Source: Nesterenkonia salmonea | GTDB taxonomy: Bacteria > Actinomycetota > Actinomycetes > Actinomycetales > Micrococcaceae | Assembly: GCF_005771525.1 (NCBI RefSeq) | Contig: NZ_VAVZ01000016.1 | Span: 1 to 64,000 of the forward strand | Reading direction: 5' to 3' | Length of the DNA: 64,000 nt | Shown here: piece by piece, positions 1-64,000 of the stretch | Numbering within the stretch: position 1 is the first letter of the stretch | How the letters are laid out: each line of letters starts with the position of its first letter | Notes under the pieces: model-generated | What the model saw: only the letters and a program-made list of their open reading frames with translations | Database searches by the model: none | Told to the model about the DNA's origin: nothing | Program-made: the position numbers and the translations under genes

Positions 1-65
1 CGCTGGAGCAGACATACTCCATTCTATCCCCAGACGGCCTAACTATTTACGAGACACACCACTAG

Positions 66-102
66 GTCCCTGGCAGAGAGATCGTCACTCTCTGCCGGGG
101 AC
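66..102 (+). terminator. Strong hairpin, probable terminator of an upstream gene
   Basis: A 15-bp stem (66-80 paired with 88-102, one T-G wobble) encloses a 7-nt loop and is followed by CTTTGC. It sits directly before the ATG at 109. It probably ends a gene lying left of the window; bases 1-65 show no coding signal I can support. Confidence 0.6.
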
Positions 103-108
103 CTTTGC

Positions 109-303
109 ATGTCGACTGACACGGTGACCCTCCTGCTCACCGGTATCCTCGGTGCGCTGCTGGGCGGCTGGATCGCGTCCGCACTGTTCGGCATCAACGT
201 CAACGATGCCTTTTTCGATCTCCCGACCTGGGGCTTCGCCATCCTTGGTGGCCTCATCGTCTCCTTTATTTGGAGTGCCATCGCTGGCAGACGAGCGGCA
301 TAA
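109..303 (+). CDS. GlsB/YeaQ/YmgE-type small membrane protein
   Basis: This 64-residue protein is almost entirely hydrophobic, with two membrane segments at about residues 7-28 and 40-60. The first contains GILGALLGGWIAS, the glycine-rich signature of the transglycosylase-associated (GlsB/YeaQ/YmgE) family of stress-related membrane proteins. Family members usually have about 80-90 residues and an additional N-terminal membrane segment, which is missing here. The frame stays open upstream to about position 43 but offers no earlier ATG or GTG, and a terminator hairpin fills that space, so the ATG at 109 is the only reasonable start. The biochemical role of the family is not established. A second terminator follows at 321. 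Confidence 0.7.
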   Translation: MSTDTVTLLLTGILGALLGGWIASALFGINVNDAFFDLPTWGFAILGGLIVSFIWSAIAGRRAA

Positions 304-320
304 CCACAGGATTCAAGACA

Positions 321-354
321 GATCGGGCCTCCACCACACGGTGGGGGCCCGATC
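321..354 (+). terminator. Rho-independent-type terminator
   Basis: GATCGGGCC at 321 pairs with GGCCCGATC ending at 354, with inner CCACC/GGTGG pairs and an ACAC loop; TTCGTC follows. It lies 18 nt after the stop of the small membrane protein and closes that transcript. Confidence 0.65.
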
Positions 355-480
355 TTCGTCCACCCCAGCTAGACCAGTCCACCTAGCCTTCGGTCAGGTC
401 CCCGTGTGGTACGACGTCGTCATACCTACAGCTCTTGCGGACCATTGCGAACTTCTGAATTTCCTTCGGGGAGTGTAAAA

Positions 481-494
481 ATAGTGATCACTAT
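481..494. promoter_or_regulatory. Perfect 14-bp palindrome, possible operator
   Basis: ATAGTGATCACTAT is a perfect palindrome directly after an A-rich stretch (GTAAAAAT) that could be part of a -10 region. It is 67 nt upstream of the small gene at 561. Dyads of this size are typical repressor operators, but no cognate regulator is identifiable and the promoter is not certain. Confidence 0.35.
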
Positions 495-560
495 CTCTGG
501 CACAGGCAGCACAAGGCCATCCTCACTGCCGGGATCAGTTACAACGGGGGGACATCGTCC

Positions 561-761
561 ATGAAAACATCGCGAGCGTGGCATATAGCGGCGGGGTTCT
601 TCTTCGCTGTCACTGCGGGTGGGTTGGTGGTGGCTGTCTCGAGACTCCACCAACCAGAACTGTGCCCACTACCGTCTCTGTATTTGGGCATCGGCGGCCC
701 ACTCATGGCAGCGGTGGTCTGCTACCTGGTGGGGTACAACCAGCAGCTCAGCAAGCGCTGA
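561..761 (+). CDS. Small two-segment membrane protein, unknown function
   Basis: The predicted protein has 66 residues. A short basic start (MKTSRAWH) is followed by a membrane segment at about residues 8-27, a polar loop with a cysteine, and a second segment at about 41-58, then a polar tail ending in KR. A G-rich stretch (GGGGGG) about 10 nt before the ATG could serve as ribosome binding site. I do not recognise the family. The positive N-terminal charge and two segments fit a hairpin membrane protein with both ends inside the cell. No neighbour suggests a role. It could still be a chance frame, hence the moderate confidence. Confidence 0.45.
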   Translation: MKTSRAWHIAAGFFFAVTAGGLVVAVSRLHQPELCPLPSLYLGIGGPLMAAVVCYLVGYNQQLSKR

Positions 762-1230
762 CAGTCCCTGCTTAGACTTACCGCCGTCTGCGCCGCCACC
801 GCTAGAGATGCCGTCTAGATGCAGAAACGAGTCTCGGGAATATGGCCCCTATCTCACTCTCTTGCTGTGCATGAGAGAACCGCCTCGCAAGTGCCCGCGA
901 GCCTATAGTTGCTGTTCGGTTACGAAAGCCGGATGTGCAGGGCTACCAGCGTGTTTCAGGCGTAGCGTTAGGTCATGGAGGCCCTTTACGAGTTCTATGA
1001 TTTGGCGCTCAGGGCGTCCTTGGCGTCCGGCAGCATATTCCTCATGTTGGCATTCGCGTTGTGTTGGGGCTGCAGGCTGAAGAGCCGGTAGGCGCTTCGT
1101 GGCCGGATGCGACATTCCTGCTTGTGCCCATTATGCTCACGCCACTCAGAGGACTGCTGTTCCTGTTCTTCGCCACTGCAATGCGATTAACCAACCATTT
1201 TCGAGGGCACCTAGAGCGTCTGTGCGAAAC
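762..1230 (+). other. Mostly non-coding stretch with two possible small membrane-peptide frames
   Basis: No conventional gene is visible between 762 and the tRNA-Arg terminator. Two hydrophobic frames deserve mention. ATG 975 to TAG 1091 would give a 38-residue peptide with one membrane segment (SGSIFLMLAFALCW). About 20 codons further, in another frame, a hydrophobic stretch containing FLLVPIMLTPLRGLLFLFF begins near 1112. Together they resemble a small two-segment membrane protein broken by a frameshift, but there is no strong ribosome binding site and no family I recognise. Confidence 0.25.
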
Positions 1231-1275
1231 AAAATCCCTGATCTTCAGGCTGTGTAGCCGTTTGACCAGGGATTT
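1231..1275 (-). terminator. Terminator after tRNA-Arg
   Basis: Reading leftward, AAATCCCTG pairs with CAGGGATTT across a spacer holding an inner GGCT/AGCC stem, and the second arm runs into TTTTGTTTC. It begins about 15 nt after the encoded CCA of tRNA-Arg, so it is the natural 3' end of the tRNA transcript. Confidence 0.7.
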
Positions 1276-1290
1276 CACTGTATTTTGTTG

Positions 1291-1367
<77 letters not shown>

Positions 1368-1460
1368 AATGCTCTAAATCTCACGATACCGCGAGTTGAA
1401 CCTTGACGATACTACACGTGCTTATCCGGCTGAACCAAATCTGCTCTCACCACGGATGGC

Positions 1461-1979
1461 TCATCCCCGCAACCCAGTGGTGACGAACTCGGCGAGGACG
1501 GCGTCGCGCCCGTCAAGCTCAGCCCAGGCGTTAGTGACATCAAAGCGAGCAAGCCCAGCCGGCGGCCACTGTGAGGCCATCTCTAGCGAGGCTTCCTCAT
1601 CCGACTCGGCACTTGTCAGCTCCATACTGAGTTCCTGGACTCCTGGCATGTGCGCGATAACCAAGAGGTTGTCCACCGTCTCAGGTGTCTCATTGATCAC
1701 CGAGCAGAGCTGACGCGATGATCCCAGGTACATCCGATCATCCAATTGAGCAGTCGGAGCCTTCTCCCCGAGCTCATGAGCCACCCAGATGCTGGTCTGG
1801 CGGGTTCGCATAGCGGAGGACACGATCGTGACCTCTGGCCAGTAGCGTGACTGCAGCAACCACTGGCCGATCTTGCGAGCCTGGGTTTGGCCATACTCAG
1901 TCAGCGTGCGGGAGTGATCGTCACCGGAAAAGCTATGCCCCGCTTCAGCATGGCGGAGCACCAACAGCGTCTTGGACAT
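1461..1979 (-). CDS. SixA-type phosphohistidine phosphatase (histidine phosphatase superfamily)
   Basis: The 172-residue protein starts with a strand and the RHAE motif (residues 9-12; H10 would be the phosphorylated nucleophile). A second conserved histidine lies in VIAHMPG (H110). The length and lack of large insertions match the SixA group, which removes phosphate from histidine residues of signalling proteins, rather than the longer phosphoglycerate mutases. The gene starts 3 nt after the stop of the upstream winged-helix regulator, so the two are probably co-transcribed and translationally coupled. The natural substrate cannot be read from sequence; small-molecule phosphatases of the same fold remain possible. 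Confidence 0.85.
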   Translation of the reverse strand: MSKTLLVLRHAEAGHSFSGDDHSRTLTEYGQTQARKIGQWLLQSRYWPEVTIVSSAMRTRQTSIWVAHELGEKAPTAQLDDRMYLGSSRQLCSVINETPETVDNLLVIAHMPGVQELSMELTSAESDEEASLEMASQWPPAGLARFDVTNAWAELDGRDAVLAEFVTTGLRG

Positions 1980-1982
1980 TGC

Positions 1983-2783
1983 TCAGATGCTGTATTCGGG
2001 CGCTGCCCAAACTGTGACTTCAGGATGCTCATAGAAGCGGTAACCCTGACCCCGCACAGTGCGAACCGTGTTGGCTAGGCGCCCCAGCTTGGAACGGAGC
2101 CGGCGGATATGCACATCAATGGTCCGCTCATTGGGCATCTGGTCGACATCCACATGGCGCCACAGCCGCTGCAGCAACTCCTCGCGACCAACGGTCCGGG
2201 ATGAGTTCTCCACGAGGTAGTTGAGCAGTTCAAATTCTTTGTACGTCAGATTCAGACTTTCGCCGTCGAGCTGGACTTCGCGGCGGGCCAGGTCGATCAG
2301 CACCCCAGAGGTAGACAATGATGAAGGTGGCGCGCTCGGGGCAGTGGGCTGGTCAGCCTGCCCCCGTGCCGCGACCGTCGGATCTCCCAGTGCTTGGCGC
2401 ACCACCTCAAGGTCAGCGCCTTCTGCGGTGGGGGATGCCATAGCCATAGCAATGTGCACCTGTGATTCCGGTGCAATGTGCTCCACGTAGTCACGAAGCT
2501 CTGTGGCGATCCGGTGCAGAGACGTTCCCTCTGCCTTGGCGGTGTCCTCATCGAGCCCGACGTAGACCACGAATCCGCGGGCAACGACGTCCGGGTGGAC
2601 CACCTGTGCCCCATTTGTGCCGTTGTGCGGGGCCAGCACCGGGATGGGCGCCGTGCGCGGTTGACCGGGACTGCCGGGGGCTCCGTTGCGCATCTTGCGG
2701 GCCAGCTCAGCACGGCGGGCAGCATTCCTCACTGAAACGTGAACGTACCCTGGATTTTGGGCCTTACTGAGCGGTGCGGACAT
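1983..2783 (-). CDS. Winged-helix transcriptional regulator without receiver domain
   Basis: The 266-residue protein carries an OmpR/PhoB-type winged-helix DNA-binding domain at about residues 160-255 (NLTYKEFELLNYLVENSSR, then RTIDVHIRRLRSKLG and RGQGYRF). The N-terminal 155 residues are not a response-regulator receiver: the aspartate pocket and KP motif are absent. Instead there is a basic start, a Pro/Gly-rich linker and a small alpha/beta-like segment (FVVYVGLDED). It is therefore an orphan DNA-binding protein whose input is unknown. A purine-rich AGGAAG lies about 12 nt before the ATG. The SixA phosphatase gene follows immediately and may act with it. Confidence 0.8.
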   Translation of the reverse strand: MSAPLSKAQNPGYVHVSVRNAARRAELARKMRNGAPGSPGQPRTAPIPVLAPHNGTNGAQVVHPDVVARGFVVYVGLDEDTAKAEGTSLHRIATELRDYVEHIAPESQVHIAMAMASPTAEGADLEVVRQALGDPTVAARGQADQPTAPSAPPSSLSTSGVLIDLARREVQLDGESLNLTYKEFELLNYLVENSSRTVGREELLQRLWRHVDVDQMPNERTIDVHIRRLRSKLGRLANTVRTVRGQGYRFYEHPEVTVWAAPEYSI

Positions 2784-2924
2784 ATGAATCGTGACTCTTC
2801 CTGGCTGGTTGCCGGGTAGTGGGCACTCTCAGGATGGCCGTAATATTTCGGATACGCAAGTAACATAAGCCCCAAAATTCCACATAGTGAGATTTGGCAG
2901 CTCTGGAGTGATGCAGCACACGTA

Positions 2925-3560
2925 TTATTCCGCCAGGCCGTACAGCCTGTCCCCTGCGTCACCAAGACCTGGGACGATGTACGCCTTCTCATTGAGCTTC
3001 TCATCAATCGCAGCAACGAAGAGCTCAATGTCCAAGTTTCCGACTTCTTCTTCCAAACGCTTGATGCCCTCCGGTGCCGCCAAGAGGCAGATACACGTGA
3101 TCTTGGCCGCCCCCGCACGCTCCAAGAAGCGAATCGCCTCCACCAGCGTTCCTCCCGTGGCGAGCATGGGATCAAGCACAAATACCTGACGCCCAGTCAG
3201 GTCATCAGGAAGCCGCTCAGCATAGGTGACGATGTTCAACGTCTCCTCATCCCGGGCCATCCCCAGGAAACCCACCTCAGCCGTCGGGATCATGGCTGTC
3301 ATCCCATCAAGCATGCCCAGCCCAGCGCGGAGAATGGGCACCACCAGCGGCTTCGGCCCCGCCAACCGGGTACCGACCATCTCCGTGACTGGCGTACGGA
3401 TTTCAGCATCCTCAGTGGGAAGCGAGCTCGACGCCTCATAAGCCAGCAGCGACACCAGCTCCCGTGTCAGATCACGGAACGTATTGGACGGGGTTTCCCT
3501 CCGACGCAGCTGAGTGAGTTTATGGTCGATCAGAGGGTGAGAGACGGCGTGAGTTCGCAT
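2925..3560 (-). CDS. upp: Uracil phosphoribosyltransferase
   Basis: The enzyme makes UMP from uracil and phosphoribosyl pyrophosphate in the cytoplasmic pyrimidine salvage pathway. Its 211 residues match the usual 205-215. Visible hallmarks are the N-terminal [21 protein letters not shown] near residues 75-83, the PRPP-binding segment [18 protein letters not shown] (about 126-143) and the C-terminal [15 protein letters not shown] that contacts uracil. The gene is divergent from tadA; its start codon lies within 40 nt of the tadA start, so both promoters must lie within or very near the opposite coding region. Confidence 0.97.
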
Positions 3561-3594
3561 GGCATCAAGGTACCAGCGCGCGCGTCACAGTATC

Positions 3595-4080
3595 GTGTCA
3601 GAGGTGAGCTTCTCCCCCAGGGACCCGCAGACCCAGCACAGGCTGATGGGCCAGTGTCTGGAACTGGCAAACGCAGCACCAGCCACAGACGACGTACCCG
3701 TTGGCGCCGTGGTCTTGAGCGCCGATGGGGTGGTCTTGGGTGCGGGCCACAACACCCGCGAGCGCGATTCTGACCCTTCCGGGCACGCTGAGCTCAATGC
3801 CCTACGTGCCGCAGCCAAGGCCATGGGCGCCTGGCGGCTCGATGGCTGCACTTTGGTGGTCACCTTGGAACCATGTGTCATGTGTGCCGGGGCCATTAGT
3901 CAATCCCGGATCGCCACCGTCATCTTTGGCGCCTGGGACAAGAAGGCCGGCGGAGCTGGAAGCGTCTTCGATGTCCTACGTGAACCCAGACTGAACCACT
4001 GGGTAGAGATCCAGCCGGGCGTCAGATCCGATGAGTGCGGCGCCCTGTTGAAGGCATTCTTCGCTGAACATCGCCACTGA
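3595..4080 (+). CDS. tadA: tRNA adenosine(34) deaminase
   Basis: TadA converts adenosine 34 of tRNA-Arg(ACG) to inosine so that one tRNA reads CGU, CGC and CGA. The zinc site is complete: HAE at residues 64-66 (histidine ligand and catalytic glutamate) and PCVMC at 93-97 (two cysteine ligands). I chose the GTG at 3595 because the resulting N-terminus, SEVSFSPRDPQTQHRLM, lines up well with E. coli TadA. An ATG at 3559 is also in frame but overlaps the divergent upp start codon, and GTG 3604 or ATG 3646 are alternatives. Its substrate tRNA-Arg(ACG) is encoded 2.2 kb away. Confidence 0.93.
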   Translation: MSEVSFSPRDPQTQHRLMGQCLELANAAPATDDVPVGAVVLSADGVVLGAGHNTRERDSDPSGHAELNALRAAAKAMGAWRLDGCTLVVTLEPCVMCAGAISQSRIATVIFGAWDKKAGGAGSVFDVLREPRLNHWVEIQPGVRSDECGALLKAFFAEHRH

Positions 4081-4135
4081 CGCCGCTTAGGCCTGCGCAA
4101 ACTGGTAGCATGGCGAGGCGCGATTTCGTGCGCAA

Positions 4136-4223
4136 GGTAGCGTGTCCGAGCGGCCGAAGGTGCAGCACTCGAAATGCTGTGTAGGGTAACCCCCTACCGT
4201 GGGTTCAAATCCCACCGCTACCG
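4136..4223 (+). tRNA. tRNA-Ser (anticodon CGA)
   Basis: An 88-nt class II tRNA. The acceptor GGTAGCG pairs with CGCTACC, the anticodon stem CAGCA/TGCTG encloses CTCGAAA (anticodon CGA), a long variable arm TGTAGGGTAACCCCCTACC follows, and the T arm contains GGTTCAAATCC. The discriminator is G, as expected for serine tRNAs. CCA is not encoded. Confidence 0.97.
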
Positions 4224-4230
4224 CGTTCTG

Positions 4231-4264
4231 ACGGCCCCGCAGACCCCGGTAGTCTCGGGGCCGT
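4231..4264 (+). terminator. Terminator after tRNA-Ser
   Basis: ACGGCCCCG at 4231-4239 pairs with CGGGGCCGT at 4256-4264 and begins 7 nt after the tRNA. There is no long T run afterwards, so termination may be partial and some transcripts may continue into rlmH at 4293. Confidence 0.55.
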
Positions 4265-4292
4265 CGCTCATGTTCTGCGAAAGAGGCCAGCA

Positions 4293-4751
4293 ATGAGCAC
4301 AGCTGTTCTTGCGATAGGCAAGAAGCATGAACCGTGGGTTGCTGACGGCATCGAGCGCTACACCAAGCGGCTGCGCAAACCCTATGACCTCACGTGGCGT
4401 CTGCTTCCACACTCATCCAAAGAGCACGACGCCGCCCGCGACGAGGAATCTGCCAAGATCCTCAGCACGGTCAAAGCCCAGCAGCACGTGATCCTCCTGG
4501 ACGAACGCGGCACCAATATCTCCTCACCACAGCTGGCAACCCACCTGCAGCGGCAGTTCGACTCAGGCGGCGACGTCGTTCTGGTTATTGGCGGCGCATA
4601 TGGGGTCAACGCGGAACTGCACCGCCGGGCGGATTTTGTGTGGTCGCTGAGCAATCTGGTCTTCCCGCATCAGCTAGTGCGGTTGATGCTGGCTGAGCAG
4701 CTCTACCGGGCCCAAGAGATCAGTGCAGGGCGGGCGTATCACCATGTCTGA
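4293..4751 (+). CDS. rlmH: 23S rRNA (pseudouridine-1915-N3)-methyltransferase RlmH
   Basis: RlmH is a small SPOUT-class enzyme that methylates pseudouridine 1915 in helix 69 of 23S rRNA using S-adenosylmethionine. The 152-residue length is typical. Diagnostic segments are ILLDERGTNISS (about 67-78), the glycine-rich SAM-binding loop VIGGAYGVN (about 97-105) and LSNLVFPHQLVRLMLAEQLYRA. The C-terminus ends AYHHV; most family members end in a comparable HHE or HR tail that contributes to the active site, so the terminal valine is slightly unusual. The next gene starts within its last codons. Confidence 0.95.
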   Translation: MSTAVLAIGKKHEPWVADGIERYTKRLRKPYDLTWRLLPHSSKEHDAARDEESAKILSTVKAQQHVILLDERGTNISSPQLATHLQRQFDSGGDVVLVIGGAYGVNAELHRRADFVWSLSNLVFPHQLVRLMLAEQLYRAQEISAGRAYHHV

Positions 4752-5415
4752 GCAGCAGGTGGTCGGCATCCTGGGCTCCGGTCGGGCCGGAACGGCATTC
4801 GCCAGAGTGATGCTCCGGGCGGGAATTGGTGTGGATATGTGCTCCACCCGTCCCCCCAAGGCGCTGCAGCACCACCTTAAGATCTATGCACCCGGAGCCG
4901 TGCCGGTCTGGCCGTGGCAGGTAGCGGCCAGAACATCCACACATGGGCCCGGCATCGTCATCCTCGCGGTACCCCAGGAGGAGCTGGATGAGGTGGACCC
5001 GGGCTGGGTCAACAACGCTGGCAGCGCGGACTTGGTCCTTGTGGACGCGACCAACACCTGGCACGACGAAGAGCTGCCCGGCTGGTTGCAGGCTCCCATT
5101 GATGAGCAGCTGCCATCCTCCTACGGCATCGCAGGAAGGTTCAGCCGCACCAAAGTGGTCAAAGCGCTCAACCACATTTCGCATCACGATATTGAAGCCG
5201 CGGCGAACCCTGACCTGCCGCTTGAACAACGCCGCGCAGTAGCCCTGGCAGGTGACGACGGCCAAGCCCGGGGCAGGGTCATGAACCTTTTGATGCTGAT
5301 CGGTTTCGACCCAGTGTCCCTCGGCGGGCTCTGCGCCAGTCATCCCATAGAGCCTGACGGTCCGCTCTTCGACCGTCCGCTGCGGCGCGAGGATATCCTC
5401 CGCTTTGCCCGGTGA
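4744..5415 (+). CDS. NAD(P)-binding oxidoreductase, F420-dependent NADP reductase-like
   Basis: The 223-residue protein opens with a Rossmann dinucleotide fold, GILGSGRAGTAFARVML, followed by VILAVPQEELDEV and LVDATNTW. This arrangement is that of the F420-dependent NADP oxidoreductase (NADP_oxidored_F420) family. Members reduce NADP with coenzyme F420 or act as small dehydrogenases; the actual substrate is not evident. The start at 4744 is supported by GGGCGGG 9 nt upstream and by overlap with the rlmH stop, which suggests translational coupling. An in-frame ATG at 4723 would add seven residues inside rlmH and is less likely. Confidence 0.75.
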   Translation: MSEQQVVGILGSGRAGTAFARVMLRAGIGVDMCSTRPPKALQHHLKIYAPGAVPVWPWQVAARTSTHGPGIVILAVPQEELDEVDPGWVNNAGSADLVLVDATNTWHDEELPGWLQAPIDEQLPSSYGIAGRFSRTKVVKALNHISHHDIEAAANPDLPLEQRRAVALAGDDGQARGRVMNLLMLIGFDPVSLGGLCASHPIEPDGPLFDRPLRREDILRFAR

Positions 5416-5458
5416 AGCGCCACCGAGCGTGTCGGTAGCTGGTTCTACAGTGGACTCC

Positions 5459-8400
5459 ATGGCCCTTGACCAGTTCTCGGAGGCGACCCGGACGTGGTTC
5501 TCCGCATCCTTCGGCGCGCCAACAGCTGCGCAGTCCGGCGCTTGGGATGCCGTGGCCAAGGGCAAGAACGCCTTAGTGGTCGCGCCCACCGGATCGGGTA
5601 AGACGCTTTCCGCGTTCCTCTGGTCCATCGACCGTCTGATGAGTCAGCAGGATAACGACGCCGCCAACGCCACCGCTGCTGGCACCACAGTTCTCTACAT
5701 CTCACCTTTGAAGGCACTCGGTGCGGACATCGAACGCAACCTGCGCAGCCCATTGGTCGGTATTGGCCACACGGCTAGGCGCCTGGGTGTCACGCCCCGA
5801 GAAGTCACCGTTGGGGTGCGCACCGGAGACACCAGCTCCAAGGATCGCCGGGACCTGGTGCGGAATCCGCCGGATATTCTGATCACCACTCCGGAGTCGC
5901 TGTATTTGATGCTCACCTCACAGGCGCGGCGGACTCTGAGCACCGTCAACACGGTGATTGTCGATGAGATTCACGCTCTGGCGGGCACCAAGCGGGGGGC
6001 TCACCTAGCTGTCTCCCTGGAACGGTTGGATGAGCTGCAGGCCAGTCAGGAGGCAGGTGAGAGAGCCCAGCGCATCGGGCTTTCCGCCACCGTGGAGCCA
6101 CGGCAGGAGGTCGCCCGGTTCCTCGGCGGCCACCAACCAGTGGAGGTGATCGCCCCGCCCTCAGAGAAGAAGTGGGACATCACCGTCTCAGTGCCGGTGC
6201 CGGATATGGCTTCTCCCACTGTTGAGCCGACCGACAGGGACGATGGCTCACCGCTGCAGCCCTCGATCTGGCCTCATGTGGAGCACCGAGTCGTTGACCT
6301 CATCTGTGAGAACCGCTCCACGATCGTTTTTGTGAACTCCCGGCGACTGGCCGAAAAGCTTACCGGCCGGATCAACGAAATCAACGCAGAACGCGGCGCT
6401 GCAGATTCGCCCCCTGACCCGACCCATGAGGGGGAAGAGGGGGCACCTCCGGCGTTGGCCAAAGCTCACCACGGATCGGTCTCCAAAGAGCAGCGCAAAC
6501 ATATTGAAGGGGATCTGAAATCGGGCCGGCTGCGCTGCGTGGTGGCCACAAGCTCCCTGGAACTGGGAATCGACATGGGCGCGGTGGACCTTGTCATCCA
6601 AGTGGAGGCCCCCCACGCGGTGTCCTCCGGACTCCAGCGGCTGGGCCGGGCAGGGCACCAAGTCGGTGAGGTCTCCGTGGGGTGGTTCTTCCCCAAACAT
6701 CGCGGTGATCTGCTCAGCTCAAGCGTCGTCGTGGAACGGATGCTCTCAGGAAAGATCGAAGCCCTCAAGATCCCGCGCAGCCCGCTGGACATTCTGGCCC
6801 AACAGACCATCGCCGCAGCCGCCATGGACACCCTGGATGTGGAGCATTGGTTCGACGTTCTGCGAAGATCCGCACCGTTCGTTTCCCTGCCCCGCTCCGC
6901 CTATGAGTCCACCCTGGACCTCCTGGCCGGAAAATACCCCTCGGATCGGTTTGCGGATCTGCGACCGCGCATTGTCTGGGACCGTGACGCCGGAACCATC
7001 ACCGGACGGCCCGGCGCCCAGCGCCTTGCGGTCACCTCCGGCGGGACAATCCCCGACCGAGGGCTCTTCGGGGTCTACCTAGTCGGCGCTGAGAATACGC
7101 GCACCGGAGGGCGCCGGGTGGGTGAACTTGATGAGGAGATGGTCTACGAATCGCGGATCGGAGACGTCTTTGCGCTCGGCGCCACCAGTTGGCGGATTGA
7201 GGAGATCACCTTCGACCGAGTCCTGGTCTCCCCCGCCTTCGGACAACCGGCGAGCTTGCCGTTCTGGCGCGGAGATGGAATCGGCCGGCCGGCCGAACTC
7301 GGTGAAGCCCTCGGTGCGTTCACCCGCGAAATACACGCCGCCACCGCCAAGAAGGCCGCTGAACGGCTCACCGCGCTTGGGCTGGACCAGTGGGCTCAGG
7401 AGAACCTGGTGCGGTACCTGTCTGACCAGCATGACGCAGTCGGCGCGATACCTTCAGACCAAACCCTGGTGCTGGAGCAGACCAAGGATGAACTCGGAGA
7501 CTGGCGGATCATCCTGCACTCGCCCTACGGAATGCAGATCCACGCGCCCTGGGCGCTGGCTGTCGGGGAACGCCTGCACGAACGCTACGGTCTGGACGGC
7601 GCCGCGTTCGCCTCAGATGACGGAATCGTGCTGCGGGTCCCCATGATGGATGATGAACCACCCGGTGCCGAACTGTTCACATTCGAGCCCGAGGAGTTGG
7701 AGGACCTGGTGATCCGCCGGGTGTCCAGCTCAGCACTATTCGCCGGACGATTCCGTGAATCCGCCGCTCGGGCACTGCTGCTGCCAAAAACCCGGCCAGG
7801 GCAGCGCACCCCCCTGTGGCAGCAGCGCCAGCGGTCCTCCCAGCTGCTGGAAGTCGCTCACCAATATTCGGACTTCCCCATGATCATGGAGACCATGCGT
7901 GAAGTCCTCCAGGACGTCTACGACCTTCCCGCCCTGGACTCGCTGACCCGCAAGATTGCTCAGCGCTCCGTGCGGATGGTGGAAGCAACCACCCCAACAC
8001 CCTCACCCTTCGCACAATCAATCGTTTTCGGCTACATCGCCCAGTACCTCTACGAGGGGGACTCCCCGCTTGCCGAGCGCCGCGCCGCCGCTCTGAGCGT
8101 AGACCCCACGCTGCTCAATGAGCTGCTGGGCCGGGTGGAGCTGCGCGAGTTCCTGGACGCGGAAGTCATCATTCACGCTGAGGCCTACGCGCAGCGGCTG
8201 ACACCCGAACGGCGGCTGCCCACTGGGGACGGACGCGGAGCAGAGAGCGTCGCAGACCTCCTGCGGCTGCTGGGCCCGCTCAGCGCCGAGCAGCTGGCCC
8301 TGAGGCTTCGCTCCAGCGAGCACGACGACGCCGCACCAGTCACCGCTGACGACGCCCAGGGCTTCGCGGAACAGCTGGTCAGCGCCCAACGTGCCATTCC

Positions 8401-10075
8401 GGTGATGTTTCAGAGCGAGCACCGGTTCGCCGCCGTGGAAGACGCTGCTCGGCTGCGTGACGGACTCGGGGTCAACATTCCTCCGGGAGTCCCGCACACT
8501 TTTCTGGACCCGCTGGATGATCCGCTCGGTGATCTGATTGGGCGTTTCGCCCGAACCCACGGGCCCTTCACTCCCGACCAGGTCAGTGGTGATTTGGGGT
8601 TGCCTGTCGCAGTGGTCGTTGATGTGCTGCGCAGGCTCATCCAGGAATCCCGCATCGTGGAGGGCCTCTTCACGCCTGAGGCCGGGGCCGATGCCGAATA
8701 CGTAGACGCTGAGATGCTGCGGCGGATCCGCCGCCGGTCACTGGCTGCACTGCGGGCCGCAGTCGAACCGGTACCCCCACGCGCCTACGCCCAGCTGCTG
8801 GGCGAATGGCAGCTGACCACTGGCTCCACCAGGGTCAACGGACAGTCCGGCCTTGCTGAGGTGCTGGCGCAACTTGCCGGACTACCCGCACCCGCGAGCG
8901 CTTGGGAATCGTTCATCCTCCCCTCCCGAGTCAGCGACTACTCCTCCACGATGCTCGACTCCCTCCTGGCTAGTGGCGAGTTCGTGACCACCGGCCACGG
9001 GGCGCTCAGCGGTCATGACGGCTGGCTTGCGTTCTACCCGGCCGAGGAGACCGCGCTCATCGGCGCCGGTCGGGACATCCCACCTGCCGAAGGGCTAGCG
9101 GGGGAGGTACTCCAGGTGCTGGAACGCGGAGGCGCGTGGTTCCCCGAAGCGATCGCAGCGCAGCTGGAGAACGTCTCCTCCCTGAGCTGCCAACAAGCCC
9201 TATGGGAGCTGTTTTGGGCCGGGCGTGTGCACCCAGACAGCTACACACCTGTGCGGACCTTCATGTCCAGCGGTTCCACAGCGCATAAGTCCAAACCCAC
9301 CACCAAAAGCCGCAGAGTCTCCCGCCGGACAGCACTGCGGCAAGCAGTCAGCGCCGCGCGCGGACCCAGCTCAACAGCCTCCGGAGGACGCTGGCAGATA
9401 GTCCACGCACCCGAGGCTCCCGCCACAGAAATCGCCCACGCCAGGGCTGAGATCCTCCTGGACCGGTACGGGGTACTCACCCGAGGCTCGGTCGTTGCCG
9501 AACAGACTCCCGGAGGCTTCACCGGGGTGTACAAGGTTCTCGCCGCTGCGGAGGAAGCCGGCCGTGTGCGCCGCGGCTACTTCATCGAACACCTCGGGGC
9601 CGCCCAATTCACAGTCAGCTCCACCATTGACCGACTCAGAGAAATATCCGAACAGTTAGAACGCCACGAGGACCCCTACTCAAACCACCGGCCCACACCG
9701 GTAGCTTTGGCCGCCACTGACCCAGCCAACCCCTTCGGCGCGGCCCTCGACTGGCCCGCCATACCCACAGCAGAAGGAGAGCCCGCCACCAAAGCCCGTC
9801 CGGGCAGGAAAGCGGGCGCCGTCGTCGTTATCTGTGGCGGTGAACTGGTGCTGTACATGGAGCGCGGCGGACGTACCATGCTGCTGTATACGCAGAACCA
9901 AGATATCCGTGACGCGGCAGCCCAGGCCCTGGTAAACGCGCTGATCCGGGCAAGATCCTCCAAACTAGCTGTGGAGCGGATCAACGGCGAACCGGTCCTG
10001 CAGCATCCGTTCGGTCAAGCCCTGCGGACCGCAGGCTTCCACTCGACACCCTCAGGGCTGAGGCTCTCTCCCTGA
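5459..10075 (+). CDS. lhr: Large Lhr-family ATP-dependent helicase
   Basis: Lhr (long helicase-related) is a DNA-repair-associated 3'-5' superfamily 2 helicase. This protein of 1,538 residues matches the long actinobacterial form. Motif I is APTGSGKT (about 42-49), motif II is DEIH followed by AL (about 168), LSATVEP is motif III, and ATSSLELGIDMG and QRLGRAGHQ are motifs V and VI. After the two RecA-like domains come the winged-helix and Lhr-core regions, then a long C-terminal extension. The ATG at 5459 starts at the conserved helicase N-terminus; an ATG at 5405 overlaps the previous gene and adds 18 unconserved residues. It stands as a single large unit between the oxidoreductase and the PhnB-like gene. 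Confidence 0.93.
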   Translation: MALDQFSEATRTWFSASFGAPTAAQSGAWDAVAKGKNALVVAPTGSGKTLSAFLWSIDRLMSQQDNDAANATAAGTTVLYISPLKALGADIERNLRSPLVGIGHTARRLGVTPREVTVGVRTGDTSSKDRRDLVRNPPDILITTPESLYLMLTSQARRTLSTVNTVIVDEIHALAGTKRGAHLAVSLERLDELQASQEAGERAQRIGLSATVEPRQEVARFLGGHQPVEVIAPPSEKKWDITVSVPVPDMASPTVEPTDRDDGSPLQPSIWPHVEHRVVDLICENRSTIVFVNSRRLAEKLTGRINEINAERGAADSPPDPTHEGEEGAPPALAKAHHGSVSKEQRKHIEGDLKSGRLRCVVATSSLELGIDMGAVDLVIQVEAPHAVSSGLQRLGRAGHQVGEVSVGWFFPKHRGDLLSSSVVVERMLSGKIEALKIPRSPLDILAQQTIAAAAMDTLDVEHWFDVLRRSAPFVSLPRSAYESTLDLLAGKYPSDRFADLRPRIVWDRDAGTITGRPGAQRLAVTSGGTIPDRGLFGVYLVGAENTRTGGRRVGELDEEMVYESRIGDVFALGATSWRIEEITFDRVLVSPAFGQPASLPFWRGDGIGRPAELGEALGAFTREIHAATAKKAAERLTALGLDQWAQENLVRYLSDQHDAVGAIPSDQTLVLEQTKDELGDWRIILHSPYGMQIHAPWALAVGERLHERYGLDGAAFASDDGIVLRVPMMDDEPPGAELFTFEPEELEDLVIRRVSSSALFAGRFRESAARALLLPKTRPGQRTPLWQQRQRSSQLLEVAHQYSDFPMIMETMREVLQDVYDLPALDSLTRKIAQRSVRMVEATTPTPSPFAQSIVFGYIAQYLYEGDSPLAERRAAALSVDPTLLNELLGRVELREFLDAEVIIHAEAYAQRLTPERRLPTGDGRGAESVADLLRLLGPLSAEQLALRLRSSEHDDAAPVTADDAQGFAEQLVSAQRAIPVMFQSEHRFAAVEDAARLRDGLGVNIPPGVPHTFLDPLDDPLGDLIGRFARTHGPFTPDQVSGDLGLPVAVVVDVLRRLIQESRIVEGLFTPEAGADAEYVDAEMLRRIRRRSLAALRAAVEPVPPRAYAQLLGEWQLTTGSTRVNGQSGLAEVLAQLAGLPAPASAWESFILPSRVSDYSSTMLDSLLASGEFVTTGHGALSGHDGWLAFYPAEETALIGAGRDIPPAEGLAGEVLQVLERGGAWFPEAIAAQLENVSSLSCQQALWELFWAGRVHPDSYTPVRTFMSSGSTAHKSKPTTKSRRVSRRTALRQAVSAARGPSSTASGGRWQIVHAPEAPATEIAHARAEILLDRYGVLTRGSVVAEQTPGGFTGVYKVLAAAEEAGRVRRGYFIEHLGAAQFTVSSTIDRLREISEQLERHEDPYSNHRPTPVALAATDPANPFGAALDWPAIPTAEGEPATKARPGRKAGAVVVICGGELVLYMERGGRTMLLYTQNQDIRDAAAQALVNALIRARSSKLAVERINGEPVLQHPFGQALRTAGFHSTPSGLRLSP

Positions 10076-10151
10076 GGCGATGCGCCTGCGAGTCTCACGC
10101 TCTCCGGGTAATTCCCACTCAGTACACATCCCCATGAGCTAACCTGGGCGC

Positions 10152-10724
10152 ATGATTCTGTGTCTGCCATTCATGATGTTCCAGGGCCGCGCCCAGGAAG
10201 CCATCGACCTGTACCTCTCCACGTTTCCCGACGCCAAGCTCCTGGAGATCATGCATCACCCGGAAGGCACAGAGATCTTCGACCCCGAAGCGTCCAATGG
10301 TGGCGGCACCAGTTCCGAAACGGCAGATCACTCGCCAGCAGCCTCCCCGGACGACACCGCCGCAATGGAAACCGTGGTCGACTGGGACAAGACCCTCGTG
10401 GCCACTGCCCAGCTGCAGATAGGCGGACAGATCCTCATGATCCAGGACTCCCTGGTCAAACACGCCTTCGACTTCACACCGTCCATGTCCATGGCCGTGG
10501 TCGTGGACACCGAGGAAGAGTTCCATCAGATCACCACTTCCCTTGTGGACCAGGGCGAATACCTCATGGAACCTGGCGACTACGATTTCGCCCAAAACTT
10601 CGCATGGGTCAAAGACCGATTCGGCATGACCTGGCAGATCAACCACCCGCGCGGGGCCCCCAACCCCGAGGACGCCGACTCCGCAGCCAACGCCGCCCAG
10701 GCCAAAGCCCCTGAGTGGAGCTGA
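10152..10724 (+). CDS. PhnB-like VOC-fold protein
   Basis: The 190-residue protein starts with LPFMMFQGRAQEAIDLYLSTF, the opening of the PhnB-like (3-demethylubiquinone-methyltransferase-like) branch of the vicinal-oxygen-chelate fold, and ends with DRFGMTWQINHPRG, the matching C-terminal strand. Despite older family names such proteins are not methyltransferases and their reactions are mostly unknown; some relatives confer drug tolerance. Residues about 45-75 form a polar, Ser/Asp-rich insertion not usual in the family. The pseudouridine synthase starts 10 nt downstream, so the two are probably co-transcribed. Confidence 0.75.
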   Translation: MILCLPFMMFQGRAQEAIDLYLSTFPDAKLLEIMHHPEGTEIFDPEASNGGGTSSETADHSPAASPDDTAAMETVVDWDKTLVATAQLQIGGQILMIQDSLVKHAFDFTPSMSMAVVVDTEEEFHQITTSLVDQGEYLMEPGDYDFAQNFAWVKDRFGMTWQINHPRGAPNPEDADSAANAAQAKAPEWS

Positions 10725-10734
10725 CTCCCGCAAC

Positions 10735-11778
10735 GTGGCGCAGAAGTCTCCACTGCCGGTCCGCAACGGTGTCAACGCCACCAGACTGCGGATCCCCCAC
10801 ACTGGCCCGTGGCGCACCATCCACGAATACGTGCTGGAAACCTTCGGGCATATCGACCCCGCCGGTATCACCTCACGGTTCCACAACGGCGAAGTAGTCG
10901 ACGCCGCCGGCAACGCGTTGAGCACCGACAGCCCGCTGGATGCTGCCGAGTTCATCTGGTACTACCGCTCGCTGCCAGAAGAACCCCCACTGCCAGTGCA
11001 GGAAGAAGTCTTACACGAGGACGAACACCTCCTGGCGGTCGATAAGCCCCACTTTCTGCCGACCACGCCCGCCGGACGGTACGTACAAGAATCCCTCCTG
11101 GTCAGGCTGCGCCACCGGCTCAACTTGCCTGACCTGGTGCCCATCCACCGGCTGGACCGCGGCACAGCCGGGGTCGTGATCTTCGCCAAGAACCCGGAGA
11201 CCCGAGGGGCCTACCAGTTGCTGTTCGAGAACCGGAGAGTCAGCAAAACCTACGAGTGCGTCAGCGCACTCAATGATGTCCCAGAAAACCTTTCCGCGCG
11301 ATTCCCCCTGACGGTCCGGAACCGGATTGAGAAGGTCAAAGGCGTGGTGGTCAGCCAGCTGATGAGCTACGACACAGCGGACTCTGGACGGCGCCCGCAT
11401 GACAGTTGGCACAGAGTCAAAGGACGGCGCCGTACCGATCCGATCCCCGGCGCTAACTCGTCATCGCGCGTAGAGCTCCTCAGACACGGGCCGTCCCCAC
11501 GCGGTAGCCAAGGACCAGTGGTGGGCCTCTTCCGGTTGACGCCCCTGACGGGAAAGACCCATCAGTTGCGGATCCACATGGCCATGCTCGGGCTCGGCAT
11601 CCTGCACGACCGGTTCTACCCAGATCTCTGGGACGACGCGCCCGACGACTTCGAGGCCCCGCTTCAGCTGTTGGATCGCAGCTTAAGCTTCACCGATCCG
11701 CTATCCGGAGAACCCCGCGTCTTCACCTCGACACGTAGACTTGATGAGGCCCCGGTCAGGAGGGACGCGGAGGCCTAG
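10735..11778 (+). CDS. RluA-family pseudouridine synthase
   Basis: The protein (347 residues, GTG start) isomerises uridine to pseudouridine in structured RNA. The catalytic motif HRLDRGTAGV (about 137-146) contains the essential aspartate. LAVDKPHFLPTTP lies before it and the C-terminal GKTHQLRIHMAMLGLGILHD completes the catalytic fold. The first 80 residues are not a clear S4 domain. Which RNA and position are modified cannot be told; the group includes 23S rRNA and tRNA enzymes. A polar insertion (about residues 215-250) is less conserved. GGAG lies before the GTG start, inside the end of the preceding gene. Confidence 0.88.
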   Translation: MAQKSPLPVRNGVNATRLRIPHTGPWRTIHEYVLETFGHIDPAGITSRFHNGEVVDAAGNALSTDSPLDAAEFIWYYRSLPEEPPLPVQEEVLHEDEHLLAVDKPHFLPTTPAGRYVQESLLVRLRHRLNLPDLVPIHRLDRGTAGVVIFAKNPETRGAYQLLFENRRVSKTYECVSALNDVPENLSARFPLTVRNRIEKVKGVVVSQLMSYDTADSGRRPHDSWHRVKGRRRTDPIPGANSSSRVELLRHGPSPRGSQGPVVGLFRLTPLTGKTHQLRIHMAMLGLGILHDRFYPDLWDDAPDDFEAPLQLLDRSLSFTDPLSGEPRVFTSTRRLDEAPVRRDAEA

Positions 11779-11797
11779 CAACAGCAAAAGGGGATAA

Positions 11798-12424
11798 ATG
11801 GTCGAGCTCATCGACGCATGGGGTGCATGGTTCTTGCCGCTGCAGGCATTATTTGTGGCCCTCACAGCTCTCGTTCCCCCGTTCCCGGCAGAGGTGATGG
11901 TGATCGCTTCTGGGGCGATGGCCTCTGCTGGGCACCTATCGCTGACATGGGTCATGATTGCCACCACATTGGGCTGCCTCTCCGGCGACCTCCTTCTCTA
12001 CGCCCTCTTCCGGTATCAGCTCATCAGGCTGCTCTACCGGTGGCGATGGGGCCGGCGGTTGCACCGGGTCATGGTGCGAGCCTCGATTCGGGCCGGCAGC
12101 GCCACCACCTGGGCCGGGCTGCTGCTGATCCGCTGGATACCCGGAGGCAGGGCCGCATCGATGGCCTCCGCAGGAATGATGCGCCTACCCTGGCGCCAAG
12201 TTGCCGCACTAGCGGTCCTCGGTGCTGTGATCTGGAGCGGATGGTTGATCGGCTTAGGTTACATTACGGGAACAACTACCGGCCTACCCCCGTGGGCGAG
12301 CACCCTGACCGCCATTGGTATCGGTACGCTAGTGGGGTTGGTCATTGCTTTGCTGGTCACGAGGCGGCGTCGTGCTCACAGCCAGACTTCAGTGAGAGCA
12401 TCGAAAGTTGACCAACACCCCTAA
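11798..12424 (+). CDS. DedA-family membrane protein
   Basis: A 208-residue integral membrane protein with four to five hydrophobic segments. PPFPAEVMVIASGAMAS near residue 28 and the central R-(x)-IPGGRAASMASAG segment (about 120-133) are the DedA/SNARE-associated (VTT) hallmarks. DedA proteins are involved in membrane homeostasis; several, including UptA and DedA members studied in Gram-positive and Gram-negative bacteria, flip lipid carriers such as undecaprenyl phosphate. The short basic C-terminus is cytoplasmic. AAAAGGGGATAA before the ATG is a good ribosome binding site. Confidence 0.85.
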   Translation: MVELIDAWGAWFLPLQALFVALTALVPPFPAEVMVIASGAMASAGHLSLTWVMIATTLGCLSGDLLLYALFRYQLIRLLYRWRWGRRLHRVMVRASIRAGSATTWAGLLLIRWIPGGRAASMASAGMMRLPWRQVAALAVLGAVIWSGWLIGLGYITGTTTGLPPWASTLTAIGIGTLVGLVIALLVTRRRRAHSQTSVRASKVDQHP

Positions 12425-12467
12425 TAATGTGCGCGAAGCATACATGATCCCCCGAGGGAGGCAGCAG

Positions 12468-14366
12468 TTGTCCGAGCCGACGAGCCCAGACGCCTCCGCA
12501 CGTCCTGACGACGAGTCCAAGGCCGGTGTGGCGACGGAAGAGCGTCTGGACAGCCAGCCCCATAGCCCTGAAGAACCCGATGATGAGGACACCACTGTTG
12601 AGGAGCCGGCTGATGAGGACTCCAGCGGCGAATCCGTAGCGGACCCTGCCGACGAGGACGCCAGCGAGGATTCGGAAACAGACTCTCCTGCAGAGGAGAC
12701 CTCCGTGGAGGACCGTCCTGATCAGGATTCTCCTGATGAGGTGCCCTCTGATGAGGAAGTCTCCGCCGAACCGGCGGTCCGCACCGGCGTGGCGCCCAGG
12801 GTAGCCACCCCCTCCGGGCCGGACACTGGATTGGGCGGCTTCTTCGACACCCTGGATGAACGCGCCAAGAACTGGTGGTCCACCCGGAAAGTACGTCAAG
12901 CGCGACGCCGTGTTGAGGCCGCCAAGACAGCCAAGGCCGCAGCGGAGCAGGAATCGGACAGCTCGGCACAAGGAAAGCCCGAAACCGCTGCCGCGCAGCC
13001 GACTGGGCCCGTGGCACGCCGAGCACGCCGCAGTGGTGGCCACCTGCCAGAACCCGGCACATATGCAGAGGCTTCTTCCGCTGCGCCGCAGGTTTCGTTG
13101 CCCAAGCCTCCCCCTGCGGACCAGCGACCAGAGCATCAGCTGTTCACCGACGCCATCCCGATCGTCTCCTCCGACACGCCTACGGATGCGCAGGATCCTG
13201 AACATCCGGGATCCAATGACGCATCCGCAGATGAGACGACCGTGCTGCCCGCCTACCGAGACGCCCAGGATGAGCCACCGGCGCCCGCGCCACGCCGCGA
13301 ACTTGATGAGCAGCGTCAAAGGACAGTTATTGCGCAGAAAGCCGCTGCCATTGAAAAGGCAACCGGTGAGTTCTCGCCCCGTCCCTATGGCGGCTCAGGC
13401 TACATCGGTGAGCAGTACCGAGAGCAGTCGGCGGAGTTCGCCGACGATGAAGAAGACCTCTTCACCTACATTCCTCCCTACAGCCTGCCCTCCCGCAGTC
13501 CCGACCCGGAACCGACCCAATGGGATCTTGCGCGGCGGATATTCGTCAGCCTAGGAGCTGTAGCGGCCATCATCTCAACGCTCTGGATGTTCGGATGGTT
13601 CAGCTCCGGAGAAGACGACCCTGCCATTCTGGGCCAGCGCGGCCTCTACGAGGTCTACTCCGAAGGATGGTTTTCAGGAGATCACGCACTGCTTTCTCCC
13701 GACTACAACTGGTATTGGATCTGGCCGGTGATAACCGTCGGACTCATCATCCATGCCTGCTACCAGTGGAGACCCTCCCAGCACTCCACACCTCGGCAGC
13801 AGCATTCGGGCTGGTTCGTGGGCACTGCCTCGATACTGATGCTGGTCGTCACCGCCTCGCTCTACGCCGGGACATTCACCCTGACCCTGCTCAGCTCGGC
13901 GATCATCGCCGGGGCACTGACTCAGGCTATTCGGCAGTTCAACCTCTACACCGCCCGCACTGATACCGAACGTCAACTCACCGACGACATCCTCGGCCTG
14001 TTCTACGGATTCGCCCTGGTGCAGGTCATGAGTGCCCTGTCGGTGTGGCTGACTCACCAGGGGTGGCATATCCCCGGTATACCCGCACTGCTCTGGGCCG
14101 GCATCGGCCTCCTGGTGTGCGTGTGGACCGCCGCGTTCTACTCCATGACCGAACGTGGACGGATCACCATTGCGCTGGGGCTGGCCTGGGGCCTGTTCTG
14201 GCTCATCTTCCCCCGCATTCTCGGTGAAGTGACCAGCGTGTGGATAGCGATCGGCGCGGCAATGGGCGCCTTCATTGTCATCCTGTGCACCCAGTCCCGC
14301 CGCTACCGGATCAACCACGCCGAACGCCGGGCCGCAATGGGCCGCCCGCTTGAAGACATCATCTGA
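12468..14366 (+). CDS. Membrane protein with long acidic N-terminal region
   Basis: The protein of about 632 residues has two halves. Residues 1-100 are strongly acidic with repeated DED/ADED motifs (DDEDTTVEEPADED and similar). A basic patch (KVRQARRRVEAAKTAKAA) and a polar low-complexity stretch follow to about residue 350. The remaining part has about six or seven hydrophobic segments (LGAVAAIISTLWMFGWF, WYWIWPVITVGLIIHA and others). I recognise no family. The TTG at 12468 is chosen because GAGGGAGG stands 7 nt before it; an ATG at 12444 and a TTG at 12408 lie upstream, the latter inside dedA, and neither has such a site. The protein probably sits in the membrane with its acidic region in the cytoplasm. 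Confidence 0.7.
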   Translation: MSEPTSPDASARPDDESKAGVATEERLDSQPHSPEEPDDEDTTVEEPADEDSSGESVADPADEDASEDSETDSPAEETSVEDRPDQDSPDEVPSDEEVSAEPAVRTGVAPRVATPSGPDTGLGGFFDTLDERAKNWWSTRKVRQARRRVEAAKTAKAAAEQESDSSAQGKPETAAAQPTGPVARRARRSGGHLPEPGTYAEASSAAPQVSLPKPPPADQRPEHQLFTDAIPIVSSDTPTDAQDPEHPGSNDASADETTVLPAYRDAQDEPPAPAPRRELDEQRQRTVIAQKAAAIEKATGEFSPRPYGGSGYIGEQYREQSAEFADDEEDLFTYIPPYSLPSRSPDPEPTQWDLARRIFVSLGAVAAIISTLWMFGWFSSGEDDPAILGQRGLYEVYSEGWFSGDHALLSPDYNWYWIWPVITVGLIIHACYQWRPSQHSTPRQQHSGWFVGTASILMLVVTASLYAGTFTLTLLSSAIIAGALTQAIRQFNLYTARTDTERQLTDDILGLFYGFALVQVMSALSVWLTHQGWHIPGIPALLWAGIGLLVCVWTAAFYSMTERGRITIALGLAWGLFWLIFPRILGEVTSVWIAIGAAMGAFIVILCTQSRRYRINHAERRAAMGRPLEDII

Positions 14367-14398
14367 TCAACCCGGCGAGCTCATGAGAACATAGTGAC

Positions 14399-14938
14399 AT
14401 GTCTGTCCGCACTCCCGATCCCCACCCTGGCTGGCTCAACGAAGACGACCTCTACGAGGCCCGACGGCGCTTGCCCATGGTCTACGTCGAAGCTATTCCG
14501 GTCCGGCTCGACTCACTGGGCTATGTCACTGAAGTCGGCCTGCTCTACACCGCTGACGATGACGGGCGGGTGTACCGCACAGTGGTCTCCGGTCGGGTGC
14601 TCTACCGCGAGACCATTCGTGCTGCGCTGATCCGGCATATTGAGAAGGACCTCGGGCCTATGGCCATGCCTCAACTGCCCGCATCCCCCTCGCCACTGAC
14701 CGTCGCTGAGTACTTTCCCTACCCCTCGGAGACCGGCCTGGTGGATGACCGCCAGCACGCCGTGTCCTTGGCATACATCGTCCCAGTCAACGGTGAATGC
14801 TCAGCCCGTCAGGACGCTCTTGAGCTGTCCTGGCTCTCCCCCGAGCAGGCGCTGACCGCCGAGGTGCAGGCTGAGTTCATTGGCGGTCGGGAGAAGCTGA
14901 TCCGCCAAGCCCTGGCCCATGTGGGCCACACTCAGTGA
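14399..14938 (+). CDS. DUF4916 (Nudix-like) protein
   Basis: The 179-residue protein matches the actinobacterial DUF4916 pattern: an N-terminal GWL-(x)-DDLYEARRRLPMVYVEAIP, a central VSGRVLYRETIRAALIRHIEKDLGP, and DDRQHAVSLAYIVPVNGE. The layout is that of a Nudix fold, but the classical Nudix box with its REUxEE core is replaced by GRVLYRETIRAALIRHIEKD, which keeps only part of the acidic residues. Hydrolase activity is therefore uncertain. It starts 32 nt after the acidic membrane protein and is followed 48 nt later by another small membrane protein. Confidence 0.75.
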   Translation: MSVRTPDPHPGWLNEDDLYEARRRLPMVYVEAIPVRLDSLGYVTEVGLLYTADDDGRVYRTVVSGRVLYRETIRAALIRHIEKDLGPMAMPQLPASPSPLTVAEYFPYPSETGLVDDRQHAVSLAYIVPVNGECSARQDALELSWLSPEQALTAEVQAEFIGGREKLIRQALAHVGHTQ

Positions 14939-14986
14939 ACTGACCACTCCAGCCGCGCATACGCGGCGAAAGGCTGAAGACACGTC

Positions 14987-15469
14987 ATGACCACCCCAGC
15001 TCCGGAAAAGTCCGCAGGACGACGACGCGGCAGAACCACCTCATCAGACTCCCCTCGGCCTCGACTCAGGTTGGGTGCCGTCGGGTGGACGGTTTCATGG
15101 CTCGTTCCCACCGCGCTGATGGGTGCAATCCTCCTCGGAATGTCGTTCGTTCCAGGTCTGGACGGCGAAGGCTATCTCACTCCCCTGATTCCGCTCCTGG
15201 CGGCCGCTGCGGTCGTGGTGGGCATTCCCGGCACCCTCCTGGTGAGCTGGCTGCTGCGGCACCACCTGAACCCCGTGGCGCATGTGCTGGGCTATGTGCT
15301 GGTGGGCCTGCTCTACGGGCCTGTGGTCCTATTCGCTGGCGCCGGAGGACTCGTGCCTATGCTGATACCTATTGTGGGTTTTCCTGCAGGAGTGCTGCTG
15401 GGCATCGGCCGATGGATCGCCCAACCACTTGCGAGTGTTGACCAGCCTGCAGATCAGACGACTGAATGA
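14987..15469 (+). CDS. Small integral membrane protein, unknown function
   Basis: The 160-residue protein has a basic Ser/Arg-rich N-terminus (about residues 1-30) and four predicted membrane segments: about 33-55, 63-85, 97-118 and 120-145. The tail is short and polar. I do not recognise a named family. A purine-rich GGCGAAAGG lies before the ATG. The gene is last in the rightward run beginning with the helicase, and a strong hairpin follows directly after the stop codon. Confidence 0.6.
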   Translation: MTTPAPEKSAGRRRGRTTSSDSPRPRLRLGAVGWTVSWLVPTALMGAILLGMSFVPGLDGEGYLTPLIPLLAAAAVVVGIPGTLLVSWLLRHHLNPVAHVLGYVLVGLLYGPVVLFAGAGGLVPMLIPIVGFPAGVLLGIGRWIAQPLASVDQPADQTTE

Positions 15470-15474
15470 GTGAG

Positions 15475-15507
15475 GGCTCGGGCGGTGCCGTTCTCACCGC
15501 CCGAGCC
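15475..15507 (+). terminator. Strong GC-rich hairpin after the membrane protein gene
   Basis: GGCTCGGGCGGTG at 15475-15487 pairs perfectly with CACCGCCCGAGCC at 15495-15507 around a 7-nt loop. No T run follows on either strand. It begins 5 nt after the stop and probably ends the rightward operon; nothing else is evident up to 15666. Confidence 0.6.
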
Positions 15508-15666
15508 ACAGGTCGGATGAGCCAATTCTGGAGCCGTTGCACCGGTACTCCAGGTGCTCGAATCCCACCTGATGTGGGCGCACCTGGGCGCACCGCACCC
15601 ATCGAGTCTGGTAGCTGAAGAGGATCCTGACTAGTCAACTTTCGTCTAAAGATGAGGACGCGTGCT

Positions 15667-16881
15667 TCAGGACTTTTTGATATCTCGCACGCAGACTTCC
15701 CATCGGTCGTGATCGTCATAGCCACTGGTCATCACCCCACCGAATGCTTCGGCGCGGTCCTGCACACCTTTCAGACCGGCTCCTGAAATGCCCCAGCCTG
15801 GTGCCCCGTGCTCCGGGACGAGCACAGTATTTGTCACGCACATGCTCACCTGTTCCTCGACGACGTCGATCTCGATCCAACACTGTGCCCCGCGGCCTGC
15901 GAACTTCGCCGTATTAGTAGTGCACTCCTGCAACATCCGGTAGAGAGCCGCACTCACCGACCGAGTGAGCGAGCTTAGATCCCCGTTGATACTCAGGTCC
16001 ACGGTGATGCCTAGACTCTCCAACTCTTCGGCGAAGGCCTCAGCACCTATTCGGACATCAAGCTCGCTGGCTGAAGTCAGCGGGCTGACACTGTCATCAG
16101 AGGTGTTGTCATCCTTGAGCACCGCGAGCATCCTTCGGAGGTCATTGAGCGCGACCCTGGAGGAGTTTCCAATGACCTCTACCGCCTCACGGTAGGCCTC
16201 ATCGGTATCTTTGACCTGCGCGGCACGGGACTGCATAGCGATGATGGTGATGTCATGGGCGACGATGTCGTGGAGATCGCGAGCGATCGACCGTCGCTCA
16301 GCGGTGGCTGCCAGCTGGTGACGTTGTTCCACTTCCTGAAGGTCGCGGGCCGACTGCAGGCTCACATCAGTGGCGCGACGGAAGGAAGACCCGACGCCGT
16401 AGGCCACAAGAAGCCCTCCGGTAAGTCCACCAAAAGCCACGGCAGCCGCGGCCAGGTCCTCGAAGTTCGACGAGTAGGCCCCACCCCACAGCAGCATCAC
16501 CGCCAGCACTCCTCGGCGGAAAGGTTTGGTCGTCGCCAAGGCAGCCAGGCCGGTCAGCAGCAGGGCCAGCACAACGGAGTACGCCCCATCCTCAACAAAA
16601 AGCGCCATGGCGAGAACCGCAAGGCCTGCAGTGACCCCAATGGTCACGCTCATCGACAGCAGAATCACGCATCCCACAGCCACAAGACCTGCGATGGCTG
16701 GCCCCGGCGAGAACTCCTCACTGGCGACCACATCGTAGAGCACCTCAACACCCAGAGTGACTCCGAAACCAAGGGTGGCGACCACCAGCAGTCCCTTGTC
16801 CAGGGCCCGGTGGGACCAGTAGCCACCGGATTCGAACTCTTCCACAATGGTCTGGGTACGTCTTTTGGCGGATTCAGGCAT
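15667..16881 (-). CDS. Sensor histidine kinase (HisKA_3, NarL/DesK type)
   Basis: The 404-residue kinase has five to six membrane segments in residues 30-165, then a dimerisation helix with RSIARDLHDIVAHDIT (phospho-acceptor H204), and a C-terminal GHKL ATPase domain with ECTTNTAKFA (N box) and GWGISGAGLKGVQDRA (G box). It would autophosphorylate on H204 and transfer the phosphate to the response regulator encoded divergently at 16967. No extracellular sensing domain of size is present, so the signal is probably sensed within the membrane. The pair shares an 85-bp intergenic region that must hold both promoters. Confidence 0.92.
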   Translation of the reverse strand: MPESAKRRTQTIVEEFESGGYWSHRALDKGLLVVATLGFGVTLGVEVLYDVVASEEFSPGPAIAGLVAVGCVILLSMSVTIGVTAGLAVLAMALFVEDGAYSVVLALLLTGLAALATTKPFRRGVLAVMLLWGGAYSSNFEDLAAAAVAFGGLTGGLLVAYGVGSSFRRATDVSLQSARDLQEVEQRHQLAATAERRSIARDLHDIVAHDITIIAMQSRAAQVKDTDEAYREAVEVIGNSSRVALNDLRRMLAVLKDDNTSDDSVSPLTSASELDVRIGAEAFAEELESLGITVDLSINGDLSSLTRSVSAALYRMLQECTTNTAKFAGRGAQCWIEIDVVEEQVSMCVTNTVLVPEHGAPGWGISGAGLKGVQDRAEAFGGVMTSGYDDHDRWEVCVRDIKKS

Positions 16882-16966
16882 GCACGCCAGTCTAGAGACC
16901 TTCAGCCCAAGGTCTCCCGGCTCCTGATCAGGCGGCGCTCAGGCCCCCTGATCACGGTGGCATAGG

Positions 16967-17707
16967 ATGGAAATCATGACCATCTCCTCCGAGGGCTCTG
17001 GCACTGATTCTCCGGGCGCTCAGCCGCCTACCAACGGCACGGTGCGGGTCCTGATCTCCGACGATCATCCTATGATGTCCACCGCCCTGCGCACCTACGT
17101 CGACTCTGCCTCAGGACTGGAATGTGTCGGAGAAGCCCGGGACGGAGAGACCGCCGTTGACATGTGCGGCGAACTTCATCCGGACGTGGTCCTTATGGAC
17201 CTGCACATGCCATCCATGGGCGGCATAGAAGCCACCCGGGCCATCCGGCAGCAATACCCAGACATCGCTGTTCTTGCCGTGACCACATTTTCCACCGAAC
17301 TCTATGTGATTCCTGCTCTCCGAGCTGGGGCCGGTGGTTACTTCCTCAAAGACGCAGAACCTGAGCAAATCATTGACGCCATCCGAGAAGTCCATGAAGG
17401 CTCGGCGGTCTTCTCCCCCACGGTGGCGCGGCAGCTGATGATTGCGGTGAAGAATGAACCCGCACAAGTCGCCACGGCCCTGGAACGCTTCCCTGAGGTC
17501 CCCCATATCCCAGCTCGCGAGTTGGAGGGACTCCAACTGTTGGCCACCGGGCGCTCCAACGCGGAGATCGCCGAGAAGATGATGGTCTCAGAAGCGACGG
17601 TGAAGGTCTATATGGGGCGCATTATGAAACGCCTCGACGTCCGAGACCGTATTCAACTGCTCATCCGAGGGGTTGAGCTGGGCCTGGTGGAGCCCTCACT
17701 GAACTGA
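16967..17707 (+). CDS. NarL/FixJ-family response regulator
   Basis: The 246-residue protein has a receiver domain at about residues 25-145 with phosphorylation site D78 in DVVLMDLHMP, acidic residues in LISDDHP, and a conserved lysine in YFLKDAEPEQ. The C-terminal LuxR-type helix-turn-helix lies at about 180-240 (LQLLATGRSNAEIAEKMMV, then VKVYMGRIMKRL). It is the partner of the divergent histidine kinase. Two ATGs, 16967 and 16976, are possible; the second lies 9 nt after AGGA and both give a complete receiver. Targets are unknown. Confidence 0.92.
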   Translation: MEIMTISSEGSGTDSPGAQPPTNGTVRVLISDDHPMMSTALRTYVDSASGLECVGEARDGETAVDMCGELHPDVVLMDLHMPSMGGIEATRAIRQQYPDIAVLAVTTFSTELYVIPALRAGAGGYFLKDAEPEQIIDAIREVHEGSAVFSPTVARQLMIAVKNEPAQVATALERFPEVPHIPARELEGLQLLATGRSNAEIAEKMMVSEATVKVYMGRIMKRLDVRDRIQLLIRGVELGLVEPSLN

Positions 17708-17736
17708 TTCCCCTACGTTAGTGACTATCCGGTAAC

Positions 17737-18984
17737 ATGTGCTGTATGACACATGAGCCTGATTCTGTGATTGATCCTGAGTACGACGTCGCCACCCCCC
17801 TTGACCTGGATTACTACGGAGTCTTCGCCGACATCCCTGAGGCCGATAAACGGTGGTGGGCCGCTGCCAGAAGTTTCGGCGAAGGGCTCGAGCCCCGGAT
17901 GACCGAGCATTGGGAGAAGGCCGAGTACCCGACCGACCTGGTGCGCAAGGCCGGCACCATGGGACTCTTCACGGATGGGGTTGATGTCTCAGAGCTCGGC
18001 ATGGAAACACTCTCCCCCATGGCGGCTGGGCTCGTGAACATGGAGACCTCCCGCATTGATGGATCGTTGAACACCGCACTGGCAGTCCAGGGGGGCCTGG
18101 CTGTACGGACCCTGGCGCTGTTCGGCTCTGAGGCTCAGAAGGCTGAGCACCTGGCTAAGCTGGTCTCCTGTGAAACCCTTGGCGCCTTCGCACTGACCGA
18201 ACCCACCCACGGTTCCGATTCGGTGTCCCTCGAGACCACCGCTGAACTCCAAGGTGACGAGGAGACCGGCCGCTACATCATCAATGGAGCCAAGAAGTGG
18301 ATCGGCAACGGAGCCTCCGGCGGAATCACGTTCACCTGGGCACGTGTGGTCGGCGGAGAGCACGACGGCAATGTGCGCTGCTTCCTGGTGCCTCAGGAGA
18401 CCCCGGGCTACCGCTCTGAAGTCATCCAGCACAAAGCGTCACTGCGTGCCATCCACCAGGCGTTGATTCAGTATGAGAACGTCGAACTGCCGGCCGAGGC
18501 AGTCCTTCCGCTGTCGAAGACGTTTAAAGACGCAGCGACTGTGCTGTTCGCCACCCGGCTCGGGGTCGCCTGGTCCGCGGTAGGCCATGCGGCTGCCTGT
18601 GTGGAAGCTGCTCTGAACTACTCCAAGCAGCGCAGGCAGTTCTCCAAGCCCATCGGCGCCCACCAGCTGGTGCAGGAACGGCTGGCCTTTATGGTCTCTG
18701 AGCTGACCAGTATGCAGCTGCATGCCAAACAGGTCACAGAGCTCGACGCCGCCGGAAAGCTCTCAGGACCGCAGGCTTCGATGTCCAAGCTTCACAACAC
18801 TCGCAAGGCCCGGCAGATTGCCCAGGTGGCCCGTGACATGCTGGGCGGCAATGGGATCCTGCTGAGCAACAAGGTGGCCCGGCATATGGCAGATATTGAG
18901 TCTGCACACACCTATGAGGGCACCGAATCAGTGCAGTCCCTGATCATTGGCCGCGACCTCACCGGGTTCTCCGCCTTCGCGTAG
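17737..18984 (+). CDS. Acyl-CoA dehydrogenase family protein (glutaryl-CoA dehydrogenase-like)
   Basis: This FAD enzyme (415 residues) oxidises acyl-CoA thioesters to enoyl-CoA, passing electrons to electron-transfer flavoprotein. Hallmarks are GAFALTEPTHGSDS (FAD and substrate loop, about 144-157), INGAKKWIGNGASGG, RRQFSKPIGAHQLVQERLA, MLGGNGILL and the C-terminal SAHTYEGTESVQSLIIGRDLTG region (written here in parts), whose YEGT glutamate is the catalytic base in glutaryl- and short-chain types. Its best resemblance is to the glutaryl-CoA dehydrogenase group. ATG 17746 (THEPDSV) is an alternative start. No clear ribosome binding site is visible. The gene converges on gcvT with an 8-nt gap. 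Confidence 0.85.
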   Translation: MCCMTHEPDSVIDPEYDVATPLDLDYYGVFADIPEADKRWWAAARSFGEGLEPRMTEHWEKAEYPTDLVRKAGTMGLFTDGVDVSELGMETLSPMAAGLVNMETSRIDGSLNTALAVQGGLAVRTLALFGSEAQKAEHLAKLVSCETLGAFALTEPTHGSDSVSLETTAELQGDEETGRYIINGAKKWIGNGASGGITFTWARVVGGEHDGNVRCFLVPQETPGYRSEVIQHKASLRAIHQALIQYENVELPAEAVLPLSKTFKDAATVLFATRLGVAWSAVGHAAACVEAALNYSKQRRQFSKPIGAHQLVQERLAFMVSELTSMQLHAKQVTELDAAGKLSGPQASMSKLHNTRKARQIAQVARDMLGGNGILLSNKVARHMADIESAHTYEGTESVQSLIIGRDLTGFSAFA

Positions 18985-18992
18985 CTGGCGCC

Positions 18993-20128
18993 TCAGGTGC
19001 CGCTGGCCTGCTCCCGCCTGTAGAAGGGGGGTTTGGTGACCTCAAACGGGATGGGCTTGCCCCGAACGTCTACGTGGAGCTCGGTACCTGGCTCCACGTA
19101 GGCCACATCCACATATCCCATTGCGATGGCGTGACCCAGAGTCGGACTCGGAACACCAGAGGTGATCTCACCGATGGGAGCGCCTTCCAGATTCTGGATG
19201 ACATGGCCCTTCCGGGCAGCTCGCTTCCCCGAAGCCTTCAATCCGACCAAGCGTTGCCCCGTGGTCTTTCCCACTCCGGCTGCCTTCGCCTGCTCCAGGG
19301 CAGCCCGGCCGATGAAGTCCTCCTCTTTGGAGAAGGCCACCACCGGCAGCCCGGCCTCTTGAGGCTTGCGCGAGGTGGTGAGTTCATTGCCGTAGAGCGG
19401 CATGCCAGCCTCTAAGCGCAACGAATCCCGACAGGCAAGACCGCACGGAGTCAATCCGAAATCGGACCCACCCTCAAGCAGCGCCCGCCATAGGGCCCCG
19501 GCCTTGTCGTGAGGCAGGTACAGCTCAAAACCGTCCTCCCCGGTGTACCCGGTACGAGCCAGAAGGATCTCTTGTCCACCAATGGTGACCGTGGTGTGGG
19601 CGTAGTAGGACAGGTTCTCCACCAGGTCGATCTCATGGGCGCGCACCAAGGAAGACACGATCGCCGCACTGGCAGGACCCTGCACGGCGATCAGGCTGAT
19701 GCCCTCGGATTCGTCCCAGATCTCCACATCGAAGTCAGCAGCCCGTTCGGTCAGCGCAGCTGCCACCACTTCTCTGTTGGCAGCATTCGGAATGACCAGG
19801 TATTCCTGCTCACCGATGCGGTAGGTGATCAGGTCATCGATGATGCCCCCATCTGCAGTGCAGATGAGTGAATACTTGGCTTTTCCGGGTTCGATCTTGG
19901 CCAGATTGCCGACCAGAGCAGTGTTAAGGAAGGTGGCGGCCTCAGCCCCGATCACCCGCACCTCCCCCATATGGGACAGGTCGAACATGCCGGCGGCGCT
20001 GCGCACTGCCCGGTGCTCTTCCAATTCCGAAGAGTACTTCAGCGGCATCCGCCAGCCGCCGAAGTCCGTAAAGGACGCACCAAGCGCCTCGTGTTCGGCC
20101 GCGAGCGCGGTCTCTTTCAGGTCAGGCA

Positions 20129-20129
<1 letters not shown>
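18993..20129 (-). CDS. gcvT: Glycine cleavage system T protein (aminomethyltransferase)
   Basis: GcvT releases ammonia from the aminomethyl-lipoyl H protein and transfers the one-carbon unit to tetrahydrofolate. The 378-residue protein shows FTDFGGWRMPLKYSSELEEH near the start, MFDLSHMGEV (about 47-56), TGYTGEDGFELYLP (about 195-208) and CGLACRDSLRLEAGMPLYG. The C-terminal barrel ends with PPFYRRE. Its ATG overlaps the gcvP stop codon (ATGA), so translation is coupled. It belongs to the glycine-riboswitch-controlled transcript. No gcvH is present between or beside the two genes. Confidence 0.96.
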
Positions 20130-22999
<2,870 letters not shown>

Positions 23000-23039
23000 A
23001 GGCTCAACCTTACGGGCAGGGGTGCGCTAGCGGTCAGTA

Positions 23040-23236
23040 CCCCTCGCTCTGTGATCGGACCTGAGAGATTCGCCGTATCTGCCGGCTTGCACCTTCGGTG
23101 AGAGGAGGTGCACCCTCCTCTGCTTTCCAGAGTTGCCACCCCGTTGCGGTCCTTCAGTGGACTGGCCTGAGAGATTCGGAGGGGGTTCCTTGCTCCTTCG
23201 GCGCCGAACGGTCAGCGACTGTTCGAACTCTCCCGC
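23040..23236 (-). promoter_or_regulatory. Tandem glycine riboswitch
   Basis: Read leftward, two aptamers are visible. The first starts with GGGAGAGTTCGAAC and contains GCCGAAGGAGCAA (23202-23191) and CTCTCAGGCC (about 23173). The second contains CACCGAAGGTGCAAGCC (about 23100) and CTCTCAGGTCC (about 23067), closing with ACAGAG. These are the conserved glycine-binding elements of the gcvT RNA class. The leader ends about 40 nt before the gcvP start, so control is probably at transcription termination or translation initiation. Its 5' end touches the stop codon of the upstream beta-lactamase-like gene. Confidence 0.96.
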
Positions 23237-23237
23237 A

Positions 23238-25088
23238 TCAGGGACGTGGCCTATATTCAGTTGACCCTATTTTGCCACACGCCTGGTAAGCGGCCAGCCC
23301 GAGCGCTCCCAGGGTCTGGGCGGGCCTTCCAGCAGGTGCAGGTCCGGCCTCGCGTCCGCGGGGTAGGAATGCTGCTGCGACGGCCAGCTCTGCGCCCGAA
23401 TCTTCGGCCTCCGGGCGAGTGATCAGCACAGAGGCCCACCCATGCTCGGGCGCGCGCACACGTAGTTCCATTCCTGAGACGCTCCACTGCGGAACTTTCA
23501 TTGGGCCAAATCCGGGCAGCCCGTATGCGAGGCCGGAGGGTTCGAACACATGGGACATCCACCCAAGAACCCGTTGCGCCGCTGCGCGGCTGATGCCCAG
23601 TGAGCGCCGGTCCTCTCCTGATGAGCACGACGACGCCTGGGGGCCTGTGAGCCCACCGGCTTGGGCGAGTCCAGCCAGCAGCCGCGCCAAATCCTGGGGT
23701 GAGGTGAGGCCTTCGAGCAGATCGCCGGTGGCGTTCTGGGGCTTTTCCTGACCGGTGATGACCGTCTGGTCGAGCCCCGGTGCACAGAGGGACAGCTTCT
23801 CGACAAACCTGCGGGACTCGCCCAGGAGATCGTAGCTGCGCTGCACCAGCGAGTCGCGCAGCGCCAAGGAAACAGCGGCATCGCCGGTGCTGATAATCAG
23901 TCCCACAGCGTCCCCCAGGCTCATTGTGAGTTCGCCGGTGAGGGTTCTCAATGGGCCCACCAGCGCTTGTCTTCTGTGTGCACCGGTGATGGTCACAGCC
24001 GCATCGAGCAGCTGTGGGTTCTCAGTGGCGGCATCCACAATGGCAAGTGCGGCGAAGAGCTTGCCTACTCCAGCCAAGGGGTGCCGTGTGGTGGGCTCCC
24101 GGGTCTGCTGCGGCGTCGTCGTGCTGTCTTTCAGCGTGGCTGAGAAAAACGCTGCTTGCTTCGGCCGTGTCGCCTGCGCCTTTCCGGGAGCCGGCGGTTG
24201 TGTCTGAAGGTGCCAGGTTTCCACAGCCTGGCCTATTGAGGCGAAGAGCTCGTAGGCCGCCAAACGGCCTGGTGTGCCGGAGGGAAGCTGAGTCGAGATT
24301 TGCTCAGCGAAAACCGCTACCGCCGCGGCAGGCGCTCCGTCGGAGTCCAGTGCCAGTCCGATTTGGGAAAGCCCGCGTAGTCCCCGCCCATTCTTCTCCG
24401 CGAAGCTCATGGTGGAAGTGCTCGCTCCCAGCAGTGGGGTGTAGATCTTTGTCATCAGCCTGATGGCGAACCTGCACAGGTCCTGGCTCATGAAGAGGGA
24501 GTCCGCAGCCCGTTCGTCATGAGTGGCTCGGCCGAGCAGCTGCAGCAGCTTCGCCTGGTCGGCGGCGGTGGTCACCGTCATGTGTTCGATGCTGTGGTGC
24601 CAGTCCAGGTCACCGCTGCGGGGAAAGATCTCCCGGTGGATGGTGGCGTCGAGACCCACCCAGGAGCAGTAGTCATTGACCCACTGCAATGCATCCCCGG
24701 TAGCTTGGTTGATCGCGTGGAACACCAACTGTGTACAGATGTTGTCCGAGGTGATCATCATCTGCCGCAGGTGATCCTCCAGGCTAAGTGCGATACCGGG
24801 TGCGAGGTCCTTCATGATGCCGGCCTGGACCCCGTCCTTCAGCGCCTCCGTGATGACAAGACGCTGGTCAAGTGCAAGGTCCCCGCGGTGGACCAGAGCG
24901 AGGCAGGCCAGCAGCAGGCTCACTTTGCGGGTGCTGAAGGACGCCAGCTGGGTGTGCTCGCCCTGGCCGATGCTGGTGCACTGCTGATCACCGGCACCTA
25001 CGCGGCTGATCTGCCAGTGGACCCGAAAGGGCTGGTGTTCCGCGAGCTGGCGCACCTGTGTGTTGAGCCGGCTCAGCTCAGCACTCAC
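23238..25088 (-). CDS. Tandem beta-lactamase/transpeptidase-like protein with degenerate second domain
   Basis: The 616-residue protein consists of two serine-beta-lactamase-like (Beta-lactamase2) domains. The first (about 1-300) has an SxxK motif in FSTRKVSLLL (S52, K55), an SDN motif in MITSDNICTQ (114-116), a TTAADQAKLLQLL helix and a KNG triad (about 232-234) at the KTG position. The second (about 335-600) has GVGK where SxxK is expected, so no nucleophilic serine, and TGD at the SDN position; it still keeps TSPQDLARLLAGL. No signal peptide is visible, which is unusual for a wall or beta-lactam enzyme. It starts with GTG overlapping the cupin stop. Activity against lactams is not implied; a serine hydrolase or esterase role is possible. 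Confidence 0.75.
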   Translation of the reverse strand: MSAELSRLNTQVRQLAEHQPFRVHWQISRVGAGDQQCTSIGQGEHTQLASFSTRKVSLLLACLALVHRGDLALDQRLVITEALKDGVQAGIMKDLAPGIALSLEDHLRQMMITSDNICTQLVFHAINQATGDALQWVNDYCSWVGLDATIHREIFPRSGDLDWHHSIEHMTVTTAADQAKLLQLLGRATHDERAADSLFMSQDLCRFAIRLMTKIYTPLLGASTSTMSFAEKNGRGLRGLSQIGLALDSDGAPAAAVAVFAEQISTQLPSGTPGRLAAYELFASIGQAVETWHLQTQPPAPGKAQATRPKQAAFFSATLKDSTTTPQQTREPTTRHPLAGVGKLFAALAIVDAATENPQLLDAAVTITGAHRRQALVGPLRTLTGELTMSLGDAVGLIISTGDAAVSLALRDSLVQRSYDLLGESRRFVEKLSLCAPGLDQTVITGQEKPQNATGDLLEGLTSPQDLARLLAGLAQAGGLTGPQASSCSSGEDRRSLGISRAAAQRVLGWMSHVFEPSGLAYGLPGFGPMKVPQWSVSGMELRVRAPEHGWASVLITRPEAEDSGAELAVAAAFLPRGREAGPAPAGRPAQTLGALGLAAYQACGKIGSTEYRPRP

Positions 25089-25483
25089 GTCTGCTGTGCG
25101 TGGTGGGTGGGACCGGTGAGCATGGTCAGCAGCAGGACACTGGACCCGGCGGTCTCTGCCGGGCAGATGACCGCGTGGCGCAGCCGGGCGGGGACGTGGA
25201 CCACCACACCGGGCTGCAGGGACACTGTCTCCTCACCCGCGGTGAATGACAGCTGACCGCTCAGGCACTGAACCGTGATCGGGTGCGCGGCCTGATGTTC
25301 GGGCATGGACTGGCCGGGGGCAAAGGTGAACGCGATGATGTTTCCACCATCGGCCTGGATGAGACGCTTGGCCACTGGGGACGACCGATCAGAAGCGGCC
25401 GGGGGCGCCTGGGCCAGGACGTCGACAGATGTCAGAGCTGGGGAGTGCTGCGGTGCGCTGCTGCCGTGGGGAGTCTGAGTCAT
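25085..25483 (-). CDS. Cupin-domain protein
   Basis: The 132-residue protein holds one cupin barrel. Motif 1 is FAPGQSMPEHQAAHPITVQC (about 54-73), with the usual first His-x-His reduced to HQAAH, and motif 2 is PGVVVHVPARLRHAV (about 91-105), with a conserved histidine. The first 35 residues are polar and probably flexible. Such small cupins bind a metal and act as sensors or isomerases; the function here is unknown. The stop codon overlaps the GTG start of the downstream beta-lactamase-like gene (GTGA), so the two proteins are probably made together. Confidence 0.75.
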   Translation of the reverse strand: MTQTPHGSSAPQHSPALTSVDVLAQAPPAASDRSSPVAKRLIQADGGNIIAFTFAPGQSMPEHQAAHPITVQCLSGQLSFTAGEETVSLQPGVVVHVPARLRHAVICPAETAGSSVLLLTMLTGPTHHAQQT

Positions 25484-25709
25484 TCTCCTACGCTACAGGG
25501 GCCTCCACCCGTGAATTGGGGAGCTTCGGTGGGACTTCAGCGGCCAAAAGACAGAAAGTCCTATCAAGACTGCCGCCAATTACTGAAAAAGAGGGCTCGG
25601 CAGGCAACCAGATGGGACGACGCATGCCAGCGCTCCGCGAGTCCCATCGAGACTCCCGCATGCTGCAACCCGTAAGTTGGGCGCCCAAGAGGCGGACCAT
25701 ACGCACTAA

Positions 25710-25745
25710 GCCGGCAGCCTCCCCCGTTTTGGGGGCGCTGCCGGC
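25710..25745 (-). terminator. Terminator hairpin after pnp
   Basis: GCCGGCAGC at 25710-25718 pairs with GCTGCCGGC at 25737-25745, with an inner CCCCC/GGGGG stem and a short AAAA loop. It lies 41 nt after the pnp stop. No clear U run follows on the leftward strand. The rest of the gap 25484-25786 shows no gene I can support; it must hold the cupin promoter. Confidence 0.65.
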
Positions 25746-25786
25746 CCTTCGTGTGAAGCCAGTCAGGTCAGCTGACTGGCGCGCGC

Positions 25787-28045
25787 TTATGCGTCCTCAG
25801 TGATGACCTGGTTGACGCTCTGCTTGTCATCGCCGGAGTCGGTCTCCTCGACCACTGGGATGAGGCTGAGCTTGCCGCGGTCGTCAATCTTGGATAGCTC
25901 GACCTGGATCTTCTGACCCACACCGAGGACGTCCTCGACATCGTTGACGCGCTTGCCCTCATTGAGCTTGCGCAGCTCGGAGATGTGCAGCAGCCCGTCC
26001 TTGCCTGGGGTCAGGCTGATGAACGCACCGAAGGTGGTCAGCTTCACCACAGTGCCGAGGTAGCGTTCGCCGACCTCGGGGACAGTCGGGTTGGCGATGG
26101 CATTGATCGCCGCACGGGCAGCATCAGCAGCCTCGCCGGTGGTGGCGCCGATGAGCACAGTGCCGTCATCTTCGATGGAGATGTCTGCGCCGGTGTCCTC
26201 CTGGATCTGGTTGATCATCTTGCCCTTCGGGCCGATGACCTCACCGATCTTGTCCACCGGGACGCTGACGCTGATGATGCGGGGCGCGAACTGGCTCATC
26301 TCATCCGGAGCATCGATTGCGGCGCCGATGACTCCAAGGATGTGCAGCCGCGCCTCACGTGCCTGCTTCAGTGCGGCGGTCAGCACGCTGGCGGGGATCC
26401 CGTCCAGCTTGGTGTCCAGCTGGATGGCGGTGATGAACTCTGAGGTGCCGGCGACCTTGAAGTCCATGTCACCGAAAGCGTCCTCAGCACCCAGGATGTC
26501 CGTCAGTGCGGCGTAGCGAGTCTCACCGTCAACCTCGTCGGAGACCAGGCCCATAGCGATGCCAGCCACTGGTGCGCGCAGCGGCACACCGGCGTTGAGC
26601 AGGCTGAGCGTGGACGCGCAGACCGACCCCATGGAGGTGGACCCGTTGGACCCCAGCGCCTCCGAGACCTGCCGGATGGCGTAGGGGAACTCTTCGCGTG
26701 ACGGGAGCACCGGGACCATGGCGCGCTCTGCGAGGGCGCCGTGTCCGATCTCGCGGCGCTTGGGTGAACCCACGCGTCCGGTCTCACCCACGGAGTAGGG
26801 CGGGAAGTTGTAGTTGTGCATGTAACGCTTCTTGGTCTCTGGAGACAGGCTGTCGATGCTCTGCTCCAGCTTCAGCATGTTCAGCGTGGTGACACCCATG
26901 ATCTGGGTCTCCCCCCGCTCGAAGATCGCGGAGCCGTGGACCCGGGGGAGGACCTCAACCTCAGCGGTGAGCTGGCGGATGTCCGCCAGGCCGCGTCCGT
27001 CGATGCGCACCTGGTCGCGAAGGATGCGCTGACGGATGACCTGCTTGGTCAGTGAGGACAGTGCCTTGCCGACCTCGCCTGCGCGGCCTTCGAACTCCTT
27101 GCCCTCGCCGGCCAGCTGCTCAACCAGTTCAGCCTTGAGCTCGCCGTCGGCGGTCTCACGCTGCTGCTTGTCAGCGATCTGGTAAATACTGGAGAGCTTC
27201 TCCTCTGCTGCGGACTTGACCGCCTGGAGGACGTCGTCCTGGTAGTCCTCGAAGATCGGAACCTCGACGGGCTCTTTGCCGGCGCGTGCGGCCAGATCGG
27301 CCTGGGCCTCGCAGAGGACCTTGATGAACGGCTTGGCAGCCTCCAGGCCCTCAGCAACGATCTCCTCGGTCGGAGCTGTGCGACCCTGCTCCTTGATGAG
27401 CTTCCATGAGTCGTCGGTGGCCTCAGCCTCGACCATCATCACGGCGATGTCATCACCGACGATGCGGCCGGCGACGACCATGTCGAACACGGCGGTCTGC
27501 AGCTGGGAGTGCTTGGGGAAAGCAACCCACTGGGCGCCGTCGCCATCGTCGATCAGTGCCACTCGGACACCACCGATGGGACCGGAGAACGGCAGCCCGG
27601 AGAGCTGCGTGGACATGGATGCCGCGTTGATGGCGACGACGTCGTACAAGTCGTCAGGGTTGATGGAGAGAACGGTCTCTACGACCTGGACCTCGTTGCG
27701 GATGCCCTTGGTGAAGGCGGGGCGCAGCGGGCGGTCGATCAGTCGGCAGGCCAAGATCGCGTCTGTGGAAGGACGTCCTTCACGGCGGAAGAAGCTTCCG
27801 GGGATGCGGCCGGCAGCGTACATGCGCTCTTCGACGTCCACCGTCAGAGGGAAGAAGTCGAAACCCTCACGGGGGGATTTGCCGACTGATGTGGCCGAGA
27901 GAATCGTGGTCTCTTCGTCCAATGTGACAAGTGCCGAACCGGCGGCCTGCTTGGCCAACCGTCCGGTCTCGAACTGGATAGTTGATGTGCCGTACTTGCC
28001 GTTGTCAATTACGGCTTCGGCAGTGTGAACCTCAGGTCCCTGCAT
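25787..28045 (-). CDS. pnp: Polyribonucleotide nucleotidyltransferase (PNPase)
   Basis: PNPase degrades RNA from the 3' end with phosphate and also acts in RNA tailing. The 752-residue protein has two RNase PH-like domains separated by a helical region. [22 protein letters not shown] lies in the first (about 65-86, shown in part), and [38 protein letters not shown] and [19 protein letters not shown] in the second, which carries the active site. A KH domain ([18 protein letters not shown]) and an S1 domain ([20 protein letters not shown]) follow. AAGGAAA precedes the ATG. The leader contains hairpins (28099-28155). Confidence 0.98.
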
Positions 28046-28098
28046 AGGGTGGGGTTTCCTTTCGTATTGCTATAAGGGAGTTGTTCCCTCTTGCTGGC

Positions 28099-28155
28099 GT
28101 GGGAGCAGAACTCCCATAGGTGTGCCAACACAGCGCACTGAAGGAACTTCAGTGC
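28099..28155 (-). promoter_or_regulatory. Two hairpins in the pnp leader
   Basis: The 322-nt gap between rpsO and pnp contains GCACTGAAG/CTTCAGTGC (28135-28155, 3-nt loop) and TGGGAG/CTCCCA (28099-28115). A weaker hairpin lies near 28311-28334, just after rpsO. pnp leaders are often cleaved by RNase III and autoregulated, and an Actino-pnp RNA motif is known in this phylum; whether these stems match it was not tested. No gene is seen in the gap. Confidence 0.45.
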
Positions 28156-28367
28156 CATACGAGCCGAACCGGAGCAAGGCGGTCATCGATCGAAGCCCAC
28201 GGGTGCGGGTGCACTCACGCACTCCCGTAAGCCACTACCGAAGACCGGACCATGCGTCGTCGTCGGTTCATCAGCTGTATTGGCTTATCACAGTGTCTCA
28301 TACAACGATGGACGGCCCCGAAAGGAGCCGCCCATCAGTGTGCTTGGTGCCGGTGCTTGACCGAAAA

Positions 28368-28634
28368 TCAGCGGATGCCGAGACGCTTCTTGAGGTCACG
28401 GAACCGCGTGATGTCCTTGCGCTCGAGGTACTTCAGCAGACGGCGACGACGGCCGACCAGGATCATCAGACCGCGGCGGGTGTGGTGATCCTGCTTGTGC
28501 TCCTTGAGGTGTTCAGTGAGGTCGGAGATCCGACGGGTCAGAACTGCGACCTGAACCTCAGGTGAACCGGTATCGCCCTCGTGGGTGGCGTACTCTTCGA
28601 TGATCTGCTGCTTGACAGCGGGATCTAAAGCCAT
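28368..28634 (-). CDS. rpsO: 30S ribosomal protein S15
   Basis: S15 binds the central domain of 16S rRNA early in small-subunit assembly. The 88-residue protein is standard. It contains the family core [19 protein letters not shown] (about 14-32), [20 protein letters not shown] (about 36-55) and [16 protein letters not shown]. The gene lies upstream of pnp, the common bacterial arrangement, with a 322-nt leader between. GGAGC precedes the ATG. Confidence 0.98.
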
Positions 28635-28729
28635 GGAAAAGCTCCTTGTGTGTTGTGCCGCGTTCAGGAATCCGGTCTTACCCGGTGCCAGCCACCGCGG
28701 ACTGCAGCTCGGCGACTCACCAGACTACC

Positions 28730-29581
28730 TCACTGGGTGGACATATGCAGCGCAGTGATCTGCGGGAGCATCACAGAATCTTCTGGAGCCAGTCCACGCT
28801 CCCTCAGGAGAAAGTCCTCCAGGTTGGTTCGGCGTCTGGCTCGTTCGGCGTCGTCGGCGGAGAGCCATGAACTCAAAGTGGTCGCGTAGCGGAAAATCTC
28901 TGTGACCTTCAGGGTCCGCGACCAGCGGTACTCCAGACTGCTCGCCGGTGAGAAGTACTCCGGGTCAAGTCTGGGCCGCCAGCCGGGACGGTAAACATCA
29001 CCGGCGCGCATAATCCGGGTCAGCCGGTGCACAGTGGGATCAGAAGTGTCCAAGTAGTTCCACATCAGTCCCAGAACACCGTGGGGCTTCAGCAGCCGGG
29101 CAGCCTCGGCCTGCGCGGCAGCAGGGTCGAACCAGTGCCATGCTTGAGCTGCGACCACCAGATCAGCGCAGTTATCGGCCAGGTCGGTGTTTTCATAGGA
29201 CGCACAGTGCCCCTGGACTGTTGAGCCGCCGCCGTATTCGCGGGAGGTCTCCAACAGCATCTTGAGCATGGGCGCACTGGGCTCCACGGCATGCATATGA
29301 GCACCTGCTGCCAGCATTTGCCGGGTGAAGATGCCGGTCCCCGCCCCGAACTCGACCACTGTGGGCAGAGCTTCAGGTGTGTCTTGCGCCCTGAATCGGA
29401 CCAGGTCGAGGGCATCTGTCACGGCCTGCTCTGGGTATCGGGGGCGGACGGCGTCGTACTCCGCCGCCTCAGCTGCGGACTGACTCTTGGCAAAGGAGTC
29501 GCCAAGGTGTTTGCGGCGCTGCTCGGAAACAATCTGCGGCTGCTCGTCAGAGCGCCGTCTGGGAAGGTTCGGTGGTGTCAT
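28730..29581 (-). CDS. Class I SAM-dependent methyltransferase
   Basis: The 283-residue protein carries the Rossmann-type SAM-binding motif VVEFGAGTGIFTRQML (about 72-87), an acidic end of the second strand (MHAVEPSAPM, about 96-105) and CADLVVAAQAWHWFDPAAA, the motif IV region typical of the Methyltransf_11/ubiquinone-menaquinone methyltransferase-like group. The N-terminal 35 residues are charged. Substrate is not predictable. It starts within the last codons of ribF, so it is translated from the same message. Its N-terminal GDSFAKSQSAAEAAEYDAVRP (in part) resembles small-molecule methyltransferases. Confidence 0.8.
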   Translation of the reverse strand: MTPPNLPRRRSDEQPQIVSEQRRKHLGDSFAKSQSAAEAAEYDAVRPRYPEQAVTDALDLVRFRAQDTPEALPTVVEFGAGTGIFTRQMLAAGAHMHAVEPSAPMLKMLLETSREYGGGSTVQGHCASYENTDLADNCADLVVAAQAWHWFDPAAAQAEAARLLKPHGVLGLMWNYLDTSDPTVHRLTRIMRAGDVYRPGWRPRLDPEYFSPASSLEYRWSRTLKVTEIFRYATTLSSWLSADDAERARRRTNLEDFLLRERGLAPEDSVMLPQITALHMSTQ

Positions 29582-30591
29582 TCCGCGCGGAGGGCGGTGG
29601 CGGCAGAGCTGCGGGAGGCGTTGAGCACTTCCCGGGCGTCCTGGACGTCCTTGTGCATCTGCTCAATGAGCTTCTCCGCGCCTTCGTAGGCGACCATACC
29701 GCGCAACCGGCCCACGAATTCCACGCGGAGGCGCTGACCGTAGAGATCAAAGTCCTCCACCTGCTCATCCGGTCTGTCCAACACATGTGCTTCCACCACG
29801 CGGATGAGTCCGTCGAATGTTGGGTTTGAGCCAACGGAGATGGCGGCCGGCCACCGGTGGTGGTGATTATCAGTCACCCACCCCGCGTAGACGCCGTCGG
29901 CCGGGACCATCCCTTCAGCGTCCTGGGAGAGGTTTGCGGTGGGGAATCCAAGCTCCCGGCCCCGGGCCTCACCGTGAACAACCTCTCCGACGACCGCGTG
30001 CTGGCGGCCGAGCATCCGGGCAGCGGAGGCCACATCTCCCTGTTCAAGGGCGTGCCTGATCGCGGTGGAGGAGCACCGTTGCGCGGGCTCCTCGCCTGTT
30101 GGATCCTCCACAGGGAAGTCATCGACTCCAATGACCTCGAATCCGAAGGTCTCTCCCAGCTGGACCATCGTGGTGAAGTCGCCCTCGTTCTGGCGTCCGA
30201 AGCGCACGTCATGCCCGATCACCACTGCCACCGGATTCAGCGCATCCACAAAGTAGCGGCGCACGAAATCCTCAGCTGTGTGGCCGGCCAGCTCTGCGTT
30301 GTAGTGAAGGACCAGGGAGGCGTCCACACCGCTGGATTGGAGACGAGCCAGCTTCTCACCCAGCCCAGTCAGAAGCTCAGGGGCCGACTCTGGACGGTGG
30401 ATCAATGCGGGATGGGGATCAAACGTCAACGCCACGGCGGCTGCGTTGCGGCGGCGGGCCGCCTCGTTCAGCTTCGCCAGAACCTGCTGGTGGCCCCGGT
30501 GCACGCCGTCGAAATTGCCGATGGTGAGCACAGTGGGCCCCAGGTCGGCGGGGACGTCATCGAGCCCGTAGTAGATATGCACGGCGTCCAT
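29578..30591 (-). CDS. ribF: Bifunctional riboflavin kinase / FAD synthetase
   Basis: RibF phosphorylates riboflavin to FMN and adenylylates it to FAD. The 337-residue protein has the N-terminal nucleotidyltransferase domain with LTIGNFDGVHRGHQ (about 21-34), DFVRRYFVDALNPVAVVIGH and SSTAIRHALEQGDV, and the C-terminal kinase domain with VVHGEARGRELGFPTANLS (about 200-220) and a final strand-helix. It ends the truB-associated cluster, being preceded by two small membrane proteins and followed by an overlapping methyltransferase gene. Confidence 0.96.
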   Translation of the reverse strand: MDAVHIYYGLDDVPADLGPTVLTIGNFDGVHRGHQQVLAKLNEAARRRNAAAVALTFDPHPALIHRPESAPELLTGLGEKLARLQSSGVDASLVLHYNAELAGHTAEDFVRRYFVDALNPVAVVIGHDVRFGRQNEGDFTTMVQLGETFGFEVIGVDDFPVEDPTGEEPAQRCSSTAIRHALEQGDVASAARMLGRQHAVVGEVVHGEARGRELGFPTANLSQDAEGMVPADGVYAGWVTDNHHHRWPAAISVGSNPTFDGLIRVVEAHVLDRPDEQVEDFDLYGQRLRVEFVGRLRGMVAYEGAEKLIEQMHKDVQDAREVLNASRSSAATALRAE

Positions 30592-30592
30592 C

Positions 30593-31051
30593 CTAAGGCC
30601 GGTGGCGGAAGAGCCAGAAAAGCCCGACGAACGGCAGGATCAGGGGAATGAACCCATAGTCACGCCCGAAGCCTCCCCACACGGTGGCGACCTCGAACAG
30701 CTCAGGTTGGATCAGCGTCCAGGCGCCCACCCCGATCACCCCGACCATTTCGATCAGCACAGCCACCAGTGCGACCCTCCAGGCTGTAGCCGAGGTGCGC
30801 GCCAAGGCAAGGGTAGCCACCACATAGACTGCGGCGGCGAACGCGGAGAGTGTCAGTGCCAGTGGCGCGTCAACGAACTGCACCTTGCCTTCCTGTGGGA
30901 AGGGCGTGATTTGGTAGAAGGCGCGAGCAAATGCACTGACGGCGAAGATGCCGTAGGCGGTGATGATCAGCATCCCGACTCCCCGGTTGCGGGGGCTTTT
31001 GGCTGGTGCCGATTCTGCTGCACCACCAGGTACTACAGTGCGCTTCCCCAC
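30593..31051 (-). CDS. Four-segment membrane protein beside ribF
   Basis: The 152-residue protein has a polar basic N-terminus (KRTVVPGG...KSPRNRG) and four membrane segments: about 26-45, 62-82, 90-112 and 130-148. The loop before the last segment has YGFIPLILPFVGL. It overlaps the preceding small membrane-protein gene and ends one base before the ribF start region, so all three are one translation unit. I do not know a function; its fixed position between truB and ribF suggests a conserved pair with the gene at 31033. Confidence 0.65.
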   Translation of the reverse strand: MGKRTVVPGGAAESAPAKSPRNRGVGMLIITAYGIFAVSAFARAFYQITPFPQEGKVQFVDAPLALTLSAFAAAVYVVATLALARTSATAWRVALVAVLIEMVGVIGVGAWTLIQPELFEVATVWGGFGRDYGFIPLILPFVGLFWLFRHRP

Positions 31052-31398
31052 CAGATCTCCTCCATGCGGTACACCATGACAAACACCACGAGCCCTACAA
31101 AGCTCATCACAAGATTAGACCAGCGTGTCTTGTCCACCATCGCCCAGATGAAAACACCCACCGGCAGCATCAGGGCGGTCAGAATGTATCCCCAGAATTC
31201 CCACGCCTCACCGGTGATGGAGGCCCCCATGGCCTGCCGCACACCCGCGTAGACGCCGTACACGATCAGATAGAGCTCAATGGCGGCCAGGCTGATGATG
31301 GACGAATCCGCTGGATGAGCGCGTACGGCTGTCATGGCCCAACAGATCAGTGTGGAGAGGGCACAGACCACGGTGCCCAGGATGAACATTGCGGTCAC
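31033..31398 (-). CDS. Small membrane protein overlapping truB
   Basis: The 121-residue protein has four membrane segments at about residues 3-22, 34-54, 70-88 and 94-112, and a short tail EEIWWGSAL. Its GTG start overlaps the truB stop codon (GTGA) and its end overlaps the next membrane-protein gene by 19 nt, so translation of truB, both membrane proteins and ribF is coupled. No family is recognised. A role as a two-component membrane complex with its neighbour is possible but only inferred from the coupling. Confidence 0.6.
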   Translation of the reverse strand: MTAMFILGTVVCALSTLICWAMTAVRAHPADSSIISLAAIELYLIVYGVYAGVRQAMGASITGEAWEFWGYILTALMLPVGVFIWAMVDKTRWSNLVMSFVGLVVFVMVYRMEEIWWGSAL

Positions 31399-32420
31399 AG
31401 CGCAAATACTAGCTCTGGTTTGGCTTGGAGAGCTTGCGGTCCAGCCGTGGCAACTTGGGCAGCATCAGGCGACGACGACGCCCCCGGCTTGGCTGGGATG
31501 TCCTGGAGCAGGGCGACCAGCTCCCCATCAGGCGCGAAGGCTGCGGTGAGCCTCTCACGTGTGGGGGTGATGATCTGAGGTTCTTCAGCGGTATCCGCGG
31601 CTGTGAGCTCTGGGGAGGCGCTGGCGGTGATGCGTCGGCCGTGCCGCAGGTGCTCGGCTTCCTCGGCGGTCACCTGCCGGGCCGGAAAGAGTTGCCCGGC
31701 CGCCTCGGCCAAACCGATGTACCCGAAATCTTCGGCCAGCTGTTCAATGGTGAGGCACTGGTCCACTCGATAGGGGCCGACAGCTGTGCGTCGAAGCGCG
31801 GTGAGGTGGCCACCAGTGTCTAACAGCTCGCCGAGATCGCGGGCGAGGGCACGCACGTAGGTGCCGGAGGATACGGAGACGGTGACATCTAGGTCTGTCA
31901 GTTTGCCGCCGTCGATCCGTCTCAAGTCGCCGATTGTGAACTCGTGGACGGTGACGGGGCGGGCGTCGAGTTCGACGTCTTCTTCCGAGCGGGCTCTGTC
32001 ATAGGCCCGCCGACCGTCGACCTTGATAGCGCTGACGGTGCTCGGCACCTGCATAATCTCACCGGTGAGCCTGGCCACGGCCTGCTCAATCTGTTCGCGG
32101 GTGAGTGCGTTGGCGAAGCGTGTGGAGAGGACCTCGCCCTCGGCGTCGTCGGTGGTGGTGTTCTGCCCCAGCCGGATAGTGGCTGTGTAGGTCTTGCTGA
32201 CCCCCACAATGTGGGTCAGCAGACGAGTAGCACGGTTGATGCCTACAACCAGCACACCGGTAGCCATGGGGTCCAGGGTGCCGGCGTGGCCGACTTTGCG
32301 GGTCCCTGCAAGTTTGCGGATGCGTCCGACGACGTCGTGGCTGGTCCAGCCGGCCGGCTTGTCCACGAGGACAAGACCGGAGCCGACTTCCAGTTCTTCA
32401 GGGCGTTGTTTCTTTGCCAC
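31395..32420 (-). CDS. truB: tRNA pseudouridine(55) synthase
   Basis: TruB makes pseudouridine 55 in the T loop of tRNAs. The 341-residue protein shows LVLVDKPAGWTSHDVVGRI near residue 17, KVGHAGTLDPMATGVL (about 42-57, the aspartate is catalytic), TYTATIRLGQNTTTDDAEGE and the C-terminal GTYVRALARDLGELL. The C-terminal extension after about residue 275 is long, low-complexity and Ala/Pro-rich. The gene follows rbfA by 18 nt, as in the usual nusA-infB-rbfA-truB order. Confidence 0.97.
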   Translation of the reverse strand: MAKKQRPEELEVGSGLVLVDKPAGWTSHDVVGRIRKLAGTRKVGHAGTLDPMATGVLVVGINRATRLLTHIVGVSKTYTATIRLGQNTTTDDAEGEVLSTRFANALTREQIEQAVARLTGEIMQVPSTVSAIKVDGRRAYDRARSEEDVELDARPVTVHEFTIGDLRRIDGGKLTDLDVTVSVSSGTYVRALARDLGELLDTGGHLTALRRTAVGPYRVDQCLTIEQLAEDFGYIGLAEAAGQLFPARQVTAEEAEHLRHGRRITASASPELTAADTAEEPQIITPTRERLTAAFAPDGELVALLQDIPAKPGASSSPDAAQVATAGPQALQAKPELVFAL

Positions 32421-32438
32421 AGTCGGAGCTGACTCGCC

Positions 32439-32909
32439 TTAGCGGTCTTCCGGTGCGGGGCGGTCGCCTTCGGCGTTAGCCTCCCCGGCGTCAGCATCGG
32501 AACGGTACGGAGACTCGTTCACCGGCTGGGCGCCTTCGCGCAGGGCCCGGACCTGTTCGTCCTGCTCGCGGGCCTTCCGGAGGAGATCTTCCAAATGGGC
32601 CGCTGACTCAGGGATCTCGTCTGCGGTGAACTCCAGGGTGGGAGTCAACCGGATGCTCAGCTGCCGGCCCACCTCATGGCGCAGAACCCCACGGCTTGCC
32701 CACAACAGTTCGACGGCGGCCTGCTTGGCCTCATCGTCCTCAGCGAGGACTGTGTAGTACAGCGTGGCGTGCTGCAGGTCGTTTGTGACACGGGCGTCGG
32801 TGATGGTGATCATCTCCGCCCTGTCGTCCTTCACACGGGTGCGCAGGGCCTCGGCCACGATCACTTTAATGCGGGACGCCAGACGCGATGCGCGTGCTGG
32901 ATCTGCCAT
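32439..32909 (-). CDS. rbfA: Ribosome-binding factor A
   Basis: RbfA binds immature 30S subunits and supports late 16S rRNA processing. I chose the ATG at 32909 because GAGGAGG stands 7 nt before it; an in-frame upstream start at 32990 would translate through the palindrome between infB and rbfA. The resulting 156 residues start ADPARASRLASRIKVIVAEA and include the KH-like core DARVTNDLQHATLYYTVL and LTPTLEFTADEIPESAAHL. The acidic tail (DADAGEANAEGD) is an actinobacterial-type extension. Confidence 0.95.
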   Translation of the reverse strand: MADPARASRLASRIKVIVAEALRTRVKDDRAEMITITDARVTNDLQHATLYYTVLAEDDEAKQAAVELLWASRGVLRHEVGRQLSIRLTPTLEFTADEIPESAAHLEDLLRKAREQDEQVRALREGAQPVNESPYRSDADAGEANAEGDRPAPEDR

Positions 32910-32930
32910 AGATGCCTCCTCAGCTCTGCT

Positions 32931-32993
32931 GTCGTGAGGCCTTCGGCCGGCCAACAGGATGGTGATCCTGCGGCCGGCCGAAAAACTCACGAC
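32931..32993. repeat. 63-bp near-perfect inverted repeat between infB and rbfA
   Basis: Outer arms GTCGTGAG (32931-32938) and CTCACGAC (32986-32993) are exact complements. Inside them TTCGGCCGGCC (32942-32952) pairs with GGCCGGCCGAA (32972-32982), and CAGGAT pairs with ATCCTG around GGTG. Only about seven bases outside the loop are unpaired. It fills nearly the whole intergenic space. No U run follows on the leftward strand, so it may slow rather than stop transcription, or act as a processing site. Confidence 0.8.
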
Positions 32994-33001
32994 TTCTCAT
33001 A

Positions 33002-35794
33002 TTATGTGCGCGGAATTTCGCGCATCTCCCAGGTTTCGATGATGTCGCCATCTCGGACATCGTTGAAGCTGCCCAGGCCGATACCACATTCGAATCCGTC
33101 ACGGACCTCAGTGGCGTCGTCCTTGAAGCGGCGCAGCGACTCGATGGTGAGGTTGTCGCCGACCACATTGCCGTCGCGAACAAGTCGCGCCTTGGCGTTG
33201 CGGCGGATGATGCCGGAACGAACAATCGACCCCGCGATGTTGCCGAACTTGGAGGAACGGAAGACCTCGCGGACTTCTGCGCTGCCCAGCTGCACCTCCT
33301 CGTACTCCGGCTTGAGCATGCCCTTCAGGGCCGACTCAATGTCGTCGATCGCTGCGTAGATCACCGAGTAGAAGCGCATATCTACGCCTTCACGGTCAGC
33401 CAGGCTGGTGACGCGCTCCGCAGGGCGGACGTTGAAGCCGATGATGACCGCGTTGTCCACTGTGGCGAGGTTGACGTCGTTTTGAGTGATCGCGCCAACA
33501 CCGCGGTGAATAACCCGCAACTGCACATCGGCTCCAACATCGATCTTCAACAGAGCATCTTCCAGAGCCTCGACCGCACCCGAGACGTCTCCCTTGAGGA
33601 TCAGGTTCAGTGTGTCGATCTTGCCGTCGGCCACAGCCTGGTCGAAATCTTCCAGGGTGATGCGCTTACGGCGCTTGGCCAGCAGGGCGTTACGCTCGGC
33701 TGCTTCACGCTTCTCAGCGATCTGGCGTGCAGTGCGGTCATCGCTGGTGACCAGGAAGCTGTCGCCGGCCCTCGGGACCGTGGACAGGCCGAGCACCTGG
33801 ACCGGACGGGAAGGAGTTGCCTCTTCCACAGCTTCACCTGTGTCATCGAACATAGCGCGGACGCGGCCGAAGCCTGTGCCTGCCACCATATTGTCACCGA
33901 CACGCAGTGTTCCGGACTGCACCAGGACGGTCGCGACGGCGCCGCGGCCCTTGTCGAGGTTGGCTTCAATGGCCACACCACGAGCTGCCTTCGAAGGGTT
34001 GGCAGTGAGTTCGAGGGCTGCGTCTGCGGTCAGCAGGACAGCTTCCAAGAGCTCGTCGATGTTGATGTTCTGGATCGCCGAGACGTCCACGAACATGACA
34101 TCGCCGCCGTACTCTTCGGGGATCAGTTCGTATTCGGTGAGCTGGCCACGGATCTTATCCGGGGCTGCGCCTTCCTTATCAATCTTGTTCACTGCCACGA
34201 CCACAGGCACGTTTGCTGCCTTGGCGTGGTTGAGGGCCTCCACTGTCTGCGGCATGACACCGTCATCAGCTGCGACTACAAGCACGGCAATATCGGTGAC
34301 TTTCGCACCACGAGCACGCATGGCGGTGAACGCCTCATGGCCGGGGGTGTCGATAAATGTCAACGAACGTTGCTGGCCTTCATGTGGAACGTTCACCTGG
34401 TAGGCGCCGATGTGCTGGGTGATGCCTCCGGCCTCACCCTCGGTCACCTTGGAGGACCGGATTGCGTCCAGCAGTCGTGTCTTACCGTGGTCAACGTGAC
34501 CCATGACGGTCACCACTGGGGCGCGGGCTTCCAGGTCCTCAGCGGATTCTTCAGCTTCCTCGTCATCCAAGTTGATGTCGAAGGACTCCAGCAGCTCGCG
34601 ATCCTCATCCTCTGGGGAGACGATCTCTACCTTGTAGCCGAGCTCTTCGCCCAGCAGATGGAATGTCTCCTCATCCAGGGACTGGTTGGCGGTGGCCATT
34701 TCTCCGAGCTTCATCATCACTGTGATGAGTGCTGCCGGCTCGGCGTTGATCTTCTCTGCGAAGTCACCCAGGGATGAACCGCGGCGCAGCTTCACGATCG
34801 TGCTGCCGTCACCCTTGGGGACGCGCACGCCACCAATTTCGCGAGTGTGCTTCTGCTCAAGCTCCTGACGCTTTGCGCGCTTGGACTTGCGTGCCTTGGA
34901 CTTGGAGCCGCCTCGACCGAACGCTCCGGCTGCTCCACCGCGGCCACGACCGCCGCTTCGTCCACGCGGGGGTCCACCTGCTGGAGGACCTCCTGGTGCG
35001 TTTCCGCGGCTTGGTGCGGGCGACTGGCCCGGCATCATAGACGGCTTGGGCGTTCCCGGACGTGGTGCCGCTGGGCGGCCACCTTCAGCGCCGGCAGGGC
35101 GCGGGGCACCTGGCCGTGCACCTGGGCGCGGTCCTGCTGCGCCACGATCCCCGCCACGTTCTCCACCGCGCATCCCCTGCCGGGGTGCGAAGGGGTTGTT
35201 GCCGGGTCGCGGACCACCGGGACGTGGGCCTCCGCCACTTTGGCGGGGTCCACTGGTGCGGGCGTTTTCACGCTCTGATGCCAGTCCGAATGGATTGTTG
35301 CCGCCACTACGCGGCTTGGCCCCAACAGGTTTGGCTGCGGGTGGTTTGGGACCACCGGGCTTGGGTCCGGGTGCCGGAGGCTTGGGCCCACCTGGCTTGG
35401 GAGTAGCCGAAGTCTGCTCGGATGTCTGTGGCTTCTCAGCGGCGGGCTCTGCAGGTTCAGCTGCAGGTGTGGGCTTGGAAGGTTCGGGCTGCGCCGGCTC
35501 TTCCTTTGCGGGTTCAGGCTTAGCCGCTTCGGGCTTGGGCGCTGGACCTGGCTTGGCTCCACCTGGCTTAGCTCCACCGGGAACCCCAGGTTTCTTGGGC
35601 GCGGGTTTTGCGGCAGGCTTCTCTGCAGGCGGTTCGGCCTGGGGAAATGCAGCACGTAGCTTTTTGGCTACGGGGGGCTCAACAGTTGATGACGGAGACT
35701 TGACGAACTCGCCCATCTCCTGGAGCTTTGCTAATGCTTCTTTTGATGAGACGCCAATATCTTTGGCAATCTCATGTACGCGGGCCTTGGCCAC
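33002..35794 (-). CDS. infB: Translation initiation factor IF-2
   Basis: IF-2 is the GTPase that places fMet-tRNA on the 30S subunit and promotes subunit joining. The 930-residue protein starts with GTG (AAGGAGAAC upstream). An N-terminal helical IF2_N domain ([20 protein letters not shown]) is followed by about 250 residues rich in Pro, Lys, Gly and Ala, then a second IF2_N segment and the GTPase core: [19 protein letters not shown] (about 427-445), [17 protein letters not shown] and [13 protein letters not shown]. Domains II to IV follow. The gene is read after ylxR and before rbfA. Confidence 0.98.
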
Positions 35795-35934
35795 TGTTCT
35801 CCTTGTCTGGCCCGCGCGATGCCCCGCCAGCCAAGCGGGGCTTGACGTTAGCGGCTCATCGAATCAGGCCGTTTAGCATGATTGATTTCCGAACGGTGAA
35901 TGGCGCTCATGATAGGGAGCTCATCCGTCGGTGC

Positions 35935-36222
35935 TCATCGGGTGTTCATCTCTTTCCAACCCGCCTTCGTCGCTGTGGTCAATTGTTCGATGTCTTCGAA
36001 CGCTAGCTGTGCTGTGGCGACCGGCTTCCGGAAGGCCCGGTTGAAGGACCTTTGTTTCAGCGCGGCCTCGAAACATTGTCGACTGCGGTGCAGCCAGGCG
36101 CCTCGGCCTGGCATTTTCCGCTCGGCATCCAGGACAACCTGATCGCCGTCGAGCACGAAACGTACGGCACTGTCCTGCTCAGTCTGCGATCGGCAGCCGA
36201 CACACGTCCTGATTGGGACCAT
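35935..36222 (-). CDS. ylxR: YlxR-family RNA-binding protein
   Basis: The 95-residue protein has the YlxR (DUF448) signature: RTCVGCRSQ (about 5-13), GRGAWLHRSRQCFEAAL (about 39-56) and FNRAFRK. The positively charged face is thought to bind RNA, and the gene sits between nusA and infB in most bacteria, implying a part in transcription or ribosome assembly; its exact function is still debated. The 140-nt gap to infB shows no other gene. Confidence 0.93.
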   Translation of the reverse strand: MVPIRTCVGCRSQTEQDSAVRFVLDGDQVVLDAERKMPGRGAWLHRSRQCFEAALKQRSFNRAFRKPVATAQLAFEDIEQLTTATKAGWKEMNTR

Positions 36223-36262
36223 AAGAGTCTATCAGTGAGGTCAAGAACCTGCGGCCTGAGCC

Positions 36263-37231
36263 TCAGGCCCCTGCATCCGAGACGATGTCGATCCGCCAGC
36301 CGGTCAGCTTTGCTGCCAGGCGGGCGTTCTGCCCCTCTTTTCCAATGGCCAACGACAGCTGATACTCAGGGACCACGACTCGTGCTGAGCGGGTGGCCTC
36401 ATCCAGAACAGTGACGGAACTCACTTTGGCTGGGGAGAGTGCATTGGCGATCAGACGTGAGGGCTCGTCGCTGTGATCGATGATGTCGATCTTTTCGTCA
36501 TTGAGTTCGCTCATCACCGCACGCACCCGGGACCCCATAGCGCCAATGCAGGCACCCTTGGCATTGATCCCGGACTGGGTGGCGCGGACAGCAATTTTGG
36601 TGCGATGCCCGGCTTCACGTGCGATCGAGGTGATCTCGACCGAACCATCCGCGATTTCGGGGACCTCATGGGAGAACAGTTTCTTGACCAATCCGGGGTG
36701 CGACCGCGACAGAGTGATCTGCGGGCCCTTGAAGCCCCGGTGGACATCCACCACGAAGGCACGCAGACGCGAGCCGTGCACATAGGACTCACCCGGCACG
36801 TGTTCCTGGGCAGGCAAGTCAGCCTCGACCCCGCCGATATCCACTTTCACAGTGTGCGGATTGCGGTCCTGCTGGACAATTCCAGAGACCAGCTCCCCTT
36901 CTTTGGACTTGAACTCGCCAAGTACGCCCTCATCCTCCGCATCCCGGATGCGTTGCATGATGACTTGCCGTGCAGTGGACGCCGCAACGCGTCCGAAGTT
37001 CTTGGGGGTGTCGTCAAACTCGCCGATCACCTGGCCGTTTTCGTCCATTTCTTTGGCCAAGATCGTCACGTGCCCGTTTTTCTCATCAATCTCTGCTCGG
37101 GCGTGCTGCAGTGCTCCCGGGCTCTTGTGGTAAGCGAGCACCAGAGCCTGTTCAATAGCAGGCATCAGCCGTTCGAGGGGTATGTCACGCTCTTGGACCA
37201 GCATGCGCAGGGCGCTCATATCGATATCCAC
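36263..37231 (-). CDS. nusA: Transcription termination/antitermination factor NusA
   Basis: NusA binds RNA polymerase and modulates pausing, termination and antitermination. The 322-residue actinobacterial form lacks the acidic C-terminal repeats of E. coli. Visible are an N-terminal RNA-polymerase-binding region ([21 protein letters not shown]), an S1 domain ([22 protein letters not shown], in part), and two KH domains ([55 protein letters not shown]). The GTG at 37231 has GAGG upstream; ATG 37219 is possible. Confidence 0.96.
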
Positions 37232-37253
37232 TTGTGCCTCCGGTCAACCTTCT

Positions 37254-37847
37254 TCAGTCTTTATGTGAAAACTCTACCTGGACACGGGCCCGGGCGATGG
37301 ATCCGAAGCTGATGTGGGTGTCTGGTCCGATTTTTGGTTTCATGCCCTTCTTGGGTGGGGGCTTGATCTCTGCGACCACGATGCCCTCATCATCAACGTC
37401 ATTGAGACGAGCAGTCAGCGCTGCTGCACCTCCAGAGCGCTCATCAGCAGTTCTGTCGATCTCCAGCAGTCGACCCACGTTTCTGCGGAAGTGTCGGGGC
37501 TCAGTCAGAGGACGCGTGGCACCGGGGGTGCTGACTTCAAGATCGTAGGTCTCCAGGGCTGCCAAGGGCGCGGCGGCGTCGTCGTTCTGCTCACCCTGAT
37601 CCAGGACGACGGAAAGCGCCTCGGAGACCCCTGCGATGGTGTCCAGGTCCACATTCTCTGTGCCCTCCTGGTAATCGACAGACACTTGAAGCACAGTGCG
37701 CTGGCCAGTGGTGGTCACCGCAACCTCGTCCACGTGGAGCCCATGGGCGGCCACAGTGGGTTCGATCAGAGCAGCGAGCTTCTTGGCCCGGGCGTCTTGA
37801 AACCGTTGGTCTTCAGCGGGGCGTGGTGGGACTGCCATGTGTTCCAT
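37254..37847 (-). CDS. rimP: Ribosome maturation factor RimP
   Basis: RimP supports maturation of the 30S subunit. The product of about 197 residues has the two-domain layout: an N-terminal alpha/beta domain with [19 protein letters not shown] and [16 protein letters not shown], a junction [20 protein letters not shown] (the hallmark EVSSPG...PL motif), and an SH3-like C-terminal domain. ATG 37847 and ATG 37838 are both possible and differ by three residues. A longer in-frame extension reaching beyond 39000 runs antisense to proS and is not coding. proS diverges 43 nt away. Confidence 0.93.
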
Positions 37848-37889
37848 TCTGCCAAACAATGCCAGCTCCGCCCGACTAGACTCGTCCTC

Positions 37890-39722
37890 ATGACCACACG
37901 CCTGTCTCATCTTTTCCTGCGCACATTGCGCGACAATCCTGTTGATGCCGAGGTTGCCAGCCACCGCCTTTTGGTCCGCGCCGGCTATATCCGGCGTGCG
38001 GCTCCGGGGATCTACTCCTGGCTGCCGCTGGGGGTGAGCGTGCTGCGCAGGCTCGAACAGATTGTGCGCGAGGAGATGGACGCCATTGGGGCGCAGGAGG
38101 TGCACTTTCCCGCACTCCTGCCCAAGGAACCCTACGAAATCTCTGGCCGGTGGAAGACCTACGGCGACGGCATCTTTGTGCTCGGAGACCGAAAGTCTGA
38201 GGAGATCGAACCCAGGGTACGTAGGCCCAACTACCTGTTGGCGCCCACCCATGAGGAGATGTTCACGCTGCTGGTGAAGGATCTCTACAGCTCCTATAAG
38301 GACCTTCCGGTGAACCTCTACCAGATTCAGACCAAGTACCGCGATGAGGCGCGCCCCCGGGCTGGGCTGCTGCGTGGGCGTGAGTTTGTGATGAAGGACT
38401 CCTACTCCTTCTGCGTCACCGACGAGGACCAGCGCGCAGCCTATGATGCCCACCGTGCCGCGTATGTGCGCATCTTTGAACGGCTCGGCCTCGCCGCTGT
38501 GCCGGTCTCCGCCGACAACGGGACCATGGGCGGCTCGGCGTCTGAGGAGTTCCTCTTCCCATGCGATATCGGGGAGGACACTTTTGTGGAATCCCCGGGC
38601 GGCTACCGGGCCAATGTGGAGGCCGTCACCAGTGTGCCCCCTGCGCCTCAGGATTACGACGACGCCCCCGCCGCAGTGGTGCACCACACCCCCGGCACCG
38701 ACACGATTCAGACTCTGGTGGACGCAGCGAACACCCACCAGCCACGTGATGATCGGCAGTGGACTGCTGCAGACACGCTGAAGAACGTCGTCGTTGCGGT
38801 CATCACCCCTGACGGGGAGCGCAAGGTGGCAGTCATCGCCGTACCGGGTGACCGCGATGTTGACTTCAAGCGTGCGGAGGCGACTATCGGCAGCACCCTG
38901 GGGATCGACGGTGAGGTGTCCGTTGAGGCAGCCGAGCCGGGCGACTTCGCGAAACATCCGGGCCTGGTGCGCGGCTACATCGGCCCTGGTCTGAGTCTGG
39001 ATGCCCCCCACCTTGGCAAAGATTCATCTACCGGCATCCCGTACCTTGCGGATCCGCGAATCGTGACCGGCACCCGGTGGATCACCGGCGCCAACGAGCC
39101 TGATCAGCACGTCTTCGGCCTGGTGGCCGGACGAGACTTCACCTGGGATGACACCATCGAATCAGTGGTGGTCCGTGACGGGGACCCTGCTCCTGACGGT
39201 TCCGGCCCGCTGACCACCCGGCGCGGCATCGAGCTGGGCCACATCTTCATGTTGGGGCGTTACTTCTCTGAAGTGCTGGGCCTGAATGTCCTCGATGAGA
39301 ACGGCAAGCAGACCACCGTGGCGATGGGTTCTTACGGTTTCGGGGTCACCCGCGCATTGGCGGCCCTGGTGGAGGCGAATCATGACGGCCGGGGCATCAT
39401 CTGGCCGGCAGCAATAGCACCGGCGGATATCCACCTGGTGGCCACTGGCAAAGGCTCTGAGGTCTTCGAAGCTGCGGAGACGTTGGCTGAAGAGCTGGAG
39501 GCTGCAGGCTTGTCGGTGATCTACGATGACCGTCCTAAGGTCTCCCCCGGGGTGAAGTTCGGCGATGCTGAGTTGGTGGGCGTTCCCACGATCGTGGTGG
39601 TCGGCCGCGGTTTGGCGGAGGGCAAGATAGAGGTCAAGGATCGCCGCACCGGCGAAGCGGAGAACATCGACCTGACGGCAGTCGTGCCGCACCTCGTGGA
39701 ACGGGCCCGCACCCTGAGCTGA
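37890..39722 (+). CDS. proS: Prolyl-tRNA synthetase (bacterial type)
   Basis: ProS charges tRNA-Pro with proline. The 610-residue class II enzyme has the N-terminal [20 protein letters not shown], motif 1 with [13 protein letters not shown] (about 36-48), motif 2 with [20 protein letters not shown] (in part, about 139-158), an editing-type insertion domain (about 225-380) and motif 3 with [18 protein letters not shown]-terminal anticodon-binding domain closes the protein. The presence of the insertion indicates the bacterial editing form. The start at 37890 follows the divergent rimP start closely; frames extending further left are antisense to rimP. Confidence 0.97.
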
Positions 39723-39761
39723 GGGGCGGGCGTCACCCCTTCCACCTCTCCCCACCCTCCT

Positions 39762-39838
39762 GCCGTTTTACCCTGCCTTGCTGGAATGACAAGGCGCTAT
39801 CGCGCGAGGTTTTCCTGATAAGGCAGGGTAAAAGCGGC
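39762..39838. repeat. Palindromic element A, left of the AbiEi-like gene
   Basis: The left arm GCCGTTTTACCCTGCCTT (39762-39779) pairs with AAGGCAGGGTAAAAGCGGC (39820-39838) with a single bulged base. The centre (39793-39805) is GGCGCTATCGCGC. The element is about 77 bp and shares the CCGTTTTACCC arm and the GGCGCTAT-N-GCGC-type centre with element B at 41105. It lies 40 nt after proS. It may also act as its terminator, although no T run follows. Confidence 0.8.
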
Positions 39839-39910
39839 GTGGGCTTTCAACTTATCCACACATTGCGATGAACTTCACTAAACACAACCAAATTGAGTCA
39901 TTCTGTATCT

Positions 39911-41068
39911 ATGGCCACAGTGATAAGAGCGTCGACGCGTAGCACTCTGCTGCAGGTGTGCGGCGCGGAGGATGACAATGCAGCGCACCGGCTCCGTCAC
40001 CGCGTCAACCGTGCGGAGCTCGTTAGGATTCGGCGCGGCTGTTATTTCTCCGCCTCCGATTGGCTGCGCAGCCCTCCTTGGGACCGGCACCTCATCGCGA
40101 CGGTGGCTACCGGGTTGGTTCGGCGGCAGGAAATCTTCTGCCGTGAAACCGCACTTGCCCTGTACGGGGTTCCGCTTCTGAAGACGCCCCAGGCTGTGCA
40201 CGTCAGGACAAACAACAATGGCCAGAGTGGGCGGCGTGGTCGCGCTGCCATCACCGGAGCTGCACCGAGGTCGTCGCTGGCCAGAACATGGCACCAAGCA
40301 TTCGGAGAGCAACCCAGCGGTGGAGCCTGGCTTCGCCGCTTCACAGGCGTGGACACCAAGAGAGTCCAGTACCCGCTGAAGTTTCGGGAAAGTCTGCGGC
40401 GAGGGCTGGACCCGCGGATCGCAGTCGACTACTCCGGCGCGTTGCAGCATCTCACACCCCCGCCCGGTGAGTTCTTTGACCCGCAGGGTATCCATCTCCG
40501 CACTGAGCCTCTGCCGTTGTGCGTGGTGGATACGGTGTGCCGTTCAGACATGTCGGCTGGGGTTGTCATTCTCGATGCTGTGCTCGCAGGCCGCCATACT
40601 GGCCGCAGCATGGAGCGCAACGCGTTCAATCCGTGGCTGCAGTCCATCCCTAGTCAGCGCGCGCATGCCAGGTGGCAACGCGCACTGGAGTTCGCAGACC
40701 CACTTTCCGAATCTCCGGGAGAGTCATTGTCACGCCTGCGCATCTCCCAGTTGGGTTTCGAGGTTCCCACGCTGCAGCAGGAGATCACGGTTGCAGACGG
40801 TACGCGGTACCGGACGGACTTCTTTTGGAAGGACGCCGGGGTTATCGGCGAGTTCGATGGCATTATGAAGTACACCCGTGCCAGAACCCTCGCAGGGTTG
40901 GCGGCAGCGGACGTGGTGGTCAAGGAGAAGACGCGCGAGCGGCGTATCGAACAGCAGGGCTACAGGGTTGTGCGCTGGGATTGGAACGATCTGCGCTCAC
41001 CAGAGCGGCTGCGGAACATACTCAGCGACTATGGCGTCCCACGCGCCGTTCAGGGGAAACCAGCTTGA
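39911..41068 (+). CDS. AbiEi-like / DUF559-type protein with predicted nuclease fold
   Basis: The 385-residue protein begins with a winged-helix-like segment ending NRAELVRIRRGCYFSASDW, the pattern of the AbiEi-type antitoxin regulator domain. The middle part contains the ETALALYGVPLL-like region common to such proteins. The C-terminal 110 residues resemble a Vsr/DUF559 PD-(D/E)xK nuclease fold: GESLSRLRISQLGF, RYRTDFFWKDAGVIGEFDG, then KYTRA and GYRVVRWDWNDL. The candidate catalytic residues are the D of RTDFF, the E of GEFDG and the following K. ATG 39911 is preferred over an in-frame TTG at 39893. No AbiEii-like toxin partner lies next to it. Palindromes A and B flank the gene. Confidence 0.7.
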   Translation: MATVIRASTRSTLLQVCGAEDDNAAHRLRHRVNRAELVRIRRGCYFSASDWLRSPPWDRHLIATVATGLVRRQEIFCRETALALYGVPLLKTPQAVHVRTNNNGQSGRRGRAAITGAAPRSSLARTWHQAFGEQPSGGAWLRRFTGVDTKRVQYPLKFRESLRRGLDPRIAVDYSGALQHLTPPPGEFFDPQGIHLRTEPLPLCVVDTVCRSDMSAGVVILDAVLAGRHTGRSMERNAFNPWLQSIPSQRAHARWQRALEFADPLSESPGESLSRLRISQLGFEVPTLQQEITVADGTRYRTDFFWKDAGVIGEFDGIMKYTRARTLAGLAAADVVVKEKTRERRIEQQGYRVVRWDWNDLRSPERLRNILSDYGVPRAVQGKPA

Positions 41069-41104
41069 ACGCGGACTGGGCGAGGGTCACGTGCCAGGGC
41101 ATCC

Positions 41105-41180
41105 CCGGTTTGACCTTGGCTTGTCAACTTCACATGGCGCTATAGCGCAGTGTCATGTGCACAAGCCTGGGTAAAACGGC
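41105..41180. repeat. Palindromic element B, right of the AbiEi-like gene
   Basis: The arms CCGGTTTGACCTTGGCTTGT (41105-41124) and ACAAGCCTGGGTAAAACGG (41161-41179) are imperfect complements. Inner CACAT/ATGTG arms surround the centre GGCGCTATAGCGC (41136-41148). Length and centre match element A. The right arm's GGGTAAAACGG is the reverse complement of the CCGTTTTACCC arm of A, so the two copies are related and oppositely oriented. It also lies between two convergent genes and might serve as a bidirectional terminator. Confidence 0.75.
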
Positions 41181-41200
41181 CGAGGGCATGAGACCCAGTG

Positions 41201-42077
41201 TCAGTCGGTTTCCTCCTCAGGTTCTTCGTCATCTTCCGACTCAGAATCGCCCTCAGAATCGCCCTCCGGCTCATCTTCTGACTCTTCCTCCGGTTCAGGC
41301 TCAGGTTCTGGAGCAACGATCTCCTCACCGGCCACAGCGGAGAGGATTTCAGCAGCGCGAGCTTCAAGTTCGGCTATTGCCTCCTCCTGCTCCGCATCCG
41401 GGTCTTCCTGTTCAGCGGCGAGAACCGTGTGAGGGCCCTGGCGCAGAAGGACGGTGAGGTCACGCTGGGTAGCGTCGGAGGCGTCCATCAGCCTGCCGAC
41501 TGCCAGGCCGTCCTCCGCACCGGTACGCACCTGCAACTCAGTCAGTGTGGTCTCCGCCCGCGCCTCGTCTTCTCCCAGGTCTCGGATGACCGTGTGTTCC
41601 TCGCACCGCTCTACGCCCAGGCGCTCTGAGTCCACATATTCGGCAGCGGCGGCGGAGTCTTCGAAGGTGTAGATCACCGTCTGAGAATCGCCGGACTCAG
41701 CGAGCGCGCCCAGGGCACCAGTGGGTACGGGCAGGGCTGAGGCGGTGACGAACGGCTTACAGTCGACCGGTTGGACCTCCAAGCGCTGCAGCTCGCGGTT
41801 GAGATCGCGCAGGTTCGGCCACCAGTCGTCAGTGTCAGTGATGGTCGCTGAACCCCAGCGTGTCCTCAAGGGCCTCCACCATGTCCTCGTGCGATACCTG
41901 CTGGCCTTGCGGTTCCGGGGCGGCGACCTGCGCCTCGGCAACAGAGCTATCGAGTGAGCCTCCGCCGAGTGGAGACCCCTCAGCCTCAGGGTCGTCTTCG
42001 CAGCCGGTGAGCGCGAGAGCAGCTAGCGGCAGAGATATCCAGATACGGGCATATTTCATCACGTCCAGTATCGCCAT
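41201..42077 (-). pseudogene. Lipoprotein gene with internal frameshift (possible PknH-like sensor domain)
   Basis: Two frames together make one plausible protein. The first, starting at 42077 or 42059, encodes a lipoprotein signal sequence with lipobox ALTGC and ends in TGA at 41835. The second continues from the region of 41860 to 41201 with a globular part (RDLNRELQRLEVQPVDC, LGVERCEEHTVIRDLG) and a highly acidic Glu/Asp/Ser tail of about 35 residues. Removing one base from the G4 run (CCCC at 41853-41856 on the plus strand) joins the frames as ...DTLGSATITDTDDWW. The outer domain vaguely resembles PknH-type extracellular sensor domains, which is uncertain. Either the gene is broken or the run was mis-sequenced. 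Confidence 0.65.
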
Positions 42078-42139
42078 AGAGCTGTTCTCTGCCCGGCTGC
42101 ACGCGCCGAGATTCGGGCCTCTGCCTTGTGCGCCACGGC

Positions 42140-42733
42140 TCAGTCGCCGTAGCGGAGTTCTACCCGTCGGTTCGCCGCGAATGTGCTGGAGTCATCCGGG
42201 TCTTCTCTGACTGCGGGCTGCTCATCGCCGAAACCTTCGACATTCAGTGTCAGGTCGGGACGCTCTTCCGCGAGTGCGTCGGCAACGGCCTGGGCGCGGT
42301 TTTCCGACAGTTCCCGGTTGTCGAAGTCGAACTGGGTTTCATCCACAGGGAGGGAGTCGGTGTGTCCGTGGACATCGACCGACGCTCCTTCTGGCACGAC
42401 TTCAGCCAGCTCAGCTATCGGCTGTATGGCGTTGGCGGGAAGCTCCCATTCGTTGGAGCGGAAGAGCAGGTCAGCTTCCAGCACTAGGACGTCCTCCTCC
42501 TCAGCCTCACCTCCTCCGAGTTCCTCGACTGTGCCTTCAGTCGTGAACGGGGTGATGACGGGATTGAAGCGCGTCACGGATTCCGCGAGCATGCCGGATG
42601 TGACGTCGCTGGGCGGCTCAGGTTTCTCCTGCACCTCCTGGTCCACATCCGCTAGAGCCGGACTGAGTGCGAACATGAAGGAGGCGGTCAGCGCCACACC
42701 GGCGATCGTCCTTATGGCGGCCGTCGAGCTCAT
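42140..42733 (-). CDS. Secreted OmpA-like peptidoglycan-binding protein
   Basis: The 197-residue protein has a signal peptide (SSTAAIRTIAGVALTASFMF, cleavage after SPALA). An acidic linker (GGGEAEEEDVLVLEADLLF) leads to a C-terminal OmpA-type domain of about 110 residues: NAIQPIAELAEVVPEG, VDVHGHTDSLP, LSENRAQAVADALAE and FAANRRVELRYGD. The Asp in HTDS and Arg in NRRVE are the residues that bind meso-diaminopimelate in relatives; wall attachment is therefore likely although this is a Gram-positive lineage. Start 42733 has a G-rich ribosome binding site. In-frame longer versions run inside the upstream lipoprotein gene. Confidence 0.85.
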   Translation of the reverse strand: MSSTAAIRTIAGVALTASFMFALSPALADVDQEVQEKPEPPSDVTSGMLAESVTRFNPVITPFTTEGTVEELGGGEAEEEDVLVLEADLLFRSNEWELPANAIQPIAELAEVVPEGASVDVHGHTDSLPVDETQFDFDNRELSENRAQAVADALAEERPDLTLNVEGFGDEQPAVREDPDDSSTFAANRRVELRYGD

Positions 42734-43484
42734 TCGTCCCCCCCTCGGCCTCAGCGGGTTCAGCCTCGCCCCAGTCGATTTCCACATCTTCGAATTCGGG
42801 GGCTGCGGGGGTTCCAACGTTGATGGTGTCGATATCGTCTTCGGGCACGGCAAAGTTTGCCCAGAACACCAGAGTCTCACCGGACGCCACATGAGGGCCG
42901 ACGACGTCAGTCTCCCAGGCGACACCTCGGTCGCTGCGTAAGGGAGAGTACTGCTTCAAGTTTTCACGGTCGAAGAGGGCAGGCCTTGCCAACGCCCCAT
43001 TGTTGCCGTGCAGAGCGTAGAGCGTGTGGGTGTCATGCTGATCGAACTCGGGGGTGAAGGTCAGCAGCAGCTCCAGCGTGTTGTCTCTGACCTGGAGGTA
43101 GTGCAAGCCGAGGGTCATCGTGCCTTCGATATTGGAGCTGGGAATGTTGTACTCCACCGTATGAATGGCGTCGTCAGGGTCGATCATCCCTTCGGAGGTT
43201 TGGACCGCTGAGCCCTCAGAAGTCTCATCCCCAGCGTCGGCGTCATCAGTCCCCTCCGCATCATCCGTTGTCTCACTGTCAGCCTCATCATCAGTGGGGA
43301 TGTCCTCCCCCGGGGCCGCTTCCTCGGTAGAAGCCGCCTCGGTGTCTTCAAGCTCGGTGTCTTCAAGCTCGGTGTCTTCGAACTCGGCGGCCTCCTCAGA
43401 CGGTGAGCAACCTGTCAGCCCCAGAGCCGCCACAGCGATAAGTCCGATCCCACCCCTGATTATGGAACGTCCTGCGGTATTCAT
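42618..43484 (-). CDS. Lipoprotein with acidic repeat linker; 3' end set by a G7 run
   Basis: The N-terminus is a lipoprotein signal (GLIAVAALGLTGC). A repeated EDTELEDTELEDTE linker and a long acidic Ser/Thr/Asp/Glu-rich stretch to about residue 100 follow. A beta-rich domain (VEYNIPSSNIEGTMTLGL, LLLTFTPEFDQHDTHTLYAL, GETLVFWANFAVPEDD) lies at about 105-235. The frame as read overlaps ompA by 116 nt and ends in an implausible Arg/Gly-rich tail. With eight rather than seven Gs at 42738-42744 the protein would stop in ...GGDE with an ATGA overlap onto the ompA start. I regard the shorter version (about 250 residues) as the real one. Family not recognised. Confidence 0.75.
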   Translation of the reverse strand: MNTAGRSIIRGGIGLIAVAALGLTGCSPSEEAAEFEDTELEDTELEDTEAASTEEAAPGEDIPTDDEADSETTDDAEGTDDADAGDETSEGSAVQTSEGMIDPDDAIHTVEYNIPSSNIEGTMTLGLHYLQVRDNTLELLLTFTPEFDQHDTHTLYALHGNNGALARPALFDRENLKQYSPLRSDRGVAWETDVVGPHVASGETLVFWANFAVPEDDIDTINVGTPAAPEFEDVEIDWGEAEPAEAEGGTNELDGRHKDDRRCGADRLLHVRTQSGSSGCGPGGAGET

Positions 43485-43566
43485 AGCCTGTCCTTTCGTG
43501 AGGTGTGGTTCTCATCGTGAGTCGCAGCCGGCGCCCAAAAGGTTGCACGGATTCGAAAAAAGATTT

Positions 43567-44802
43567 TCACTCCCTGACGCGCACGGTGTGCCGCGCTTCA
43601 AGATCTTGGCCGTCGGGCAGCCGCGCACGCAGAATGATCTCCGCCGTCCCGGGTGCGGTGGGAGTCAGGGTCACATCTGGTTCATCGGCGAGGTTCCGAC
43701 CTGAGGGAAGAGTCCACACCCAGGAATCTAAGCCCGGCACCTCAGCGGTGAACACGGCAGACTCCCCCACGGTGACTTCTTCAGGGCCCTGGATTCCAAT
43801 GGAGATGCCCTGTGCCTGGGCCACGGGTTGGTTCTGTCCCGCTGAAAGCCACTGACCTAGGACGAATCCGCCCAGCAGGGCGCCAGCCACAAAGGCACAA
43901 AGAGTGAGAACGACGACGGACCGCCGCCTCAGCAGCCCGCCTCGGGTGGGTAGGGACGCTTCCTGGGAAATTTCCGGGGTGGGTTCGGTACCTGGGGGTG
44001 GTTCGGGCGGGGCTAAGGCATCTTCAAGCTCACCCAGCCAGGCGGAGGCGTTCGGTTGGCGACGCTGGGGTTTTGCGGACAGGCCGCGCCGAATTACTTT
44101 GTGAGCGCCTCCAGGGAGGTCGGCGTCCTGCGCCAGCCAGTTCAGCACCGCGGATATTGCGTAGATATCAGCGCGGGTGTCCACCACACCGGGGCTGTCC
44201 TGCTCAGGCGGGCGGAAACCGGCGGTGCCGCCGGAGACGGTCAGCCCGGAGTTCATCGCCAGGTCTTTACACATTCCGAGGTCAGCAATCAGCAGCCGCT
44301 CATCGGAGCGGACCACCCATGAGTGAAGGTTGGAGGCCTCATCCCCGATGAGCTCCGAGGGCTTGGTGCTGAGCAGCATGTTGCCTGGGCTGAGGTCACG
44401 GTGGACCAGCTGCGCGCGGTGGACCGCATCCACGGCTGCGGCCAGTGGCCTGGCGAATGCGAGGATGTCTTCCCGGCTGGCTCGCCATCCGGATCGCCGA
44501 AGTGCAGCGACGCGTTCGCGCACTGTGCCGCGGTCAGCGTGTTCAAGGACCAAATAGGGTTGTTGCCGGTCTGACTCGCCGATGTCGTAGATCGTGACCA
44601 CATGGGAGCCTTCCACCCGGCGCAGGCTCCTGCCCTCGCCGATGAAGCGTTCGCGGATCTCAGGGTTGAGGCTGTGGTTCTCGGCGAGGACTTTGACGAC
44701 AACCTCATCGTCGAGCCGTTCGTCGGTCGCACGGTAGACCGTCGCAAAGGACCCCACACCAATGACGTCGCCGAGGAGGTAGTGGCCCAGACGCTCAGTC
44801 AC
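43567..44802 (-). CDS. Transmembrane Ser/Thr protein kinase with extracellular PKD-like domain
   Basis: The 411-residue protein (GTG start overlapping the sigma-factor stop region) has an N-terminal kinase domain: GDVIGVGSFATVYRATDE (G loop), VVVKVLAENH (ATP lysine), VHRDLSPGNMLL (catalytic loop), ADLGMCKDLAMN (DLG in place of DFG) and GTAGFRPPEQDSPGVVDTRADIY (in part; activation segment). A Pro-rich juxtamembrane linker leads to one membrane helix (VVVLTLCAFVAGALLGGFVL). Outside, about 75 residues with VTVGESAVFTAEVPGLDSWVW and an APGTAEIILRARL strand form a PKD-like Ig fold. PASTA repeats are absent. It should sense the wall or surface and phosphorylate cytoplasmic targets; the neighbouring sigma factor is the obvious candidate. 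Confidence 0.9.
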   Translation of the reverse strand: MTERLGHYLLGDVIGVGSFATVYRATDERLDDEVVVKVLAENHSLNPEIRERFIGEGRSLRRVEGSHVVTIYDIGESDRQQPYLVLEHADRGTVRERVAALRRSGWRASREDILAFARPLAAAVDAVHRAQLVHRDLSPGNMLLSTKPSELIGDEASNLHSWVVRSDERLLIADLGMCKDLAMNSGLTVSGGTAGFRPPEQDSPGVVDTRADIYAISAVLNWLAQDADLPGGAHKVIRRGLSAKPQRRQPNASAWLGELEDALAPPEPPPGTEPTPEISQEASLPTRGGLLRRRSVVVLTLCAFVAGALLGGFVLGQWLSAGQNQPVAQAQGISIGIQGPEEVTVGESAVFTAEVPGLDSWVWTLPSGRNLADEPDVTLTPTAPGTAEIILRARLPDGQDLEARHTVRVRE

Positions 44803-45424
44803 CCGTGCCCTGCCCGTCTGGTCCGCTGAGCCTCGCGGCGACCATGGCCCGGCCACGACTTACCTGCGACTTCACCGTACCTACAGGGAGTCCGAGCTGC
44901 TCGGCGATCTCGGCATAAGGCGCCTGGTTGATATCGCGCAGGGTCACAGGTATCCGGTAGATTTCCGGGAGTTCCGCCAGTGCCTGGCGCACGGCAGTGC
45001 GTGTCGCGATCGCGGAACTCATCCGGTCCGCTGGCCCGAGTCCTTCCGTCAGTTCGGGCACCTCACGGGCACGCCGCAGGTGGTCGACTACGCGCCGGCG
45101 AACGATGCTATGCAGCCAGGTGGTGACTTTGCTGCGCCCATCGTAGGAACTGATGGACTCTGCGATGGAGATCAGTGAGTCCTGGGCGACGTCGTCCACT
45201 GCGGTCTTGTCCAGCAGGGCCGCGGCGGCGAACCGATGCACCACCCCTGAAGCGTCGAGGGTTTCGATGAGCAGCTCGGTGATGGCCGGCGATGTGGGTG
45301 CGTGCTGGGCCAAAAGTGACAGGGCGTCGTCGTACTGTCCCTGTGTTTTGGTCTCGGCAACCATGCGTCGTGCACCCGTGAGGTTCTCCTCGCGCAAGGC
45401 CCGGCCTAGCTCTGCGGCTGTCAT
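44795..45424 (-). CDS. ECF-type sigma-70 family factor
   Basis: The 209-residue factor has sigma region 2 (LLDKTAVDDVAQDSLISIAE and SYDGRSKVTTWLHSIVRRRV) and region 4 (ALAELPEIYRIPVTLRDIN, YAEIAEQLGLPVGTVKSQVS). There is no anti-sigma factor gene next to it; the kinase gene follows with overlapping codons, as in kinase-controlled ECF groups. At the acidic DAED position of region 2.2 the sequence reads AVDD, with Thr74 directly before it. The ATG at 45424 was chosen because the longer in-frame version overlaps the acetyltransferase gene; no clear ribosome binding site is seen, so translation could be coupled to the upstream gene 10 nt away. Confidence 0.88.
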   Translation of the reverse strand: MTAAELGRALREENLTGARRMVAETKTQGQYDDALSLLAQHAPTSPAITELLIETLDASGVVHRFAAAALLDKTAVDDVAQDSLISIAESISSYDGRSKVTTWLHSIVRRRVVDHLRRAREVPELTEGLGPADRMSSAIATRTAVRQALAELPEIYRIPVTLRDINQAPYAEIAEQLGLPVGTVKSQVSRGRAMVAARLSGPDGQGTGD

Positions 45425-45434
45425 CACGTTGAGT

Positions 45435-46346
45435 TTAGAACAAGACGGTGGAGTATGCTCCGGCGTGTTGGAAGCCCACACGTTCGTAGGCGCGGATCGC
45501 TGGGGTGTTGTACCCATTGACGTAGAGGCTCACCCGTGGCGCGAGCCTCAGCCCATAGTTAACGACTGCGGCCATGCCTGGGGCCGCCATTCCGCGGCCG
45601 CGCCAGAGCGGGTTGACCCAGACTCCCTGTACCTGGACCGCTTGTTCGGTGACGGACCCGAACTCTGCCTTGAAGGTGATCTGGCGGGACTCTGGGTCCA
45701 CTGCAATAAGTGAGTGTCCGGCTTGGATCAGTCCGCGGATTCGGTCGCGGTACTGGCTTGCCCCGTGGTCATATGGGGAGAATCCCAGCTCTTCGGTAAA
45801 CATGGCCGCGCAGGCCTGTTCGACCGCGCTGAACTCTTCGGGTTTGGAGGGCCGCACCCCTGGAAGCGGCCTCATCTCAGGCTCCTGGTACATCACCATC
45901 AGTGGCTGGTGGGCCCGCACCTCACGGTGGTTGGACCATCCGGTTGCCTCAAAGAGTGCAAGCACGGCCTCGGAGCGCCCGTATATGGAGGAGACTCTGC
46001 GGCGCAGGGCACGGGCGGCACGGCCGAACTGCTTTGCGGTCGTGGGATCGGCTCCCACCGGGATGATGTTGGAACCCAACCAGCAGGCGGAGATCAGCCG
46101 ACGGTCGGCGCCGCTGTGCGGCTCTGCGGCGTCAATGCCCAGCAGGAGCGCACTCTGCCGGCCCTTGCCGACTGCGGCCGTTCCGCGCTGCTGCAGGGCT
46201 GCGGCCACGGAGGTGTTACCGACCGGGTCAGCGTCCAAAAGCTTGTGGAGCGCACGAGTGTCGTCGCCGGTGAGGACACGGACTCTTCCACCGGTGGCGC
46301 GGGAGACTTTGCCGTCTGGGCTAGCTGACGGAGACCACAGGGGCAC
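45435..46346 (-). CDS. DUF4081 GNAT-family acetyltransferase
   Basis: The 303-residue protein combines an N-terminal DUF4081 region (about 20-150; [27 protein letters not shown]) with a C-terminal acetyl-CoA-binding GNAT fold: [20 protein letters not shown] (motif A, about 237-256) and [20 protein letters not shown] (motif B). This two-part protein directly following ispG is typical of Actinobacteria. Its substrate is unknown. The start at 46346 overlaps the ispG 3' end by 26 nt, and the sigma-factor gene begins 10 nt after the stop. Confidence 0.88.
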
Positions 46347-47496
46347 CGGAAGAGGCGTCCTCTCCCTCAGCGTCGAAGTCCATCTGTTCGGCGAGCCGGT
46401 TGGCTTCCTCGATCAGAGTCTCTACGATCTGGTCCTCGGGGACGGTCTTGATGACCTCTCCCTTGACGAAGATCTGGCCCTTGCCGTTGCCGGAGGCGAC
46501 TCCCAGGTCGGCATCGCGTGCCTCACCCGGTCCGTTGACCACGCAGCCCATGACGGCGACCCGCAGGGGGTGCTCCATGCCTTCGAGTCCGGCGGTGACA
46601 TCGTCGGCCAGTTTGTAGACGTCCACCTGGGCACGGCCGCAGGAGGGGCAGGAGACGATTTCCAGCTTGCGTGGCCGCAGGTTCAGCGACTCCAGCAGCT
46701 GGTTACCGACTTTGACTTCTTCGGCCGGCGGGGCGGAAAGGGAGACCCGAATGGTGTCCCCAATGCCCTGGGAGAGCAGCGCACCGAATGCGGTCGCGGA
46801 TTTGATGGTGCCTTGGAAGGCTGGGCCGGCTTCTGTCACACCGAGGTGCAGAGGCCAGTCACCGCGCTCGGCGAGCATCTGGTAGGCCTGCACCATGACG
46901 ACGGGGTCGCTGTGCTTGACCGAGATCTTGAAGTCGTGGAAGTCGTGCTCCTCGAAGAGGCTGGCCTCCCACACGGCGGACTCCACGAGAGCCTCCGGGG
47001 TCGCCTTGCCGTATTTGTCCATTACGCGCTTGTCCAAGGATCCGGCGTTGACGCCGATTCGCAGGCTCACGCCGTGGTCTTTGGCCATTTTGGCGATCTC
47101 GCCGACCTGGTCGTCAAATTTGCGAATGTTGCCGGGGTTCACCCGGACGGCGCCGCATCCAGCTTCGATCGCGGCGTAGACGTATTTGGGCTGGAAGTGG
47201 ATGTCTGCGATCACGGGGATCTGGGATTTCATGGCAATGATCGGCAGCGCCTGCGCGTCCTTGTCGGTGGGGCAGGCCACTCGCACAATGTCACACCCTG
47301 AGGCAGTCAGTTCTGCGATCTGCTGGAGAGTGGCGTTGATGTCATGGGTTTTGGTGGTCGTCATGGACTGCACCGATACCCGGTGGTCACTGCCCACACC
47401 GACATCTCCGACCATGAAATTGCGGGTCTTGCGCCGAGGAGCCAGGACGGGAGGTTCTTCCTTTACCGTGGGCATACCGAGATTAATCGCGTTCAC
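46321..47496 (-). CDS. ispG: 4-hydroxy-3-methylbut-2-enyl diphosphate synthase
   Basis: IspG reduces methylerythritol cyclodiphosphate to HMBPP in the MEP isoprenoid pathway, using a [4Fe-4S] cluster. The 391-residue protein has the TIM-barrel N-terminal half ([20 protein letters not shown] in part, [26 protein letters not shown]) and the C-terminal cluster domain with [10 protein letters not shown] (two ligand cysteines) and CVVNGPGEA (third cysteine). Together with dxr 1.5 kb upstream it supplies the MEP route. The rseP gene lies between them. The acidic tail is poorly conserved. Confidence 0.97.
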
Positions 47497-47573
47497 CCCT
47501 CCATGGTACCGATGACGACGCCGCCTGCTCGCCTCCGCGGGCCCGCTTCACCCTTGGCTGATCTTGGGCTCAG

Positions 47574-49058
47574 CTATTCGAAGAGGCGAATTGGGTTGAT
47601 GATGTCGGCAAAGATCAACATCACACCCATCCCGATCAGCAGCACCGCCACCACGTAGGTCAGCGGCAGCAGCTTGGAAATGTCGAACGGACCGGGGTCG
47701 GGTTTGCCGCGCAGCTTGGCCCAGCGCCTGCGCAGCGCCTCATAGAGTGCCCCGGCCACATGTCCGCCGTCCAACGGGAGCAGCGGTATCAGGTTGAACA
47801 CCATCAGGGCGATGTTCACCCCGGCGACCAGCGACATCAGCGTGGCGAACCGTGATTCCCAGGGAATCTGGTCCTGGGCGGAGATCTCACCGGCCACACG
47901 GCCGACACCCACCACTGACATCGGCCCGTCCGGATCTCGCTCCACCTCTGTGAACGTTGAGACACCCACGTCATACATGCGCTGCGGCAGGGTCAGCACC
48001 ACCTGTCCCACAGCCTGCGTCTGTTCGTAGACGATCGGTCCGGCTTCCCAGGGTGGCTGGCGTTGGACCTCAGTCAGCGAGAGCACACCGATGAAACCCA
48101 CAGGTTCAGTGACAAGGGAGCCGTCTGCATCGCGTTCCGGGGCACCCATGCGTCCTTCCACGGGGCGTTCAGTCAGGATTGGGGTGACCTCAGTGGTGCG
48201 CTCCTCACCATCACGGAGGTACACCAATTCGTTGGGGGTCCCGGCGGCGTCACGGATCAGCGGGGTGAGGTCATCCCACTCATCGATTTCTGTTCCGCCG
48301 AAGGCGACGATCTGGTCTCCCGGTTCCAGTCCCGCCTCGAATGCGGGTCCAGCCGGATCACTCTCCGTGCACTCACGCTCATCAACCGATGCTGCTGCGT
48401 CTTCGGCCTCCACGGTGGTAATGCATTCGAAGACATCGGCGACCTCTGTGGTGGCCGTATTCATTCCGTGCAGTGAAACTGTGCCTGCGGTCAGGAGCAG
48501 GGCCAGCAGGCCGTTCATCGCCGGGCCGCCGAGCATGATGATGACTTTCTTCCAAGTGGCTAGCCGGAAGAACATCCGATCCTCATCGCCGGGGCGCAGC
48601 TCTTCGGAGGCTACTTCCCGTGCTTCCTGGGACATCTGCTGGAATATCCCGGTGGAGTGCGAGGTGACGGTTTTGTGCTCATCGGGCACTCGTTCTGCCG
48701 CAGAACTGCGTTCAATTGGGGGTGCAATATATTGGGCGCCCACCTGCTGGAGGTAGGGATCGGCTGGACCTGAGGCCTCCTCGTCAGCAGTTGTGGCGGC
48801 GTCGTCAGACTTTTGCTCCGGGGGTGGGTACATCCCGATCATGGCAACGTATCCGCCCAGCGGCACGGCTTTGACCCCGTATTCGGTCTCTCCCTTGGTT
48901 TTGGACCATAGGGTGGGTCCGAAGCCGACCATGTACTGGGTGACACGGACTTTGAAGAGCTTGGCCGGCAGCAGGTGGCCGACCTCATGCAGGGCGATGG
49001 AGATGATGATGCCGAGCGCCATGATTAGGACACCGACGGTCACCAATAGGGCGGTCAT
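47574..49058 (-). CDS. rseP: Site-2 zinc metalloprotease (RseP/Rip1 type)
   Basis: An intramembrane protease of 494 residues that clips regulated membrane proteins such as anti-sigma factors. The N-terminal membrane helix holds the zinc motif HEVGH within ISIALHEVGHLLPAKLF (about 19-35) and the C-terminal part the third-ligand motif NLIPLLPLDGGH (about 415-426). A PDZ domain (PAFEAGLEPGDQIVAFGGTE) lies between. A long polar insertion (about 70-140) after the first catalytic helix is larger than usual. ATG 49058 overlaps the dxr stop (ATGA) and has AGGAGGGG before it, so it is preferred over 49124. The kinase-sigma module 3 kb away has no anti-sigma factor, so a link is only speculative. Confidence 0.94.
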   Translation of the reverse strand: MTALLVTVGVLIMALGIIISIALHEVGHLLPAKLFKVRVTQYMVGFGPTLWSKTKGETEYGVKAVPLGGYVAMIGMYPPPEQKSDDAATTADEEASGPADPYLQQVGAQYIAPPIERSSAAERVPDEHKTVTSHSTGIFQQMSQEAREVASEELRPGDEDRMFFRLATWKKVIIMLGGPAMNGLLALLLTAGTVSLHGMNTATTEVADVFECITTVEAEDAAASVDERECTESDPAGPAFEAGLEPGDQIVAFGGTEIDEWDDLTPLIRDAAGTPNELVYLRDGEERTTEVTPILTERPVEGRMGAPERDADGSLVTEPVGFIGVLSLTEVQRQPPWEAGPIVYEQTQAVGQVVLTLPQRMYDVGVSTFTEVERDPDGPMSVVGVGRVAGEISAQDQIPWESRFATLMSLVAGVNIALMVFNLIPLLPLDGGHVAGALYEALRRRWAKLRGKPDPGPFDISKLLPLTYVVAVLLIGMGVMLIFADIINPIRLFE

Positions 49059-50302
49059 CGTGCCCCTCCTGAGACTGTTGGCGTGGTCCGAGCAATCAGC
49101 GCTTCCGCGGCCTGCCTGGCCCATTCTTCAGCGCCCAGCACAGTATCCAGGTCCGCTGCTGACTGAGACACTCCCGTGTGCTGCGCCAAGACCTGCTCCA
49201 CCGTGGCGACGATGCCGGTGAAGCCCAGCCGGCCGGTGTGGAAAGCCTCAACCGCCTGCTCATTGGCCGCGTTGTACACCGCCATATGGGTTGCGGAGGC
49301 TGCGGCCGCGTGCTTGGCCAGCTGCACCGCTGGGAACGCGCCGTGGTCCAGGGGTTCGAACTCCCAGCTCATGGGGCGAGTCCAGTCGATGGGGCTGTCG
49401 ACCTTGTGCAGGCGGTCCGGCCAACTCAATCCCAGGGCGATCGGCACCAGCATCCGCGGCGGTCCAGCCTGGGCCATGGTGGAGCCGTCGTGGAACTCGA
49501 CCAGTGAATGGATGTACTGCTGGGGGTGGATCACAGTGTCAATGCGTTCGAGCGGGACATCGAAGAGCAGATGCGCCTCCACCACTTCCAGCGCCTTATT
49601 GACCATGGTTGCGGAGTTGGTGGTCACCATGACACCCATGGCAAAGTTCGGATGTTTCAGCGCCTGCTCCGGGGTGACAGCGGCCAGATCCTGGGCGGTC
49701 CAACCACGGAACGGACCGCCTGATGCGGTGAGGATCAGTTTGGCGACCTCAGTCTCACCTGTGAGTTCGCCTTCACCGGGACGGGGCACCGCGCAGACGC
49801 CTTTTTGGTGACGGCCAGACGCCAAGGCCTGGGCCAGCGCGGAGTGCTCTGAGTCCACCGGCACAACCTGTCCGGGCCGCTGGACAGCCTGTTGGACAAG
49901 AGCACCGCCGACCACCAGGGACTCCTTATTCGCAAGAGCCAGTGTGGCACCCGATCTCAGGGCCGCAAGCGTTGGTTTGAGCCCGATGGAACCGGTGACG
50001 GCGTTGAGCACCACGTCAGCTTGGGAATGTGCGGCAATGTGTTCAGCCGATTCAACACCTGAAAGCACCTCGGCACCCAGGCCCTTGAGCTGATCTGCCA
50101 GGCCCTTGGCGGCGTCGTCGTCACGGATACCCACCAGTTCCGGGCGGAAGGTGCGCGCCTGCTCCGCAAGAAGCGCAGCATTGGTCCCGGCGCAGAGGGC
50201 GACGACGCGGAATGACTCCGGATGCGCGGAGATGACCTCAAGAGCTTGAATGCCGATGGAGCCGGTGGAGCCCAAAATGGCGACGCGGCGAGGTGTGGAC
50301 AT
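49055..50302 (-). CDS. dxr: 1-deoxy-D-xylulose 5-phosphate reductoisomerase
   Basis: Dxr makes MEP from DXP with NADPH, the committed step of the MEP pathway. The 415-residue protein shows RRVAILGSTGSIGIQALEVI (NADPH fold, about 5-24), LALANKESLVVGG (about 120-132), PVDSEHSALAQAL (metal-binding), ILTASGGPFRGW and EVVEAHLLFDVPLERIDTVI (in part). ATG 50302 is preferred (GGAG 3-6 nt before it); ATG 50311 adds three residues. The stop overlaps the rseP start. The gene marks the left end of the core block; the accessory stretch begins immediately to its right. Confidence 0.97.
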   Translation of the reverse strand: MSTPRRVAILGSTGSIGIQALEVISAHPESFRVVALCAGTNAALLAEQARTFRPELVGIRDDDAAKGLADQLKGLGAEVLSGVESAEHIAAHSQADVVLNAVTGSIGLKPTLAALRSGATLALANKESLVVGGALVQQAVQRPGQVVPVDSEHSALAQALASGRHQKGVCAVPRPGEGELTGETEVAKLILTASGGPFRGWTAQDLAAVTPEQALKHPNFAMGVMVTTNSATMVNKALEVVEAHLLFDVPLERIDTVIHPQQYIHSLVEFHDGSTMAQAGPPRMLVPIALGLSWPDRLHKVDSPIDWTRPMSWEFEPLDHGAFPAVQLAKHAAAASATHMAVYNAANEQAVEAFHTGRLGFTGIVATVEQVLAQHTGVSQSAADLDTVLGAEEWARQAAEALIARTTPTVSGGAR

Positions 50303-50416
50303 GGGCTCCATTATCCCGGCTTGGCCACGGGCACCAAACTCTTCTCCTCTTGACGGAATGCCTCAAGAGGATCAAGGTGGTGAGACCACACCGCTGCAAC
50401 GCGACGGAGCACCGCA

Positions 50417-50878
50417 ATGGGAACTGCTGAGATCGTAGCCAAACCCCTACCTGAGGTGCGGCTAGCCGCCGCTACCGCCACAGTATGTGACCAGCGGACC
50501 ATGGCCAGTGTGGTGGGGCCTGCGTTTGACCGGATTGCCTCAATTCTTGGAGGCACCATGGGAGCGTTGGATACCCCGATCGCGGCCTACGCCTTAGCCG
50601 ATGACGGCACGCATGTCACTGTCGGCTACGAATACGTCGGTGAGCCGCATCCGGAATTCGAGATTGTCACTCTCCCTGCGGTGGAGGAGGCTCTGACCAC
50701 CGTGCACCACGGAAGCATGAGCCGTATTCACCTCAGCTGGCAGGCCCTGCATGAGGAGATCAGAGCCCTGGGCTATGAACCGTTCGGCCCGTGCCGTGAG
50801 TTCTACATTCGCAGTGAGTCCTCCGATCAGTCCCATTGGGTCACGGAGCTTCAGCAGCCGGTTCGCCGCACCGCCTAG
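50417..50878 (+). CDS. GyrI-like effector-binding domain protein
   Basis: The 153-residue protein looks like a stand-alone GyrI-like/AraC effector-binding (Rob-type) domain: an initial strand segment (LPEVRLAAATATVC), a helix with FDRIASILGGTMG, then YALADDGTHVTVGYEYVG and HHGSMSRIHLSWQALHEEIR, and the typical ending EPFGPCREFYIRSES. Such domains bind small molecules, often multidrug ligands, and occur fused to regulators or alone as sequestering or hydrolysing proteins. No DNA-binding domain is attached. It lies divergent from dxr and convergent with the TetR gene. Confidence 0.75.
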   Translation: MGTAEIVAKPLPEVRLAAATATVCDQRTMASVVGPAFDRIASILGGTMGALDTPIAAYALADDGTHVTVGYEYVGEPHPEFEIVTLPAVEEALTTVHHGSMSRIHLSWQALHEEIRALGYEPFGPCREFYIRSESSDQSHWVTELQQPVRRTA

Positions 50879-50926
50879 TGCAGAGTTCGGACTGAGTGAC
50901 CTTCTGAGTCGATCTCTGCCGCCGCC

Positions 50927-51541
50927 TCACACCTCATGAGCGTCCGGGGGTGAGTATGCGCGGATGAAAGCTGAAACCCCACAATCGATGACGCGGGCAA
51001 TCTCGTCTTCCTGCACAGGCAGTTGACCCGTGAACATCACCTGATTGCTGGGTATCCAAAGGAGCAGCCCTGCGAAGTGGTGGGCGGCCAATTCTGTATC
51101 GGCCACGTGCAGTAGTTGTCTTTCGTGGAGCACCTGGAGGGAAGTGCTGATGGAAGCGATGACGCGGAGGAACCCGCGTTCCCAGTAGAGCTGACCAAGA
51201 TGGGGGAAACGGCCGGCCTCAGCGATGACCAGGCGCCGCAACTGCTGAACCTGAGGGTTCATGATTGACCGCATCAAACGTTCAGCGAGCAGATGCACTG
51301 CTTTCTGCGCAGATCGCAGTTCATGCATGTTGTGGACCAGCGGAGCGAAAGGATCCTGGACCTGGTTGCAGGCGTACTCGATCAGGGCAGCGAAAACCCC
51401 CTGCTTGTCTCCGAACTCTCGGTAGAGCGTCTGTTTGGAGACTGAGGCAGCGGCTGCCAACTGGTCAGTAGACGTTCCGACGTATCCATGGGTGACGAAA
51501 ACGCCCCACGCCTGTTGAAGTATGTGGTCGCGTTTGCTCAT
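50927..51541 (-). CDS. TetR-family transcriptional regulator
   Basis: The 204-residue protein has an N-terminal TetR helix-turn-helix (HILQQAWGVFVTHGYVGTST, then AASVSKQTLYREFGDKQGVF at about 30-50) and a ligand-binding helical domain with a TetR_C-like second half (ERQLLHVADTELAAHHFAGL). YREFGDK replaces the common YYHFKSK-like motif without disturbing the pattern. Ligand and operator are unknown. The gene is divergent from the DUF4287 gene at 51654, which may be its target. The 112-bp region between them shows no obvious palindrome I would propose as operator. Confidence 0.88.
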   Translation of the reverse strand: MSKRDHILQQAWGVFVTHGYVGTSTDQLAAAASVSKQTLYREFGDKQGVFAALIEYACNQVQDPFAPLVHNMHELRSAQKAVHLLAERLMRSIMNPQVQQLRRLVIAEAGRFPHLGQLYWERGFLRVIASISTSLQVLHERQLLHVADTELAAHHFAGLLLWIPSNQVMFTGQLPVQEDEIARVIDCGVSAFIRAYSPPDAHEV

Positions 51542-51653
51542 ATGTGGTCGTCTAATCCCTTCGATACCTGGTGAGGCCTTGTATCGACCGCACTAGACGG
51601 CACCGTACCCGTCAGTACTACTTAGTACCCGAATGCTCACCAGGGAGGCCCTC

Positions 51654-51950
51654 ATGTCATTTCAGGCGTATCTCGACAAAGTCGAAGAGAAGACAGGGCT
51701 CACGCCGCGCCAGTTGGTACAGCGCGCCCAGGAGCGGGGCTACGATTCCCCCGAGGTCAAGGCGGGCGAAATCCTGGAATGGCTGAAAAGTGAATACGGA
51801 CTTGGTCGGGGTCACGGCATGGCAGTAGTCCATGTCATCAAGAAGGGACCGACGATCGACAGTAAACATGTTGGATCAACTGGATCACACCGGGATGGGT
51901 CCACCACACTCTGGTTAGACGGGGCAGCTACCAAGCCCACTCCACAGTGA
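51654..51950 (+). CDS. DUF4287-containing protein
   Basis: The 98-residue protein starts SFQAYLDKVEEKTGLTPRQL, the standard opening of DUF4287, followed by KAGEILEWLKSEYGLGRGHG and MAVVHVIKKG. The function of this small helical domain is not known. The start at ATG 51654 (GGGAGG upstream) gives the conserved N-terminus; an in-frame ATG at 51633 would add seven residues. The final 25 residues (GSHRDGSTTLWLDG) are less conserved in the family. It is divergent from a TetR-type regulator. Confidence 0.85.
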   Translation: MSFQAYLDKVEEKTGLTPRQLVQRAQERGYDSPEVKAGEILEWLKSEYGLGRGHGMAVVHVIKKGPTIDSKHVGSTGSHRDGSTTLWLDGAATKPTPQ

Positions 51951-52091
51951 AGGCCGAGGCACCGGGCACAGTTGAGGCCCGAGGGGGCCGAAGCTCGACG
52001 ATCCCCGTGAGCCGGGACACGGCAAGCAGGTAGGCTGGGTGCACCCCACTCTTAGACGTTTCGGCCACAAGCCGATGTGAAGGAGCATTCC

Positions 52092-52565
52092 ATGGAGATT
52101 ACTCTGCGTGATGTGCAGGCCGAGGACTTGGACCAGTTCTTCGCCTTTCAGCAGGACGCCGACGCGGCTCATATGGCCGGGTTTGCCCCGACCAACCCTA
52201 AGGATCGGTCCATTTTCGACCACCACTGGGGTGAGCTGCTCAATGATAAGAAGTCATTGGTGCGCACGATTGATGTGGATGGGCAGGCCGCCGGCTCCAT
52301 TGCGGTGTTCCGCGACGGCGATATCCATGAAGTGATGTTCTGGACCGATAAGCAATTCTGGGGAAATGGTGTCACGACCACCGCATTTGACCAGTTCCTA
52401 GAAGAGTTCACTGAACGGCCACTGCGCGCCCGGGTAGTAACTGACAATATGGGCACGCTGAAGATTTTGGAATCCCGCGACTTCAAGGAGATCGGCGAGG
52501 AGCAGGTCTTCTCTAATGCCCGCGCTCAGGTCGTCACCGAGAAACTCTTCGAACTGGCGCATTGA
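52092..52565 (+). CDS. GNAT-family N-acetyltransferase
   Basis: The 157-residue protein is a RimJ/RimL-type acetyltransferase: EITLRDVQAEDLDQFFAFQ at the start, a central VMFWTDKQFWGNGVTTTAFD (acetyl-CoA-binding region, with WGNGVTT taking the place of the usual Q/RGxGxG/A loop) and LRARVVTDNMGTLKILESRD, followed by FKEIGEEQVF. The ATG at 52092 has GAAGGAG before it and is preferred over a GTG at 52077. The substrate is not known. Its stop codon overlaps the TTG start of the oxidoreductase gene (TTGA), so the two are coupled. Confidence 0.85.
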   Translation: MEITLRDVQAEDLDQFFAFQQDADAAHMAGFAPTNPKDRSIFDHHWGELLNDKKSLVRTIDVDGQAAGSIAVFRDGDIHEVMFWTDKQFWGNGVTTTAFDQFLEEFTERPLRARVVTDNMGTLKILESRDFKEIGEEQVFSNARAQVVTEKLFELAH

Positions 52566-53605
52566 GCACTGTGACTTCCGAGAAACTCCATACCTCTCAT
52601 GCGCCGCTGCGGTGGGGCGTCTTGGCCACTGGTTGGATCGCTCGCCGCTTCACAGCCGATGCCCTGCTGGCCGGGCTGAATGTCAACGCAGTTGGGTCGC
52701 GGTCGGCGGAGTCCGCCCAAGAATTTGCGAACTCGTTTGGCATCGAGAGGGCCCATGGTTCCTACTCTGGGCTGCTCACCGACCCGAACGTGGACATCGT
52801 GTATGTGGCAACACCGCACCCTGCCCATTTTGACGCAGCCATGGCGGTCCTTGAGGCCGGCAAGCATGTGCTGGTGGAAAAGCCGCTGACCCTCAACCAA
52901 GCGCAGGCTGAGATGCTGCGTGAGACGGCGCTTGCCAAAGGCCTCTACGCCAGCGAAGCGATGTGGACCAGGTACCTGCCGCATATGGCGCGAATCCGGC
53001 AGATCATCACCTCCGGTGGTCTTGGTGAGATTCGGACATTGCATGCCGATCATGCCCAAAGCCTGCCGACAGATCCAGCACATCGGATTAATGCGCTCGA
53101 GCTCGGCGGTGGGGCGGTGCTCGATCTGGGCGTATATCCGGTCTCATTCGCCTGGGACATGCTCGGTGCGCCGAAGACCATTCAGGCTTCAGGACGGCTC
53201 GGGGAGACCGGGGCAGACACTGAAGTCGGTGTGCTGATGACGCATGCCTCAGGTGCGCTGTCGACCTGCTCGGCTTCCTCACGCGGGGCGGGGTCGAACA
53301 CCGCCCATATTGTCGGCACAGAGGGACGGATTGAGATCGACCGGATGTGGTTCACTCCGGCTACGTTCACCCATTACGACTCTGAAGGCAGCGTGGTGGA
53401 GAAGTACGTCTCCGATGTGCCAGGCCATGGGATGCAGCTTCAGGCGCTGGCCGCAGAGAAATACATCTCAGCAGGAACCCTCTCCGGCGAACTGATGACC
53501 TTGGACGATTCAGTCGCAATCATGGGAACCCTTGATGAGATCCGCCGCCAGATCGACGTGCGCTACCCCGAGGACGCTTCGCCGGCGGCAACTGCTTCCC
53601 GATAG
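52562..53605 (+). CDS. Gfo/Idh/MocA-family oxidoreductase
   Basis: The 347-residue protein has the NAD(P)-binding fold of sugar dehydrogenases (WGVLATGWIARRFTADAL, about 19-36; here the usual GxGxxA is ATGWIA), DIVYVATPHPAHFDAAM and GKHVLVEKPLTLNQAQAE, where EKP is the family motif. The C-terminal substrate domain includes GGGAVLDLGVYPVSFAWDML. It belongs to the branch resembling trans-dihydrodiol or D-xylose dehydrogenases; the substrate is unknown. TTG 52562 overlaps the preceding stop; GTG 52571 is an alternative. Its 3' end overlaps the convergent HxlR gene by 43 bp. Confidence 0.88.
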   Translation: MSTVTSEKLHTSHAPLRWGVLATGWIARRFTADALLAGLNVNAVGSRSAESAQEFANSFGIERAHGSYSGLLTDPNVDIVYVATPHPAHFDAAMAVLEAGKHVLVEKPLTLNQAQAEMLRETALAKGLYASEAMWTRYLPHMARIRQIITSGGLGEIRTLHADHAQSLPTDPAHRINALELGGGAVLDLGVYPVSFAWDMLGAPKTIQASGRLGETGADTEVGVLMTHASGALSTCSASSRGAGSNTAHIVGTEGRIEIDRMWFTPATFTHYDSEGSVVEKYVSDVPGHGMQLQALAAEKYISAGTLSGELMTLDDSVAIMGTLDEIRRQIDVRYPEDASPAATASR

Positions 53606-54078
53606 GCCTGGTCTAAATCGTCATGAACTGACGGCCCGCTCTGAGAAGAGGGAACGCCCAGATGCACCACACGCAGTTCTGCCATGAACCGCTCCCACAG
53701 TAGCGGACCGCCGTCTTCCAGCACCTTGGCGCGGACACTGAGCTCTGGGCTCACGGGTAAGAATTTTCTGCCCCATGAGCCGAGCTGGACCAGGACGGGA
53801 ACGAGCTGGATCGACTGCTCGGTCAAGCTGTAGAGCTGTCGCTGTTTATGCGCAGGGTCCTGCTGCTTAGTCACTAGCCCTTGATCTGTGAGCTGCTTGA
53901 GGCGAGAGCTGAGAATGTTTGAGGCAATGCCTTCCTCAGATTCCCCCAGCAACTGACGGTAGTACCGCCGGTTGCCGAACATAATGTCCCTAATCACGAC
54001 CAGGGACCAGCTGTCACCGAGCACCTCGAGTGAAAGATTGATAGGACAGCCTGAACGGTGCTGCTCCGCCTGCGCCAT
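53563..54078 (-). CDS. HxlR-family transcriptional regulator
   Basis: The 171-residue protein has the HxlR winged-helix core: CPINLSLEVLGDSWSLVVIR (about 11-30, with the conserved Cys11), FGNRRYYRQLLGESEEGIAS and NILSSRLKQLTDQGLVTK, followed by YSLTEQSIQLVPVL. HxlR proteins often respond to aldehydes or redox signals through that cysteine. The gene is divergent from the YciI-like and DHFR-like genes beginning at 54186 and may control them. The 3' end overlaps the Gfo/Idh/MocA gene on the other strand. Confidence 0.88.
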   Translation of the reverse strand: MAQAEQHRSGCPINLSLEVLGDSWSLVVIRDIMFGNRRYYRQLLGESEEGIASNILSSRLKQLTDQGLVTKQQDPAHKQRQLYSLTEQSIQLVPVLVQLGSWGRKFLPVSPELSVRAKVLEDGGPLLWERFMAELRVVHLGVPSSQSGPSVHDDLDQAYREAVAAGEASSG

Positions 54079-54185
54079 GGCTCTCCTTCCTCAGAGTTTC
54101 CTCAACTGCTTGCATTCTACAGGCAGTTATGGTCACATGAGGATACCGGTTGCATAGTGCACCCGGAATTTACCTAGGAGACGAC

Positions 54186-54515
54186 ATGAGCACCGCGAGC
54201 ACACCCAGCCATATTCTGATCCATCGCTACACCCCGGGAACAGGACCCCAGGAAGGCTCACCCGAGCTGGAAGCCGAGATGGAGGTATGGGACAGGATTG
54301 ACAAAGAACTGCGCAGCACCGGCCAACTAGTGTCCGGGTGGGCACTAAGTGACCCCTCCACAACCATTGGCAAACCAGCGGAGCCCACAACATCACAGAC
54401 GATTTTCGCCATTCACGCCTTATCGGCCGCAAGCGACACTGAGGCTGAGAGCATCGCTGCTCGAATGCCGCATCTGGAATACGGATCCACCGAAATTCGG
54501 AAGCTCATGGTGTAG
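54186..54515 (+). CDS. YciI-related protein
   Basis: The 109-residue protein fits the YCII/DGPF family: ILIHRYTPGTGPQEGSPELE, then EMEVWDRIDKELRSTGQLVS, GWALSDPSTTI and AESIAARMPHLEYGSTEIR. Such dimeric ferredoxin-like proteins have a putative His/Asp active site and occur with sigma factors, regulators or dehydrogenases; their reactions are unknown. The ATG at 54186 is supported by TAGGAGACGAC before it. An in-frame ATG at 54150 lacks such support. The DHFR-like gene starts at its stop codon. Confidence 0.8.
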   Translation: MSTASTPSHILIHRYTPGTGPQEGSPELEAEMEVWDRIDKELRSTGQLVSGWALSDPSTTIGKPAEPTTSQTIFAIHALSAASDTEAESIAARMPHLEYGSTEIRKLMV

Positions 54516-54517
54516 TG

Positions 54518-55063
54518 ATGACAACCTTCATCTACTCAGCGACAGCTTCCGTGGATGGATATATTGCCGGCCCGGGTGGAGATATGCAGTGGTTGGCGCC
54601 CTATATGGGGAGAGAACCAGACCGACTGTTCGAACAGGTGATTCCTCAGGTGACCGCGCTACTGATGGGCCGGACTACTTTTGACGGAGATGACCCGAAT
54701 GCCGGAGACCCAGAACAGGAAGGCGCATTTGAAGGCCAGTGGAAGGGCCCTCAAATTGTCTTGACCCACCGGTCGGTGGACACCGCAGCCAAGGGCTTCA
54801 CCATCACTCACACCCTAGAGGAAGCGATCGAGACTGCACGCAAGGCCGCCGGAGCTCAAGGCATGGTTCACATCCTTGGCGCCGACGTCGCCCGCCAATG
54901 TTTCCAGGTCGGTGTCATAGACGAGGTTCTCCTCGGCACGGTTCCGATTCTTCTTGGCGGAGGTACTCCACTTTTGCGTGGGTCCAAGGGTTCGTTCCCA
55001 CTTGAGCTGATTGATCAATCGCCTTCGGGAGGCATGACTCGCCGCTTCCGAGTCATGAAGTAG
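54518..55063 (+). CDS. Dihydrofolate-reductase-like protein (RibD C-terminal family)
   Basis: The 181-residue protein belongs to the RibD C-terminal/YwjB-like group: FIYSATASVDGYIAGPGGDM (about 4-23), LLMGRTTFDGDD, PQIVLTHRSVD, VHILGADVARQCFQVGVIDE and VPILLGGGTPLL. These proteins share the NADPH-binding fold of dihydrofolate reductase and riboflavin reductase, but most are not true DHFRs and have unknown substrates. The ATG at 54518 is preceded by an in-frame GTG (54515) overlapping the YciI stop. The pair with YciI opposite the HxlR regulator is a recurring small operon type. Confidence 0.85.
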   Translation: MTTFIYSATASVDGYIAGPGGDMQWLAPYMGREPDRLFEQVIPQVTALLMGRTTFDGDDPNAGDPEQEGAFEGQWKGPQIVLTHRSVDTAAKGFTITHTLEEAIETARKAAGAQGMVHILGADVARQCFQVGVIDEVLLGTVPILLGGGTPLLRGSKGSFPLELIDQSPSGGMTRRFRVMK

Positions 55064-55106
55064 ACCGTGCGGTGCCAGTGGCATTGAGCCGCCCCATAAT
55101 GCCTGC

Positions 55107-55343
55107 CTAGAAGGCACGTGGCATGAGGAAGCTCTGCCTGATGGCTTCCTCGCGTCGATCCTCTGCTTCCTGAAGGCGGCGCCGTCGTGCATTCACCTTT
55201 GCTTCATTATTGGCACTGGCATGCCGACTTTGCGCCGACGTCTCGGCCCACTGAGCCAGAGCTTCTGAAAGCGCCAAGGCGGCGCGTTGAATCAGGCTGA
55301 GTTCGCAGACGGTAGCGGTTGCGGTATGGGCTAAGTGCGCCAT
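55107..55343 (-). CDS. Small helical protein, unknown function
   Basis: The 78-residue protein is predicted to be mostly helical. An alanine-rich first half (LIQRAALALSEALAQWAETS) is followed by a strongly charged stretch (ARRRRLQEAEDRREEAI) and ends in MPRAF. It may be a short amphipathic or coiled-coil protein. GGAGAAG precedes the ATG. It is transcribed away from the ArsR-type regulator, and the two share an intergenic region with repeated operator-like sites, so it may be a regulated target. I recognise no family. Confidence 0.5.
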   Translation of the reverse strand: MAHLAHTATATVCELSLIQRAALALSEALAQWAETSAQSRHASANNEAKVNARRRRLQEAEDRREEAIRQSFLMPRAF

Positions 55344-55378
55344 GACGATCTTCTCCGTAGACTAGTGCCAAGAAACAC

Positions 55379-55440
55379 TTGCAGAGATTTCTTTGCAAGT
55401 ACTAATCTGCAACTATACCTATGCAAAGGTTTCTCTGCAA
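55379..55440. promoter_or_regulatory. Two operator-like dyads in front of the ArsR-type gene
   Basis: TTGCAGAGATTTCTTTGCAA (55379-55398) and TGCAAAGGTTTCTCTGCAA (55422-55440) are each near-palindromic with TGCA ends, and are reverse complements of each other apart from three central positions. They lie between the divergent small gene and the regulator and touch its start codon. Such paired dyads fit autoregulation by the ArsR-type protein. Confidence 0.55.
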
Positions 55441-55441
55441 C

Positions 55442-56065
55442 ATGTCTGAATCGCGTAGTACGGCCGAACGCTTCGCCGATAGTGTCCAGGTGAAGGATGT
55501 CCGCACCCTCAAAGCGTTTGCCCATCCTTTGAGGATGCAGATTCTCGAATACTTGAATGACCGTGAGGAGGCTACTTCTACGACATTGGCCCGCCATCTG
55601 AATGAATCGACGGGACAGACCTCGTACCACTTGAGGCAGCTGGAGAAATTCGGACTCGTTGAAGAGGCAGAGGGCAAGGGAACTGGCCGGGAGCGCTGGT
55701 GGCGGTCAAAGGGGCTCAATGTGGCACCAGAGGACGCCCAGGCTCTCGCCCAAGAGTCCCATTTGCTACGCACTTTAGCTCAGCGTCAGACTGCTGAGCG
55801 GGCCGAGAAGCTCAGCACCTTCCAAGGTCGGCTCGCGGAAGAGGACACCGAGTGGGTGGAAGCCTCCGCCATGAGCACCATTAGCACATTATTGACGCCC
55901 GCTGAACTCTTGGCCTTCCGAGAGGAAGTGTGGGATGTGGCGGACCGTCATACCGAGGCGGCAAAGAACCGCCGTGAAGCCGGTGACACCGAGAATCGGC
56001 GTCGGGTCCGGATCCACTTTGACGCATTCCCACTCCCCCAGGACGATACCGAAGGTGACAGTTGA
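55442..56065 (+). CDS. ArsR-type winged-helix transcriptional regulator
   Basis: The 207-residue protein has an N-terminal winged-helix domain with VRTLKAFAHPLRMQILEYLN (about 18-37), STTLARHLNESTGQTSYHL (about 45-63), RQLEKFGLVEEAEGKGTGRE and WWRSKG, the ArsR/HTH_20-like pattern. The metal-site cysteines of true ArsR are missing, so it is a metal-independent member. The C-terminal half (about 100-207) is helical and charged. ATG 55442 has no ribosome binding site because operator-like sequence precedes it; ATG 55421 (adding QRFLCN) is possible. The acetyltransferase gene overlaps its stop. Confidence 0.82.
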   Translation: MSESRSTAERFADSVQVKDVRTLKAFAHPLRMQILEYLNDREEATSTTLARHLNESTGQTSYHLRQLEKFGLVEEAEGKGTGRERWWRSKGLNVAPEDAQALAQESHLLRTLAQRQTAERAEKLSTFQGRLAEEDTEWVEASAMSTISTLLTPAELLAFREEVWDVADRHTEAAKNRREAGDTENRRRVRIHFDAFPLPQDDTEGDS

Positions 56066-56619
56066 GCCGCTCCGTTGCTCTTCCGCCGTGGCCCGCGGTC
56101 CCTCCACGTCATGGAAAGGTGCAGCTACGACCAGTCCGTGACGAGGACACCGCACTGGCCATCGGGCTGTCCACCGACAGCTATGTGCCGCAGATAGGGT
56201 CGCTTCCGGATCACGCCTCCGAGGCTGAAGCGAAGGACTGGGTCCACAGGCAGAAGCGCCGCCATAGCGACGGCGCCGGGTTCTCATTCGTTATCGAAGC
56301 TACTGCGACGGGTACCGGAGTCGGGCACTGCGGGCTTTGGCTGAGAGATCTTGCAGCTGGCAGAGGCTCCGCCGGGTACTCTGTGCTCCCCGAGCAGCGG
56401 GGCATGAGCTTCGCCGCCGATGCACTGGCTGCACTCACAACTTTCGGCTGGAGCATTGCGGGTCTGCACCGCATAGAGCTTTACATCGAACCTTGGAACG
56501 CTGGATCGATCCGTACGGCGGAGAGAGCCGGCTACCTGCGAGAAGGGCTGCTCCGCAGCCACCAAGAGATCGGCGGCACACGGCGGGACATGCTTCTCTA
56601 CGCTGAAGTACGCAGTTGA
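56062..56619 (+). CDS. GNAT-family N-acetyltransferase (RimJ/RimL type)
   Basis: The 185-residue protein shows the RimJ/RimL pattern: VQLRPVRDEDTALAIGLSTD at the start, GVGHCGLWLRDL, then AGYSVLPEQRGMSFAADALA (motif A), GLHRIELYIEPWNAGSIRTA and ERAGYLREGLLRSHQEIGG. These enzymes acetylate protein N-termini or small molecules; the target here is not predictable. The TTG start at 56062 overlaps the ArsR-type stop codon (TTGA), so translation is coupled. The gene converges with the DivIVA-repeat gene across a 15-bp gap. Confidence 0.83.
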   Translation: MSRSVALPPWPAVPPRHGKVQLRPVRDEDTALAIGLSTDSYVPQIGSLPDHASEAEAKDWVHRQKRRHSDGAGFSFVIEATATGTGVGHCGLWLRDLAAGRGSAGYSVLPEQRGMSFAADALAALTTFGWSIAGLHRIELYIEPWNAGSIRTAERAGYLREGLLRSHQEIGGTRRDMLLYAEVRS

Positions 56620-56634
56620 TATGACCCAGCTGGG

Positions 56635-57195
56635 TTAGCCCACAGACGCCATGATCTCAGTCATGCGGTCCAGGAAGGCGTCTACCTGGGCTTCGTCGTA
56701 GGCCTCAGTGGCAGTTGCCGTGGAGAAGGTGATGGTGCGGATCTCATCGACACTCATCGGGTTCTCACCATCGAGGTACTTTTCTAGCTGGCGGCACAGC
56801 TGGTCTACCTCGCTCTTGCGGTATCCCACGCTGCTTTCACCCACGGGTTCGCGGAATCGCTGAACATCAGGCCGTTCCATCCGAGCCCGCAGCGGCTGTG
56901 AACGGTAGTGGAGCTGTTCGTACCAGGCGTCTTCGCCGAACTGCTCAATGTAGCGGTCACGCTCTGCACCGGCAAAGGCGTCCTCAAGGCGGTCCAGAGC
57001 AGAGTCGACCTCAGCTGGGTCATATCCGCCGGGGCCCATTGAGAAGCTGGCCTGGCGAATCTCCGCCAACGGCATGCCCCGTCCAGAGTCGTAGGCTTCA
57101 CGGGCGCGGGCCATGAATTGGTCGACTTCGGCGCGGTCGTACCCCTGATCATTGTCATCCAACAGGGTGAACAGTGGTGCGGAAGTTGTAGACAT
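56635..57195 (-). CDS. DivIVA-domain repeat protein
   Basis: The 186-residue protein carries four copies of a short DivIVA-like motif: GYDRAEVDQFMARA, GYDPAEVDSALDRL, GYRKSEVDQLCRQL and AYDEAQVDAFLDRM. Between them lie two linker types, MPLAEIRQASFS and MSVDEIRTITFS. This is the TIGR03544-type DivIVA domain found in actinobacterial proteins. DivIVA proteins bind curved membranes at poles and septa, but this protein lacks the long coiled coil and conserved N-terminal membrane-binding residues of true DivIVA, so only part of the function may be kept. It starts 2 nt after cdsA. Confidence 0.8.
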   Translation of the reverse strand: MSTTSAPLFTLLDDNDQGYDRAEVDQFMARAREAYDSGRGMPLAEIRQASFSMGPGGYDPAEVDSALDRLEDAFAGAERDRYIEQFGEDAWYEQLHYRSQPLRARMERPDVQRFREPVGESSVGYRKSEVDQLCRQLEKYLDGENPMSVDEIRTITFSTATATEAYDEAQVDAFLDRMTEIMASVG

Positions 57196-57197
57196 AG

Positions 57198-58106
57198 CTA
57201 TAAGCCTAACGGCAGACCGACTGAGTCTCCGGTCAACGCCACGATCACAAAATATGCGGTGGGCATAGCGAAGACCAGTGAGTCCAATCTGTCCATCACG
57301 CCGCCGTGACCGGGCAGCACATTGGACATGTCTTTGATAGCAAGTTCGCGTTTGACCATGGACTCGCTAAAGTCACCGGCGGTGGACGCCACGACGACCG
57401 CTGCGGCGAGGATGGCCCCCACATAGAGCGCTTCATCGAAGATCAGCCAAGAAGCCAGCACGCCGACCGCCACGGCCCCCAGCATGGATCCAGCGAAACC
57501 TTCCCAGGATTTCTTGGGCGATATTTTCGGAGCCATCGGGTGCTTGCCGAATTTCACCCCGGCGATAAAACCAAAGGTGTCATTGGAGACCACCAGGAGG
57601 ACCACAATGACGAGTCTCCATTCGCCCTGTTCGACTTGAAGCACCAGCAGAGCGAAGGAGATGAGGAATGGCACCCAACAGGCGACGAAGAGCGAGGCAA
57701 CGATGCTTCGTCCCGGGTCGGGCACTCGCCAGAGGACAGCTCCGACCATCACTGCAACCCCGGTGATCATCAGCCCTAGGGTTAGGGCTTCCACCCCACC
57801 CCAGTAGGCGGCGGCGGGCATGGCCGCGGCACCCAAGTAGAGCGGCGCCTTCGGGATCCGCAGCCGTGGGTTGTCCTTCAGTTCGTATGCTTCCAGTGCG
57901 CGGGCAACTTCCCACACACCTAAGCAGAGGACGACGACCCAGACAGCGATCAGCAGCGGTTGGAACCAGAAGATACCGAACACTGCGGGAACGAGGAGCG
58001 CGGCTCCAGTGGCGATCGCGGCCGGGAGGTTACGGCCGGCCTTGTTCCGCCGCGGTGATTCCGGAGCCGTTGTGGGCTGAGAGTCTTGTGGCGGCGTCGT
58101 CATCAC
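57198..58106 (-). CDS. cdsA: Phosphatidate cytidylyltransferase
   Basis: CdsA makes CDP-diacylglycerol from phosphatidate and CTP, the precursor of all membrane phospholipids. The 302-residue protein has about eight membrane segments and the conserved C-terminal signature SAGDFSESMVKRELAIKD-like region, read here as GDFSESMVKRELAIKDMSN followed by PGHGGVMDRLDSLVFAMP. KISPKKSWEGFAGS lies before it. The N-terminus is polar and Pro-rich. The gene follows frr by 4 nt, as in many bacteria. Confidence 0.96.
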   Translation of the reverse strand: MMTTPPQDSQPTTAPESPRRNKAGRNLPAAIATGAALLVPAVFGIFWFQPLLIAVWVVVLCLGVWEVARALEAYELKDNPRLRIPKAPLYLGAAAMPAAAYWGGVEALTLGLMITGVAVMVGAVLWRVPDPGRSIVASLFVACWVPFLISFALLVLQVEQGEWRLVIVVLLVVSNDTFGFIAGVKFGKHPMAPKISPKKSWEGFAGSMLGAVAVGVLASWLIFDEALYVGAILAAAVVVASTAGDFSESMVKRELAIKDMSNVLPGHGGVMDRLDSLVFAMPTAYFVIVALTGDSVGLPLGL

Positions 58107-58110
58107 GTGC

Positions 58111-58668
58111 TCAGACTTCGAGCAGCTCCGCCTCTTTGCGTTTGATCATGTCGTCAATGCGCTCGGTGTACTGTTTGGTCATGGTGTCGAGCTCTTTGAG
58201 CCCACGGTCGCCGTCGTCCTCACCAATGTCGCCATCTTTGACGGCCTTGTCGATGGCCTCTTTAGCTTTGCGACGCGCGTTGCGCACCGAAACCTTGTGG
58301 TCTTCGCCCTTGGACTTCACGAGCTTGACGTACTCCTTGCGGCGCTCCTCGGTCAGGTCCGGCATGGTGATGCGAATCTGCTTGCCGTCATTGGATGGGT
58401 TGGCGCCGATTTCTGAGTCGGAGAGCGCCTTCTCGATCTCGCGCATTGCCGAGACGTCATAGGGGGTGATGAGGATGGTGCGTGCGTCTGGGATGGTGAA
58501 GGACGCCAGTTGCTGCAGAGGCGTAGGAGCGCCGTAGTAGTCCACCAACACCTTGGAGTACAAAGCGGGGTTGGCGCGGCCTGTGCGCACGGTGGCAAAG
58601 TCTTCGGACGATGCGTCAACGGCCCGCTGCATCAGCTCATCGGCTTCGAGCAGGGTCTCTTCAGTCAC
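58111..58668 (-). CDS. frr: Ribosome recycling factor
   Basis: RRF splits post-termination ribosomes together with EF-G. The 185-residue length is typical. It starts with TEETLLEADELMQRAVDAS, then VRTGRANPALYSKVLVDYYG (about 27-46), the hinge PLQQLASFTIPDARTILI and MPDLTEERRKEYVKLVKSKG. The three-helix bundle closes with EEDDG/RGLKELDTM-like helices. It lies 59 nt after pyrH, with no terminator between. Confidence 0.97.
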   Translation of the reverse strand: MTEETLLEADELMQRAVDASSEDFATVRTGRANPALYSKVLVDYYGAPTPLQQLASFTIPDARTILITPYDVSAMREIEKALSDSEIGANPSNDGKQIRITMPDLTEERRKEYVKLVKSKGEDHKVSVRNARRKAKEAIDKAVKDGDIGEDDGDRGLKELDTMTKQYTERIDDMIKRKEAELLEV

Positions 58669-58727
58669 GGGTCTCTCCTTGGGCTATAGGGTCTTGGATC
58701 ACAGTCTATCGGTCGGCAGCTCTCCGT

Positions 58728-59447
58728 TTAGGGAGTGACCAGAGTGCCGATTTCTTCACCGAGCAGCGCACGTGTGACGTTGCCTGGAGCTTCCATGCCG
58801 AAGACTCTCATGTCCAGACCGTTGTCATTGCACATGGTCATGGCGGTTTGGTCCATCACGCGGATATCGCGGTGCAACGCCTCGGTGTAGGTGAGTCGGT
58901 CAAGCTTTTCAGCGCTGGCGTCCTTTTGCGGATCTGCTGTGTAGACCCCATCAACACCGGATTTACCCATCAGCACCATATCGGCACCGACTTCGAGGGC
59001 CCGTTGGGCGCAGACGGTATCGGTTGAGAAGTAGGGCATTCCAGCGCCGGCACCGAAGATCACGACCCGGCTTTTCTCCATGTGGCGAATGGCTCGCAGA
59101 GGAATGTAAGGTTCGGCGACCTGGGCCATGCCAATAGCTGTCTGCACGCGGGTGGGCTGGCCAGACTGTTCGAGGAAGTCTTGCAGAGCCAGAGCATTCA
59201 TCACGGTGCCGAGCATGCCTATGTAGTCCGCACGTGACCTGTCCATTCCGGCCCTGGAGAGTTCCGCCCCGCGGAAGAAGTTGCCTCCACCGACAACGAC
59301 TGCGACCTCGACTTTGTCGTTGACCGCAGCGATTTGTTCGGCGATTCCACGGACAGTGGCCGGGTCGACGCCGACTGCGCCTCCACCGAAGACTTCACCG
59401 GAGAGTTTGAGCAGCACACGACGGCGGTCAGTTGCGTTCTCAGCCAT
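58728..59447 (-). CDS. pyrH: UMP kinase
   Basis: PyrH phosphorylates UMP to UDP; the bacterial enzyme is hexameric and regulated by GTP and UTP. The product of 239 residues shows [15 protein letters not shown] at the N-terminus, [19 protein letters not shown] (about 54-72), [15 protein letters not shown], and [20 protein letters not shown] near the end. I prefer the ATG at 59447 (AAGGAA upstream) to the in-frame TTG at 59450. A terminator separates it from tsf, so it probably has its own promoter in the 117-nt gap. Confidence 0.97.
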
Positions 59448-59469
59448 CAAATTCCTTTCAGGGCAGACG

Positions 59470-59510
59470 AAAAGGGGGCGACCATCTGGATGAGATGGCC
59501 ACCCCCTTTT
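59470..59510 (-). terminator. Rho-independent terminator after tsf
   Basis: AAAAGGGGG (59470-59478) pairs with CCCCCTTTT (59502-59510), with an inner CCAT/ATGG stem. Read leftward, the hairpin ends in TTTTCGTC. It stands between tsf and pyrH and should end most rpsB-tsf transcripts. Confidence 0.8.
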
Positions 59511-59567
59511 CGGTCGGTCAGACGTTTGAAGTAAGTCTAACCGTTAGGTGAATGTGTTGGCCTCGCT

Positions 59568-60413
59568 CTATGAGCTGCCTACGCGGAAGCGGGCGAATGC
59601 CACGGCGTTGGTGCCAGCCTGCTCGAGGACCTTAGCCACGGAGACTTTGGGGTCCTTGGCGAACGGCTGGTCTACCAGCACGTGCTCCTTGAAGTACGCG
59701 TTAGTCCGGCCTTCAATGATCTTCGGCATAGCCTGCTCTGGCTTGTTCTCAGCCCGAGCAGTCTCCTCCGCGATCCGACGCTCGTTCGCGACAGTGTCTT
59801 CTGGCACCTCATCCCGTGTCAGGTAGGACGGGGAGAAGGCTGCAGCGTGCACAGCCACATCGTGAGCTGCAGTCCGAGCTTCCGGAGTGTCCGCGTCCAC
59901 GGCCACCAACACGCCGACCTGGGCAGGGAGGTCCTTGGACGTCTTGTGCAGGTATGGGTCAACGTAAGAGCCGGTGACCTTGGCCAGACGGCGGACCACA
60001 ATTTTCTCTCCGAGAATTGCGGCACCTTCCTCAGTCACGTAGTCGCTGACCTTGCGGCCATCAATGTCTGCCTCGAGCAGCGCCTCCACAGAGTCAACGC
60101 CGTGCGCGACGGCTGCTTCGAGGACGCTCTCAGCCAGGGTGATGAACTTGTCGGACTTTGCCACGAAGTCAGTCTCGGCGTTGATCTCGAGCATGTAACC
60201 GGTGGTGCCGTCAACAACCTTGGAAAGCACAAGACCCTCAGCAGCGGAGCGACCTTCGCGCTTGGCCGCGCCTTTGAGTCCCTTGATGCGGATAGCCTCG
60301 ATGGCTTTCTCAACGTTGCCGTCGGCTTCGTCGAGAGCTTTCTTCACGTCCATCATGCCTGCGCCGGTCCTCTCGCGCAGTGCTTTGATGTCAGCAGCGG
60401 TGTAATTCGCCAT
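59568..60413 (-). CDS. tsf: Translation elongation factor Ts
   Basis: EF-Ts exchanges nucleotide on EF-Tu. The 281-residue protein has the N-terminal UBA-like region ADIKALRERTGAGMMDVKKA (about 5-24), the TDFVA motif in EINAETDFVAKSD (contact site to EF-Tu), VLVAVDADTPEA and the C-terminal dimerisation part VLVDQPFAKDPKVSVAKVL. It follows rpsB by 35 nt in the standard rpsB-tsf order and is closed by a terminator. Confidence 0.98.
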   Translation of the reverse strand: MANYTAADIKALRERTGAGMMDVKKALDEADGNVEKAIEAIRIKGLKGAAKREGRSAAEGLVLSKVVDGTTGYMLEINAETDFVAKSDKFITLAESVLEAAVAHGVDSVEALLEADIDGRKVSDYVTEEGAAILGEKIVVRRLAKVTGSYVDPYLHKTSKDLPAQVGVLVAVDADTPEARTAAHDVAVHAAAFSPSYLTRDEVPEDTVANERRIAEETARAENKPEQAMPKIIEGRTNAYFKEHVLVDQPFAKDPKVSVAKVLEQAGTNAVAFARFRVGSS

Positions 60414-60448
60414 GAATGTCTGTGTCCTCTCAGATCAGAGTAGGTGGA

Positions 60449-61405
60449 TCAGCTGTCGGAGGTCTTCGCTGCAGCTTCGCTGGCGTCAGCGTTGACAGGC
60501 ACTTCTGCTTCACCGGTCTCTGACTCAGCGGCAGCGTCGCCTGCGGTGCTTGGGGAAGCCTGGTCGGGCTCCTGCTCGGCGGCAGTCTCAGCAGTCTTCG
60601 GCTCGGCAGCGGCCTGCTCCGCGTTTTTCTGCTCAGCTGCGTGCTTCTCCAGAAGTTCACGCTCCCACTCGGCCATTGGCTCTGCTGCTGCACCGGAACC
60701 GCCTCCGCGGCGCTCCTCGCGGGCGATCAGGCCGTCTGCCACGGCGTCGGCAACTACTCGGGTCAACAGGTCAACGGAGCGGATGGCGTCGTCGTTGCCG
60801 GGGATCGGGTAGTCAACTTCATCAGGATCGCAGTTGGTGTCGAGGATAGCGATGACTGGGATGCCCAGCTTCTGCGCCTCATCGACTGCCAGGTGCTCTT
60901 TGTTGGTGTCCACAATCCACATGGCGGAGGGCGTCTTGGTCATGTTGCGGATACCGCCAAGGTTGGCCTGCAACTTGTCCAGCTCGCGGCGGAGCAGCAG
61001 CAGTTCCTTCTTGGTGTGACCGGAACCGGCGACGTCCTCGAAGTTGATCTCTTCCAGTTCCTTCATACGCTGAACGCGCTTGGAGACGGTCTGGAAGTTG
61101 GTCAGCATACCGCCGAGCCAACGGTGGTTGACGTAGGGCTGGCCGACGCGTGTGGCCTGCTCCGCGATGGCTTCCTGACCCTGCTTCTTGGTGCCGACAA
61201 ACAGGATGCTGCCGCCGTGGGCGACTGTCTGCTTGACGAAGTCGTAGGCGCGGTCAATGTAGCTCAGCGACTGCTGGAGGTCAACGATGTAGATACCGTT
61301 GCGCTCGGTGAAGATGTAGCGCTTCATCTTGGGGTTCCAGCGGCGAGTCTGGTGGCCGAAGTGCACACCGGAGTCGAGCAGCTGACGCATAGTTACGACA
61401 GGCAT
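60449..61405 (-). CDS. rpsB: 30S ribosomal protein S2
   Basis: S2 is a late-assembling protein near the cleft of the small subunit. Hallmarks are [20 protein letters not shown] (about 6-25), [50 protein letters not shown] and [20 protein letters not shown]. The 318 residues include an Ala/Glu-rich C-terminal extension of about 60 residues beyond the usual core, common in Actinobacteria. AAGGAC precedes the ATG. A long leader with a possible promoter and two terminator-like hairpins lies upstream (61406-61745). Confidence 0.98.
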
Positions 61406-61543
61406 GATGTCCTTTCACTGCCGGGCTTCTCACACAGGTGACCTGTGCAGCGCCGGCTCAATTGTTTATCGGTTGCAATACTGCCCGGTTTACCCGAGCT
61501 CCTAGCGAGGTCAAAGGTGTGAACCTGATGCTCCCCGACACGC

Positions 61544-61563
61544 AAAAAACTCCTGATCAGGAG
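61544..61563 (-). terminator. Short hairpin with T6 run in the rpsB leader
   Basis: CTCCTGATCAGGAG (61550-61563) is a perfect palindrome that can form a 5-bp stem with a GATC loop; read leftward it is followed by TTTTTT (61549-61544). It lies about 140 nt upstream of rpsB. Alone it is a weak terminator; it could act as attenuator or pause site. Confidence 0.4.
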
Positions 61564-61648
61564 CGAATTGACGTGGACCGAAGGGAACATCCTCACCAGA
61601 GGTGCAGGTGAGTTTCCCACGCGCGTAGTCAACTGTCATGTGGGCACC

Positions 61649-61680
61649 AAAAAATACACACAGTCAAGCTGCTGTGTGTA
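61649..61680 (-). terminator. Rho-independent-type terminator upstream of rpsB
   Basis: Read leftward, TACACACAG (61680-61672) pairs with CTGTGTGTA (61663-61655) and is followed by TTTTTT. It starts about 30 nt after the -10 element of the predicted promoter at 61717-61745. No upstream minus-strand gene needs it: the nearest ends at 62407 with a plus-strand gene in between. It may end a short RNA or act as an attenuator of rpsB-tsf. The rest of the 395-nt gap 61406-61800 has no gene I can support. Confidence 0.6.
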
Positions 61681-61716
61681 GTCTAGCGCGGCGCCGGAGT
61701 TTTCCCCAACTGGCGG

Positions 61717-61745
61717 GGTATAGGCCAAACCCGCCGCATTGTCCA
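61717..61745 (-). promoter_or_regulatory. Candidate sigma-70 promoter for the rpsB leader
   Basis: Read leftward, TGGACA (61745-61740, five of six matches to TTGACA) and TATACC (61722-61717, four of six to TATAAT) are separated by exactly 17 nt. Transcription would start near 61710 and run into the terminator-like hairpin at 61680-61649. The match is by eye and untested. Confidence 0.45.
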
Positions 61746-61800
61746 CAAATGCCAGACAATGAGCTGCGCACCACTGGAGGGTCAGCTCATCCTTATTGCC

Positions 61801-62373
61801 ATGACCCTTGAGCAGCCAACGACGACGCCGGCTCCCTTTCCGGATTCAGGCCGCCCTGTGCTCTGGTGGCCTCGTCCTCGGCAGCTGCTGGTATTGCTGC
61901 TTCTGGTGTGTGCGCTATTTGGTGTGCCACCTGCGTCGGCGCAGCATGGGCACCCGCACTGGCTGCCTCCGGTTGATGGGGACGTGGTGAAGGAGTTTGC
62001 CGCTCCCCCGGCCCCGTGGGCAGCTGGTCATCGAGGAGTGGACTTGGCTGCGTCAGACGGCGTGGAGATTCGCTCCCCCGCGGATGGGGTGGTGAGCTTC
62101 TCCGGCGTCGTCGTGGACCGCGAGGTCCTCTCCATCAACCACGGTGGAGGATACATCAGCTCTTTCGAACCTGTGGAGTCCGAACTGGAGGTCGGAGATT
62201 CAGTCACCGAAGGCCAACCTGTCGCGGCACTAGGCACCTACGACGACGGCAGCCACCACTGCGACTCCCCCTGCCTGCACTGGGGTGTGCGTCTCTTCGG
62301 TGAGTACATCAACCCGCTGCTTATGCTCGGCGAACTGGAACCCTCCGTGCTGCTGCCGCTGGACAACAGCTGA
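61801..62373 (+). CDS. Secreted M23-family peptidase-like protein
   Basis: The 190-residue protein has a signal sequence (LLVLLLLVCALFGVPPASAQ ending at about residue 48) and an LytM/M23 domain: WAAGHRGVDLAAS (HxxxD zinc ligands), VEIRSPADGVVSFSGVV, SINHGGGYISSFEPVESELE and CLHWGVRL (the HxH-type second motif reads LHWG). M23 enzymes cut peptide cross-links in peptidoglycan, but many single-domain actinobacterial forms act as inactive activators; here the ligand set looks nearly complete, so activity is possible. ATG 61801 is preferred; ATG 61759 would put extra residues before the signal. Confidence 0.88.
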   Translation: MTLEQPTTTPAPFPDSGRPVLWWPRPRQLLVLLLLVCALFGVPPASAQHGHPHWLPPVDGDVVKEFAAPPAPWAAGHRGVDLAASDGVEIRSPADGVVSFSGVVVDREVLSINHGGGYISSFEPVESELEVGDSVTEGQPVAALGTYDDGSHHCDSPCLHWGVRLFGEYINPLLMLGELEPSVLLPLDNS

Positions 62374-62406
62374 GCAAAGCTTGAGGCGAAATATTTGGCG
62401 TTCTGA

Positions 62407-63240
62407 TCATTCGCGCCAATCGTTCAGAACTGACTCGATCGTCGAAATGTCCACCTTCGGCAGATCAGCTGCAACCAGTTCAACGGTCTCCTCGAGAAGT
62501 GCATGCAAAGTTGGAGCTCCCTGGATGGGCCCAACTGTCAAAGCTGAAAATAATCTGTCGCTGAAGCCAACAGGTGCCCGGGTGAAACGCCCCACCAGGT
62601 GTCGAGACCATTTAAACGATGGATGCTCAATGTAGATCCGGTTGAGCGCGCATAACGTGCCGAGAATGACTTCCGTAGCTTCAGAGCACGCACGATGCAG
62701 CATTGCCAAGTCGTCACGCTGCAGCAATGCCGACCAGAGCCGCCACCGGTTAAGCCGCTCAGGTGTGAGGAAGCTGGTGGCCGTGGCGACCGCCAGGGGC
62801 CCCGGATACGTCGCGGAACTCCGCCAACGGGTCACCAGCTCTTCCCCATACAGCGGCTCACCCTCATGGATCGCCGACATCCGCATCTGCCGTATGAGAT
62901 GCGGCTCGTCGGCGGCATCCATTAACGCTATCCAGGAGTCGATCTCAGCAACACTGAATCCGCTTACCGTCACCTCTGCGTCACAGATTCTCACATTTTC
63001 AGACCACTCCGCGTCTTCAATGTCATAAGGCCATAGCTTCGTCACTGCGCCCTGGAGAGCAAGAGTCGGGTCACGACGCTGATCATCAGTTGGCGGCACA
63101 GTCCAATAGACGTCAAGTTCGACATCGGAGAATTCATCGTTTCGACCGCGCCCCAGTGACCCCGCGAGCATGACGGCTGAAACATTCCCGGTGGCTACAT
63201 ACTGGTCAGCTAGCTCCTGAGCCGCTTTACGTCGGTGCAT
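62407..63240 (-). CDS. Nucleotidyltransferase-fold protein (DUF4037-like)
   Basis: The 277-residue protein begins with a nucleotidyltransferase motif: VMLAGSLGRGRNDEFSDVEL (about 23-42) with the GS-x9-SDxE/D pattern, where the acidic residues SDVELDVYW bind metal. The remaining two thirds are helical, with a DUF4037-like helical domain (FLTPERLNRWRLWSALLQRD, in part; LHRACSEATEVILGTLC). Relatives include aminoglycoside nucleotidyltransferase-like proteins and uncharacterised enzymes; resistance cannot be claimed. It converges with the M23 gene across 33 bp. Confidence 0.75.
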   Translation of the reverse strand: MHRRKAAQELADQYVATGNVSAVMLAGSLGRGRNDEFSDVELDVYWTVPPTDDQRRDPTLALQGAVTKLWPYDIEDAEWSENVRICDAEVTVSGFSVAEIDSWIALMDAADEPHLIRQMRMSAIHEGEPLYGEELVTRWRSSATYPGPLAVATATSFLTPERLNRWRLWSALLQRDDLAMLHRACSEATEVILGTLCALNRIYIEHPSFKWSRHLVGRFTRAPVGFSDRLFSALTVGPIQGAPTLHALLEETVELVAADLPKVDISTIESVLNDWRE

Positions 63241-63330
63241 ATGCTCACCTTACTCATCAGTCCTCCTCGCTCAGGGCCGCTCGTTCCCGGCCTGACGCCT
63301 AACCGGGCCAGCGAAGTCATGCAGTTTAAC

Positions 63331-64000
63331 CTAGGCCCCGAGCAGAGCCAGCGGAACTACCGCTACGCCATCCTCCCGTCTATAGGCGTATTTGCCGGTC
63401 GTCAAGACCACGAGGTCTGCAACATTATCCTTGAGCTGCTCCTTCAACCACAGCAGATGCTTCACATCACTGGCTTCCACAGACGACGAGAGCTTGACCT
63501 CAATCCCGAGAATCTGACCTTCGCGGCCTTCCACGATCAGGTCAACTTCATGGTCCCCATTGCGCGTGCGAAGATGCCCCACCCGCGCCCGAGCTGCTTC
63601 AGCGGCCACTTTAACACTCAGGGTCGCCAAGGACTCGAACAACGGGCCGGCCATATGCGCTCCTCGTGGGGAGGCAAGCTTTTTGGCGTTGAGGTTAAGT
63701 AGGCGCGCTGCCAATCCCGGATCGGCAAGTTGATGCTTAGGTGCCTGCTGCAGCCGCGTGAATGGATTGAGACTTGGGCTCCACCCTGGCGTCGGATCAA
63801 GGAGCCACAGCTGAGTCAGATGGTCCCGGTAAGTGATCGTCGTCCCTTTGGCCGGCTGATTCCCGTCACCTGCGGTAGTGGCATCCAGAATTTCCGAGTA
63901 TTTGGCAGTGCTGGACGAAGCTGCGGCATATGCGGCAAGCCAACGGCGAAGGACTTCAGGACGTCGGGAGGCGAAGCCGAGCTCTGGAAGATCCCGGTCA
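63331..64000 (-). CDS. C-terminal part of a DUF4143 ATP-binding protein (partial)
   Basis: The frame is open from the window's right edge (5' end beyond 64000) to TAG at 63331, giving 222 residues. It shows the DUF4143 pattern: LPELGFASRRPEVLRRWLAA, a TTITYRDHLTQLWLLDPTPG stretch, PKHQLADPGLAARLL, GPLFESLATLSVKVAAE and the nuclease-like end DHEVDLIVEGREGQILGIEV followed by K. DUF4143 forms the C-terminus of AAA ATPases whose role is unknown and which are often found near toxin-antitoxin or defence genes. The P-loop domain would lie outside the window, so a complete gene cannot be confirmed. Confidence 0.8.
   Translation of the reverse strand, partial: DRDLPELGFASRRPEVLRRWLAAYAAASSSTAKYSEILDATTAGDGNQPAKGTTITYRDHLTQLWLLDPTPGWSPSLNPFTRLQQAPKHQLADPGLAARLLNLNAKKLASPRGAHMAGPLFESLATLSVKVAAEAARARVGHLRTRNGDHEVDLIVEGREGQILGIEVKLSSSVEASDVKHLLWLKEQLKDNVADLVVLTTGKYAYRREDGVAVVPLALLGA

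Follow-up and report, generated by a model that had tools for sequence, protein, structure and literature searches.

An AbiEi-like gene with a predicted Vsr-type nuclease end, bracketed by its own dispersed palindromes: a candidate nuclease-run palindrome system in actinobacteria

In the window, by which we mean the whole 64,000-nucleotide stretch of Nesterenkonia salmonea DNA that was analysed (contig NZ_VAVZ01000016.1), a single gene downstream of proS is enclosed by two similar imperfect palindromes, A and B. The arrangement raises the question of whether the gene and its palindromes form one mobile or dispersed unit with structured ends, or whether a gene has simply come to lie between ordinary host repeats. 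The unit is laid out as palindrome, box, gene and palindrome, with the following features:

39762..39838, no strand assigned: palindrome A, the upstream bracket (from alignment, folding and the family model)
39766-39773 and 39826-39833: outer half-sites of A, axis about 39799/39800
about 39785-39792 and 39807-39814: inner half-site places of A, from the 19-bp step of the family (letters decayed in A)
39852..39860, + strand: TTATCCACA box, lying 3' of palindrome A and 5' of the start codon
39911 (ATG)..41068 (stop), + strand: gene for a 385-residue protein (from the ORF, profile and predicted structure)
protein residues 7-263: AbiEi-antitoxin-like part (from predicted structure and AbiEi profiles)
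protein residues 268-377: putative Vsr/I-Bth0305I-like nuclease part (from predicted structure)
41105..41180, no strand assigned: palindrome B, the downstream bracket, of the same family as A by a reverse-complement match
41109-41116 and 41169-41176: outer half-sites of B, axis about 41142/41143

A and B gave an ungapped reverse-complement alignment of 76 bp, at 74% identity. GTTTTACCC was common to both and occurred at no third place in the window (0.10 expected; none of 100 shuffles reached two), and the centre GCGCTATNGCGC was also in common. Both elements folded better than dinucleotide shuffles on the two strands: z of -7.0/-7.4 for A and -3.6/-3.6 for B. The alignment, z-scores and shuffles bore out the original prediction that A and B are real imperfect palindromes with a common arm and centre. 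The centre motif was by itself uninformative (58 genome matches with at most one mismatch vs 80 for the reversed control), and its matches were retained, by eye, only where the arms matched too; no known RNA family came near threshold. The good folding of A is one point in favor of ordinary transcription terminators, or of unrelated host repeats flanking the gene by chance. On the other hand, no T run followed either arm in a terminator test of the A and B arms only, the right arms ending in GGGTAAAAGCGGC and GGGTAAAACGGCC, and some copies hardly folded.

The AlphaFold2 model of the window protein (pLDDT 89.9, pTM 0.88) was predicted to consist of two parts. Using VIA-align, residues 7-263 matched the AbiEi antitoxin 6y8q (Z 10.0, 170 aligned, 5.8 A), and residues 268-377 matched best the catalytic domain of I-Bth0305I (Z 10.9, 94 aligned, 2.4 A), with further matches to NGO0050 (Z 9.4) and Vsr (Z 9.3). 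Foldseek gave nothing at an E-value of 0.001 or better for this protein (best AbiEi row, 7.6e-3); AbiEi ranked second and I-Bth0305I sixth, all E-values being worse than 0.001, and a RAYT-type transposase was absent among the fold matches listed. At the sequence level, a PADLOC AbiEi profile matched residues 25-105 (E 5.9e-6), the PADLOC AbiEi model PDLC02225 matched 14 of 14 family members, and no match was found in NCBIfam or, up to an E-value of 1, in the PDB. Among 51 aligned sequences, the putative catalytic residues E271, D303 and K320 were invariant, and E314 and D316 nearly so. Against the N. haasae ortholog, dN was 0.12 and dS 0.76, which shows that selection keeps the protein. The next gene lies on the opposite strand, ends at 41201, and was taken from its sequence to be a lipoprotein gene; no toxin gene follows the nuclease gene. 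Its predicted structure therefore makes this a solitary AbiEi-like DNA-binding protein with a Vsr-type nuclease as its end. The AbiEi-like start, the nuclease end and the missing toxin partner had all been proposed from the window's letters and were supported, and of the proposed DUF559 likeness, the nuclease end stood on structural grounds, with a weak Pfam match under the cut-off (E 0.092) for the name itself. A third relative in the window genome (G000:C1:130814-131353, L172) is broken, with an internal stop, and has no bracket.

The pairing of palindromes with this gene was found to recur. In a first set of relatives (97 loci, merged to 81 distinct genes by grouping same-gene loci), the upstream and downstream elements passed the cut-off in 37 of 81, this cut-off being 39 of 72 bases, the 99% point of 1500 non-cognate pairs; the pairs of two genes reached 68 of 72 bases. 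Among 291 called genes used as a control (the window and 20 long loci, including a truncated N. haasae gene call below the cut-off), two passed, and both were from the same nuclease-gene family. This argues against terminators, as do the gene-specific letters found on both sides of the genes (see below). Passing pairs were also found in 22 of 29 class-wide loci (one failing locus duplicates a first-set gene) and in 27 of 30 Frigoribacterium rows, or 26 after the poly-G row L265 was dropped (several rows are orthologs, and one duplicates a first-set gene); search windows were 10-20 bp wider in these two tests than in the first-set and control tests. Since 37 of 81 genes are bracketed and controls pass only for this gene family, the proposal that the palindromes are structured ends belonging with the gene was upheld. 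As far as sequence comparison goes, palindrome-gene-palindrome is a general architecture, and the window unit is one case of it. Protein relatives were present in 141 of 197 genomes of the class (76 of 91 genera), with bracketing in part of them.

The remaining 44 first-set genes had no palindrome pair, and include a subfamily recognisable by its C-terminal end. L158, L166, L169, L171, L066/L162, L061 and L161 apparently form one such subfamily without a bracketing pair, and its comparison with bracketed relatives may reveal the residues that matter. At L056/L176 (G013), a masked stretch (N) lies within the palindrome. In ten class-wide units (L354, L356, L359, L360, L362, L363, L364, L368, L372 and L376), picked for outer ends ACGT or ATGT (CGCGT in one case), inverted letters run on into the flanks (TGATC/GATCA or GACC/GGTC); this gives a unit of ~1.2 kb with transposon-like ends, direct duplications being absent.

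A common geometry underlies these otherwise different palindromes. In 66 palindromes of 37 genes (mostly unlike sequences; those with fewer than 21 of 36 paired were left out), arms shifted by exactly 19 bp gave an autocorrelation of 0.496, vs 0.262 for shuffled sequence and at most 0.284 at other shifts, and the best 8-base left-arm match fell at shift 19, with at least 6 of 8 bases, in 38 of 66. The 19-bp arm repeat indicates a palindrome of four half-sites: two direct copies in each arm, mirrored. Taken singly, A and B did not show this repeat (their best 8-base matches, found at shift 13, reach 4 and 5 bases); the step was visible in the consensus of 25 A-type copies (TTTTACCC ... T.ACCC). 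A step fixed across unlike families is a further point against terminators. The half-site letters themselves varied: TTTTACCC in the window, TTTCAGG at the C53 paralog, ATGAACC in Frigoribacterium, and TGTCCCC, GATCGTCTC and TTCTGCACC in other Nesterenkonia. A general hairpin model over many families was dropped because the alignment of 59 unlike palindromes was too gappy.

Palindrome similarity was correlated with the identity of the AbiEi-like DNA-binding domain (53 bracketed genes; Spearman 0.41), and the partial correlation given the nuclease domain was 0.37, which none of 999 permutations reached (kinship ignored); that with the nuclease domain, given the DNA-binding domain, was -0.03. 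This set leaves out pairs with nuclease domains at least 90% identical and proteins outside 300-470 residues, and the middle domain was equally correlated (0.42). The half-site letters thus differ by gene and, on sequence comparison, track the AbiEi-like DNA-binding part.

Of 61 bracketed genes (near-identical orthologs counted in), 27 had a TTATCCACA-like box at the equivalent place, 3' of the upstream palindrome and 5' of the start codon, where 0.46 matches were expected in 7326 bp. One orientation prevailed, and the box, which we take to be close to a DnaA box, was missing from most Frigoribacterium genes at the chosen stringency. According to PMC7319586, AbiEi and Rv2827c repress their own promoters by way of 23-bp inverted repeats, two and four of them, to which they bind. 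Binding of the palindromes by the product of the enclosed gene would therefore be the natural reading, and the upstream palindrome may act as an operator. An autoregulated nuclease could be the whole explanation: the upstream palindrome would serve as operator and the downstream palindrome as another binding or end site, copies elsewhere would make up a regulon or act as decoys, and the protein would be a host regulator or defence nuclease, with no movement. The upstream boxes are compatible with such regulation, and the positions of the other copies bear on it directly.

A model built from five A/B copies matched ten loci in the window genome, brackets included, each on both strands (one further place with an E-value above 1 is left out). 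The original prediction had looked for more copies elsewhere as a sign of dispersal, and these were found in the host (eight further A/B loci) and in relatives, together with the C53 and Frigoribacterium families. The A/B model had matches in 7 of 30 genomes from the genus: 10, 8 and 7 loci in the three genomes with the orthologous gene, and one to three in the other four. The palindrome family of the C53 paralog had fifteen loci in the window genome, thirteen in N. haasae, three plus one weak in N. sphaerica, and none in two other Nesterenkonia. On a symmetric profile, 25 A-type copies (including eight profile seeds, plus orthologous sites) scored 34 to 90, vs at most -13 for shuffled sequence. 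The neighbouring genes are convergent for 8 of the 25, in tandem for 13 and divergent for 4, and the 21 in convergent or tandem settings are within about 90 bp 3' of a stop codon. This placement just 3' of stop codons is what terminators would predict; however, the four copies between divergent genes, together with the missing T run, led us to discard the idea that A and B are ordinary terminators, and this explanation in all its forms (chance host repeats included) is judged to be highly improbable. The same distribution is poor for operators, with 21 copies beyond stop codons and four between divergent genes.

In Frigoribacterium G040, 22 places matched the palindrome in full length (at least 89% identity over 55-72 bases), a count that takes in the two brackets, and two more matched in part; five genomes from other genera gave no match. 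Its twenty distinct copies had a common core of ~64 bp in flanks unrelated by eye. Variant copies were found in all three Frigoribacterium relatives searched: 16, 17 and about 11 places. Some of these palindrome sites were common to several species; when G040 copies were compared with 36 copies of the three relatives, both flanks were in common for 3 of 19 (two brackets included; repeated loci and three whose axis was unclear left out). For one dispersed G040 copy, with its partial neighbour, the corresponding place in G052 is empty: the two flanking genes adjoin each other there with no palindrome in between, and the best relative of the G040 gene in that genome is 35% identical. This could be a gain in G040 or a loss in G052; divergence of the spacer has blurred the exact ends. 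Neither such an empty site nor homogeneous, genome-specific copies are expected of a regulon. Therefore, despite the promoter-repressing relatives, the upstream box and the old element positions in Nesterenkonia described below, autoregulation without movement seems rather unlikely to us. In G051:C1 (L281-L317), fourteen dispersed copies cluster on the gene's side of a 3.7-Mb contig (Rayleigh, simulated p 0.002), which may reflect their distance from the gene or the origin; the contig begins with what looks like rRNA sequence and so gave no tie between the cluster and the origin.

The arms of 55 Frigoribacterium copies, at 84.5% paired, are maintained by compensating changes: 136 double-changed cells were counted vs 5-19 in slid controls, the copies being related and the cells not independent events; letters between the half-sites changed jointly in the two arms. 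Pairing in the A-type family was 63%, and columns 16-24, between the half-sites, were 0.24-0.56 paired. The hairpin is thus kept in the family where many copies are fresh and has decayed in the older family.

In N. haasae and N. sphaerica, too, the gene with both palindromes stands 3' of proS. Of the ten element positions in the window genome, nine have the same neighbouring genes in one or both of these species (one of the nine on a single flank; we assigned the gene names by reading their sequences). A recent insertion beside proS is contradicted by these findings, and the window unit is no recent insertion. In the Nesterenkonia comparison set (one genome of which is Garicola koreensis), G031, G010 and G037 each have one variant element, with a permease gene on one side, the lipoprotein gene next to the window's unit on the other and no nuclease gene there, and G015 has a fainter trace of an element at the proS-lipoprotein site, also without the gene. 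These site elements scored 9.6, 6.9, 0.4 and -4.1, respectively, on the profile, vs -12.9 or less for element-free loci. The solo elements contain four TTTACC-like half-sites, their ungapped arms pair at 15-17 of 36, and they were recognised by the profile and half-sites. G002 and G029 have palindrome, gene and palindrome at the window's site with different half-site letters, and G011, G017, G034 and G035 have both neighbour genes with neither gene nor element. Solo, bracketed and empty states are expected if the unit is lost by end-to-end recombination or gained at a lone element, and element-free relatives if the element, too, can be lost. The proposed comparison of the proS junction thus gave a divided answer: three gene-less relatives with one variant element and a fourth with a trace, and four relatives with neither gene nor element. 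Similarly, of the mobile or dispersed unit with structured ends, the ends matched to the gene and the further copies stood, and the recent insertion did not. Elsewhere in the genome, two A-type palindromes 1.3 kb apart (G000:C58:47909-49299) enclose a non-nuclease gene, which we read from its sequence as phzF.

A and B are therefore members of one repeat family, matched to the enclosed gene, and the sites appear to be both old and moving. A-type positions are mostly old and common to several species, so that movement there is slow or past. The unit may be vertically inherited, as far as place and records go: it has the same location in three species, and relatives on plasmids and phages are almost lacking. 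One relative was found in 72,556 plasmid records (31% identity over 45% of the query), none in 50,697 phage records, and none among 50 pattern matches in viral contigs. This limited spread is unlike that of a defence gene. Matches to PADLOC AbiEi models could nevertheless indicate defence by self-marking, in which the target of the nuclease would be incoming DNA, and copies of the palindrome across the host chromosome would hold or license the enzyme there; however, the window gene's neighbours are proS and a lipoprotein-like gene, with no defence genes visible alongside, and gene-matched palindromes and their dispersal demand an extra explanation. We consider this account improbable.

We favor, with reasonable but not high confidence, a REPIN-RAYT-like system in which a site-specific nuclease replaces the transposase. 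The AbiEi-like part would bind the half-sites, one subunit each, by analogy with AbiEi and Rv2827c, and binding at the upstream palindrome would repress the gene. Bound subunits may introduce nicks or cuts at a palindrome or close by, perhaps when it is extruded as a hairpin in replication. Repair of the break would copy palindrome sequence from site to site, homogenising the copies of a genome, and would sometimes seed new palindromes and now and then delete the gene, leaving one element. A Vsr-type nuclease by itself joins no DNA, and the copying would therefore depend on host repair, which is the weakest step. We infer the binding, cutting and copying by this protein from patterns in DNA and protein sequences. 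We judge to be about as likely as not a wider form of this nuclease-run reading, in which the units are widespread actinobacterial selfish or domesticated DNA: an AbiEi-Vsr nuclease would read a private four-half-site code and spread its palindromes by cutting and host repair, gene and code would co-evolve, each paralog having its own population, and the REPIN-RAYT life style would have arisen a second time independently.

Among the open-access PMC papers in the matches listed, judged by title and the start of the abstract (subscription papers lie outside), this system was not described, and it was compared with four known types. With the AbiE type IV toxin-antitoxin system, the window protein has in common its AbiEi-like first two thirds, and the unit has inverted-repeat sites upstream, of which an AbiE promoter has two or four (PMC7319586). 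However, no AbiEii nucleotidyltransferase toxin gene follows 3' of the window gene, so that this is not an AbiE operon, and the protein has a putative C-terminal nuclease fusion, and sites that match are found downstream of the gene and at other places of the genome as well. The Vsr-type homing endonuclease I-Bth0305I resembles window residues 268-377 in predicted nuclease fold and conserved catalytic residues, whereas the recognition part here is AbiEi-like. At the window's site, three relatives have solo elements and no gene, and the change may have run in either direction. Unlike with homing endonucleases, it is the palindrome that is dispersed here, and each palindrome family in the genomes we examined went with one gene. 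MITEs and insertion sequences also comprise short gene-free inverted-repeat elements, one gene-bearing unit and solo sites, but no transposase domain was found in the window protein, and the outer flanks of the ten class-wide units are inverted, not direct.

REPIN-RAYT systems, the closest in life style, are marked by an HUH/Y1 transposase (TnpA-REP) and a GTAG or CGTC tag at the stem foot. To our knowledge, the RAYT transposase is the sole dedicated enzyme among dispersed bacterial palindromes. No HUH transposase was found in the window protein, whose predicted AbiEi-like and Vsr/I-Bth0305I-like parts fill residues 7-377, and the tag was absent from the consensus of 25 A-type copies and from 55 Frigoribacterium copies (in other families, by eye). 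As enzyme and tag differ, the unit is not a REPIN-RAYT by membership; its elements are also different, being about 64-76 bp with four half-sites, and have genome-specific variants, as REPINs do. According to PMC8049555, RAYTs are single-copy and vertically inherited genes, and gene-free REPs lie between genes, mostly near 3' ends (PMC8049555 and PMC3733652); here, too, a chromosomal gene is flanked by palindromes, with gene-free intergenic copies mostly near 3' ends. Copy numbers are lower: 10-22 here vs 69-235 REPINs in E. coli (PMC8049555). The gene-plus-palindrome sets in related bacteria, each with its own code, suggest a DNA-spreading system run by a nuclease rather than a transposase. 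An enzyme unrelated to RAYT then accompanies its own palindrome population, with a constant geometry and letters free to change; the combination of a toxin-antitoxin-type DNA-binding protein with a homing-type nuclease offers a candidate job for the large AbiEi/DUF559-like gene set; dozens of natural protein-site pairs provide material for learning rules of DNA recognition; and the persistence of REP-like repeats becomes testable in a second system.
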